NCBI GenBank assembly: GCA_903813345.2
Contig: CAIIXF020000007.1
Location: forward strand, 5,730 to 69,729
DNA from: Owenia fusiformis
Taxonomy: Eukaryota; Annelida; Polychaeta; Sabellida; Oweniidae
Length of the DNA stretch: 64,000 nt
Direction: 5' to 3'
Position numbers and translations under genes: made by a program. How positions within the stretch are numbered: position 1 is the first letter of the stretch; every line of letters starts with the position of its first letter. Below are positions 1-64,000 of this stretch, one piece after another. The notes below the pieces were generated by a model. That model was not told the origin of the DNA. It made no database searches and was given only the letters and a program-made list of their open reading frames with translations.

Positions 1-939
1 GTCATGTAAATTTGTATTCTCTATGATATATTGGAGTAGCACCTTTCTCTCCAAATTTATAACGAGCTTACTTGGGGGTGGAATTAAGTTTCTATGTTAA
101 CCTTAACACGTGATCACTACTTTGCACTGGTTCACAGTTAGTATACAGGTTGTTCAGAGGAATGCTCTGAAGTAAGGTCTGCCATATATTTGCTTCATAT
201 TTGTGTACAATATGAATTCAATGTCCTTAGATATACAGTATTTTTGAAAACATTTGTCCTCATTATATCAAAATATTAAAGCTCAGGACGCAGTGGATTG
301 TGGTTTAATTAATCGTTAAGGCCATACATAATTAATGGAAAGGACGATTCACGCGTACATACTATTGTGTAAATGTTTTTAAAAACGTCATAAAATTGAT
401 CAGATCCTCTTTGTAAAAGAGAGAGACCCTTGCTGAAAAACAGTCTAATTCGCACATAAAAGGCCGTTCGGCAAAAGCCTTTAATAACGGAAAATGGTGA
501 GAACTAGTTAGGTGGGAGCGTAGGTACATGTTCGTTCGTTCATAAACAGTCTTCATCTTATGAGCCTTATGCGGACAACGTTCCCAAGCGATTCAAGCCC
601 GTCCGTGCGATGCGGTTCAAATTCTTTCTTAAAGGCCCCATGCAGATATATTTTAATCATTCAAATGTTACTTACCATGACTTGAAAATTATTTACTCTA
701 TTGAACAGATCAGGCAAAAGTTATATAAGTTCAACTATCAATCTCCGATTTTATGCATATAATATCATAATATCAATGAGAACTAAAATATTTTAAGATA
801 TGCTCTTTTGGAACCACTTTTATTGCGTTTATAGAGCGAGTTGAACTGTTTGAAAATTAGGTGGATAATTCAATAACATATTGGGATGAGAACTAGGTAG
901 AACTAATATTGCAAACAGGTTTGAACTAATTAAGGATGT
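1..939. other. No gene seen (intergenic, AT-rich)
   Basis: No exon-like frame, domain or clear repeat was recognised here. The only open frame over 60 codons is a short minus-strand one at 362-556 with no recognisable protein character. Confidence 0.5.
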
Positions 940-3900
940 ATTAAAGACTGCTCACGAACGAGTTAGCAAAAATAAGAACTTCGTGGACGTGCTCGGACGG
1001 GAAGGTGATCAAGCATTTTGAATCATTTCAAAATACGCCGGCAGCTGTAATTAGATCGTAGGACAACGCATTTCAAACGAGATGGTCTACAAGACTACGA
1101 ACGTACAATGTAATTGCCGTACTTCGACCCTACTAGGGACGCGTTACCCCCAATCACAATAGAACTGTTCTCAAACGTTTTTTCTAGTCCTACAAAAAGT
1201 AATAAAACGGGCTAAATGTTTATGTTTGTTTATGTTTATTTATTATTTGAAATACACACAAAATACAATATATGAACTGGGTGACACTTTAAAAAGTGTA
1301 TATTCCCAATATTAGACAAAATAATACATGTGTGTTGTCATACCTATGAAATGCAGTTGGGGACCTGCCTATGTATTCGTCTATTTGAACGAAAGTATTG
1401 GTTTGTCACATCATAATAGACCAAATGAGGTAAAGTTTTGGCATAATGTCAAAAGTGTTCTTGAATACAATTATACCAATGAGTGCAAATATACTTACAA
1501 TGTAGTTTGAACATTATTTGGAACAGAGGCAAAATCAGGGGGTACAGCAGAGCTTATAGGAAATATAAGTCAGTTTAGTAAAAAACAAACAACAACAAAA
1601 AAACAACAACACAAAAACAGCATAACTGTATGTGATTGAAATGTTACCATATGGGTCAGATATACTGAGCAATCATATTGAGAGCAGTTTTGTTCTTCGA
1701 AGAAACCAAAAGAGCATACACGAGAGAAAGCATGGTGAGGGCAATGGGTGATAAAGAGACAGCAAAATATCAATTGAGTTAGTATGTTTCCAAAAATAGT
1801 TTTTTTAGTTCTCTTTTAAATGAATAGAGGCTTTTTATTTGTTTAAGTCTTTCTGGTAATTTGTTCCAAAGCTGGGGTACTGAAATGGATATAGATGATT
1901 TACCATAATTTGTGCGAAATTTAGGTTGATCATAGGTCATTCTATTTCTGGTGTTATAAGGATTTCTCTCATGAACTGTTGTAAAGAGACGAGGGTATAT
2001 ACTCCTATAGTTATCTAAGTCATTTTTCCATTTGAACATAAATATACATTTTGCTTGCTTATTAATGTCAAAAATAGTAATAAGTTTTAACATTTCAAAA
2101 AGTGGAGAAGAATGTGCTCTATAGTCACTATTTGTTGCAAGACGTACAAACCTTTTCTGGGACAAGTGAAGTGGATTTATTGATGTAGGATTTGCATCCC
2201 CCCAAACAAGATTACCATATATTAGATATGAATAGATCAAGGAGTAGTAAATACTTGTAAACCCTTGAATGTTTAAGATATGCTTAATCTTGTACAAAAT
2301 ACCTATGGTCCTTGAAATTTTCATATTAACTGAAGATATGTGATCTTTCCATGTCAAATGTTGGTCAATTATAATGCCTAAAAAACTGATCGTTGAAACT
2401 TGTTCGAGTTTATTGTCATTGAGATATATTTTGAAGTTACTTGGATCATAGTGCTTCTGTCTTGACGTAAAAATGATGTATTTGGTTTTAGAAATGTTTA
2501 TAGAAAGTCTATTAGTCACCAGCCATTCTTCAATATGTTTTAGCTCGGTGTTCAATATATCATTGAGTTCATTTAGATTTTTGCCATTTATCAATATATT
2601 AGTGTCATCTGCAAAAAGAACAAAAAATAACCTTGGAGATGATAAGTATATGTCATTAATATAAACAATGAAGAAAAGGGGACCTAGTATGGAGCTGTGG
2701 TCGGGAAATATGTCCAAAATAAAATAGCTACGTTCATAAACAGTTTCAATACGTTCACCTCATTCGCAGTCCATTCAGGTCGCACCATGTCGGTGTGTAC
2801 ACGTACTGCAATTGATATCCGATTGCTCATCCCCACTATCACACCAAACTAGTTCTTACCCGTTCTTTCCAGTCCTACGAAAAAGTCGTAAAACGGGCTA
2901 AATCTGGCTGTGGTCGGGAAATATGTCTAAATAATTAGCTACTTCGTTCATACAGAGTCTTCAATACGTCCATCTCATTCGCAGTTCATTCAGGTCGCAC
3001 CATGTCGGTGTGCACTCGTATTGCAATTGATATCCGATTGCATAACGTTGTATAACGCGTCCCTAGTAGGGTTGAAGTACGGCAATTACGTTCCTGGTCT
3101 AGTAGGTCATCTCGTTTGAAGTACGTTGTCACACGATCTGATTTCAGAACGGTATTGTCGCCATCGAAATTCTAAAATCACCTTCCAGTCTGAGAACGTT
3201 CATGAAGTTCGTAAATAGACTGTAGAAAGTTGCAGCTACGTTCATTCCGTTCGCACACAGTTAAAAACGGCAACGTTTTTAAGAACGCAGTGGCAAGTAG
3301 TTTGGTGTGATAGCTATATTTATATAGTTCCGTTCGTTGTACGTCCAGCTCGTCTTAAGTACGTTGTCACCCGTTCTTATTCAGAACGTGACGACCATCA
3401 GAAAATTTCAGGAGTTCTGGAGGACATACCCGTACGAATACGTTCATGAAGTTTGTAAGTAGACCCCAAACGGTTCTAAGTACGTCCAATCCGTTCGTAC
3501 ACAGTTTAAGTCCGTTTTCGAGAACGTAGTGAGTACTAGTTTAGTGTAATTAACGGCGTTGTGCAATCGGATTAATTGCAGAACTTGTGTTCAACGACAT
3601 GGTGCGACATGATTGAAATGCGAATGAGATGGGGTAAGGCAAAATACGACATTGGTCGGGAATCAATTGCAGGTGTGCATTGTGTATTTCTAACAGTCAG
3701 GACGCGATTGCAATTACGTTCTGTATGCTCTATAAATACGAGATGTGGGCGTGGCGAGAACAATGTGAACTCTGGAAAAGAGGTATATAGTCCAGGGGCA
3801 GATCTGGGAACAAACAAGGAACAGGGGGGGGGGGGGCAAATTACAGGTATTACTGCCCCCCGCCCAGATCCGCCAGTGCAGTCATGGGCATTGGGCATTC

Positions 3901-4060
3901 AACTAGATTGAATGCCCATGGTGCAGTCAAGAATTATTTGGAACTTGTTTTGATGTTTTTGGAACGAGGTATAGTAGAATTCGTTAAGAACGGGATAAAA
4001 CTGATTACGAACGGTCTTTAACTGCTTGGAAACTTGCTCGGACGGGAAGGTTATCAAGAA
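940..4060. repeat. Nested cluster of related dispersed repeats
   Basis: Several segments are copies of one another. Bases 2750-2830 and 2955-3045 share the same run (beginning TTCATTCAGGTCGCACCATG). Bases 1010-1160 are the inverted counterpart of about 3050-3200; both contain CCCTACTAGGGACGCGTTA or its complement. Bases 1150-1217 match 2838-2906. Short forms of a TAGTTTGGTGTGAT-type end recur near 2845, 3297 and 3530, and a CTCGGACGGGAAGGT motif occurs near 993 and 4036. This looks like repeated insertion of a fold-back or MITE-like family. Outer limits are approximate. A non-LTR element sits inside it. I saw no host exon. Confidence 0.6.
1218..2693 (-). mobile_element. 5'-truncated non-LTR (LINE) retrotransposon, reverse transcriptase C-terminal half
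   Basis: The minus-strand frame ending at the stop at 1779 encodes the later part of a non-LTR reverse transcriptase. It has SSILGPLFFIVYINDI (fingers/palm), the catalytic FADDTNIL box, KTKYIIF and FLGIIID motifs, and the basic C-terminus. The upstream RT blocks and the endonuclease domain are missing, as expected from 5' truncation on insertion. The first residues of the open frame (from 2717) are flanking repeat, not element. The AT-rich tail (1218-1270) has the (ATAAACA)n character of CR1/L2/Jockey-type 3' ends. The ends were placed by comparing the flanks with the related uninterrupted repeat at 2838-2960: host sequence reads GGGCTAAAT up to 1217 and GCTGTGGTCGGG from 2694. I saw no clear target-site duplication. 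The clade is not assigned. Confidence 0.85.
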
Positions 4061-4520
4061 CTTCGATTATATAAATGAACAATACCTTGAAAGTTATATT
4101 TACCTTCTGATAATTTAGAGAAATGAAGGCTAGGAGTTCCAGTTAGCGAGTTTTGATTTGTAAAAGGCAAAATATTCGTGACACCTAAGTTCAAAGGGCC
4201 AGAACGTATATTAATGAGGTAAGACTATTTTCCTGAGATTCCTTGTAATATGAATGTCTGGTCAATCATGTCAATTGTTTGAATGTGACCATAGGTGTAT
4301 GTTGTGAAAACAATTTGTCAAGCTTATATGACAACTTGGTACAAGTTCGAAAATGTCACATTGTGGTTTACCAATTAAACTCAAAAACGAATCAGATTTA
4401 TTCCGAATAAGAAGAAAAATTCTTTGAAAAGGGCTGCGCAAGCCCATCGACTCACCGGTTTATATTAACCTGCGAATTCTTACTGTTACAAGAAACAGTT
4501 GAAAAAACAACAGTGAGTGT

Positions 4521-7237
4521 GTGTACAAGAGATATCGTTCTACTATGGTACTGTTTTGGTGCTACTTTTATGTGTTCTTTTATATTGGACTGTGTATTGT
4601 TTGGCAAGGACATGGCGCTGTTGTCATCAATAAGGACAACAGAGATGTTGACAGCATGATTGAACAGGAGGGCGAGGACCCGTACAATAATGAAATCGAT
4701 GTGTTTTTAGAGGATATACCATATGAGGTTTACACGACAGAACTAGCTGACCAGGACCATCAAGATAGAATAAGAAATTACACCGACCCAGAGGAAATAT
4801 TAAAATCGCACAGGGACAAACGCCACATCATCGAAGGTGAATTACTGAATTTTTGAATTATTCTTATGCATTTACAAATGGATTTCTCCAAGCATTGTAT
4901 TTATAAAAAGTCGTTTTAGATTAAGGCGTTCCCTTATTCCAACGAATCAGTGATGAAATGGAAATGTAGTAAAACTTGTAAATACCAGGTAGCGAAAACA
5001 GGCAGATATAATTGAGAAAACATTTTTTGTTGAAAGCCTTAACGAAAAAAAAGTTTCACCTTTATTTTCCCTTGCACAAGAAAAGTTAAGGCTATTTTAC
5101 TCATTAGGGATAGCCAACATATCATCGTGTCAGAAATTGAGCACAGACGATGTTGTGATGTTAGAAATGTAGAACTACATCTTGATATATTCTTGTCTAT
5201 TTACTCAAGCAAACATGCGTTACAAACTACAGCGACCCAAAGAATACCTTTGATGAAGATGAAACAGCAGATATTGTATGTTACAACACTACCACAAATA
5301 TGTGCACTAATATTAACTCTTCATCGGGTCAAATGAGCGACAACTCCTACATTTTTCACGATTACATAGAGTTGTTTAAGTCAGTTTCCGACATTGTGTG
5401 TAAATCTTAGTTTCGGTTTTAAATAAATAACTATCATTATTGATGGAGTTTTTGTTCCAGATACCAGGAGATTCGATACGAATGGATGTCCACCATTTTT
5501 CAAAAAGTGGCGTAATAAATGCTACCTGTTCAGCAACTTTCTGTATCAGTGGGGAGGGGCAAGAGAGGCCTGTGTGAAGAGTGGCGGAGACCTGGTGTCT
5601 ATAGAGACAATCCAGGAAGATATCTTTGTGTACAACAGTTTAAGAGAAATGAAAGGTGGGTTGAATAGGGGAGGAGAACTTGTACGTGGACGTCTATTAT
5701 TATGACCCTCTGGAAGGCACTGGCTGATCCAGGGGAGGGGGGGGGGGGGGGGGTGACTGGATGGACCCAGATTTTTTTTTCAAGATTTAGGCCCAATTTT
5801 TGGTTCCTTCTTTCTGATTTGAAATCCCCCCCCCCCTTCTTAGCTTCTGGATTCGCCAATAGGAGGGATTACTGTCCTTCACTCAATTGTTTTTCCAGGG
5901 ACCTTATTGTAACTATTTTCCTTATTATATCCCTTTGTATCTCATACTTGAGTGGGTTTGGGGTAGATATCACCCGGGAATATATATCGTATCTGAGGAG
6001 CGGGCAGGATATATTGTATATGTCCCGCTCCAGGCCAAATGCGGGCAGATATAATATATTCATCCCGCTCCCGGGAATTTTTCAAAAGTTTAAAAAAGTT
6101 TGAATATCAAAAGTTTTAATTTTTTAATTTTAAAATTTAATTTTTTAAGTTTAAATGTTACAATTTCATTGTATTGAACAAAAAGAATATTACGAAAATG
6201 TTAAATATAAATATCTTGTCATTTGAAAAAGGTGGAAAAGGTTATATCTACCCTAAACCCACTCAAGTATGAGATACACCAGTTATGCACGGTCGGTTTG
6301 GATACAGGGAATATCCCTTGGGATATACAATAGGCTTACATCTTCCCTCGGTCCCTTCGGTCCCTCGGGAAGATATATTGTATATCCCTCGGGATATTCC
6401 CTGTATCCAAAACCTCCCAGTGCATTACCCCTATATACTCAATCGTGCAAGAAAATACCACAAATGCGAGAACGAAACCATAGAGAACCATAATTCTTTA
6501 TGTTCGCGTACAAGTTCTCTTTAAAACGTGTACCTTATAAACTTGACACGGCATCATCGAGATTATAACCGTGTCATCGACACCATAACTTTCTTGTTCA
6601 ATTCGTCCGGTCGCTTGCAGTATCAGTGAACATATGCATTATATAAACCCATAAGCATTCTGCAAAATGTATATGTAAAAATCTTCAAATTCATTTGAAG
6701 AAAATGAGCCGAGCGGATGGTGGATTGGGGGTCGAATATCCGTGCGGAGGAATCAACAAGTCCTAGTCTGGCAGCCAACTAATGAAACAATGCAGTACAC
6801 TCGATGGTAAAATTCATCTAGAGTACCGAACAACTTCAAAATTCTTTTCAAATCTCAGATTATTGTAAATATGTTCATATACTGTAAAAATTAATTGGAA
6901 TAGCCATTTTTTAAATAATACATATACATATTTGGGGCATTTGTAACAAACACTAATCAAAACGCTATGATATTTAAGATTGTTTTTGTTTCCTCAGAAC
7001 AGTACCTTAATAGTTTTCTATATGATGATTGCTTGAGTAGCATGTTAAAGATCCATGCTCATGCTTTATATTTCGTAGTTTTTATTAAAATAGTTACATT
7101 TCAGGTATCATACTGGCCACCCTAAAGAGAACATACCATGTGTGATGATGTGGCGTCGTTTCCCTAACTACGAATGGGGAACGTTGCCATGCAATGCTTA
7201 TCTAGGATTAGTGTGTGAAAAGGAAATGAATTACTGA
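4521..7237 (+). CDS. Secreted C-type lectin-domain protein, four exons, complete
   Basis: Exons are 4521-4836, 5461-5655, 6701-6806 and 7105-7237; all junctions are GT/AG and phases 1, 1 and 2 agree. They give 249 residues. Met9 (base 4545) is the better start for the signal peptide, which has a hydrophobic run at about residues 10-29. An acidic propeptide-like stretch follows, ending in RDKR (98-101), a possible furin site. One C-type lectin domain (about 115-245) has six cysteines, the long form, plus WWIGGR in exon 3 and the terminal WGTLPCNAYLGLVCEKE. The usual sugar and Ca2+ sites are altered: the EPN/QPD position reads HPK and the WND position reads WGT, so classical Ca2+-dependent sugar binding is doubtful. 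The ligand is unknown. The exon-3 acceptor (TTTGAAG) is weak but is the only one that fits phase and domain. Intron 2 carries two fold-backs. Confidence 0.85.
5937..6277. repeat. Fold-back (MITE-like) element in lectin intron 2
   Basis: The ~34-bp ends at 5937-5970 and 6244-6277 are reverse complements with one mismatch (GTATCTCATACTTGAGTGGG and its complement). Between them are smaller palindromes with TCCCGCTCC and GATATATTGTATAT. No transposase is present. Confidence 0.8.
6297..6410. repeat. Short hairpin repeat next to the first fold-back
   Basis: Arms at 6297-6332 and 6377-6410 are near-perfect reverse complements (TTGGATACAGGGAATATCCC at the left). The loop is rich in CCCTCGG. A related CCCTCGGGAAATAT motif recurs near 45553. 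Confidence 0.75.
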
Positions 7238-7331
7238 CACAGCTGTGAAAGATGTGACATCGTATAACAATGTTACGTTTCCTATAACTACTACTGGATG
7301 CATTATTTCATGATAATACCAGTAAAACTTG

Positions 7332-7337
7332 AATAAA
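7332..7337 (+). promoter_or_regulatory. Polyadenylation signal of the lectin gene
   Basis: AATAAA lies 95 bases after the lectin stop codon on the same strand and is the first canonical signal there. Placement is by position only. Confidence 0.5.
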
Positions 7338-7832
7338 ATCATCGATATTTATGATATATAAAGACGAATATATGGACTCAAAATATGGCGAGCATCTTCG
7401 GCGAGGCTCCATACATTTTAGTAAAATTGGTTATACACCGAAGATTCATTGATAAATATTTAAAGACTATTACAAAATCATACCTCTATCTGTTGAAAAT
7501 ATAAAGTACAATTAAAATTATTTAAAGGAAAAGATAAATCACATACATGTATGTTGTGAAAAATATCTAGTGGGAATTACATGTAAACCAATGTTTTATG
7601 ATTTTATCTTAATTATTTTTTGTCAATTCGTTTCGCAATCGACGCAATCAAAGGATGTGCATTAAAGATTTAAAGTCTTCGAGAGGAAGTCAAGAGCAGT
7701 GAACTGTGAAATGCAAACCCATCAATCGGGCACCGTACCCTTCTCACGTAACAGGCCGCCGTCTACAAGTCGGTACAGCCAATGTACGTGATGTCTGATC
7801 ATGTCCATTCAAGTGCTTGATATTTGAAAACT

Positions 7833-9091
7833 CACGGTGCTATAGCATGACGGTTACGACACCTCTGAAAACGAGATTAGACGACTACGATCACTGATTT
7901 ATCCAATAAAATGGCCGCGATGGAACAGAAAACTAAGGTTGGTGCAGTATTTTCTTCTACTGTGTATCAATGAAAGGATGAACGATTTTTGTAGACATCG
8001 CATTCGGTGATGCATTTAGAAATGTATATTTTGAACGTATTATTTGCAAATTGATTCCCGGGGATAACATGAAATAAGCGAAAAACTGTTGAGTTTGAAA
8101 TTCAAAACTACACAAAATTTAGTAATTTGTTTATTTTTGTCGTTAGGGCATGGTCGACATTGCCTTACAACCTTGGGGTATATAGATGTGACCTACATAC
8201 GATCATAAAAAGCCAATTGAGCATTGGAAACCACCTAATATGTTCTACTTAAGCCATAATATTGATTTTTAATTTGCGGTTACGCCAAAAATTGATTTAC
8301 GGTTACGCGAACCTCGTTCAAATATGTATCCCAGATTCATTGATATTAATTTTGTCATATCCTTCAGTACTTGATGCTTATTCTTCTTTTGCCTCTTCAT
8401 TGCTATCTTTTTGAATTAAATTGGTTTCATTAATAAAGCAAGACTCAATTTTTTCCTTGCCCTATAGAGGCTCAAACAAGAGCGTCTCTTGCGAGTCCTG
8501 AAAACAAATATAAGCGATTCAATATTCCATTTTTTACCCATTATAACACTTACATGGAAAGAGGCTATCAGAACTAGCAACCTTAACTTGAAAGATGTAC
8601 AAGTACGTAACCGTCCGCTAAATATCTAATGTACGTCTAATACAATACGTTCCCGTCCATAGAATTCATACGTAGTCGTCTAACGACATTGCGTTTGAAA
8701 CCTCATTATTTACAATATGACCACGTTCCTGTTCTGGATTTGTCATTTTATGGCTTGTCTATACACAGTTTACTTACTGTTAATAGTTTGAGTGGCTCTT
8801 AGGCACATATACTGAGAAATCACTAAAAAATATGAACTTGGACATCTCAGTCGGTAAGTTTACAGCTTATATTCCGCTTCTAGTAAACCACCTGGCAGAT
8901 TTGACCCATTCTTTATAACCATCCATATATACGTCACCGAATGGAACTAGTTAAAAAGGAAATCTCATCTGTGAATCTTGCCTACAGGCGAGAAAGAGGA
9001 CATGCTGTCTTTCCCATCCGCCATTTTTTGTTATCGTTACCGCAAAATTTTGAAAATCGCCTTGTCGTAACCGTCATGCTATAACACCGTG
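7833..9091. mobile_element. DNA transposon-like element with ~29-bp terminal inverted repeats
   Basis: The left end begins CACGGTGCTATAGCATGACG and the right end is its complement (CGTCATGCTATAACACCGTG, ending at 9091). The inverted match extends to about 29 bp with one mismatch. Length is ~1.26 kb. No long open frame is present, so it is non-autonomous or decayed. Interior motifs such as GGTTACG recur. I saw no convincing target-site duplication, so the superfamily is not assigned. It lies between the convergent lectin and sushi genes. Confidence 0.75.
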
Positions 9092-9915
9092 AATTTAGAG
9101 TTTCTTGGCATAAGTTCACACATTTCAAATAAACATATAGATATTCTTATCACATGATGACTTGTATTTCTAGGCTTCTGCATACTGACTCGGACGTTGT
9201 TCCGTGAAGGTTTTAGTAAACATAATATGAATTGTTTAACATATTTCCATTTCAATAAAATTTCATTTTCTTATAATCTATGATTTTTGCTTACTCCAAC
9301 TGGACAATGTTAACTTCATCTTGGTCCTCTATGACCTTTTTTGATCCACGTTTTAGAGATGGCAACTTAAAATTACAGTTACTTTATACTGTACAATAAA
9401 TGAAAGTGTCTCCAATTTTACAAATAAGACTCGCCTTACAATTAGGTTAATTTAGTACATGTATTGACTCTGCGTCTACTTTTTTTGAACCGTCGATTAA
9501 GATTTGGACGCAAGTTATTGTTTGTCAAAAAGTAGACAATGGCTTTCTAGGATTCGTAAGTAACGATCATAATCATTTAAGCGATTTGGCGAGAGAGCAT
9601 GCCTCGAAGTGTAACGTAAATGTGATTTCTCAAACTTTCGAAGTCGGAGTTGAATTAAACATATAACGTTTGCTCCTTCAAACACTCTACCCACAAATGA
9701 AGAATTCCATCATAATTGACAAAGTCATACCAAATTAAAATGTTGCATTTTTGGATCAACATGTGTATGAATATTTGATATTACTAAATAATCAATTATG
9801 TATAACCTTACCAAATGGTTTAGCATTTTTCGCCACTAAGTTTGAAAATCGAAACGGCTACCTACTCACTATCAATGTTTCACATTTTAGAACTTTGGAA
9901 TGTTTAAATTTTGGG
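9092..9915. other. Region 3' of the sushi gene; no exon confirmed
   Basis: A small inverted pair (GTCTACTTTTT near 9473 and AAAAAGTAGAC near 9526) is visible. I found no further sushi exon on the minus strand, but a very short terminal exon cannot be excluded. Confidence 0.4.
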
Positions 9916-12900
9916 TTAATCATTGGCAGTTATTCCTAATATGACCGCAATTGAGAGTAAAAATGATTGCTTACGTTGACATTCGACTGGGACTCCTGAC
10001 CATGTTTTGTCTGCTTGGCACGTCCTAACCAAGTCGCCGTCGTGGTTCAACTTTAGCTCATATCCTTCCGCACAAGAATATCGCAGTGTATCTTGGTATT
10101 CAAAGTTATCAGAATCCCTCACAACGTTTGGAAAATCATTTGGGTCTCCACAAACGACGCCTATAATGCACGTTACAACAATAACAATTTTTAGGAGTGT
10201 TTTTTTAAAAAAAAAGTGGATTTTCCGGGGTACATTTTACAAAAGGTAGTTCAGTCTCAGTCTTCACTACTAGGTTACTTCAATTCTCTCCATGTACCTA
10301 CTCTGAAAGCACATTTTAAATTGAACTTGTGAACAGATAATGAGCGTTTCACTTCTTCCAGAGTTAAAAATATACACAAACACGCACGATTTGGATGGGG
10401 GTGGAATTTCAACAGAGTAAGGACTTTAAGCTTTAAGTTTTCAAGGAATGAAACTCACAATGCTAAAAATAAATGTTCTCAAACAACCAACACGTTCAAA
10501 ATTCAAAATTACAGTTTTTGCGGAGCGTTGCAAGGTCCTCTGAGGCCCGTAGTAATTAATACTTACGGCCACACAGAGGGGCGTCTCCACTCCATATGCC
10601 ATCTGCCTGGCATTTTCTCCTTACATCACCAGACTTTACTTCATAGCCAGTATCACATGTATAACGTATAGACTCGGGAAAGTGATAATCAACACCAACT
10701 TTAGCGGCATGATCTACTGAAGAGGGCTCATCACACGGTATACCCTGGCATACAGCTTCTTCTCCACTCCATGTCTGACCAGCTTGACATGTACGGATGG
10801 CATTCCCCAACGTGACGATGTATCCATTGTCACAGGTGTACTCCGCAGTATCCTCAAACTCGAGACCGGAAAGATCAACTGTACCAAAATCAATGAACCC
10901 GGGGTCCTCGCACTTAACCCCTGCAATGTAACATTTACATATGTATAATTCAGTTTGAAATATTTACGTTTTGAATGTTAGAATAGTGCCTAAGTCTGCC
11001 TAAATATACAAAGTTAAAGCCAATCTAAAGCTAGTACTGAGTTTTGTATTCCAATGAACTGTTTATGAATGGAAAACCAGGAATGAGATGGAAATGGTTT
11101 AAAACAGTCATCATTTCTTACATTCAGATATATATACAATTTCTATATTTTCTTCGAAATTATCGGAATAATGACGTATGGATCCTAATAAACTCATCGA
11201 AAAAACACCGTTTCTTTTCTCACTTTCGCCATAAAAGTAACCTCTCTATTAGAGGTTAGGAAAGTTTTTAAGAAACTTCCAAAATAACAAATTAGAAATA
11301 CTTATAAACAAAATAATTTCAGATGTTCCCCAGGATGTTTCCTCTCGTGTGTACGTCAATAATTTTTTCAATTTCATATTTAATATCGTGCATTCCCAAG
11401 AAGATAACACGTTCTAATTTTTGTCCCTAGACAACCGTTTGTTTGTTTCTTCGTCAGTCATTTAGTCCATACGTCCGTTCGTTCGTCCATGCGCTCGTCC
11501 GTGTTTCCGTTTTGTTTATTTATCGTTTGTCTCGAGACTTACTTTCACAATTCGGATTCGTCCCAGTCCACGTATCGTCCGCCTGGCACGACCTTTCGAG
11601 GTCACCGCCTGCTAGTATAAATCCAGGGTTGCATTCATATGTGACAGTGTCCTCGAATCGATTGCCAGTTGAATCCTTGCTTGTGTATGGAACGTCATCA
11701 GCCTCTGGGCAGATAATTTCTACAAAACAAATAAATAATATATTACTAGTTAAGACCTTAGAGAAAAGATTTGGGATTTTAATGAATAGGCTAGGGTGAA
11801 TCTGCGATTTATTTTGCGATCGGGTATATAACGCACACTGTTTTAATTTAAAAATTTAGGGTTGCGCCTTTTAAATCTAGTATTTTTACTTTCAGAATTC
11901 CAAAATTCTCCACTAAAGTCTTTCTATAATAATGTGCAAATATAAATGTATGTAAAATGGAAGCGCGTGCATATCAACTACCCTGCGTGCAGAGTCTAGT
12001 TAAACTACAGACGAAGCTCTCTTTTAAGAAGTGAAGTCAAACGAATGCAAAGGGTACATATCAACATACTAAATCAGAAAATTAATTAATGTAAACATGG
12101 ACCTAATATCTCTTGAGAATTGAGGTCTATGATGTAAACATAGGCATTACTAGTATACAAAACAATTGATAAGCCGAGGGTGCTCCTTTGGAGTTCATAA
12201 TCTCAATGTGGGGTGGGGGGGGGGGGGTCGTAAGAAGCCGCATATATAGGTAATACTTGATTAGGGCCCCCATAGAGAAATATTTATGTTATTTTGACAA
12301 GGACAAGGAAAAAGTTCATAAGACTACATTACGATCATTGATCACTTACCCTCGCAAGATGGAACAGTTCCGGAAAACTCCTTGTTGGCCTGACATGTCC
12401 GTCTCATGTCTCCAGATGCTTGGCGAAATCCTGCATCACACGTGTACAACACTTCCTCGTTGTAGAACATGACTCTACCTGGATACCGTGTTCCATCCGC
12501 AACACCCTCAGCTGTACCACATGCAATGGCTGTCAAAGAAAACTTTCTCGAATCATGAACCACATTTGAGATATTTGTGGAGGGTTTCCAAAAATGACCA
12601 TGGTAAAAATGTAACGATTGTGGAACTACTAGTATATACCGGTAAAGCTATTAAACCCAACACCGCTGAATAAAATTATTTTCATCTCAGCATTCAGGGC
12701 TTAAAGAAAATATATCCTATCTTTTATATTTTTAAGAGAACATGCATATTTGAATTAAGCCTTACGATCACAGTCCCTCTTTTCCGGTACCCAAGCAAGG
12801 CTTTCTGCTTGGCATGTCCTTTCCAGGGTTGTGGATACAGGGTCCGTTTTGAACTCATGTCCAACGTTGCACGTGTATGTGACTGTATCCCCAACACTAA

Positions 12901-13801
12901 ACCCAGCACTTAACTCTCGTTCACCATTGTTAACATTACCAGGATCACCACAATCACCTGGAAATATGAAAAAGATTCCAGTCAATTATTAATGCACGGT
13001 CAGACGTTTGACATTCTAATGGGTCATGGGAGAAATAAAAAGAAATTAAAATAGCTTCAACAGATACATGCAGATGTATAATATGCTATCATAATTCACA
13101 TATTTTCATATCCACGAAAGTTGCGCGTCTTCGTGTAACTTTCAATAACTGGAACAAACCAAGTGGAACAGGAACAAAGGGATGAATACATTCCTATCAT
13201 CAATAATTTGATATCTTACAATGATAATCCCTCAATCAATTTGACAGTCACGAATAAAATCCCTTCGAAATGTTACCTATCCATTTCTTTGAGTATTCCA
13301 TATTTTATTTCACGTTTAAGAATTTGGAGGAACACTTGCTTACCTTTAGCTTTTGTATTGTTTATACTACTCACAAGTACTGCAATCTAAAACATAAAAA
13401 TGGCTGTTCTAAATCGTTTATCATGTTTTGATGGAGGGACCCAACATTATTAAAGAAGTTTTGCATAAGATATGTGGAAAATGCATCCGTAGTTCTGTAC
13501 GTATATGTTATAATTGTTTTCATAACGATTTCAAGAAACGGTTTTTACAACAACCATGAACCAGTTGAAATACAGCCCCTCTCTCCCAAAATTATTGATA
13601 ACCACCAGGATCTATTTCTTGCTATTTATGTTTGTGTGTAGATTTCTAGAAGTAGTTGTCTCTTTCATGACTGTGTATTGTAATAATAATACTTTTTTGG
13701 CATTTCTCTTTTAGAACTTGTTTAACAAATTTCGAAATAAGTGCACAAGTACATGAAATGTAAAATATTCCACTTACCAAGAGGAAAATTGTTGAATCCA
13801 T
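9916..13801 (-). CDS. Sushi (CCP/SCR) repeat protein with signal peptide, six sushi domains
   Basis: Minus-strand exons, in transcript order, are 13801-13778, 13386-13344, 12957-12766, 12529-12350, 11719-11543, 10920-10567 and 10160-9975. Every junction is GT/AG. After the 24-nt first exon (phase 0), all introns are phase 1, the usual arrangement for shuffled sushi modules. Residues 1-21 (MDSTIFLLIAVLVSSINN...) form a signal peptide split across two exons. Sushi domains lie at about 23-86, 87-146, 147-205, 206-323 (two domains in one exon) and 324-385; each has the four cysteines and the Y-x-C, C-Q-A and W-x-G core. Reading past the last donor-like GTAAGC gives 19 more residues with a short hydrophobic run (SFLLSIAVILGI) and a stop at 9916, for 404 residues in total. 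Otherwise the gene continues in undetected exons. Sushi chains occur in complement regulators, adhesion and surface proteins; no specific role can be assigned. Confidence 0.85.
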
Positions 13802-14465
13802 GCTATGGTGGATTCCTGTCCTATATGATGTGCCTTCAGGAGGACAACGTGGCAAGTTTTGTTATGGAATGTCACTAAGGTCTACCTCCATATCATTTTC
13901 ATTATTAATAACTTTGATGACATTTGCGTTTGTTTGGCATTTTCGAAATCAATATAAAAAAGAATACCATGTCGTGTAGCTTAATAAATAATGCACTTGT
14001 TCAACTATCTCAATGTGGCCGATGTTGTGATCCTTGGACGGACATACATGTACCTCAAGTGCCCAGGTTCATATATATTTTTCAAAATTTGGGATTCAGT
14101 CCCGCATTAAATGTACAGGATGGGCCATTAAAATGAGACACTTTGTGTCAGTAAAACCAGATTTTGCTCATTCACACTTCACATCGGTGAAAGAACGAAG
14201 ATTGCGGATATATTTGTATTCTCCTTTAAGTAAAAATATTTTTTAATATGTAAAGTCCACAATTTAATGTCAGACTTAGACTTTGGTTGCAATCCATGAG
14301 GTATTTTATGCTCAACTTTTTTTAAAATTTACTGACGTGTTTTCTGGTTTAGTTTCATCTTAATAACGCAAAAACCCTGATGTTCTGGTGAATCCTGCCG
14401 GGTTTCGTCTTTTGAAGGCAAAAAAAATGAAGACATTTGATCCATCGAAAGATGGGCAATAAAGA
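13802..14465. promoter_or_regulatory. Shared divergent intergenic region (sushi gene / TMEM30A)
   Basis: The sushi start (13801, minus) and the TMEM30A start (15000, plus) face away from each other with 1.2 kb between them. Promoters for both probably lie here, but I could identify no core element. The part nearer TMEM30A is taken up by a microsatellite. Confidence 0.4.
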
Positions 14466-14700
14466 TATACACTACAATACAATCAGACCATAAAAATACT
14501 ACAATGCATGCAATGCAATGCAGTATAATTCAATGCATTGCAATACAATAGATCTACATGATTACATGATAATGCAATTGCAATGGAATGCAATACAATA
14601 CAATACCATACAATACAATACAATGCCATTGCATTGCATTACAATACAATACCTGTACTGTGACATGATACAATCAATACAATACAATAAAATGCAATGA
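14466..14700. repeat. Degenerate AATAC/AATGC pentanucleotide microsatellite
   Basis: Runs of CAATACAATACAATG with interspersed GCATTGCATT make the region self-complementary in places. It lies about 300 bases upstream of the TMEM30A start codon. Confidence 0.85.
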
Positions 14701-14999
14701 GATACGACAATCTCGGAGTATACCCCGGGATTAGGCCTATACTGATCGTGACATTTGAAATTTACATGGACGTTGAACATAAATATGATAGTGTAGCAAG
14801 GGCTGGTTTATTGTAAGATGATGATATCTTACCTATATGATCTAATATTTATTTCTTCATGGTAATAATATATTCAGCATTTGAGCTTTTTATCAGTATT
14901 CAATTCAACTCCCGGGGCACTTTTTTCTTACAATTTCGTTCAGTGTACAAATTCAAAACGAGGTCAAATTAATGATTTCCTGAAACAAATATTGTGAAA

Positions 15000-17900
15000 A
15001 TGTCTACTCCTATTAGCGATGAAAAAACAAAAAGTAAACGTCCTAAAGGTAAGATATTAACGTAATCTTTCACAGATTTATTTCATGACATAATTCGCCT
15101 ATGAGCGGACACATGTATTGACGATAATTTCTCGTCTAACTTTTGGACCACAGGAAATTGAATCAAGTTCAATCAAGTCCTTTTTGGTTACTTCCTGCGA
15201 AAGCTATTTGGATTTTGATATAATGGCTTTCCCACGGAGCATTTGGACAGCTGAATGATAGTGACCTTTGAAATCGAATTAAGTCGATCAGCGGCTTACT
15301 TTTGGTCTCTAACTGTGTCTTACATCAGTTTCAATCTCTAAGTATTAGAGCGCTGAAATGCTTCTTTTTCGATCAAGACTTGTTAATTGTTCATCGAGTG
15401 AATGTTTTTTAGACCTATTTCCAATATGGCGGTTTGCTAGGAGCGAGATACGCAACGAACGGAATGAATTTTGAGAATTAGTCATGTTCGGACAACCTCT
15501 GGAGATTTACGAAAATGTCCGAGCAGAAAACACCATATTGGAATTTGGCAGTTAAAACATTCACTCGACTAGAGTCCATTTCACTGCTTCATTTCGTCAG
15601 TAGAACGGCAAAAATAAGAAATTGGGAGACCATTGTGCAATAATATATGGAAAAGTATATTCATAATGTACATGAATGACATTTGTATATTTCAGATTTT
15701 TTAGTTTTTTGTGCAATAAGCCTGGGCCGTCTTGTAATTTGAAGAATTTCAGCCATGTTAATCTTATTGAAAATAACATGGCAGAGAAACATCCAAATAT
15801 AAGAGGCCACACACTTTATAAGCCAAACTAGAAGCAATCCAAGATATACAAATGTCATTCATGTACATTATGAATATACTTTTCCATACAGAGGTGGCGT
15901 TAACGCAATTTTTTACGTTTTTTACTCACATTTTTGCAACTCTGACGCAAATATTCATTGTCTACCGAGTCTTTCTGACGCACGTTTGTTTCACATGCAA
16001 AATCCCCGCTTGGTACTTGGTTAAATTGATCCCTATACGTGAAAATACGTGATTGATCAAATTTATAATTTTGCTAATTCCGGAAATCTAACATTTCGTT
16101 CAGCGCAATCGAGCCTCCTTCCTACCGATCATTTTCTTATTTCGGTATTTCATATAATTTTTAAAGCCCTGTGATTCAGATTCAATGATAAACTTGAAAA
16201 CATTGATCGATCCCTCGATTTGTTTATCTCGTGTGCTAGGGGGCGTATCAAAAATGCAATAAAACGAACATAACATTGAACATGGACTTCAAATAGAAAT
16301 CAAATAGAAATCAAATAGAAGTCCATGCATTGAACAATAATTTATTAATTTCATACTCCCTTCTAAGGATTTTAGTGATCGTATATTTATCTAAATTACC
16401 GCATAAAATCTTTCCTTGAATGTTCACACGCTAGATTTACGAACCTTTAGTTTCCTTCGCAAGTTCGCAAAATTCCTTCGCTAAGTTAGCAAGTTTCCTT
16501 GAGCCGTCCCCTTCATCAGCATGCGCAGATGTAATGCGCAGTAGGTTTATCAATGGTGCTCACAGTGACCGATCTATCGTAAGTTTTCACCAAGTATTTT
16601 CAATTAACTCCCTCAAGTTAAGATCTTCAATTCACTAGATCTGAAGCTGATCCTATGAAGATAGATAATGGGCACATGAAAATCCAGTCGATCGCACATT
16701 AAGGGGGGTAATGATGATAAATTAGGTATGAAAACAAATCTACTTTCGGTTTCATTTTATAATTACAAGGTTCTACCGTATTCAATTTAAATGATGCCCA
16801 GTATTGTGGTCGGACTTATATTGCCGTTTTAGACTTTGGAATGATTGCAAAAATGTTGAATTTCAACATGAAACGCTTTGACCCCAATTTGTGTAACTCC
16901 ACACAGGGAGAAACTCCTCTCCCACTCCATTCACACCCATGACTCGCTGGACCAGATAATCAGATGATTAATAGTGACATTTTTCTTGCAATTGCCTAAT
17001 TAATTAATAGTTAGTTGTTAATGTGCTATAAGAGTACAATAAAAGGTATGCACAAAATCAAAAAATAGATTTTGTATGTGGTTTCTACATTTTGTATGCA
17101 TTTTTACTCAAGAAAAACACTTTTATAGCTTTGACTCAACTTTTTTTCTTGTGACTCACTTTTTTGAAACTACCTGAGTCATGATGACTCACAAAAATAT
17201 ATGCCTACCGCCACCGCTGCCATATATTATTGCACAATGGTCTCCCAATTTCTTATTTTTGCCGTTCTACTGACGAAATGAACCAGTGAAATTTTTTCTA
17301 ACAATTACAAGTCTTGATCGAAAAGGAAGTAATTCAGCGCTCCAATACTTGCACGGAAGGATGATAATGATGTATAACATAGTTAGAGAACAAAAGTAGG
17401 CCGCTGATCGACTTAATTCGATTTCAAAGGTCACTATTAGTCAGCTGTCCACTTCCCCGTTTGAGAGCCATAAGTTTCAAAATCTAACATGGCTCTCTTT
17501 TTGAGCATCTTATTTACAATTTCCTTGACCCGTTTGACCTTAAGGTGACTGTTAACTTAATCGATTTTCAGAAAAAATTGAAAATTTCACAATCTTGAAA
17601 TTTTCAAACTCTTCCTGAGAAGTCGTTTTTATTATTTCACATATGCTTGTGCACTGTAATCATTACAAAGACATCAAAGAACAACAAAAAAATTTAGTTT
17701 GAGAAAAAAAGTGCCGTTTAAAGAATTTGAGAAGATTGTTTTCTAGGAGTAGCCCGTGAAAAACCACTGATTCAAAATATCTGAACATTTCAGAAAATAT
17801 ACTTCAAGCATATATCAAAAACGAAGGAGCAATGGAAATTTGAAAAATTACCCGATAAAAAAATTAGCATCAAAATAAGGAAAAAAGTACACTTCTCAAA

Positions 17901-20900
17901 TTGTTTTTTTCTATTTTTTTTAAATTTATATGAGAGATTTCAAAATTCTAAAGCTCCTTCCATTTTGGGCTATATTAAAGGGATGTTTCAGAGAAATTAG
18001 AAAAAAAAATGTTCAGGGACCTTTGCCGTGCTACTCTTTGTGTCAATTTTTCTGTCACATTTTCAGAGGACTCAAATTCCCATTCCAAAATGGTTAATGT
18101 TTCTATTTGCATTACCACAGTGAGCCTGGTTATATAAATGATAAGTGGAACTAAAAAATTGAGAGAAAATCCAACCAAAAGACAGTTAATTTTGATGGTC
18201 AGATTATACTCAAATGCCATGTGCTTCCTGGTTTCAGCCATCTTGGATTTTTTGATTAAGTTATAAGTTACCTTAAAAAAAAAAGACATAATATTCACTA
18301 CATGTCTACTTACCAGTATGTAATAGATCCTTTGTAGTGGTTGGAGGTAACTTACTCACTTCGAGAGCCATGTTAGATTTTGAAATTATGGCTCTTCATC
18401 GGAGCTATGGACAGCTGAATAATAGTGACCTTTAAAACACTGATAATGCGATCAGCGCCTTACTTTGTTCTATAACTGTGTCCTACATCAGTATCATCCA
18501 TCCTTGCAAGAATTGGAGTACTTCCTTTTCGATCAAGACTTGTAATTGTATTTGTGTACATTTTTCAATTTAGATTGTCTCGACTTTTTGGTGATTTTGA
18601 AGACATGTCTGCACTTCATAGTTCAAAATAAACTTCTGTAGTTATTTGACACCACCTTTTAATTTGCCCCACTGACCTTTTATTGTTTCTCAAAACATAT
18701 TCTCTCAAAATCAGGAAATTAGGGTGATGAGCAGGGAAATTTTGTAGGGAATTTCAGTCATACTATTGAAAGCCCAAATTTGCTAACTAGATAATGGCAA
18801 CTCCGCAGAGTAGCAAATCCCAACGAACAAAATATCAATTACCGAATTCCAATCAATTATACTCATTACTTGAGTATAAATTGAAAAATTTAGATTTTAG
18901 AATTGCGAATTCCTGCAAAGCAGCCATTTTGAATTTTCTGAGGTACAAATCTGAAGAATCATACCATAATTGTGATCTACTCCAAAATTCCTTCAATTTG
19001 AGTATAATATAGCCATACTTTGAAGGGATCGAAAAATTATTGCGAAATTGTACATTAGACGGCCATTTTGAATTTAACGAGGCTCGAATCAGAAAAAAGA
19101 TACAATATTTGCAATCTACTCTTAATTGCCTTTCATTTGAGTGTAATAAAGCTATACTTCAGAAAGATCTAAAAATTAGCGAAAATTACTGTTTTCCTGA
19201 CCCCCCATACACGGCCCCTGGGGGTCAGGATGAAAAACACAGAATATATGTGAAAAAGATAGATGTTGCGAATATACTACCAAAATTTCAAACAATAATA
19301 TTAATTACTTTGGTTTAGAATGAAAAATTTATGATTTTTGCGAAAAAGTCCTGTCATTTTTAAAGCGGCGGCCATCTTGAAAAAACTATTCACCAATTTA
19401 CATCTTTCCACTAAATATGAAGAAAATCTGTCAACTCTTATTTGAGTTATCTTCCGGACGGACGGACGGACGGACTGACTGACGGACGGACGGAGGGCTT
19501 CACTATATCCCTACCGAACTTCGTTCGTTGGGATAATTACTGGTCAAAAGAGTTAAAGATTAACGTTTATAATCATCACTTTAAACATGCCTTTTGAAGT
19601 TTCAACAGAGGTCTTTTAAATGCAATTTCACCATGTTATCCCAGTATCCATGGTACTTAAATAAAATAAAAAATAAAAATACAAAATATACTGTATTACA
19701 GTTACTGGAATGCTGGAATACATACATGTACTTTAAATTTATTTCAGATACAAAGTTCAAACAACAGAAGTTACCTGCTTGGCAGCCCATACTCACTGCA
19801 GGAACAGTCCTACCAGCATTCTTCGCAATAGGAATAGCTTTCATACCTCTAGGGGTCGCCCTTCTCATCACAGCAAATAATGTAAGTCACTATAGCTTTC
19901 ATACCTCTAGGAGTAGCCCTTCTCATCACAGCAAATAATGTAAGTCACGAAAGCTTTTATACCTCTAGGGGTACCCCTTCTCATCAGCAAATAATGTAAG
20001 TCACTATAGCTTTCATACCTCTAGGGGTAGCCCTTCTCATCACAGCAAATAATGTAAGTCACTATAGCTTTCATACTTCTAGGGGTAGCCCTTCTCATCA
20101 CAGCAAATAATGTAAGTCACTATAGCTTTCATACTTCTAGGGGTAGCCCTTCTCAACACAGCAAATAATGTAAGTCACTATAGCTTTCATACTTCTAAGG
20201 GTAGCCCTTCTCATTCACAGCAAATAATGTAAGTCACTATAGCTTTCATACTTCTAGGGGTAGCCCTTCTCATCACAGCAAATAATGTAAGTCACTATAG
20301 CTTTCATACTTCTAGGGGTAGCCCTTCTCATCACAGCAAATAATGTAAGTCACTATAGCTTTCATACTTCTAGGGGTAGCCCTTCTCAACACAGCAAATA
20401 ATGTAAGTCACTATAGCTTTCATACTTCTAGGGGTAGCCCTTCTCAACACAGCAAATAATGTAAGTCACTATAGCTTTCATACTTCTAGGGGTAGCCCTT
20501 CTCATCACAGCAAATAATGTAAGTCACTATAGCTTTCATACCTCTAGGGGTAGCCCTTCTCATCACAGCAAATAATATAAGTCACGAAAGCTTTCATACC
20601 TCTAGGGGTAGCCCTTCTCATCACAGCAAATAATGTAAGTCACGAAAGCTTTACCTAAAACTAAAGTGAAAATACTTATAGCATCTTATTTATCCCCACT
20701 TCTATTCTGTTCTCGAAAATGTGTCATCTTCTTTCCAGAATCACATGTCATAACTTAAACTTTAACACATATTAAGTCACTTTGAAACAATGAATTAGTC
20801 ACAGTAGTTTACATATTTACTGTTGCCATGTCCCAGTTTGTCAACTTATTCCCCAATTATTATAAAATTGAACAGAAACTATATTACTTGTAACAACTTG

Positions 20901-23900
20901 AATCTTATCAGTTATTACACGTTTCAGCATGTGATACGGGAAATATTCCACGAAAGTAAAAAAGCTGCGCTTTCGTGGTGATACTTTTTTATCACATACT
21001 ATGTAGAAATCTAGTGTTTTGATTAGAGCTTTCTTTGACGTTCTAACTTCTAGTTCCCCAAATGACAAATTCATCATTTCTAAGAAATAATAACATAGCC
21101 TATATGTGACGTCATTTTGAATTAGGAAAGAATAGAATGAAGTTGTATGACGTCATTGCATTACCATAGACAATGTGTGGTACGTGTGCTCGTATCATAT
21201 GGAATTTATGTGATACGGGAAATATGTCATAGAAAGCAACCAATCAAATCACTAGATTTCTACATAGTGTGATAATGATCAATACTGCATGAAGACTCTA
21301 ATTATTTGAAATGTTCACAATATGCGATTTTAAAATGAGTAAATGTGAAACATTAATTAATAGTTTAGTATACTGTACATGTGCTGCATATATGTAAACT
21401 TAAGTCTGTGAGTTATGTTTCATAATATTCAATTTTTAAGGCTAGTATTCTGTTCCTTCTTGGAAAAGTAAACTATGAGTCAGCTTTAAAATTATGTCAA
21501 ACAATTTGCATGCTTTTTCTATGTCTGTTCTGATGATGTTAAAATGTAGAATTGGTGACTATGTTTATGTTTTAGGTCCAGGAGAAGATAGTTGAATATA
21601 CAACAGACAACTGTGTATCATTAAGCAACCCAACAGAGACATGTGCAAAGTTCCTTGAAAACAAGGACAATGTTGGCCAAATGTGCAATTGCAGGGTCAC
21701 CTTTAACCTCACAGATGATTTCCAGGTGAGCCAATTGAATTGTTAGGAACACTTTTAAAAGAATGTATTGTACATTTTGTAATTGGGTTCTTGTTATTTC
21801 ATCCATCTCATTTAAATTAATCAACAATTATGGGTTCTTTTATTTGAGTCATCGGGGAAATATTTTCTGAATGGACACATATACATGAAGGTCGTTCAAT
21901 AAATACTTCAATACAAATGATCTTAATTTGTTATTTGGATGGGAATCAAGATGAAATTTCCATAAATTAAAGACAATATGTATGTCTTTATTTTATACAG
22001 ACCAAATATTATGAATTACAATTTGAAAACTGTATTTTGATCTGTGTTAAATGCATTATTTATTGACTTTCCCAAAACAAAAGAAGCAGCTTGGCACTAG
22101 TTGCTAACAACAATACACATTTATTGTACTTACTCGATTATATTTTCAAGTGTATACAGAATATTGATTTCTTGCAAAAATGATCTCCTATTACTGTATT
22201 ATTTATTACAGTCTATATTACAGATATTAAGTGTGTCTTGATAAAATAATGTATCATATTATATGGAGCATGTTCTTGTAGGGAAATGTCTTCATGTACT
22301 ATGGACTTTCAAACTTCTACCAGAATCATAGGAGGTATGTGAAGTCTCGCGATGACTATCAGCTGCTTGGCAAAGGTGGAGCTGCATCAGAATGTGAACC
22401 ATATAGGAACTACCAGTACAATGACTCCACCCCTGAAATACCATATGCTCCATGTGGAGCCATTGCTAACAGCCTCTTTAATGGTGAATAGCTATTAATC
22501 TGTAAATCTTTCTGTAGTTATTTTCCTAATGATTGAAATGAGAGGGGAATTTAAGAGTACACTCTGTGGATCAATAGAAATGTAACGTGTATAATATCTG
22601 ATATACTGTTTATTTTAGTGACATAAATAGCAGCCATAGAAAGATGGTCTGAAGTCATTGTAAATTGGGTGCAGTATATTCATTTCTATTGCTCCTTGTA
22701 GTATTTTTCAGGAAAGGCACACTTTCTTTTTACTGTTGAAACTAGATCTCGCTACTCCATGTTTGCAAAGGTTTAAATGATGAGTCTGCAAACAAAATTT
22801 AGTGAATTCTGCAAGAGAAAATGCCAATATTTTGTGAATTCTAGGATTTCTATGAAAAATGTGCAAATAATTTTTGAAAATACAGGGATAGACTTTCATG
22901 AAGTCAGAGGTATTTTATATGAAAAAAGATTTTTTACAAAAACATTGAGACAGTTTTTCATGGATGTACTGCCATGGAGAAAAACAATGCAAAAACAAGT
23001 GAAGCTCTTGAAACTGTAACTTACAAAGGGAAGGCTGATTATTCATCTTCCATTTTGTCACTCACTATTGTGGAAATAAATCAAAGTTCAAGAAATCATA
23101 ACTCTGCGGGCCAAAGCTGATTCTGTGCATGCGCATGCTAACTGAACACAGAAATCTGATAATACTATTTATTTTATCTGACATTAATAGCAGGCATAGA
23201 AAGATGGTCTGAAATCATTGTAAATTGGTTGCAGTATTATATTCATTTCTAGTTTAATTGTAAATATATTGCCCCTTGTAGTATTTTTCATGAAAGGCAC
23301 ACTGTAAAACAGTAAGATTTTCCAATTATATGTATTTTTTCTTTAGATTCGTTCACTCTGACATATAATGCTGCCAGTGGTGACATCCCTGTAGGACTCA
23401 ACAGGAGGGGAATAGCTTGGTCTACAGATAGAGATGTCAAGTTCAGGAATCCACCAGGGGCATCCCTTGATGAAGGTAGAAACACTTTTAAAGCAACCAT
23501 CAGCAATAAATCGAATGCACTCACTAAACCCATGAATATTTACAGGGTGGGCCAAAAAAAACGCCACTTTTTTTTCAAAATGCTATAACTTTTTTAATTT
23601 TTGGTACAAAATCATAATTTGCATACCAAATGAAACTTGAAGTTGTTATCTAGCCATGGATCATGAATTGTGCACTTTTACTTGAATAAAATATGTCACC
23701 AGCGCCTCACTTAAACATGTGGTGTGCCATGAGAAATATTAAAGCATAATTTGCAAAATGTTCCTGAACTGATATGGCCTGATGACCGCCAAGCTAATAG
23801 CCCTGATGCAAACCCCAGTGAGTATAGGGTATGGGAAGGTCCCCAGGAGATTGTATGAAGGCATCCAATTTAAAAAATTGCTCAACTAAAGCTGGCAATT

Positions 23901-24980
23901 AAGACATGTTGAAAATTTTCTAGCTAACATTCCATTGATACTGCTATATCAGCAAGGCGACTAAAACTAAAATCTATCATCAAATAGGGTGGCGGACCAA
24001 TACTCCTATTCGCGTTAAGAGTTCAGGTGGTAATTTACATAAATATCTCCCATGATGCATCGCTTTGGAAGGGACAAATTTTCAATGGCCCTCCGAACGA
24101 GTCGATTATTCTGAACGTTTCTCAGCTTCTGATCTTCCATCAGCCCTCAAGCATAGTTATATAATCCTATCTATTCAATAATCAGAAAGATAATCGGAGA
24201 TTCAAAGTAACATTATTTATATTTTTTCTATCTTCGATGGCGTCTGAGCAATTTCTGGGATTTCAGTGACGTCACTGGAATTGGACGGCATTTTTAACTA
24301 CAGATTTCTTCGGATTTGGGGATAATAGTTCAAAAAGCTTTGTCATATATCTTAATTGCATACATACCTATCGTTTGTGCAAATGAAACTCTACATAAAT
24401 GTTTAATAGAGTTGCAGTGCGGCATTGGAAATAGCACCCCTGTGTAATCCAATGGGAAAGAACCCGGATGTCGACGAAGTTGTACCATACATGAGAGCTC
24501 TTCAAACGGGAAATAGCTAAACTGAACGAAATTAAACGTTATCGCGTATTGGTATATTGAACTCCTCTTTTAGATCAAATATTATCCAAGTTGAAGGACT
24601 TGTTACATTTAATTATTACTAAGAACCCCTGGCTCTATATAACTGCAAAGTTTGGGGTATGTAGGTTGGAAAATAAAAAGGTTATAGTGTCTTGAAAAAA
24701 AAGTGGCGTTTTTTTGGGCCCACCCTGTATATAAACATAACACTTAATGTTTCAGCCTTTGCAAATACCCGGCAGCCAATGAACTGGCAACATAATATCA
24801 CACAGCTAGACCCTGATGACCCAGATAACAATGGCTACCAGAATGAAGACCTGATTGTATGGATGAGGACAGCTGCCCTGCCAACATTCCGCAAGCTTTA
24901 CAGGAAGATTAACCACAACTCAGATCCTGTCTTTAACGGAAAACTCCCTAAGGGACAATATACATTAGATATCAACTATG
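15000..24980 (+). CDS. TMEM30A: TMEM30A/CDC50 flippase beta subunit (3' end lost in gap)
   Basis: Visible coding exons are 15000-15048, 19748-19881, 21576-21725, 22282-22483, 23347-23475 and 24756-24980. Phases 1, 0, 0, 1 and 1 join without error to give 296 residues. The protein is the CDC50 subunit that P4-ATPase lipid flippases need for ER exit and activity. Diagnostic features are [20 protein letters not shown] before the first membrane segment (about 33-58), [39 protein letters not shown], and [16 protein letters not shown]. The ectodomain has paired cysteines and N-glycosylation sites (NLT, NDS, NIT). By comparison with vertebrate TMEM30A (about 360 residues), about 60 C-terminal residues with the second membrane helix are missing and should lie in the N run at 25001-25500. 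Intron 1 carries nested transposons, intron 2 a junction-derived minisatellite and intron 5 a mariner copy. TMEM30B is less likely because that vertebrate paralog is intronless. Confidence 0.95.
15195..17505. mobile_element. Long fold-back element in TMEM30A intron 1, interrupted by a second element
   Basis: Arm A (about 15195-15691) is the inverted match of arm B (about 15848-15888 continued at 17225-17505). The inner part, around CCATTGTGCAATAATATATG, is nearly identical; the outer part, around GTGACCTTTGAAATCGAATT, is more diverged. The spacer is ~156 bp. Arm B is split by the insertion at 15889-17219. A third, direct-orientation copy of the outer arm lies at 18360-18555. There is no coding capacity. 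Confidence 0.8.
15889..17219. mobile_element. Non-autonomous DNA transposon with 11-bp TIR and 5-bp target duplication
   Basis: The ends are CAGAGGTGGCG and CGCCACCGCTG (10 of 11 positions match as inverted repeats), flanked by CCATA at 15884-15888 and 17220-17224. Removing the element and one CCATA restores exactly the sequence present in the opposite fold-back arm (around 15640-15680). CAG-first ends are typical of hAT elements; 5-bp duplications are described for some hAT groups, so this assignment is tentative. The interior includes a small hairpin near 16281-16327 with AAATAGAAATC tandem copies. No transposase frame is seen. Confidence 0.75.
17506..18359. other. TMEM30A intron 1, no feature recognised
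   Basis: AT-rich intronic sequence between copies of the fold-back arm. A 107-codon minus-strand open frame at 17975-18298 has no recognisable domain and is probably chance. Confidence 0.4.
18360..18555 (+). repeat. Third copy of the fold-back outer arm
   Basis: Matches 15200-15400 in direct orientation and 17300-17500 inverted (shared GGACAGCTGAATAATAGTGACC and TTTTCGATCAAGACTTGT). It agrees better with the inverted arm at GAGAGCCATGTTAGATTTTG. Confidence 0.75.
18775..19534 (-). repeat. Dispersed ~750-bp repeat, copy A
   Basis: Inverted homolog of 26612-27320. On the minus strand it starts TTATCCCAACGAACGAAGTT, then a GTCC-rich microsatellite, then AAGATGGCCGCCGCTTTAAA, and ends near GATTTGCTACTCTGCGGAG. 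The plus-strand frames at 18794-19012 and 19040-19318 lie wholly inside it and are not host genes. Confidence 0.85.
19838..20655 (+). repeat. 58-bp minisatellite duplicating the TMEM30A exon 2/intron 2 junction
   Basis: The last ~44 bases of exon 2 (coding for [15 protein letters not shown]) and the first ~14 of intron 2 are repeated 13 further times. Donor-like GTAAGTCAC recurs at 19940, 19996, 20054, 20112, 20170, 20229, 20287, 20345, 20403, 20461, 20519 and 20635, with one mutated copy (ATAAGTCAC) at 20577. Spacing is 58 with single 56- and 59-bp units. The true donor is at 19882. Copies are nearly identical, so expansion is recent. Confidence 0.95.
20930..21273. repeat. Fold-back repeat in TMEM30A intron 2
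   Basis: ACTATGTAGAAATCTAGTG (about 20998) and its complement CACTAGATTTCTACATAGT (about 21250) pair as an inverted repeat. TGTGATACGGGAAATAT occurs directly at about 20930 and 21211. Confidence 0.7.
22590..23310 (+). repeat. Direct duplication in TMEM30A intron 4
   Basis: About 22590-22725 and 23160-23305 are direct copies (shared GCATAGAAAGATGGTCTGAA and CCTTGTAGTATTTTTC, the first allowing one mismatch). The second copy has a ~25-bp insertion. The sequence between them has no recognised feature. Confidence 0.75.
23543..24727. mobile_element. Decayed mariner-type transposon in TMEM30A intron 5
   Basis: The ~36-bp terminal inverted repeats start CAGGGTGGGCC(A/C)AAAAAAA and continue CGCCACTTTTTTTTCAA. 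They are flanked by TA at 23541-23542 and 24728-24729, the Tc1/mariner target duplication. Around 23775-23850 the plus strand still reads a broken transposase C-terminal fragment resembling [15 protein letters not shown], the conserved SPDLNPxxYxVW block. About 23990-24600 is unlike transposase and may be a later insertion. No intact frame is left. Confidence 0.85.
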
Positions 24981-25000
24981 GTATCCTTTTTATTAAGATA

Positions 25001-25500
25001 NNNNNNNNNNNNNNNNNNNNNNNNNNNNNNNNNNNNNNNNNNNNNNNNNNNNNNNNNNNNNNNNNNNNNNNNNNNNNNNNNNNNNNNNNNNNNNNNNNNN
25101 NNNNNNNNNNNNNNNNNNNNNNNNNNNNNNNNNNNNNNNNNNNNNNNNNNNNNNNNNNNNNNNNNNNNNNNNNNNNNNNNNNNNNNNNNNNNNNNNNNNN
25201 NNNNNNNNNNNNNNNNNNNNNNNNNNNNNNNNNNNNNNNNNNNNNNNNNNNNNNNNNNNNNNNNNNNNNNNNNNNNNNNNNNNNNNNNNNNNNNNNNNNN
25301 NNNNNNNNNNNNNNNNNNNNNNNNNNNNNNNNNNNNNNNNNNNNNNNNNNNNNNNNNNNNNNNNNNNNNNNNNNNNNNNNNNNNNNNNNNNNNNNNNNNN
25401 NNNNNNNNNNNNNNNNNNNNNNNNNNNNNNNNNNNNNNNNNNNNNNNNNNNNNNNNNNNNNNNNNNNNNNNNNNNNNNNNNNNNNNNNNNNNNNNNNNNN
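25001..25500. other. Assembly gap (500 N)
   Basis: A run of N. It must hide the last coding exon or exons of TMEM30A and the first exons and promoter of the EF-hand/kelch gene. The round length suggests the true size may differ. Protein frames drawn through it are artefacts. Confidence 0.98.
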
Positions 25501-25555
25501 ATGTTCTTTAATATGTAGTTGTATGAATCAATATATCCAATGTGTCTGTTTGCAG

Positions 25556-28500
25556 CCTTCAGCTATTGAACTACCCCAGTGATGTTAGTAAGACTGTCTT
25601 AGACATCTTTGATGAAGATGATGATGGAATTATAAACTGGAAGCAATGTTTAGGTAAGTTCATTGAAATAACTGAACATATTTTACCATATTTGTACACA
25701 TTGAATAGAGACTGGCAGGGGCAGGCCCCATAGTTTGAATTACTGACACCGAATAGTCTAATGCTATGGACAAAACCCAACAGTGTCCCCTTTGACAAGA
25801 TGTATCATAATCAATAGTTAAACTGAAGGAAGTTAATAAAAACTTCAACCAAACAAAGATTCGAACATGACTGTATTCACGCCTTCTATAAACTGTAAAC
25901 AAAGTCACCATTTCACCCAGGGTATATTCGCGTAGAATACCCCTGGTAATACGTGAAATGTGTGAAGTCATAACAGCAGGTCATAGTAATGGCGGACCAT
26001 TATGAATATTTCAAACATTTTGGTGAGTTTTCATGTTCAAATCGTAATATAGACCTCAGATCAGGGGTGATATCTCCCTTCCTGTCGTTCGGGATACAGA
26101 AAACATTTGTGCCTAGCCCTGTGGGTTGTATTCAAAATTATTACCCCTGCTCTTCGGTCTATATTTCTTAAATAGAAATCATCTACACAATTGCCAAATA
26201 ATCAATGCCATTTGGAGAAAATTGAGGAGTCAGTGGCAATGAAACACAACTATTTATGAAAAGATGTATTTTTTCCAGATTCTAAAATGTAACATTAAAC
26301 AACACTAAATTATTTAAACCATGACTACACCAAGGTTTAGTTTAAAATGAATTAATTTGATTACTTTGATTTACTCAACAAGACAAAAGTAGTTATGAAC
26401 CTTGAAATCAAATTAGTATTTTTTATGTTATTCTGCTCTCTATCATAGTGATATGTCATAGTGACAGATTTATTAATAGAGATTGTGAAGAGATTTATAA
26501 GTCTCAATTAGTCATTGTCAAGACAACATGATTAAATGAATTATTTCATAAGGGTCTCGCAATAGCCTTCCAGTACATTGAAATAAAGCTGATATTATCT
26601 ACACTCTTTTAATTATCCCAACGAACAAAGTTCAGTAGGGATACAGTGAAGCCATCCGTCTGTCCGTCAGTCTGTCTGTCCATCCATCCGTCCGTCTGTC
26701 CAGAAGATAACTTGAATACTAGTTGACAGATTTTCTTCATATTTGGTTGAAAGATGTATATTGGTGAACAGTTTTACGTAAAAAAAAATTTCAAGATGGC
26801 TGCCGGTTTAAAAATGACGGGAATTTTTTGCAAATTTTTATTATTATTATTTGGAATTTTGGTAGTATATTTACAAGATCTATCTTTTTCACATATACTC
26901 TGTGTTTTTCACCCTTACCCCCAGGTGCCGTGAATGGGGGTTCAAAAAACAGGAATTTGCACTAATTTAAAGTATAGCTTTATTATACTCAAATGAAAGG
27001 CAATTTAGAGTAGATTGCAAATATTGTATCGTTTTTCTGATTCGGGCCTCGTAAAATTCAATTCAATTATGGTATTGTTTTTCTGATTTGTGCCTCAGAA
27101 AATTCAAAATGGCTGCCTAGAGCTGGAATTCACCATTACTTAGAGTTATCTTGAAAGTATGGTAAAATGACACTACAATGATGTCAAATATTTATTGAAG
27201 GAAAGAGTAGATCGTAAATATTACATTGTGACTGTACAGATTCACGATTTATTTAGTGTTCTTTGGGATTTGCTAATCCGTGGATTTGCCATTTTCTAGT
27301 TTGAAATAAAAGTTCATTTCCAACCAAAATATGATCTGCTTAAGGACAGGGTGCATGTTGGGAAATTTTCTGCATTCCTCAATTGAGTCACATGTTATTT
27401 TTCAAACAAGAATAACTCCTTCCCCACATTGTCTACATCTTCCAAGTTTGCACAAAGAGTGCACTTATGTGCCTAGAAAAGCCTTGTGAGAAGGTTTGCT
27501 TTGTAAAATGTAAAAAAAATGAGAAAATTCAGTGAAAAAAAATTCTGAAAATTTTCTGATTTTTTTAACTGAATTTTCTTGTTTTTTATACACTTTATCA
27601 AAACATTCTTCTCACAAGTCTTTTTTAGGCACATAAGTGCACTCTTTGTGCAAAACTGGAAGATATAGACAATGTAGGGAAGGCGTGATTCTTGTTTGAA
27701 AAATAACATGTGACTCAATTGAGGAATGCAGAAAATTTCCCATCATGCACCCTGACCTTAATCACTACACATATTCTATCTTTAAGTATTTCTTTTAAAT
27801 ACAAACCATGAATGTTACATTTGAGATCGGTAAGATTTCATCAGCTTCTAAGTTGTTAATCATTTGCACTAGTATAATTACAGGCCCGTTTTTAAGGGGG
27901 ATGGTTCGAGTGAACCAAAAATTCTTTCAAAATCATGCAGTTTTTTTATTTACCATTCTGAGTACTTTTCAAGTGATTTTGGGCCAAAGTTGTTAAATAT
28001 GAATCCACTTGGAACTTTTTGAAAAGTGAATCCCCCCTTGGCAGGAGATGATTATGGGCCAAATGTTTTATTAATCTATATAGACCCAGGGTGCATTTAG
28101 AGCCATCATTAATTTGAAATGTCTGTTTTATTTTCAGGTGGACTGACTTTATTTGCTAGTGGGAAGAATTCTGAAAGGATTGATTTACTTTTTCAACTGG
28201 TAAGTAGGTTACTTTATTTATACATCTTTTTGATATATATTTAGCAGTTATGTCCCTATCATTGAATATATGCCTAAGGTCTGTCACCAATATAGCCCGA
28301 GCTTGCGAGGGTTATATTACGACAGACCGAAGGCATATATTCAATGATACGGACATAACTGTTGTATTACATACTTTTACATCATGGCTACGTTATATCA
28401 ATGACGCCACGTGTCTGTGTGCGAGTGAAATTAGGAAGAAATGAAACATGAGAATTTGATTGCAATAGGCAATGAGGAGTCAGATGGAATAGATTAGGGT

Positions 28501-31500
28501 GTATTTGTAATACGCTATGAGGAGTTAGTTATAATAGACCATGAATAGTTGGTTGGGATAGACTATTAGGATTTGGTTGCAATAAACTAATAGGATTTGG
28601 TTGCAGTAGGCAATGAGGAGTCAGATGGAATAGATTAGGGTGTATTTGTAATACACTATGAGGAGTTAGTTATAATAGACCATGAATAGTTGGTTGGGAT
28701 AGACTATTAGGATTTGGTTGCAATAAACTAATAGGATTTGGTTGCAGTAGGCAATGAGGAGTCAGATGGAATAGATTAGGGTGTATTTGTAATACACTAT
28801 GAGGAGTTAGTTATAATAGACCATGAATAGTTGGTTGGGATAGACTATTAGGATTTGGTTGCAATAAACTAATAGGATTTGGTTGCAGTAGGCAATGAGG
28901 AGTCAGATGGAATAGATTAGGGTGTATTTGTAATACACTATGAGGAGTTAGTTATAATAGACCATGAATAGTTGGTTGGGATAGACTATTAGGATTTGGT
29001 TGCAAAAGACTAAGAGGAGTTGGTTGTAATAGACTTGGGTTGGGTTATAATAGTCCATGGGGACTTGGTTGTAATAGACTAGGACCTGGTTATAGTAGAC
29101 CTTGAGGAGTTGGTGGTAATAGACTTGGGTTGGGTTATAATAGTCCATGGGGACTTGGTTGTAATAGACTTGGGTTGGGTTATAATAGTCCATGGGGACT
29201 TGGTTGTAATAGACTTGGGTTGGGTTATAATAGTCCATGGGGACTTGGTTGTAATAGACTAGGACCTGGTTATAGTAGACCTTGAGGAGTTGGTTGTAAT
29301 AGACTTTGGTTGGGTTATAATAGTCCATGGGGACTTGGTTGTAATAGATTAGGACCTGGTTATAGTAGACCTTGAGGAGTTGGTGGTAATAAATAGACTT
29401 GGGTTGGGTTATAATAGTCCATGGGGACTTGGTTGTAATAGACTAGGACCTGGTTATAATAGTCCATGGGGACTTGGTTGTAATAGACTTGGGTTGGGTT
29501 ATAATAGTCTATGGGGACTTGGTTGTAATAGACTTGGGTTGGGTTATAATAGTCCATGGGGACTTGGTTGTAATAGACTTGGGTTGGGTTATAATAGTCC
29601 ATGGGGACTTGGTTGTAATAGACTAGGACCTGGTTATAGTAGACCTTGAGGAGTTGGTTGTAATAGACTTTGGTTGGGTTATAATAGTCCATGGGGACTT
29701 GGTTGTAATAGACTAGGACCTGGTTATAGTAGACCTTGATGAGTTGGTGGTAATAGACTTGGGTTGGGTTATAATAGTCCATGGGGACTTGGTTGTAATA
29801 GACTAGGACCTGGTTATAGTAGACCTTGAGGAGTTGGTTGTAATAGACTTTGGTTGGGTTATAATAGTCCATGGGGACTTGGTTGTAATAGACTAGGACC
29901 TGGTTATAGTAGACCTTGATGAGTTGGTGGTAATAGACTTTGGTTGGGTTATAATAGTCCATGGGGACTTGGTTGTAATAGACTAGGACCTGGTTATAGT
30001 AGACCTTGATGAGTTGGTGGTAATAGACTTGGGTTGGGTTATAATAGTCCATGGGGACTTGGTTGTAATAGACTAGGACCTGGTTATAGTAGACCTTGAG
30101 GAGTTGGTTGTAATAGACTTTGGTTGGGTTATAATAGTCCATGGGGACTTGGTTGTAATAGACTAGGACCTGGTTATAGTAGACCTTGATGAGTTGGTTG
30201 TAATAGACTTTGGTTGGGTTATAATAGTCCATGGGGACTTGGTTGTAATAGACTAGGACCTGGTTATAGTAGACCTTGAGGAGTTGGTGGTAATAGACTT
30301 GGGTTGGGTTATAATAGTCCATGGGGACTTGGTTGTAGTAGACTAGGACCTGGTTATAGTAGACCTTGAGGAGTTGGTGGTAATAGACTGTGATGATGTA
30401 GTTTGTAAGGGGAGGCATCAAAAGTTCAATGTCGGATTGGAAACTAAATAAATCTAGTTTTGACTCAGACCCTACCCCCCCCCCCCCCTCCCCCCAAAAA
30501 CTAAATACCATGAAAGTTGATCGCTGACTTCCGTTTTGAGAATTTGAAAAATTATTGCTAAACATGATCTAGTTTTTGTTAATTCCTATCTTCATTTGCG
30601 GCTTTTAACAACTGTTGATAGAATAGAATCCTTTGGAATGATCTTGACGAAGAAAGCATCAGGTAAAATCTTTATTTTTAAACCATTCCAAGGCATTCTG
30701 AGTCAAAATTGCCAAAAATTTGAAATGTTGAAATTTGTCGGATAGCAAACTGAAATGGGTTCGAACCCCCTCCCCCTAACTAGATTTATTTAGTTTTCTA
30801 TCCGACATTGAACTGTTGATGCCTCCCCTAAAAGATAAGAACTTGGTTATATTAGACTAGGATGAGTTTGTTTTATAGACTAGGAAAAGTTAGTTGTAAT
30901 AGACTATGAAAAGTTAGTTATAATAGACTAGGAAAATTTGATAACAATAGATTAGATGCAAGTCGAAACAATTTTGATTTCGGTCATTAAAAATCCAAAA
31001 ATCAGTCAAAGTGATATCATATTTGAAATATACATGTAAATTACATTTAGAAATGTGGTTTTAAAAAAAGTGTTTACCAATTTCACCCTTGGTATATGCA
31101 GCTAACGAAAATTGACCGGTACGGGTCAAAAGCTGGACCGGTACGGGTTAACGGTTTTATTTGAATTTAAAACAGCCATAACTTGCTCAATATTGACTTC
31201 CTCGTGTCTAATTTGAAATATATGATGCCTCCCGATGCTTTTAAGTACCCCAATTTTTTACAGATTTTTAAACGGACCAAAACTCTCTAAATGCGCATTT
31301 ATGCTCTTTTCTCTCGAGAACGACTGTCTCATTTTCACGATAACTTTTATTTAGTACTTCTTACATATAGGATCTATTTTTCCCCATCAAGGTATGATGT
31401 AAATGACATGCTATTTACATCTTGTGAGTTTCAATGACGCACGTTTGATTTTATAAAAAATGCCAAACTTTGTGACAAAGAATTTCATCCTGCTTGCAGC

Positions 31501-34500
31501 GAGAAGACGGACCAGTTCGGGGCAATCTGCTTGCAGAGAGAATACGGACCGGTTCGGGGCAATAGCTGATGAAATTCGTTGTCACAAAGTTTGGCATTTT
31601 TTATAAAATCAAACGCGCAATTTTGAAATTGAAATTTTCTTTGAAAATGTGACTTCTTGGTCGGGGAGATATTCCATAGATTCCATACTATAAAATCACA
31701 AAAAGTGAAATATCTTTTCTTGTATTGGACAGATAATATTTACTTTCTTTGGACATATTTTAATTTGTATCACTATCAAATACCCAAGTGTAATATGAAA
31801 AATGAACCACTAAAACTGATGAATATTCAAGTTTTGAACAAATCAGTTTTGAACATTTTTTGGAAATGTAGTTCCTAGGTTTGGTGAAGTAGTGTTATGA
31901 AATCATGAGAAGTAATTTTAAAGATATATGCTTGAATTGAATGTACACAATGTAGATTTTTTTAACTAATGACATTTTGAATAGAGAGGAGTTTAATTGA
32001 GATATTAAAAGTATGATATTTTATAAGAGCAATTTATTTATAGGCCTTATAAACTCAGGACACTTAGTCTTTGTGTAGCAAACCTTTGACATCATATGGT
32101 CAAATTTTAATTTTGATGGCTAAAGATGCTCATAACATATTAAATACAAGGTCAAACTCATAGTTCTATAAGGAAACATGAATTTGAGCATGTAATATGT
32201 CAATATTTAAATAGAGGTTTTGACCAAAATCATGCAATTTAATTTTATGTAGCTTGAGATGTTTTGTGTATGCTACTGTATATAACGTTTCTCAAAATAG
32301 CTGTGTTATTTTGTATTTCTAATTCTAATTAGTCAATGATGCCCTCATATAAACTTGTATTTTTTATAAAAGATTCAACACAATTATTAGGGTGTATCAC
32401 ATTTATACTTAAAGGTCAATGAACACTCTTAATTCTAAGATTTATCATATGGGTATTTCACTATAAATTGCAAATACACACATTTCAAAAGTTGAACTAA
32501 AAGTTGTCCAAGATAAATTGAAATGTTTATCAATGTCTCCCAAGCATATTATATTGACAATGCTCTTAATATTCCAAGTACTATATTGGTGTAACATACA
32601 CTTGTGTGTATATACACAATACCAGAATTTATCCTGTATGTTTGATACTACATGTACATGTATATAGCTGGAATCACTTTGTATATACAGCTAGGTATTT
32701 GGATATCAAAATAATCTGTGAAGTAAATTGTCATCGTTTTCTGTCATTTTATTTGTTTCTATGACTACTGCATTGTATTACAACATACAAATATATGAAT
32801 GACCCACATGACCCAAACTCAAATTTTGTCAGTGCTTATGCATTATTAGATGTATTACAAGATGTAATATTGTAAATTGTTGTTTCCAGTACCAGCTATG
32901 TGGGAGGGCAATCCAGAAAGAGGAGCTGTCGGGTGTCCTAACTACAGTCCTCCTGGCTGCCCAGAGGTAAATCTTCAATGTTATATTGCCTATACCCATC
33001 ATGATTATACAAGGTTCAATTTCTTTACATAAGTGCTAGAAATGATTGAAAGATAATTAAGTCATTTCTAACACATCTTTTGTGGTTTCATGTAGGGCAA
33101 GAATACCTTTTTTGTGCAAATAAACCATTTTTGTTTTTTACAAAATTTGAGATCACAACCGTTATGGATTCATGTATATAGTACAGAAGATCAGCACTGG
33201 AGTACAGGATCAAGCCCATTTGAAATAAAATTGAAACCCCTAAACACACACAACATTTATCAATAGCCCCAATACTAAGATAATATTTTTATAATTTATG
33301 AATCTCTTGTTACATTAAAAAAATATATCAAATTTACAAAACTCATGTTGGCTATATCTCAAGCGCTCTAACAGATATTTTAATTTAGCCCAATTTACTG
33401 ATATAAATTACTTTGACATTCTCACATTAACCCTCTAGCAATAATATTTTATTTATGAAGGAGATAACATTCTGATTGGCTGAAATGAACAAGGAAGAAA
33501 AAAACATTTACCAAGGATTTTATTATTGTTTGCACTACAGTCACTATAAATGCTTTAATGCCCCAGTAAAATGTGTATAGGTGAAATGCAATGGATATTT
33601 CAAAATAATGTTACACTTGGGAGGTCTTACACTGAAAGACGCTCACTTTACACTAAATTAGTAGGCAACAGGGCTTTGTCACAAGTGCTAGTGTTCAACT
33701 TATAGATCTGCTCCACTTACAGAGGTGTTCCAATTTGTAGATTTTGCTGTATTCCTATTTATAGCGCCTAGGTTCTCCTAATATAAAGAGTTCTAAAATC
33801 AACACATTGAGTTTGGGCAAGTTGAGTTGCTTTATACTTGTATATTGCAATATCCCATCTCATGTTATACAGGGTGACCCCAAAAAAATGCAACCCTCCA
33901 TTTCTTCAATATTTTTCTTAAATGGAGGTTAATTGCTCTGAAATTTGACACACAAGAACGTCATTCAATGTGGGATCCCCTGACAAAGTTTCAATAATCA
34001 TAGTCTTATATTGATAGAGTTATGGTCGTTCCAAAATATGCTCCAAATGTCGCCATTTCCAATGTTAGGTTTTCGGATGAATCACATTCCCTTCTTTCTG
34101 AACATGTAAACTCAAGAAATAATGCGTTCTGGGATCACAAATTCCAGATGAAGTGCTTCAAAGGCCCCTTCATTCTGTTAAATGCACAGCTTGGGCTGCC
34201 AATTTCCAAACATGAAATCATCATCCCCTTTTGGTTTGAGGTTGATAATGGCAACACTGTTACTGTTAACACACAGCGCAATATTGGCTTTCCCAGGAAG
34301 TTCTAGGCAGTTCTAGAGTGACATAGAGGCTTCAATAGACAAGAACAGTGGTTCTCAAAGGATAGAGCTACTCCTCGCACTTCTAATGATAGCCTAGCCT
34401 GGCTCACTAGTCATTTCTATGAGAAGATTATCTCTCCTAGGATGGAGAACACATGGTCATCCCACAGTCTTGATCTCAATGCCCCTGACTTCTCTATATG

Positions 34501-37500
34501 GGGTTATTTAAAGGATAATGTGTATGAAAATAACCCTACCGCAATTGCAGAACTCCAACAAGCAATGGCTGCAAAAATTTGAGCCATACCCATGGGGAAA
34601 AATGCATCCATGTTATGAGCAGTTTAAAACTATGATTATTAAAACTTTGCCAGATGATCCCACATTGAATGAAGTCCTCGTGTGCCAAATCTCAGAGCAA
34701 TTTACCGCCTTTTAAGAAAAATATTGAAGAAATGGAGGGTTGCATTTTTTTTGGGTCACCCTGTATATGGCCTTAATCAAAATCACAAGATTTTCTAAAA
34801 TACATTACTTTTCTTTTACTATTGAGAATTGAAGATTAAAGAGCCATTTGACATGTTTTCATTGCTAACCCTAATATAGATTAATAACACCTATATAGAA
34901 CCTGAATAATTAATTGAAAGCAAATGCAGAAATTTCTATTCACTGTCCTATATTGAACATAATTTTCTTGAATGGAATCAGTTATCTCTATTTGTTTATA
35001 GTAACTATAGCAATAAGGAAATATATTGATTTTCTAGAGTAACCAGTGGGCTCTTGAAACCTGTAGTTTTATAATTGAACTTATATTAATTGAACTCTTA
35101 TATTAAAACATTATTTAGTGAGTTCCTTAAAAAGTGACTAGAAATCTCTGCACTGGTCAATCAGTTATCCAGTAAAATAATTCATCCATGGATATAAATT
35201 TATGAATAAAGAAAATTTTAGATATTTTCATGGGTTCTGTACTTTACTGCCCTGGTGTTCCATTAAAAACTAGAAATGTCTTGGCTGCAGCTATTGTTTT
35301 GTTGGCCAACTGTGTAAAAACTAAAAACTATGTTAGAACACGAATTAATTATTGTTATTCATTATTCATCTGGATTGATTTTTGTTGTTAAAGTGTGTAC
35401 TTTGGTTCTTTGTGGTGAAGTTATTTCTGGGTTAACTCATTGATTTTTTATCGCACTTTGAAAAAGTGCTATATTGTCGTCGTCTTGTGCTGTTGGGCGG
35501 GCGTGCGGGCGGCACATAAACCAAATCTTGTCATCAAATTTCCAGGATAACTGCTTACCTGTTCAACTTGAAATTTTTACAGATGCAAGAGCAGACTAGT
35601 ACCAAGATCTGATTAGGTTAAGGGCATGCTGGGTAAACTACGTGGTGGCCATTTTGAATTTTCCAACAAATCTTGTCATCAAAATTCCAGGAAAACCACT
35701 TATCCGTTCAACTTGAAATTTTTACAGATGCAAGAGCAGACTATAGCCAAGATCTGATTAGGTTTTGGGTATGCTGGCTGAATGACATGGTGGCCATTTT
35801 GAATTTTTCAATTTGGCGGCCATTTTGAATTTTTCAACTTGCTCCAAATTGACCCAATTTTTTTTTAAAAAACATCTACAAGTTCTCAGAAGTTCAAATC
35901 TGACCTTAGATTTCAGATTTGACCTTTCGTTCACCTTCAGTGACCTTCAAAAGGTCAAAAAAGTTGATTTTCTAAATTGATATTTTGGATTTTAATTTAG
36001 GTCAGCTTAATTACAAAACACCTACTGAGGTCTGAAAAAGTGAAATTTTCAAGGTCGAATGTCAAAGGTCATTAAACTAGGTCACAGATTTGACCTTTCA
36101 TTCACCTTCAGTGACCTTGAAAAGGTCAAAAAAGTTGATTTTCTAAATTGATATTTTGGATTTAAATTTAGGTCAGCTTAATTACAAAAGACCAACTGAT
36201 GTCTGAAAAAGTGAAATTTTCAAGGTCGAAGGTCAGGGTCATTAAACTAGGTCACAAATTATGTTATCCAAGTTTCTCAAAGTTTGAGACTACAAATCAA
36301 TTCTTGTCATCAAAATTCCAAGAAAACCGCTAACCTGTTCAACTTGAAATTTTTACACATGCAATAGCAGACTAGTGCCAAGATCTGATTAGGTTAAGGG
36401 CATGCTGGGTAAACTACGTGGCGGCCATTTTGAATTTTTCAACAAATCTTGTCATCAAAATTCCAGGAAAACCACTTATCCGTTCAACTTGAAATTTTTA
36501 CAGATGCAAGAACAGACTATTGCCTAGATCTGATTAGGTTTTGGGTATGCTGGCTGAATGACATGGTGGCCATTTTGAATTTTTCAATTTGGCGGCCATT
36601 TTGAATTTTTCAACTTGCTCCAAATTGACCAAATTTTTTTTTAAAAAACATCTACAAGTTCTCAGAAGTTCAAATCTGACCTTAGATTTCAGATTTGACC
36701 TTTCGTTCACCTTCAGTGACCTTCAAAAGGTCAAAAAAGTTGATTTTCTAAATTGATATTTTGGATTTAAATTTAGGTCAGCTTAATTACAAAACACCTA
36801 CTGAGGTCTGAAAAAGTGAAATTTTCAAGGTCGAAGGTCATCAAATTAGGTCACAAACAATGTTATCTAAATTTTCCCAAAGTTCAAGACTACAAATAAA
36901 TTCTTGTCATCAAAATTGCAGGAAAACCGCTAACCTTGTCAACTTGAAATGTTTACAGATGCAAGAGCAGACTAGTGCCAAGGTCTGATTAGGTTTTGGC
37001 CATGCTGGGCTAATTGCATGGTAGACCAGTTTGCTCTTCAAAGTGCGATATTTATCACTGTGTGTCTTGTTCATCATCACAAGCATGAAAGTAACTTGAT
37101 ATCCCGAATGCTTACACTGGAGTAAGGGAGGAGGTTTAGAGATTGAAATAGAATGTAAAAGAGAATGAACGAGTTACCTTAATTGATTAGTTTCATGCAA
37201 AAATTGCATCTTGATTGATCCAGGGTCTTTCGAATGTTGTTCTACAGACAGAGTGTAAAAAGGGCAAATACATCCTTAATTGATTAACATTGATTTGTCA
37301 GAAAATAAATCTTGGTCAATTGAGAGCTTTAGCCAAAAGGAATACTTTGGGAGAGCAGTGTGAGAAAATAATAGATTCATGCAAGGAATTGGGTGATGAG
37401 ACAGAAGTACTATTTTATGTAATGATTTTGCCTTAATGGAAGTCTATACATACATGTAATTATTAAACCCCATTAGTTAACACTACAAGAATACCTCACC

Positions 37501-40500
37501 TGTATTACATTGAATTGGTTAATGCATCTCAAGTTTAAAGTATTGAGTGAGTTGTTTCTACAGTATTGATACTGCAAAACCTTTGAACACTCGAGGTTTT
37601 ATAATCGTTATAATTGGTACAGCATCTAACCAGACATTTTGTCAGTCTGTGATGTGTAGAATGTCCATCTTATTTATTTGAATATTATGAAAGGGTTGAC
37701 CATTATTAGCTAAATCATGTATGTTTATTACCTTACACTGGTTTCACTGTATATGTATATTAGCCATGTTATACCCCTGATTCTATGTGCATTCATCCAT
37801 CTTTGTTTTATCCTTTTTTTCAGAATTTACCTCAGGAGTACAAAAAATGGTTATCAAGGTATGTCTGTTTTAAAACTCAAAATAGTATTTCATCTCCTGG
37901 CGAAGAAAGTTGTCAATTACTCAAAAGTATTTGATCAATTCATTTTGCAAATGTACCTGTGATGTGTATAGGTGATTGTTAGAAAACTTGCAAAAACAAA
38001 TCAGCCTTTTTGTGTATAAGAGTTAAAGTATGGATAGGCGCTTAATTCGATGATTCCTTAATACTGACATTTTCACAGTTATGTGAACACATCACATTAT
38101 TGTTTTATCATTAAAATTATAGACATTATGATGTGGGGTTATCCACAACACTATAGTATACACTATCAATCAAAAGTATGAATCAAAACATATCTGCTCT
38201 TACCAACTTACCAATCTGAATCAACTGAGTTAATGACAACATGCTACACCTGTTTATTATCTTGTAGGTGCTGTATATTACATGAATACAGGGTCAGTGG
38301 TTACAGAAATAATTGACAGCATCTACAGTAATAAGGTAATTGAAATAGAGGATGTTCTTTTTATTCCATAGTTAAAGTCATCATCAGAATCGTCTGAAAT
38401 TAAGTGATTTAATTCGAATTTTCCAAACGATCCGGCGATGTTGACACTTAGTCTGAAGTAGCAAAAATCCATAAACCATTGCATAAGGCGCCGTATGCTA
38501 TGGTTAAGTGAAAATTTGTCAAAAATATCATATTTTACCACTGATTACAAAAATACCGTTTTTTTCACATGTATCCTATGAATATCATGCTAACTATGGA
38601 ATAATATGTTTTATTTGATGGTATGTAGTCTTTTGTTGTGGATGATTTTCTATAGCCTTACAAATGCGACATGTCAGAGATTCTACAATTCATATTCTAA
38701 GTTTTAAATTTGGTGGACTTATTATCCATTTATAAAAGTGTCTTAAAGGTGCAACAATTAGTGCAGGGGGGCCATTCAATGATCATCAACCAGTGTCAAA
38801 ATATATTTAAGTTTGGATATTTCATTAAGACTAACATATATTCTTATTATCTACAAAGAAACCCCCTGGATGAAAATTATTTCAGCTGATATTCCTCTTG
38901 AAATGTGGTGGATCTTAAAAATCTATAAGTGGTACTCCCTTTATAGAAGCTTTGAACTGAATTTACACTTCTTAATGCTGAAATCGATAGTTTATACATA
39001 CATTTCAAGAAAATAAGTATGTCAAAGAAGGTGTTGATAGATCAGAAAAAATAAAACATTTCGAATTTTCTCTCTACAGACCTTGTTGCCCCTTTAAGGT
39101 GCTCCGACAGGGACTTCTTTGCACATAGTAATAATGAAAATCTATCTGTCAAAGTTTTCAGATAACGTGTGGGTAAAATAGTCCATAAATAAATCAAACT
39201 GAGTTTCAAAATGCTTATTGGCTACATATCACTTATTGTACTTAATGTTCTGTTTCTTCCTTGAGGAAAGGGGTTTTGCAGTTTGAAGGATTTCCTGTGA
39301 TATTTAGAAATACAATTTATGCATATACGTGTAGTAGTCAGAATGAAGGGCTAAATAAAATCACCTTGTTAGGAATCACCATGTTAGCCTATCAAATGGT
39401 GCCATTTTCACTACCTTATTTCATGTTTTTAGAATGAAGAGATTTGCCTTCCTGAGTTTCTCATCTGGGCTGAGAGTAACAAACAGTTGTTGGACACAGT
39501 CTGTAGAATAGACTGTAGTAAGGTATGGTGATTTATGTTCATGTAGAGTATAGATATGGCCGTGAGAGTCGTACATGTAAAATTATTAATATAAAATTAA
39601 TATAAATAAATATTGAGCCAATTAACACAAAACACAATACCTTGGAAAATAATGGCTAATTTAAGTTAATTAGCTACAAGAGTTTACACTTTGACATAAC
39701 TGTTAATTAGCTCAATTGGATATATTATAATACCATCTCCAACTCATCTTCTTGGGCGAAAATAAATCTCCAACTGGTGGTGTAAGCTGGGGAAGGAGGT
39801 GAGGGAAAAGAATCGAAATGTATAACTTACATTGATGTTAATGGATTTTGTACGCACCTAGGGAGAAAACCCTCCAACTACAATCCTATCGATATCTCGT
39901 CTGAAGTCTCATCTCGTACTCTCGAGATCTGAAGCTTGATGTTTCGTTCAGTGTAACTTACCAGAAACATTTACCTGGGATAACCGGGGAATGGTCTTCT
40001 TAGGGCTTGTTCATACCTAAACCTTAACCGACTCTCACATTGCCATAAATGAAATTATTGTCAATAATTTGAATTTGCTTAAGATTAAACAAATTGATAA
40101 GTAGACTAGACTAGCTCAATAATCAATATACAGAATTGACAGTCTGGAAAGGTAGAGTTATAAATGAATTTTTTTCAATTCAAAAAGAAAATCAAGAGTA
40201 ATTTTACATGTACATATTAAACTGTGAAGCTTTCATCTTTCTGTCACTACCAGAATTGGTGACATATCGTTATATTCTCCAGCTTTTTTGTGGATGGTGA
40301 TCGGCAGTTGTTGTTTAGCATCTGTAATAGCGATCTTTGTCTTTAACAAATGACAGGTGGAGACATTTTGCACGGTGATGCCTTGTTAAATGTTCATTTT
40401 GTCAGTCAAGTTGACCAAATTTTGATTTTTACTATTTTTAGTCCCCTCCCAAAGATACTAATGATGATGACACAGATTCCCTAACCAATCAAAAGATCTG

Positions 40501-43500
40501 TTACGTATGGTCACAGATTACTCAGGAAAATGAGGCTAAGAAACCTTCTTCAAGATCAAAACAAGCATCCTGTTTACTTAATGGGTGTATTTACATCTAT
40601 GGAGGAAGGGATGGTAGTATGGGCATGAAAGATCTGTGGAAATATGATATAGGTAGAGAATAATGGTTAACCTTAACACGTATTTATTCCATTGTAATAT
40701 CAAATACCTGATTCTAGTAATTTTAGATCCTCGAGCCTTTTAATGGTTAACATTTAGAAGGTCTGTATAGAAGAAGGAGATAATGCAAAAAGTATAATTC
40801 TTCTCCATAGTACTTTCTTTCTACAAACATCAGCTAAGAAATTCCTAAATTCATTTTTGTAACCACAGAAATATTGATGTTACAGACCATTGATTTTGGA
40901 ACTCCTCAAAATTTTAAATATGTTTTATTTTACATAAAGCTCAAAATAACTGTATGTTTGATCCTTTATTTGCAGTGAAGAACAAGTGGTCATCTATTCA
41001 GTTTAAGGGTGAGAGGCCATACTACTTGGAGGAACACACTATGGTAGCTTACAAGGTATGCAGAAAAGCATTACATTACTGTTATATCTTAGTTAACCAT
41101 AGCAGCAATTAAAAGATCAATGCATATATATAAGATGTAAAATGAATGCATTTCATATTTTGGGATTTTAGAATATCTTCAAATGGTTCCTACACACCTT
41201 TTACATAATTTTTTTGAATTATTTGTTTTGTATTAAGATTATACTTTGACTGTATAGGTACAAACTATTGAAGCAATTGATATTGTATTAAATTGTAAAT
41301 TCCTTTTTATTATTATATTTTTTATTTATTTTGGTTCCACTGTGTTTAAATATAGCAAATGTTGAGAAAACAAATGAGGAACAAAGATATGTCACAATAA
41401 ATTACATCTACATGTACTCATGATTTAAAGATTCTCGCAATCTTTATCCAATCAGCGTTTGCGAGTGTGTCGGCTCACGTATAAAAGGCGAATCCAACTC
41501 AAATCCATGCAGGGGTGTATGAGGTACTCGAAATAGGAGAGCTCGTGAAATCTGAATTTATATGCACATGGTCAATGTTTACACATGTTTGGAGTTATTG
41601 AAGAAAATGTGATATGGGTGTGGTTCCGAATTTGAAGTCATTGCTGGAAAATATGATTTTAATACGTGAAATTATATCTATAAATACAGCACTAAAAATA
41701 ACAGCACACATGAAGTACATGTATGATTGTGTCCAGAAATGTTTGAAACCCTTACAGAAAATTCTGTCTGCATTTTGTCACCATTGCTCTTTCTTCCCGC
41801 ATTCTAGTGCTGTTTGAATGAATATATCAATAAATGTATTTCTAACTAAAATATATCACATTTTTGTGAAACCACAAACATTTAGATCATAAAAAAATAT
41901 TCAATACTTGAGTGAGCACGATATGCAAGGGTTACTAAGTTGACACAGTAAATGACCACTGATATTGTGTTAGCAAATATGTATTAGCAGAATACGCTGT
42001 GTGCATGGACTAACACCCCTCACTTTCATATTGAAGTGACTAATTGGTTTATGTTTACGTTTTAATGTGTTTTGGGTTCCTTGTTACAGCAAGGGGGGCC
42101 AGTAAAGTAGACTAACATGTTTGCATGGCAAATTTTGATCGAATATGTGAGACACTTTAAGATATATAGACCGAAGAGCAGAGGTAATTTTGTCGAATAC
42201 ACCCCGCAGGGTTAGGCACAAACGTTTTCTGAACCCAGAACGACCGAAGGGAGACGATATTACTCTTGCTCTGAGGTCTATATTACGATTCTAACATGAA
42301 AACTCACCAAAATGTTTCGAATATTCATTATGGTCCGCCATTACTACAACCCGCCGTTATGACGTCACACATTACACGTAGTACCAGGGGTAATCTTCGC
42401 GAATATACCCGGGTGAAATGTTGACTTTGTTTACAGTTTATAGAAGGCGTGAATACAGTCATGTTCGAATCACATATACATATGTCCTAATATTTTATCG
42501 TTTCCAGGGTAAGATTTATCTGTTTGGTGGTGAGTTTGGCTCGACTTACTCTGATGAAGCCCCTCTATGGATATTCTGTACAAGTAAGTGAAAGTATTAT
42601 ACATGTGCATGTACCTAAAATGTCACAAAATACTTTCCTGCCACTGTTTAACATCTTGTTTTTACTTTCATCTGTGTGTCACTGATGGATCATCTTGAGT
42701 TTAACATGCATGGTGCATCTGCGCAAAGTTCCAAATGAAGAAAGAAGTTACAAATGCTACATTAGTCCAAGTGTTTGTTGAATTATACACTTACACTAAC
42801 TGATTTGTGGCCTTTATTATTATTATGTTGCTTTATATGGGCAAACATGCCAAAATACTGTCCAATTCCAAACTCAATCATTAAAATTGTCATCTTTTAC
42901 TCTGTTCCTTCCAATTGTAGGTTCAGAGACCTGGGAGAAACATCATATAGATTCAGAGGTGTTGAGTCCAGACAGTAGGAGGGGCCATACAGCTGTTGTA
43001 TCATCTAATGCCATGCATATATATGGGGGATACATTGATCTTAAAGGTTCCAATAGTGAACTATGGTGCTTTGATTTTGGTAAGTGATCTTTCCAAGAGA
43101 ATGGAATTTGGAAAACAAAGGAATGGCTGTTAGATTTCTGATTTAAACTGCCCATTGGGGGTGACTCGAACCATGCATGATTATTGGACCACAAAGCACC
43201 ATGAAACTAATTAGTTTTGTCCTTGTAATCAGAAGCTTGCAACATTGATATTTTAAAATGATTCCTGAATTTTAAAAAAAGCATGTGGCATTTGTTGAGT
43301 GAGGGGTGTTGGTGTATACCTCCTTATAGATATTCACCCTCCATATACTTGCATATAAAAAGCAATTCCACAGTCAAAATAGCATAGTTCAAGAGGATAA
43401 CATGCCCGTAGCCAGCCACACACAAAAATGTTTTCATGCTTAACCAACTTCACATTGTGACCACACAAGGGTATGTGTTATTAACAAGACACCAGGGGTG

Positions 43501-46500
43501 GCCACGAAAGCAAGGGAGGGGACCTAAAAAAATCCACGCTTGTTCAGAAGAAAATAAGGGCCTAAATTTTGAAAAATGCCCAGTAATTCCCTAATGTTGT
43601 TAAAAATGACTAGTTAGTTTATTTAGACGGAACAAAATTCGAGCCAAATTATCATGGCCTGTAAAATAATAGCTTGTGAGTGATGTAGCCAGAGGGCATG
43701 CTCTCCTGGAAAATTTAGGAGTTTTGGGCTGATTTAGTGCGTTCTGGGCGATTCTAGGATCAAAATAAATGATTTACGTATTTCCAAAAAATTGAATTTT
43801 TAGGCTTATTTGGCGCATTCTGGGCAATTCTGGTGCATTCTGAGCAATTCTAAGATGAAAATATATGATTTATTAAAAAATCAGGGACATGCTCTGCTGA
43901 AAAAGTTAAGATTTTTGGGCTGATTTAGTGCATTCTGGGCGATTCTAGGATGTTTTTAAATAAAAATTGAATATTTAGGCTTATTTGGCACCTTCTGAGC
44001 GATTAAACGATCAAAATATATGATTCATTTCTGAATCATTTAGTTGCCTCACTATTCTTGTCAATTTAGAATTTTATAAAAATCACATCAAAATACACCG
44101 TTCGTATGTCACCAAATGTTACCTTCCACCTCGAAATGTCAGAAAATTCTTCAAGAAAGCAAAAAAGGTAGGTCCACATTATTTTAGGAGATATCTGGGG
44201 GGGGGGCTCGCACGAACCCCCCCCCCCCTGGCTACTGGCCTGGATAATTAGCCTTCAATGAGTTTTAGATGAATGCTTATGACATGTAAACTAGATAAGA
44301 AAAATTCAATGCATGGTATCTCCTATATTATAGAAACAGAAGCATGGCACTTGGCCTACTCGACTTCCCTCCAAAATGAAGGTCCAGGGGCGAGACATTG
44401 GCACAGTGCAGTTGTGCATGATAATTCTATGTGGGTGTATGGAGGAATGCAAGATCTTGCACCAAAGGATGACTTGTGGCAGTGGAGTTTCAGTAAGTTT
44501 AGAATGATGCACAAAATGAGAAATATCATTGTGCACTAAATGAGGATCACGGTTTCTGAGAAAATTAGTTCATTTTTGATGTACCATTGCTACTATTTTA
44601 GCACCTCAACCCAATCAAATTGTAATGATTTAAAATCCAAGCAAGTCAAAACAATTTATTAAGATTTTTTGACTGATAAGTATCATCACTGGGGAGTATC
44701 GTGATGCAACAACACCGTGTTGTTGCATCAAGATGGCCAGACTTCCGGTGATAGATTTTCGTACGATATTTTGTTTCCCCAATTAAACCCATTTCTAGGA
44801 CGAGTTGCTCAATAACCATACACGTGCAGTTAGCGCACGATCTATATTTAAAGAAACTGTCATTAGTATACATGTACCATCACCAAGAAGCAATAAGTTC
44901 ACGGTTTTAGTTCCTCACTATTGATGCAACAACACCAAACCGAAGATGCAACAACACTCCTCTAGATTTGAGCAATGATGCAGCAACACCAATTAATAGT
45001 ATAATTTCAGAAGACCATAAATCTCGAGAGGAACAGATGGCAAGCTTTAGTAATCCAATCTATTTTCATAAACCACTGTTCCATAGCTTGATGACCCTGA
45101 CTCCAGTTAGTATCATTCAAAATGGTGGACAAACATCTTTCGTTCTCGGTAAACATGATGAGCTATATGGAAATTATCTGTCATCCATCTGTGGAACAGT
45201 GATAAACTAGTAGATGTACGTTACCACTGTTTATCAAATTATAACTAAAACAGTTTAACTGTGACATTCGTGAGCTTATGTTGATGGGATGATTGCTTCA
45301 TCTATGATAATGATTATTTATTTCCTCCAATTTGGAGAGCCAACGTGTAAAAACGTCTAATTGACTTTATTAGAGAGGCCGTTTAATTACACGTTTAATG
45401 GAAATCTTGCACGACGCACATGTAGAATTATTGCTCTCTTTGGATTCCTTCTCTCCGACTGAGTAAAAAGGTAAGCAGTAAGCAAAAGTGATAAGATTAA
45501 GGGCCCAAAAAGGTAAATTGATAGGGGTACAGTTATCCCAGATATCCCGGGCCCTCGGGAAATATCATATTGTCTCTCGGAATAAAACCAATATTGAATC
45601 CCTCTCAGTAAATAACCTTTATATAATAGCATTGTATAACTGCAATATCTTTAAACCAAAACTCATCCTATACAACTCTTGGGGACGATATACAACTCTT
45701 CAACTTGATATATGACATAATACTTTGGGTGGGATAACAAAGGATATACAATATACAATTGTAGACCTCTCTTGAGGTCAACTGGCAAAATTGTATACCG
45801 ATACTGTAATCCTTGAAAGTTCGGAGGTCGAGGTCAACAGTACTCTCAGGGTTTACTGTCGAGGTATACACTTTGGCCAGTTGACCGAATAGAGAGGTTA
45901 ACAATTGTTTGTGAGTCCGAAGAATATAATAATTTGAAGGATATAATATACAATTGTAGACCTCTCTTAAGGTCAACTGGCAAAATTGTATACCGATACT
46001 GTGAACCTTGAAAGTACTGTTGATCAAGACCAGAGGTCGAGGACACTTTTGCCAGTTGACCGAAAAGAGAGGTTAACAATTGTTCTGTTAGTCCAAATAA
46101 TATAATAATTGGACGAATATATAATCGAATATCACGTGAACATATTTGATAAGTAAAGGTATCATATTTTAGCAAAAAATCCCCAAACCGTCGAATACTT
46201 GTAATTTTTTACACAACTTATTTTTTCAAAATTAAAAAAATTCAACATTAAAAAAACAATTTTTCAAAAATAGGGGTCAACAGTACCTAGTAGTGGTCAA
46301 CAGTTTACAATTGTTGACCTCCCCAGAGGTCAACCGGCAAAATTGTATACCGAGACTGTAAACCGAAAAACTACTGTTGACAGAGACCAAAGGTAGAGGT
46401 CAACAGTAGTTTCAAGGTTTACAGTCGAGGTGTATGATTTTAACGGTTGATCGAATGGAGGGGTCTACAACTGTTTTGTTAGTCCGAGTAAACTAATAAT

Positions 46501-49500
46501 ACACATATAGACGACAATCATCAATCGGCATGGCTTCATTTCACAACCTTTCCTCCTTACCACATTAGCAATATTTTTTTTAGAAAATCTGGAGACAGTG
46601 CAAGTAGCTTAACTCTGTATTTGGCACATCACGGCGTACTCATTAGTGAATTAAGGTTTATTTTAAGTCTCTATTTGTATTTTTGCTATACTTGTCGCCT
46701 AGTAAAGTCATTTTCATCAACGTTTACAAAATGTCCGTCTTCCATGTTTTTTTGTGACGTCATGAAACTTTTTTTCAGAAGTAGCGGTCAACAGTAGTAG
46801 CAGTCAACAGTACATAATTTTGACCGCTAATCACCCAATCAGAATCGAGTATTTCAGTTGTGGTACTAACAATACATTTTGTTGACCGCTCATCAACCAA
46901 TCAGAATTGAGTATTTCAATTGAGGTACTAACAACACAAAATGACTGATATCTGTTGTCTTTCCAAAATTATATTGGTTATTTGTAAGCAATTTCCATAC
47001 GGTAAATCAAGGGCATTCAATTTAGAAAATGTATAATCTTTATTTTTCAGGTATAATATCAATGAGATAATATCAATGAGATTGCCTCCCGGGGATTCTG
47101 TACTTTATTTAGTTTACCATGTATATCCTTTTAACTTTGATATAGACAAAGAAACCAAACAAAATATGTTTCGTTCATGGACCACTGATCATGACTCATG
47201 CGTTTTATTCATGTCCCGACCTACACCTGTAAACAGAACATACAGTTTCTCTTGTTGTTCAATGATACATTATATTGGCGTTTTTGCATCAGCACATTGG
47301 TGTTGTTGCATCATCGATAAGAATCAGAGTGGTGTTGTTGCATCAATAGTGAGGAATTAAAACCACGAATTTATCGCTTCTTGAAGATGCTACATGTATA
47401 CCAACGACAGTTTTTTAAAATATAGATCATGGGCTAACTGCATGTGTATGATTATTGAGCAACTCGTCCTAGAAATGGGTGTAAATTGGGAAAACAAAAC
47501 ATCGTACGAAAATCTATCACCGGAAGTCTGGCCATCTTGATGCAACAACACAGTGTTGTTGCATCACGATACCCCCCAGTGATCATGAAATGATTAAAAT
47601 GGATTGTTTCTAAGACATGTAGTCTACTGGTTTCTTGCTGTGGTTTATTTGGCTTTTCTAGTTTAGATTTAGCCTTGCCCAAGTCGGTCTGTTTTACTTA
47701 TTTTGATGTCTATTATGACCGCCTTGTACCAATGAGAAAGCCACATGCTTTACAGACTCAATGTTTATGTCAATAAAGGACGATTCTCGGTTTGGAGAAC
47801 GAAGTTCATCAATCTAAATGAGCATTATCCCTGCTTCGGAAAAATTTGATTTTTTTTACACAATATAGATTTGAATGTCTTCTTTTGAATAGTCATAATT
47901 TAATTTGGGTGATATTTCTAGATTTTTCGCAAAAAAATATTAGCGCAGTACACTGATGAACTTCTTTCCCCAAATCGAGACTTGTATTTTATTGAATCGG
48001 TCTATTTGAGCATTATCCCTGCTTCAGACCTATTTGTTATTTTTACATCCTGTAGATTTAATTGTCCTCTTTTGAATATTCATAGTTTAATTTGGGTAAT
48101 ATTTCTATATTTTTCATGAAAATTTTTTTAGCCCAGGAGGCTGTTCTCCAAACCGAGAATCGTCCTTTGACCAATCAATGATGGCTCTGTAGCATTTGCT
48201 CATTATTATGCACGGTAAAAACAATTCAACACTTTTCACGAACAAATCTTGCACAAATTCATCATGAAAATACAAATATTTTATCAGATAAATGTCAATC
48301 AGAGCTTAGTCGATGTCGGAGCATCAATTGGATACCCAAAGGTGAAAAGATTTCAACAAGAAACGTTGAAAAGTTTGCTGAAATGATCTAACATGATAGC
48401 TAGATCTAGGCTGAGATTCAGATCAATCCGACTTCATGGACGAGGTTTTCGTATATTTTCATCGCGAATTCAGTTTTAAATCAGCATTGAATCGCATGAT
48501 TTAATTTATATTAGTGACTGCTTACATTCCAATGTACATTTAATTACATAATATATTGTAACTCTAAAGATAATACTCTATCAGATCCCGGGATCAGATC
48601 ATTGAAAATTTTGAGTCGGAGATGGGTAGTTTGGTTTGATTATGCGAGTAAACCTGACATTGTTTTGATTGGTCAATCAGCCTGAAGTTACGTCGTGTCC
48701 ACACGATCTTGCCAATCAATACGGTTTTGTGATACCCCTGACAGCGTAGGAATTATAGAAATCTCGGAACCGCTGAATAACTTCTCATAATATCAGCGGG
48801 GATTCAATCAATTGTACAAGGTCGTAATAATTTAAGATCAGATAAGCAAAAATACTGACTTGGGCAAAGCTAGTTTATTTAGATTATTTGTGTGCAGTTT
48901 GAGACTTGGAAGTGACAGATAAACATTTTAATAAGCATTTGTTGCATTTTTCATTTTGAACCATCATAATAATTATAGTGTATTTATAATCAGTGACATT
49001 CTATTTTCCACTGGGTAATGATATACATTATTATTATTGTATACACTTTGCACTATACATCATCATAGGTATGTTATAATATACATTATCATGTCACTGC
49101 AATATTTTTCACACTCTGATTCATACATTTCCTGATTTGGACATCGAAAGGCCTCTTTCCCAGTCAAGAGTGTGGCCATATAGACTAGTCATATTCCCTG
49201 CCCATAAGCACATCCATTTGGGCCTTAAGGAATATTACTTGAGAAAGATGCTCATATATTCATCTCAAGAGAATGAAATATTTGTACAATATTTGATTTT
49301 TACTTTTATCATTAACATATGTTAATATTATAATAATGTTTTCTTCCAGTTACCAGAAACTGGTCACGCGTCAAAACAAAACCTGGACCAGGTAGCCTGT
49401 TTGGCCACACAGCCACTAAAGTTGCCGATGGTATGCTCCTGTATGGTGGGGAGATAGAGGGGGTATTAAGGAATGAACTCTGGAAATATCACTTTGGTAA

Positions 49501-52500
49501 GTAAACCAACGGTACATGTACTTTGCTGAAAAATCCACAGCAATGTAGAAAACAAAAAAAATCTCTTTTATTTTTTATTTACATGTAGAACATATGATTC
49601 GTCAAGAATTTAGTGAAAACTATTAATCTGACATAAGATTATCACATACATGTACTACTGAGCTAGGAAAAAGTTTTAATCATTTTTATTTCATTTTACT
49701 ATCACTCTCCCTCCTCCTCCCCAACAACTATTAATGTGCTCTTATTTATACTTAATTATTTATTTGCGCTATTACTATATTCAATTTATGTTTAATCAAC
49801 CAGTATATACACCTATTTTAGGTATCCACTGTAAATAATTTGTATTTTGATTTATTGTTATATGAAGGGAATAAGAAATAAATAAAAAATAAATAATCAT
49901 ATTTAATGTTTTATATTTCAGGATCTCAAGTTTGGCAGAAGATTCTAAGTCCTTCTATTATAGCACCTCCAAGAATTTGGCACAGTATGTGTCTGGTTAC
50001 TCCACTGAATCTTGCTGCTTCCCAGGCTGACAGGACACAATCAGTGCCTTATCTGCGGGACAGCCATGACCAGCCTGATGCAAATCATGACACACCACAA
50101 AGACCATATTCTAGCCCTCCAGTGATCTCAGATAACACAGGACCAGTGTTTAAGAATCGAGTGTCTCCTTTACCCAGTCCCATGAAGGATTATTATGAAT
50201 CAAATTTACAAGAACATGTGAAATCGAATCAGGTGGTGCCTGTAAACAAGAAATCCAATCAACCACAAATATTGAGTCCTTCTGGCAATATCATGCGGAA
50301 TATAGCCTTCAAATCTGCATTACCGAAACGACAGCTTTTCAAGGAGACTGAGGACACAAAAAAGCTGCTACATTATGGCCAATCAGATTCCACCGATTCT
50401 ATGAATATGCTAAGCTTTGATAATATTACCTATAAAGGAAGTCAAGATTCTTTACTTGGTTCTCGAGAAAAAGTTCGTCCAAATAACTGTGATAAAAATT
50501 TGTCCAATTTGAAGTCTAAGTACAAACTGAAAGCCAGTATTTTACCTGATAAATCAGTTTTATATAGATTGACTCGTTCTAGAGAGAAACTATCGAAATC
50601 CAGTAGTATTGAGACACTGGATTTGAAAAATGAACGGAATGTTTCCAGAAATCCAGGATCTATGGTCCAACAGACTCATGATTTACAACGAAAATGTATC
50701 AGTATTGGTGATCTCACCCAGGGGTGCACAACAGATGACTACGTCCCAGGATTAGTACGCAGTGGGTCGTTAGAATCCCTTACTTCATCCCCTAGGGGGG
50801 AGATCACATCATTTACTCAACTTGATCAAATTATTAGTCAAAGTGATGAAATGGAATCCAAACAAAGCTCAGGTGTTAATATACACATTTTGAATAACCA
50901 TAGATCTGAAACATACCAGGAGAAATATGAAGATATTAACCTTGTTGATATTGAGGATTATGACTATGATGCAATAAACCAAGATGATACCAGTACTACA
51001 CAGCATAATATATTGAACAATTGGATGATGAAGGGTTCCAAGGAAGAAGAGGAGCTGCTGAGCCCAAGTCTGCCATATCTTATTGGAAATCAGCATTCCA
51101 TACCAAAAACGGACACAACTGTATTGCAATATGGATACTCACAAACTGAATCAAATCAAGTCTGGAGTGATACAATAATTACTGTACAACAAAATGGTAT
51201 ATGTAAAACTGAACAGAGCTCAATTGAAAAATATAGGAGATCAGCAAGAAAAGTTGAAGTGAAATTTCCAGCTGACTCTCCCACCAGTAATAACAACAAT
51301 TTTGAATCCTCTAGTCATGAAAGTAAACCACAAACTGATATCACCAAGGTACATGAAGTGTCTGCAAACAATGCCAAGTATATGGCTGATCCCACCAGTA
51401 TTGATAAGTATAGATGTCAGCAGCAAGCAACAAAAGGTCAAGGTCGAGGTCATGCGCGGTCACATACCCACCAGGGTACAGTGATCAAAAAAGATGTAGT
51501 GAATACCCGGAATGTTCCAAAAGATCTCTTCTGCTCACAGGGTAAAAAGGTAAGGTGTGATCGTAAAATGAGTGAATTTACTGAAACAGGCTATGTAATT
51601 ACTACTTATATCATACAACATATGCAATGTAATAAGGTTATTTTGAAATAATATTGAAAAAATAAAGAAATCAAACAAAATGCTGATATTTGCTTTTTGT
51701 TCTGCAAATCATACTTCTGCTCTGTTTGTGTTTTCTTTGTGAAACTCTCCTGTTTCACTTCATAATTACTATTTTAAGTAAAAGCCTACTTCAGAAAAAC
51801 GAAATGTTCTAAAACTCATTCAAAATGATGAGATACACAGAATTGATCATTATGATTATATCCATTGGACTTTGTATGTTTAGAAATGCTTTTATGTTTC
51901 AGAAGCACGCTATAGCAAATACAAGCTTGCTGGTGATTGGGGGTCGGGAGAGTAAGTCTAAAAACATCACCATCAACCCAATAACAATATGGAAGTGTGA
52001 ACTTATACCAGGTATTAATTTAACATATATTACTCTAGCTGTTATGTAGTATAAAGTAATCAAAGGCTATTGATCTCTCCTGGAGTCGACTACTACCTTA
52101 CTAAGACTGTAAGAATTAAATCTCTACACAGAGACTGCTATTTAACATATACATTTTAAGAATACAATTTCAAAAGTTAAGTTAATAATGTTTAGTCAAT
52201 TAATTTTCATTAGCAATTTATTCAGCTGTCACGAATTCAAACTGTCGACCAGTCAATATATAATACAATACAATACATATATCTTAAATTGTTCCCAGTT
52301 CTGAGCTGTCTAATACATTAAATTTCCACTGCCACATACAAACTGAGAAGACTACTCAGATTCAAGCTTATTTATAAAACAGCGTATAAATGATATGTAG
52401 ATCCTTACTTGAAAATTGTTTAAATAAGAAACAATTTTTTCCAGGTTGCCATAGGACACCACAGCAAATCCGAAGATTACACAAGGAACTGAACCCTTCA

Positions 52501-52503
52501 TAG
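25556..52503 (+). CDS. EF-hand-like/kelch-repeat protein, N-terminus in gap
   Basis: Visible coding exons are 25556-25653, 28138-28199, 32890-32966, 37824-37858, 38268-38335, 39433-39522, 40442-40652, 40976-41055, 42508-42583, 42921-43079, 44334-44492, 49350-49496, 49922-51549, 51903-52011 and 52445-52503 (stop). All are GT/AG and phase-consistent: 1,019 codons including the stop. The first six exons resemble an EF-hand pair. One loop reads DEDDDGIINWKQ (last ligand Q, not E), and a second helix-loop region includes NEEICLPEFLIWAESNKQLL. Kelch blades follow with IYIYGGRDG, IYLFGGEFG, MHIYGGYID, MWVYGGMQD and MLLYGGEIE, each with a following L-W. A last blade (PPRIWHSMCLVT ... SLLVIGGRE) is split by ~510 low-complexity residues. 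The C-terminus is a short basic tail. I recognise no named family; a Ca2+-responsive scaffold is only a guess. Confidence 0.85.
25858..26171 (+). repeat. Dispersed MITE-like repeat, left copy of an inverted pair
   Basis: Inverted homolog of 42164-42474, 16 kb away in the same gene. The 3' part is itself palindromic: AATATAGACCTCAGATCAGG (about 26046) faces CTGCTCTTCGGTCTATATTT (about 26149). The small frame at 25989-26171 is repeat sequence. Confidence 0.85.
26612..27320 (+). repeat. Dispersed ~750-bp repeat, copy B
   Basis: Inverted homolog of copy A (18775-19534). It starts TTATCCCAACGAACAAAGTT, followed by a (GTCC/GTCT)n stretch and TTTCAAGATGGCTGCCGG. The same leader begins another repeat at 55068. 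Confidence 0.85.
27344..27757. mobile_element. 414-bp fold-back MITE with TTAA target duplication
   Basis: Nearly the whole element is a palindrome. Left GGACAGGGTGCATGTTGGGA and right CCCATCATGCACCCTGACC pair, and the match continues ~180 bp inwards to an AT-rich centre near 27550. TTAA lies directly outside both ends (27340-27343 and 27758-27761), which suggests a piggyBac- or Kolobok-type mobiliser. Confidence 0.85.
27882..28062 (+). repeat. Degraded copy of a CAGGCCCG-type MITE
   Basis: Shares CAGGCCCG, AAAATTCTT(T/C)CAAAA, CATGCAG and GTGATTTTGGCC-like blocks with the better-preserved copy at 60950-61172. Lies just upstream of the 28138 exon. Confidence 0.65.
28245..28363. repeat. Short hairpin MITE-like repeat
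   Basis: CAGTTATGTCCCTATCATTG (28245) and CAATGATACGGACATAACTG (ending 28363) are inverted ends. The pairing continues through AATATATGCCT and GGTCTGTC; the loop is ~35 bp. It starts 46 bases after the splice donor of the 28138-28199 exon. Confidence 0.8.
28444..30405. repeat. Higher-order minisatellite, 141-bp and 90-bp units
   Basis: Bases 28470-29000 contain four units of 141 bp (GGCAATGAGGAGTCAGATGG recurs at steps of 141). From about 29010 the array is built of 30-bp modules, and from 29641 to 30361 of nine exact 90-bp units (AGACCTTGA at steps of 90). Both periods are multiples of three, so the minus strand stays open as a 401-codon frame (30565-29360) and a 126-codon frame (29328-28948) with VYYNQ/MDYYNPTQ repeats. 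These are almost certainly passenger frames inside an intron of the kelch gene. Array remnants continue at 30840-30960 beyond an inserted MITE. Confidence 0.95.
30409..30828. mobile_element. 420-bp MITE (PIF/Harbinger-like) inserted in the minisatellite
   Basis: The ~49-bp terminal inverted repeats begin GGGGAGGCATCAAAAGTTCA at the left, with the complement ending GATGCCTCCCC at the right. TAA flanks both sides (30406-30408 and 30829-30831). A 3-bp T(A/T)A duplication and G-rich ends suggest PIF/Harbinger. No coding capacity. Confidence 0.85.
31439..31617. repeat. Hairpin repeat with duplicated 37-bp loop
   Basis: Arms at 31439-31489 and 31567-31617 are almost perfect inverted repeats (CCAAACTTTGTGACAAAGAA at left). 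The loop consists of two direct 37-bp copies (31490-31526 and 31527-31563) containing GACGGACCAGTTCGGGGCAA or close variants. Confidence 0.85.
31618..32889. other. Intron of the EF-hand/kelch gene, nothing recognised
   Basis: AT-rich sequence leading to the acceptor at 32889. No repeat or domain was seen. Confidence 0.4.
33870..34763 (+). mobile_element. Decayed Tc1/mariner-family transposon with transposase remnant
   Basis: The ends CAGGGTGACCCCAAAAAAAT and its complement sit inside TA duplications (33868-33869 and 34764-34765). The inverted repeats extend ~50 bp (AACCCTCCATTTCTTCAATA). Within, the plus-strand frame 34022-34306 reads VRFSDESHSLL, the first catalytic D block, and ISKHEIIIPFWFE. 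After a frame break, 34440-34560 reads a SLDLNAPDFSIWGYLKDNVY block, the SPDLNPPDFFLWGYLKD motif of this superfamily. Frame breaks make it inactive. Confidence 0.9.
35449..37050. repeat. TIR-bounded element made of ~780-bp internal repeats
   Basis: The ends TATCGCACTTTGAA (35449) and TTCAAAGTGCGATA (to 37050) are perfect inverted repeats. The left end also forms a hairpin (GCACTTTGAAAAAGTGC). Inside, a block beginning CTTGTCATCAAA(A/T)TTCCAGG recurs at about 35525, 35670, 36305, 36447 and 36903, giving two full ~780-bp units and a partial third. No protein is encoded. Confidence 0.85.
42164..42474 (-). repeat. Dispersed MITE-like repeat, right copy of an inverted pair
   Basis: Reverse-complement homolog of 25858-26171 (ATAGACCGAAGAGCAG at left, GACTGTATTCACGCC complement at right). 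It ends about 30 bp upstream of the acceptor of the 42508 exon. Confidence 0.85.
43670..44245. repeat. Degenerate repeat with internal GATTTAGTGCGTTCTGGGCG copies
   Basis: Phrases like TTTTGGGCTGATTTAGTG and CATTCTGGGCGATTCTAGGAT recur three or four times. The right end (C-run followed by CTGGCTACTGGCCTG) resembles the inverted terminus of the 60950 MITE. Confidence 0.65.
44686..47582. mobile_element. 2.9-kb fold-back element with ~330-bp inverted ends
   Basis: Left TCACTGGGGAGTATCGTGAT and right ATCACGATACCCCCCAGTGA are inverted. The match continues ~330 bp on each side, including GGTGATAGATTTTCGTACGA. TCA flanks both ends (44683-44685 and 47583-47585), a possible 3-bp duplication. Both arms contain several copies of TGATGCAACAACAC, one pair forming a perfect small palindrome at each end. 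The interior holds three copies of a smaller palindromic repeat. No transposase was recognised. It lies in the intron between the 44334 and 49350 exons. Confidence 0.85.
45745..46480. repeat. Three palindromic ~150-bp units inside the large fold-back
   Basis: Units at about 45750-45910, 45953-46085 and 46307-46475 each start CAATTGT(A/T)GACCTC and end with an inverted counterpart (close to GAGAGGTTAACAATTG), with GGCAAAATTGTATACCGA in the left half. The open frames on the minus strand here come from these repeats. Confidence 0.8.
47775..48168. mobile_element. 394-bp MITE with 26-bp inverted ends
   Basis: AAAGGACGATTCTCGGTTTG (47775) and CAAACCGAGAATCGTCCTTT (to 48168) are perfect inverted ends. 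Two direct ~150-bp copies inside both contain GAGCATTATCCCTGCTTC. The target duplication is not clear. Confidence 0.85.
48169..49349. other. Kelch-gene intron, no feature recognised
   Basis: AT-rich intron sequence. The 62-codon frame at 49137-49325 has no domain. Confidence 0.4.
49922..51549 (+). CDS. Long kelch-gene exon encoding half a blade plus a ~510-residue disordered region
   Basis: This 1,628-bp exon continues the gene described at 25556-52503. It opens with SQVWQKIL...PPRIWHSMCLVT, the front half of a kelch repeat. It then runs for about 510 codons of Ser-, Asn-, Gln-, Asp- and Thr-rich sequence without domains, and ends SQGKK before donor GTAAGG (51550). The next exon supplies the back half of the repeat. 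The segment has many S-P and R-x-x-S sites, which could be phosphorylated. A GGTAAAAAG donor-like site at 51541 is an alternative 3' end. Confidence 0.85.
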
Positions 52504-53727
52504 CCTCTCTACACAATCATTGTACATGTTCTGTAATACCTAGGAGATTACAATCAAATATTGTCCATACAAAAAGTCTTGACGGCCATAGGACTTTTTC
52601 GTCTCCAAATTACAGAGATGCAATGCTTTGAGTAACATATTCAGAAAAATGTGATATTGTATTGTATAAGTAGATATCTAAATCCAGTATATATTATTCA
52701 GGGATATTATTTGGTCAAGGTATGACTAAGAAATAACCAACTGTGTATTATTACATTATTATATTGTATGTGTATTGTGTATGTGTATTGTGTATGTTTG
52801 CAACCACGATAGGAGATGCATTTTGATGTTACATATCCTCGCAATATGAACCCTTTCAGCTTGTTCCATAATATTCAGGTTTTACAGGGATTTGATCCCC
52901 TTCACTCCAGATCTATGTAGACATTAATTACTACTTGTTACATATTGAAAATCATACTGAATGACACTGTATTTACACATGCTGTACATTTAGCTTTAAA
53001 TCGTGTAATTTCTAACATATCCAATGCAACTCCTTCCAGGCTAATTGTGTGTCTTGATTTTTCTCACAACCAGCATTAGTATAATGTATGCCTTTTTGCC
53101 AGGTGCCAAAGTTGCAATATTTTCAAATCTATTTTTTAATCTATTCTCTTTATGTCTGTTTGTCTGTCTGTCCATCAATCAACTTATTTGGGGCATTTGA
53201 AAGCTGGAATTTATCTGAACGAAGGCTTGTCCATGCTGATAATTTATACCATTATTCCCAGCTCTTTTGCCACCTTTTCAAATTTTCCCCTTTTGAGCAC
53301 CATTTTGCTGCTTGAGCTATATCTAAACAAGGCATTAACATGCAAAATGTCACCACCATATGTTACAGATGCCAACCACCAATCGCCAACCGCCGTCACA
53401 AAAAACAGAGAATTAGCATAGGACATGATTTTCACATCTGTTGCTAAAGAAACATATTTTTTTAGTTGTAATGTGAGTGAAATAGTAAATACAACTTTAG
53501 TAGATCTGTTCAATGAACAAATTTTTAGTTTTTTCTACTTTTATTATTACTGCTCAGAAATGTCTTATTTTATTGACCTATAATGTTTCTATAACTTACA
53601 ACATGTACAGCTTTATCTTTACTATTCATTATGACACAAATGGAAAACTGTGGCATTGTCCACTTGATGCATTTTCCTTGCTAAAATTAACCAGCTGAAT
53701 GTGAATTATTTAGAACAATAGACCAAT
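52504..53727. other. 3' flank of the kelch gene, no gene seen
   Basis: Probably contains the 3' UTR. I saw no canonical AATAAA in the first ~500 bases after the stop. Short frames at 53088-53698 have no recognisable content. Confidence 0.4.
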
Positions 53728-54332
53728 CCCGGGGGGTTCACTGTATATAAAACTCGACGGGGGTCCTAGGCTGAAGCCTCAAATATCAATATGTTCCCAT
53801 ACCAATCCGTCAAATTTCAATATGTTCCCATACCAACCAAAATAAGGCCCAAAGGCCATACCAAATGTCCAAATATAGGACCAATGCCATACCAAATGTC
53901 CAAATATAGAACCAATACCATACCAAATGTCCAATTATAGGACCAATGCCATACCAAATGTCACGAAAAATCTCGCGAGACTTCATCAAAGCCTATGATT
54001 GGTCCTCATTTCCCGGGAAAAGGGCTAAAATTCAAAAGTTGAAGAAGGCCCTGGAAAAGAAGATACTTCGGGAAACGATCCAAAACAACTTCAAATTTGC
54101 AACTACTGGACCAATGCCATACCACGAATGTTAGGTTACGTATCTACAACGACCATTCTCATACCAGAAGAGCAAAAGTCCGACCATTGCCATACCTCAG
54201 AAGTCAGAAATTTCCGGGCATTCCCATACCAAATCCTAAAATATGGGTCCATTGCCATACCAAATGTTGAAAAAGGTACCCCACATGCGCCGAGGATCCC
54301 CGTCAAGGTTTATATATAGTGAACCCCCCGGG
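53728..54332. mobile_element. 605-bp non-autonomous transposon with perfect 8-bp target duplication
   Basis: Inverted ends CCCGGGGGGTTCACTGTATA (left) and TATATAGTGAACCCCCCGGG (right) extend to about 35 bp. AGACCAAT flanks both sides (53720-53727 and 54333-54340). The interior consists largely of diverged copies of a CCAATGCCATACCAAATGTC unit. An 8-bp duplication fits hAT, P or Merlin-type transposition; the ends do not settle which. The 62-codon frame at 53946-54134 comes from the repeats. Confidence 0.9.
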
Positions 54333-54344
54333 AGACCAATCCAC

Positions 54345-54445
54345 TAAATCCTGCCACCTATTGGTTGTGATGTCATTTTTACAGTGTCACCTATTGGTTA
54401 TGATGTCATTCTTACCGCGCCATCTATTGGTTGTGATTGGTTGTT
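54345..54445 (+). repeat. Three tandem copies of a CCACCTATTGGTTGTGATGTCAT-type unit
   Basis: Units at about 54353, 54388 and 54420 share CAC/CATCTATTGGTT.TGAT. Each includes ATTGG, the complement of a CCAAT box, but no gene start lies nearby. Confidence 0.6.
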
Positions 54446-55059
54446 TCCATACAAAAATGGGATTTACTTATTTTCCTTGTTTTGAACTTTTATTGCTGCC
54501 TGTATAGAATGACGTCATAAATCTAGCCAATATACTCTTGTTTCTTGGTTCACCAAATGGGGGCAGGATTTATTGGAAAAATCTATCGCAGGTTATATTC
54601 AAGAAGAGATTTGAATGCAAATCAACCTGTTTTGGGATATTAATGCAATGTATGAAGGGTTGTTACTAGGTAAGAAGTAATTAAATGTATGTATGAAAAT
54701 ACATGTTAAATTTATTAGTATACATTGATATTGATATATGTCAATGTAATGTACATGTATATATATTTGTTTGATTGTAAGATTTAGCAGTTTGAACCAT
54801 TTCACTGAATCTAGACCTTAGGCTTGATTTTCTCAGGCCAGACAAGGAAAGTTTGAATTGGAAAGATATTTTGTCTTTAAATTGCAGAGTTAAATTATTT
54901 ATTCGGGAAACAATTCATTTTTGTACTCAATTAGTTCAATTAGTAAGAATAATATAACACTTGAAATGAGAGGCTTTAACATGTAACAATATTATAACAA
55001 TATTTATAACAATATTATAACAATATTACATATTTCATAAATTCTACTTCCAGTTTATA

Positions 55060-55860
55060 AGTTTTATTATCCCATCGAACGAAGTTTGGAGGGATATAGG
55101 AAACGCCTCCGACCATCCGTACGTCTGTCCGGGCAATAACTCAAATACCGTTGGCCCGATTTTGTTCATATTTTGTACACATATACCCAATGGGGGTAGA
55201 AGTTCTGCTCGAAAATGTTTTAAATGTAAAAAAGTTATATAGGACATTGATTAAGCTAGAAATGTAAATACAGAATAAATACACGGCAGCCATCTTGAAA
55301 AATGGCTGCCTTTGCACGTCATTTTATGATTTTTTGCTGTAACTTGAAAAGTAGTGGAGCGATTTTGTTCATATTTGGTATGTGAATACTTTAAGCATGG
55401 CACAATGTCTATTGCCATTTTTGGTAGAAGGTGGCCATTTTAAAAATGGTTGTCATTTTTTACATTTTTATTGTAACTCGAAAAGTATTGGAGTGATTTT
55501 GTTCATATTTGATATGTGAATACTTTAAGCATGGCATATTGTCTAATATAAATAAATCTTTGGGGAGTTGTCGGCCATTTTGAAAAATAGCTACCATTTT
55601 TATGTGTGTTATTTTACATTTTTTATTATAATTCAAAAAGTAATAGAGCGATTTTGTTCATATTTGATATGTGAATACTTGTAAGGATTGCATACTGTCT
55701 TATGACATTTTGGGTAGTAGGTGGCCATTTTAAAAAATGGCTAGCATTTACATGTATGTGTGTGCGATTTGTTAAAAATTTTATATGTGGCAACTTAAAA
55801 GCATATTACTTCTTCTGATAACAACTTGGCTAGTGAGCAACCATTTTGAAATTGTGGCTT
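55060..55860 (+). repeat. Dispersed repeat with ~150-bp tandem units
   Basis: It begins TTATCCCATCGAACGAAGTT, the same leader as the repeats at 19534 (minus) and 26612. A unit containing GAGCGATTTTGTTCATATTT and TATGTGAATACTT then recurs about every 130-170 bp (near 55160, 55355, 55495 and 55648), each followed by GTGGCCATTTT-like sequence. Confidence 0.85.
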
Positions 55861-58343
55861 TTCTTATGGGTGTTATTTTATGATATTTGCTATACATATA
55901 TATGTATATATATGTATATTTTGTTTGTAAAAATGCCAGCCATTTCTGTTCGATGGGATTCGCTATGCTTTGGCATTGCCGTTGTTCTGGTTATTGTAGT
56001 CATGGTAACCATGGCTCATACTCCTAGGCTACTGCATGGTGTTCTACTCTGTTTGTTATGAAGTATGACTTTACTATTATTGAAGTACATCAATTATAAT
56101 GCAATTAAATTTTATATCTCTATTCTTCAAATGGCCATGCAATATTATTAAAATATAGTGAAGACATGGACTATATATACAGATATTATATATATACAGA
56201 CTATATATACAGAACACTTAAGTACTCTTTATATACAGGGTGTCATCATAACTGTTTCAGTGTTAATTTACATGTATCATTATTGTTTAACAGAAGTTGT
56301 GATAGACTATAAATATCTAGATATAAAATGAGAATAAAAGAAGATATTTATTTTGATTTATGATTTTTGTTGTGACTTGAAGGTCATTTCCATTCATTAT
56401 GCATGTGTTTTGTTGGTTGCATCCTGAATGAAAAAATGAATTTGTTACTCATAGTAGTTTTATACACAATTTTTATAATTTCCAATTTAAAGCACATGCC
56501 AACATAAAACAATCTTAGTTTGCCTAATTCCTCACAATTCATCATGCAATATTGCCTAATATTTCAGTGAAAAAATATTTTTCCACTTATGTGGAATTTT
56601 ATTTTGTGAGAGTACTTATGCCATGCAATCAGAGATGGCCGAATGTAATTCGGATTCTTCTTTAGGGTTAGAGGTTAGGTTAAGGGATGGGGTTACTGTA
56701 GAAGTATTTGCGAACATCTACGAAAATTGTTACCCTTTTTACGTCACTTGACTGTTGTCTCCAACTTTTTGTAGACAGTGTTCAGATATCGGTGTCTGCA
56801 ACAATTCATACAACTTCCAATAACCATTTGAAGGTGGTGACATTTTTTCATGTTAAAGAGAGGGTTTCCCCATTCGGCTGAAAATTTTTACTATTTCAAG
56901 ATGCTATCTGGTTATTTTATGGGCACTGTTAATGTATTTGAGTAAATTAATGATTTTTTGGGTTGGTGGTACCTGTTACATGTCGTTATTATGATTTCAA
57001 TATGGTATTAGGTGATTTCTGGGCATATTGAGTGTTTAAATTAACAAATCCAACTCAATCTCTCTTTTTGTTTGTGTGTATGGGATAGCCCCCTCATTGC
57101 TCATTAGATAATTTTACCATTCACACTTTATATGTGTTTGAGTCAAAACATGGAACTGAATAAAATGCTTCTTCAATTGTTTTATTTCTAGAAAGATGCT
57201 GGAAAGTTTTACTAATTCAAGATGCTATTTCTGGACAAAAAAGTAAAATCATGGGCTTTCAATAGAGGGTAGGCAACTTCCCATATTTCATACGTAAGCA
57301 TTGTCTTCGGGTTTTAAAATTTGAGAAGAAATGCTTCCTGAACACATTCCAAGGGAAATCTTGTTTTGTGTTTTTCATGTATGATTATAAGAAATAACCC
57401 AAAAACTAAAAACATGATTATCTGCATACATGTTGATAATTTAATAGAGAATGGAATTCATCATAATTATGGCAATAATGAAACTGAACATTCCCCCACA
57501 AATTATATTTTTTGGAATGTGTTCTTGAATAATTACTCACAATGCAACACTCGAAGAGAACATTTTGATACCTCTTTTCCTTATTGGTCTTTTTTGTTTA
57601 CTTTTAATTGAGATTAATCATGTTTCATGTTTTAATCATATTCAAAATTGATTTTTCTTATAAAGATAATGCTAAAAACATATACTTAATCTAAATCTTT
57701 TTGAAATATTACCAAAAAGGGAAGCATGGCACCGCTCATTTTGAATGCCCATGGTAAAACAAACAAAAACAATCCAAAAGGGTTTTCATTTTTTTATGGG
57801 GAGGTAGTGCGAACTCGGGAGCACGAAGTGGTGACCCCGCTCTAGGAATTTTAACCAAATCAAAAAAAATTGATTTAAAGTGTGAGACAAAACATAGATA
57901 CTAAAACGGTGATCCCTCCTATCCAACAGGACTGGATAAGCTACCTAATGTAACAGATGTCACACAATGATTTATATTTTATAATCTAAGAAAGATGGCA
58001 GCAGAAAAGATGTATTTCTTAGTCCCAAAACCCCCCTTATTGTCAACACACTAGCTCAACTTGTAGCCAAGACTTTTCCTTCATTGTTGTTGTTTGTATA
58101 TACATGTAGCCATGGTTTTCATTTCAATCCTTTTATCAATGAATCGTACAATAGATGTAACCAACAACTTCATAAAACTCAAGTTTGTTTTCAATGTATA
58201 ACGTATTATTTACCCACCTATTAGAAAACGAGGGAAAATAGGGGGTAGTTTAGTACAACTCAGATTTTAAGAAAATCGAAAAACTTTGTTTTAGGTGGAT
58301 TACACTGATAATGTATCTTCTTGGCCTATAACAAAGCAGAATA
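55861..58343. other. Intergenic region, no gene recognised
   Basis: AT-rich. Includes a single TATACAGGGTGTCATCATAA near 56236 that resembles one mariner end without a partner. A promoter for the 58344 gene may lie at the right end. An acceptor-like TTTGTTTTAG at 58285-58294 suggests an upstream non-coding exon. Confidence 0.4.
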
Positions 58344-58498
58344 ATGCAGAGAAATGTACATTTATTTCCATCAAGGGGAAAACAATTCCAATTAGACAGC
58401 AGCAATGGAACGACGGATTCTGAGAGCACCGAAGACGAGGAAAGATTACGAAAACTTTTCCAAACTTTTGACAAAAATCATGATGGACTTATCGATAG
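58344..58498 (+). CDS. First coding exon of an EF-hand protein, possibly a SCaMC-type mitochondrial carrier
   Basis: ATG at 58344 opens a 51-codon frame ending at a GTAAG donor (58499), phase 2. The sequence is short and polar, then an acidic stretch (TDSESTEDEERL), then LRKLFQTFDKNHDGLIDR, a clear EF-hand helix and loop start (D-K-N-H-D-G-L-I). Ca2+-regulated mitochondrial ATP-Mg/phosphate carriers (SLC25A23/24/25) begin in this way with an EF-hand near the N-terminus, but many other EF-hand families fit as well, and the carrier domain is not in the window. The frame upstream of the ATG contains a stop, supporting this start. No downstream exon was found up to 64000, which implies an intron of at least 5.5 kb. 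Confidence 0.6.
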
Positions 58499-59140
58499 GT
58501 AAGATTAATATAGTCTAGATTATATTTCACAAAATTGAATATGTGAGAGTCAGTTTTTGATTTATAAGTTGTCACATCAAGATGTCTTGACCTGAATTCC
58601 AGACTAGAAAGTAACATGTACGTTTAGGATAATCCAATCCATGATAACTCAAATAAGAAGTGGAATCACAGTCAGTCAGAATGTTCTGGCGAAAGGAGAT
58701 TGGGATTTCAAATACAATAAGTTGGGAAACCTGAATGAAAAAAATGAAGTTACCTTTCTTTTTCCTGAATCTCTCCGAAATTAGCTCATCTTGGTGACTG
58801 TAAATTGCACAGCTGTATTCAATGGACTCTTTCATATTCGATCAGCCTCAATTTTAAAGTGTATATTTTATTTTTAACGTGATTTCCTCGTTTTTTGTCG
58901 ACTGGTAAGATTCCGCTGGGTAAATGGCAAGATGGATGACCCTTGACCTCACCTTGACCGATGGTGATCACGTCATCAATATTACCAAGATGGCGGTTTC
59001 AAAATTTTCTAAAATCGCTTCAAATAATATTATGTTAATTCCTAGCGAGTAAACATTAATCTCATAGTTTGCTATTTCACAATAAGATAACGAAATGTGT
59101 AAGGAATTCGCTTTTATCAATTAAAACATCACATCGACAC

Positions 59141-60036
59141 TAGGGGTCCCACGATACATTATGAAACGATACAATACGTATCTCGATACTCATGTCACGA
59201 TACGAGCAACGATACGATACATAATAGTGTTGTTGAACCGGAAGGGGGGGGGGGGGGTTGGTGCAACACTGATGTAGCTGAGGTCGAGTTGAAAGTCTAT
59301 CACTTGCTGTGACATTTGATTCAGATGCAGCATAAAAACTATAGTCAAGTATGAAGCCTACCTGCTGTATAGTAGTCAGCTATGCATATTTTGCAATTTT
59401 TTGAGGTCCGGCTTAACTTTCCCTTTACTGAGGAATTTTCCAAAGTACAACAGTAGATTTTCTATTGGGGATATTAGGATATCACAACTACCCATATTTG
59501 ATGCTAACACGGCCATAATTCTATCAATTGTGTTCAAAACTTTCAAAAAGTTTCAATTTCTAACCTCCGGTCAACATTACTACTCCGAATGTAAATATTG
59601 TTCGGTTTTTATTAGAGTTATCAATATTAGTAGGCAATTTTTAACGCGTTCTATCCAATAAAAAGTTCAAAGATTATATTTATTCATACTAAATTGTCAA
59701 AAAGTATATAGAATTATAAAACAAAGTACGTTGATATACGAAAACATAGAAGACACGAGTTATTTGTTCGCATTTTTACTGTCAATCCGCTAAGCATTCT
59801 GTTCACATTTATACAACATTTTGGGCGTGTCATGTCCAGTGAGAAACCAAACAAAAAATATAGAAACAATTTCTCAAAAAATTCAAATATTCAGTAGATT
59901 TCGGCAAAATATGATGGATTTCAGGTATGTTAATACTATTTTTGGTGTATCGATATTTGAGTCTTCGTATCGATACGCTCGTATCGTCACCGAACGAGTC
60001 GATGCATCGATATATCGATGAATCGCTGGACCCCTA
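59141..60036. mobile_element. hAT-like non-autonomous transposon rich in CGATAC
   Basis: The ends TAGGGGTCC and GGACCCCTA are inverted, with further complementarity through CGAT-rich sequence. ATCGACAC (59133-59140) and ATTGACAC (60037-60044) form an 8-bp duplication with one difference. (C/T)AGGGGTC ends with 8-bp duplications are typical of hAT. Both ends contain arrays of CGATAC or ATCGAT. The open frames inside (59401-59661, 59821-60021) are not transposase-like. Confidence 0.85.
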
Positions 60037-60949
60037 ATTGACACGTGGTATTCGTAAACTAGACGATGAAGATGACGAAAGCGGGGGGGGTTTGCAATGA
60101 TGTCACTTCTCGAAAGAAATTCTCAACGAGCTGCATAGCAACTGAGGAAAAAACAATTACCGATCGCTAAAGATCAGTCCCTTGCAAAACCCTGAGTAAT
60201 TACTTATTTCTACGGTTCATTACGAATCACTTAATGATTATCTTACGAATGAATTCCTCTTATATTAGAAATCAACATCTCATAATATATGTCTAATTTA
60301 ATCACATAGGAAACACAAAGAAATACATTTTAACGACCATTTTTTAAAGTAGGTCGAATTTTTTAGAAGGGTAAACTTCCCGGGAATTTTAAGATTGTCA
60401 CATTTTGTTTGAGAACGAGACTTGTGCCAAATGGCCGACTTTTTAGTCAGTCGACCTGTTCAAAGTACATTTAGTATTATAATCGCATTTCAGAACAATT
60501 TAGGAAGCAATATTTTCTATCTACGTCGATTACAAAGCATGTAAGGTACGTAAATTTATATGAACAACTGAGTTAATAGGGATAAATAGCCCAACGAGAG
60601 TTGGCGGTCTTGAAAAATACTTGGATCTTGTTGCCAGTCCTGTTATTGATATCATTCCCGTTCGAAGAACGTATAAGATGTCCGTGGTGGAATTGCTTTT
60701 CAAGATCTTGTAAATGGCAGGCCTAGACTGTGTATTGGAACTAATTCTGTTGTGACTTGGGTATATCTGTGTGACATTGTTAGCTTTTGTGAATTCGATG
60801 TGCCTTTTTTAAAATACATGTACTAATGCACAGAAAAGCTTGAAATAGCATCAACTACTTAAATTGTTGAATGACAAAATTTGAAATATAAACTATTTGT
60901 TCCCCTATAATAAATGGTGTAAACAAAGTTGTTACATATATACATGTAG

Positions 60950-61172
60950 CAGGCCCGTAGCCAGGGGGGGGGGGGTTCGCAGGGATCAGGCGAACAAAAA
61001 CAACAACCCCCCCTGGCCAAAAATTCTTCCAAAAACATGCAGATTTTCACCATTTTGAGCACTTCTAGAGTGATTTTAGCCATATTTGGGCCAAAATTGT
61101 CAAATGTGAACGCCCCCTGGAAATTTTTGAAAACTGGTTTACCCCCCTTGTCAAATCCTGGCTATGGGCCTG
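60950..61172. mobile_element. ~220-bp MITE with CAGGCCCGTAGCCAGG ends
   Basis: CAGGCCCGTAGCCAGGGGGG at left and CCTGGCTATGGGCCTG at right are inverted ends. The interior reads like the degraded copy at 27882. The target duplication is unclear (GTAG occurs on both sides). Confidence 0.8.
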
Positions 61173-64000
61173 CGTAGAATCCCATTTGCATTTGAATTTG
61201 GCTCACCCCTTTATAAGATCCTAGCTTTGACACTTCATGTAATTGTTTCATTAGATGTATTTGGTTGTAGAGTTAAATCAAATCAAGACACTCTTCTTTC
61301 AGTCTTTTAATATAAGTTGTTCAACGCAGTTCATTCCAAGCATCAAAAGTTTAAATTATGTGAACCTTATGGCAATTCCTTGTACACAAGATTAAACCGC
61401 AAAAGGAAACCCTATGGTTACGCTAAATATTCCTCAAGTGAGACTCATGAAAACATTACTTAAAATCGAATATATAAAAGCTGAAAGGGACCCTGCATGT
61501 AGAATAGTTCACTATACTCACATGGTGCAGGCCAAAGGTACTTGATCTGTTGTCAGGTCTGATGTCAGATTTATGTCAGCTCTGTTGAGACTGAGAGGAT
61601 CTTTACTGGACAAAATTCTGTTTTTGAAGTATACAAATATTGAGCATTTATAGTTAGAGACTACAATGTTATTCAATACCTTCAAGGACATTAAAAAGTT
61701 GAAAGAAAAGCAAAGATTAATAGACAAACACTAACTGCATATATGTCTGACAGTAACTTCTTCATCAATCAAGCCATAACAGCTGGCCTAAATAGCCATG
61801 GATGGGTCTATAGAGCTGAGATCAGGAATATAAGACATTCAAAACACTTAAAACATGTACTGAAATCAACTAAAATGAATGTTGGTAGATCTCTCTAAAA
61901 GCACAAGGTTAATGAAGTTATGCACTTCTGCAAAATAATTAAAAATGAAAAATTGAGGTGATGCTGATCCTCATTGGCATTAGGTATTGAAATGGCATTG
62001 AAATGGTATTTAGTGATAAATACTCATGAGGAATAAAGAATATGTCAGTAAAATGGCATTATATCTGGATGTAGGGTGAGAAAGGCATTAATGTTTGAAG
62101 AACCCGTATTCATCAAAAATTCTGGGTTTCTGTTCTAACCATAGCTGTTCTATAAAGATGCAGTGAAAGATATATGACAGATGTGAGTGGCCTGATCAGC
62201 TTGTATTAAATCCTATAAAGTGATAAAGTGGGAGGATTTGATACTTGGGAGTAGTAATATCTAACACAAAGCATTTCTTTGGGGAGACTTCAGAGCTCAA
62301 GTTATACCCAGGGACGTGTACTACAGATTATAGCTGCATCTAATACAGTATCATAATAAGAACTTAATTTTGCAGTTTTTGTAATTCACTAGCAAGCTTT
62401 CACCACCCTCAACCTGGATCTGTCTCACCATCCTGGGTCAATAGAGTACCATAATTCCCACCTCTTGCTTTGAAATGTTGCAGGCAGTGAAGGTTTAACA
62501 TAAAAATTAACAATGTATAATCAAGCATGAGTAAAATTGTAATATTTTAATTCAACTTATGATGGACTTTCAAACCTGTTTAAATCAAATGTTAAATCCA
62601 TCTTAGGGAATTAGGTGCATAGCTGTGACATTAGCAGCTTAGATTTGTTATAAATTAAACCTGTGTAAAGGATAAGTTCAAGACATAAATACTTAAACCA
62701 TATATTAATGCATTAGAGTGAAATATGTTGTTGTAAGGAATTAAATAAGGATCACAATAACAGAAAGTAATCAAATACATTTCAAAAATCCAATATTCTT
62801 CTGATTAATGAAAGAGGTTTGGATTGGCACAATTGTAATTTTTCATCTTGTGATTAAAACAGGTTCTTGGTTTTGTTATAAGTGCCACTCTGGTTCAAGC
62901 TCAACCAGTGATCTTCTCTGATTTTCTTTTAATAACAAATTAAAATGTTTGTCCTTATATATGTTTTATTTCTTGATAATTTCTTTTCCATGCTCTTTTG
63001 CACCCATCTCCTCCTTGAAATATAGATTTGTTATCATCTCCCAGCAGAGACCCGTATGGGAGGCAGATATCCCCAAGGCATGCCACATTAAATATCACTT
63101 GCATTTCTGACCATTTGGTAATTAATGTCTCCATATGTCCAGTTTAACCTGTCTCCCTCTTCTGAAACATTTCATTCAGAGTGCGAGAAAATTCCCCTCC
63201 TTATTTCATTTAGAGGTCAATTCTGAAACCAATATAGTAACCATAGTTATTGTTCATACAATTACAATGGTTTTCTAAGAATTTAAAAATCATTCCATCA
63301 TACCCCAGGCTGTTAACCCAGTTGCCCTGGGTTCCTTTCTTGCTTTTTCCAGCAAAGTTGATATTGATTTTGTTGAAGTGCCAAAAAACATTTTTATCAA
63401 AAGTTGCCTAACACAAAGGGTGTTTTTCATTTGAACTAGTTTTGTGTAAAATGTGCACTCTTCATGCAGAAGGTTCAAGTCTGTAGTAGAGAATAGAATC
63501 AGTAGATGACAGTCTTGTGCATAAACCATAGAAAACATTACAAATACTGGCTTATAAATAAAGGCAGATGTTGCCCCAATTGAAGAATTCTTGAGGATTT
63601 GCATTAGTCTGATCTTAAAGCTTAAATATGAAGCCACTAGGTCAGGTTGGAATGAACTCTACTGAACAAGTCTAAATCTAAATTGAAAAACTAAATCTGA
63701 TGATAACCCCAGAAATAGTCTTCACTTTTGCAAATTCATTCAGTATAATAACATCTGAGTGACATCCTACTTCAAGTGATTCATTACTCTATGATATCAT
63801 ATAAAGTAAACAAAAATGAAAGTGACATGAAATTTGTTCAGTTTGTAAAGGCTTTCAGATGTTTATATTTTTTCAACAAACCATTATTCATTGCATATTA
63901 TCTCATCCAGTTGAAAAGTAATTTGTACACAAAATCATTTTCTGCCTGAAGTAACCTTCACAGGGTGGTCCATAAAGCACAATGAGTGACTATGCCACCC
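61173..64000. other. Probable first intron of the EF-hand gene, no feature recognised
   Basis: No repeat pair or domain was seen. A 115-codon minus-strand frame (63637-63290) has no recognisable domain. CAGGGTGGTCCATAAAGCAC at 63961-63980 could be the left end of a mariner-like element running out of the window. Confidence 0.4.

Follow-up and report, generated by a model that had tools for sequence, protein, structure and literature searches.

The TMEM30A gene of Owenia fusiformis carries a real minisatellite at the 3' end of its second predicted coding exon, where the exon tail and its splice donor are repeated thirteen further times within the following intron. By analogy with minigenes bearing identical donors, the native donor is probably the one used (we put this at about three chances in four), the array being spliced out as a tolerated, fairly recent minisatellite of an exon-edge class. 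Judging from similar loci in the same genome, this class looks recurrent, with TMEM30A as one of its members.

Structure and origin of the TMEM30A array

Unless another contig or locus is named, positions refer to the window, i.e. the whole stretch of 64,000 nucleotides that was analysed. The gene model comprises the following features:

15000..24980, plus strand: TMEM30A/CDC50A gene (exon ends and phases, protein matches)
15000-15048, 19748-19881, 21576-21725, 22282-22483, 23347-23475 and 24756-24980, plus strand: predicted coding exons (GT/AG ends, joining phases)
19748..19881, plus strand: exon 2 (134 nt), ending in AAT at the native donor 19882 (exon ends and phases)
19882..21575, plus strand: intron 2 (1,694 nt, of which 941 nt separate the last donor and the acceptor; computed lengths)

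The joined predicted protein (349 residues) belongs to the CDC50/TMEM30 family (Pfam CDC50 PF03381, E=3.1e-92) and its best PDB match is CDC50A 6k7g (E=1.7e-114). Exon 1 is a prediction, one of two candidates fitting phase and donor, and the length of intron 1 depends on this choice; 15000-15048 was taken because its translation (KSKRPK/D) continues the CDC50A alignment. The product of exon 2 ends in a hydrophobic stretch which aligns with CDC50A and which we take to be its first membrane helix. A CDC50 search of the genome returned three exon-sized matches; they appear to be exons of a single gene, apparently the sole CDC50 gene, so that TMEM30A presumably still works. The gene is cut after its sixth predicted exon by a 500-N gap (25001-25500), and its next exon lies on the minus strand near the end of contig C163. 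This contig, of exactly 25,000 bp, looks like a fragment excised in scaffolding, so that annotation may miss the 3' end of TMEM30A.

Other features were recorded around the gene. Upstream, open frames resembling complement-control (sushi) modules occur on the minus strand (9916-12985), and an EF-hand-like exon follows the gap on the plus strand (about 25555-25654), both being putative likenesses. Another large minisatellite complex, composed of 141-bp and 45/90-bp units, occupies 28454-30389 and contains a repeat-made open frame of 402 codons on the minus strand.

The array itself is organized as follows:

19834..20652, plus strand: 58-bp minisatellite, native exon tail and donor followed by 13 further intronic copies (Tandem Repeats Finder, unit listing)
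19882..19887, plus strand: native donor GTAAGT (unit listing, exon phases)
19940..20640, plus strand: span of the 13 extra donors (pattern search, unit listing)
19940, 19996, 20054, 20112, 20170, 20229, 20287, 20345, 20403, 20461, 20519 and 20635, plus strand: +1 sites of the intact extra donors (GTAAGT)
20577, plus strand: +1 site of the mutated extra donor (ATAAGT)

Tandem Repeats Finder delimited 14.1 copies of period 58 with 96% matches (19834-20652), a tandem series of nearly identical units, each some tens of bases long, as in other minisatellites. The array starts at a coding-exon 3' end and its units carry the donor consensus, two features of a donor-repeating exon-edge minisatellite. 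A preliminary description had proposed a minisatellite built from the exon/intron boundary of TMEM30A, with 13 further copies, 12 perfect donors and one changed to ATAAGT; it was right on the gene, the boundary and all these counts. Its 58-bp unit stood as well, whereas the exon share, given as about 44 coding bases, had to be corrected: a unit is composed of 48 exon and 10 intron bases. Among the 13 extra copies, 11 measure 58 bp, one 56 bp and one 59 bp. Intact AAT/GTAAGT was observed in 12 of them (13 of the 14 units, native included), and all 12 intact extra donors are identical to the native one over 12 bases. AATGTAAGTCAC is perfect at 13 places in the array, the 14th copy reading AATATAAGTCAC (20574); allowing up to two mismatches, it displayed 23 matches in the window versus 9.6 +/- 2.9 expected, a number reached in 0 of 100 shuffles. 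In the 498-Mb, 525-contig assembly, a DNA search that skips common words detected neither a further copy of the unit nor a haplotig, and a 22-base pattern with at most two mismatches gave 14 matches, all at the TMEM30A array.

It is very improbable that the array, or the number of its copies, stems from an assembly artefact. The 500-N gap does lie 4.3 kb downstream, but the units differ by their own substitutions and by their 56- and 59-bp lengths, long reads would span the whole array (about 820 bp), and the same architecture was encountered at other loci.

A tandem duplication across the boundary between exon 2 and intron 2 would have founded the array, probably at a microhomology of 6 bp:

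19837..19842, plus strand: AGCTTT in the exon, putative first arm of the proposed founder microhomology (from sequence)
20647-20652, plus strand: AGCTTT just after the last donor unit, putative second arm (from sequence)

These two arms, one unit apart in the presumed ancestor, are likely the founder microhomology. GAAAGCTTT begins units 3 and 14 as well as the intron just past the array, and the exon displays AATAGCTTT. Unequal exchange or slippage would then have amplified the units of exon tail and donor within the intron. The least similar units are mostly located at the edges (3, 1 and 14), and unit 7, in mid-array, diverges too; this distribution fits, without proving, core amplification by unequal exchange or slippage. 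A single base (GTC versus GTA), synonymous in the exon frame, sets exon 2 apart from all thirteen repeats. The recent expansion earlier deduced from near-identity is likely, since units 5, 8, 9 and 12 match the consensus. Intron gain by tandem duplication (Rogers type) was also considered and rejected, the units, read by eye, containing no AGGT.

Donor choice and coding outcome

The coding consequence of using a later donor is dictated by a single stop codon:

19936..19938, plus strand: TAA ending the exon 2 read-through frame, ahead of the second donor at 19940 (frame reading)

Since this TAA precedes all extra donors, every later donor gives the same truncated protein, including the five that would lengthen the exon by a multiple of three (114, 288, 405, 579 and 753 nt). 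The earlier statements that the unit is not a multiple of three, that the frame stops within the first extra unit and that any donor except the first truncates the protein were thus confirmed, even for the frame-keeping lengths. Productive isoforms from later donors are ruled out by the stop before donor 2. A truncated product with several exon junctions downstream is expected to undergo nonsense-mediated decay.

Donor strength cannot decide among these sites, as they are identical. Exon context may do so: according to PMC9225289, five minigenes with an exon-defined internal exon, 365-nt flanking introns and a pair of identical donors spliced only at the upstream one. The same paper reports that natural near-equal donor pairs favour the upstream site in 60% of cases, with an upstream preference in long introns and a downstream one in short introns, and that the downstream donor is preferred in about 60% of all events when strength is unmatched. 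The minigene precedent concerns two donors, not fourteen, and transfected cells, not O. fusiformis. From these minigenes and from the setting of exon 2 (134 nt, between predicted introns of 4,699 nt upstream and 1,694 nt downstream), we infer that the native donor is used. The choice among 13 near-identical sites had been presented as a puzzle, a view not supported by the minigenes, where identical donors resolve upstream (PMC9225289). In the proposed mechanism, the short exon 2 between its long introns would be defined by pairing between its acceptor and whichever identical donor lies closest, namely the native one. The extra donors would be removed as intron, and stray use would lead to one truncated frame, probably subject to nonsense-mediated decay. 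The array would accordingly be tolerated rather than functional, apparently as one of a genome-wide set of exon-edge minisatellites whose persistence has the same cause.

A second possibility is that later donors are used appreciably, the array lowering TMEM30A output via decay and its copy number tuning expression between individuals. Identity of the 12 intact extra donors with the native one over 12 bases would allow it, as would the size of the exons made by donors 2 and 3 (only 192 and 248 nt) and the use of two downstream repeat donors in IFI6 (passages of PMC4526556). Yet it appears unlikely given the exclusive upstream use in the five minigenes (PMC9225289), the apparent uniqueness of the CDC50 gene and donors that display no conservation signal. 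This last test is a weak one of low power: 1 of 9 columns is variable in the donor 9-mer versus 11 of 50 elsewhere (p=0.67), and one donor is already lost.

The same figures, at the same low power, weigh against selective maintenance of the array, for example if it offered successive U1 binding sites that protect or stimulate the transcript. Intactness of 12 of the 13 extra donors and the similar arrays at other exon ends are in its favour, but recent homogenisation predicts intact donors anyway, and we hold this explanation to be very doubtful. Still less credible are micro-exons made from the acceptor-like CTTCTAG and CATCACAG of each unit. Both strings or close variants were seen by eye in many units, but CTTCTCATCACAG also occurs inside native exon 2, where its use would break the gene, and the resulting exons, about 8 or 29 nt long, would be of a size seldom recognised.

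Donor arrays elsewhere in the genome

The same genome was searched for three donors spaced as in the array, with the words AGGTAAGT and AATGTAAGT. Triples of AGGTAAGT occurred in 238 rows at gaps of 12-42 and 670 rows at gaps of 43-73, corresponding to 16 and 13 arrays among the matches listed (the first ~100 per search); all 29 were fetched, with 3 to 33 exact copies per locus. For AATGTAAGT, 296 rows comprised at least 23 arrays among the matches listed, and all 23 were fetched. With frames read by eye, 23 of the 29 and 11 of the 23 arrays, respectively, start at the point where an open coding stretch reaches its 3' end. Besides TMEM30A, 34 of 52 inspected donor-bearing arrays are thus placed at a coding-exon 3' end, these exons being incomplete calls made by eye. 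Upstream of the first donor, the open frame had a median length of 44 codons in the 29 arrays, versus 28 at random upstream points (p=0.0009), and reached at least 30 codons in 22 of 29 arrays versus 48% of random points at the same loci.

Pfam searches (E<=0.02) covered 30 of the 34 exon ends (20 from the AGGTAAGT set, 10 from the AATGTAAGT set), leaving out L015, L030, L031 and L087. Matches were obtained for seven of the first ten (Muted, NIF, HSP70, Neur_chan_LBD, MRPL52, UDPG_MGDP_dh_N and I-set), two of the second ten (Ras and Kringle) and five of the ten AATGTAAGT exon ends (NLPC_P60, WD40, PI-PLC-X, RCC1 and zf-C4). Pfam's own cut-off was passed by 10 of these 14, HSP70, Ras, Kringle and NLPC_P60 falling short. 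Four exon ends were also searched against PDB: one newly matched neuronal calcium sensor 1 (E=2e-10), two supported the readings of Hsp110 (3e-7) and Rab27A (1.5e-8), and L026, whose exon we presume to be DIP2-like, had no match. Protein-family evidence is therefore available for 15 of the 34 exon ends (weak for Kringle and NLPC_P60), and the remaining 19 rest on reading frames (15 without Pfam match, four outside the Pfam test).

Thirty-three exon-edge arrays, TMEM30A included, were measured, leaving out L028 (17-bp unit) and L031 (a near copy of L030). Nine of the 33 have a unit length divisible by three (11 by chance). In 18 of 22 arrays, and in 6 or 7 of the other 11 (L066 depends on the choice of second copy), a stop ends the frame ahead of the second donor; such frame evidence is weak, the count being partly automatic as GTAAGT reads as a stop (TAA) in phase 2. 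On these figures, nothing points to selection on later donors for a coding role, in agreement with their being intronic. Units mostly consist of exon tail, to which a short piece of the intron start is added (median 16 bases). The exon share exceeds half of the unit in 24 of 33 arrays, with a mean relative share of 0.71 (P=4e-5 versus uniform breakpoints); this estimate replaced an automatic one and was chosen after the automatic result. The mean falls to 0.46 when 18 unclassified arrays are set to zero, and the automatic estimate for the second set was 0.28 (11 arrays, combined P=0.04), with the register wrong in several loci. The exon-share bias is suggestive only and may reflect how exon-edge arrays are recognised.

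One locus stands apart in its coding aspect. At L007 (G000:C1:441200-444500), a 54-bp exon-edge array displays a read-through frame open over 996 nt, and use of later donors, or of none, could give an in-frame repeated protein. Its exon had no Pfam match and, in our assumption, reads like a tetraspanin membrane helix.

Single sites of AGGTAAGT numbered 19,109 (array copies included) versus 33,902 for the reversed word TGAATGGA. Triples amounted to 238 rows versus 352 at gaps of 12-42 and 670 versus 370 at gaps of 43-73, and those of AATGTAAGT to 296 versus 216 for its control, all row counts being dominated by a few large arrays. At gaps of 43-73, 13 donor and 11 control arrays were present among the matches listed; scaled by sites and by the genome stretch of these matches, donor arrays are roughly twofold over control. 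That donors seed arrays more than other words do is not established. Arrays appear to be common in this genome generally, and the case for the class lies in their presence at genuine exon ends, where no avoidance is visible, rather than in a proven excess.

Among the 11 control-word loci, L043 (G000:C2:29630800-29633800), with 42 copies of a 24-bp unit, adjoins by eye a frame that we take to be serpin-like, so that arrays touching exons would not be limited to splice-site words. Acceptor arrays of TTTGCAGG were recorded at 18 loci (L047-L064), several of them at exon starts by eye, with copies upstream in the intron. Seven were submitted to Pfam and gave 2OG-FeII_Oxy (E=0.0017) and TOP_N (E=0.049), both below the Pfam cut-off, and their exon shares were left unused owing to register errors (L047, L056). 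Tentatively, they may mirror the donor arrays.

Relation to known systems and significance

The minisatellite of human IFI6 (6-16) has a 12-nt unit, and its later donors lead to alternative isoforms; in contrast, the TMEM30A unit is 58 bp long, frame-breaking and always truncating. Passages of PMC4526556, citing Turri et al. 1995, describe the use of two downstream repeat donors in IFI6, where, as in TMEM30A, a tandem repeat at a coding-exon end supplies a splice donor with each unit. Donor multiplication by a minisatellite in a single gene is, by this analogy, a known kind of event with a human precedent. In-frame use of later donors, as in an isoform generator of the IFI6 type, is precluded in TMEM30A by the stop at 19936, and its array therefore shares the IFI6 architecture but not its isoform-making role.

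Other systems are partly similar. In the potato RdRp gene, as described in passages of PMC4974935, a tandem duplication also spans an exon/intron boundary, and one duplication gave rise to a new spliced intron; TMEM30A differs by many copies at the donor, units without AGGT and no sign of a new intron. The 24-bp AGGT duplications of fission yeast (same passages, citing Zhu and Niu) likewise consist of several short exonic copies with splice-site sequence. There, however, exonic AGGT copies are spanned by an intron, whereas in TMEM30A exon tail and donor are repeated in an existing intron. Earthworm metallothionein genes share minisatellite-sized intron repeats and contain exon duplications absent from the transcript; unlike in TMEM30A, no repeated donors are described for them in the passages covered (PMC12783039). 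A genome-wide class of exon-edge donor arrays was not found in searches of the openly licensed literature.

It is rather improbable that a mutational or selective process of the genome repeatedly builds exon-edge arrays whose donor number tunes unproductive splicing in dozens of genes. If true, a splicing rheostat variable in copy number would act across the genome, with TMEM30A as one of its reporters.

The value of the TMEM30A array lies in its being one of apparently many exon-edge donor arrays in a single genome. For annotators they are a warning, as such arrays could spawn false isoforms. They could also reveal whether minisatellite copy number changes gene output. Many genes, each with several near-identical donors after one acceptor, would form a natural series on the spliceosome's choice among equal 5' splice sites, a long-standing question, and the rule of cross-exon proximity would be testable in living tissue across numerous genes that differ in exon length and array size.
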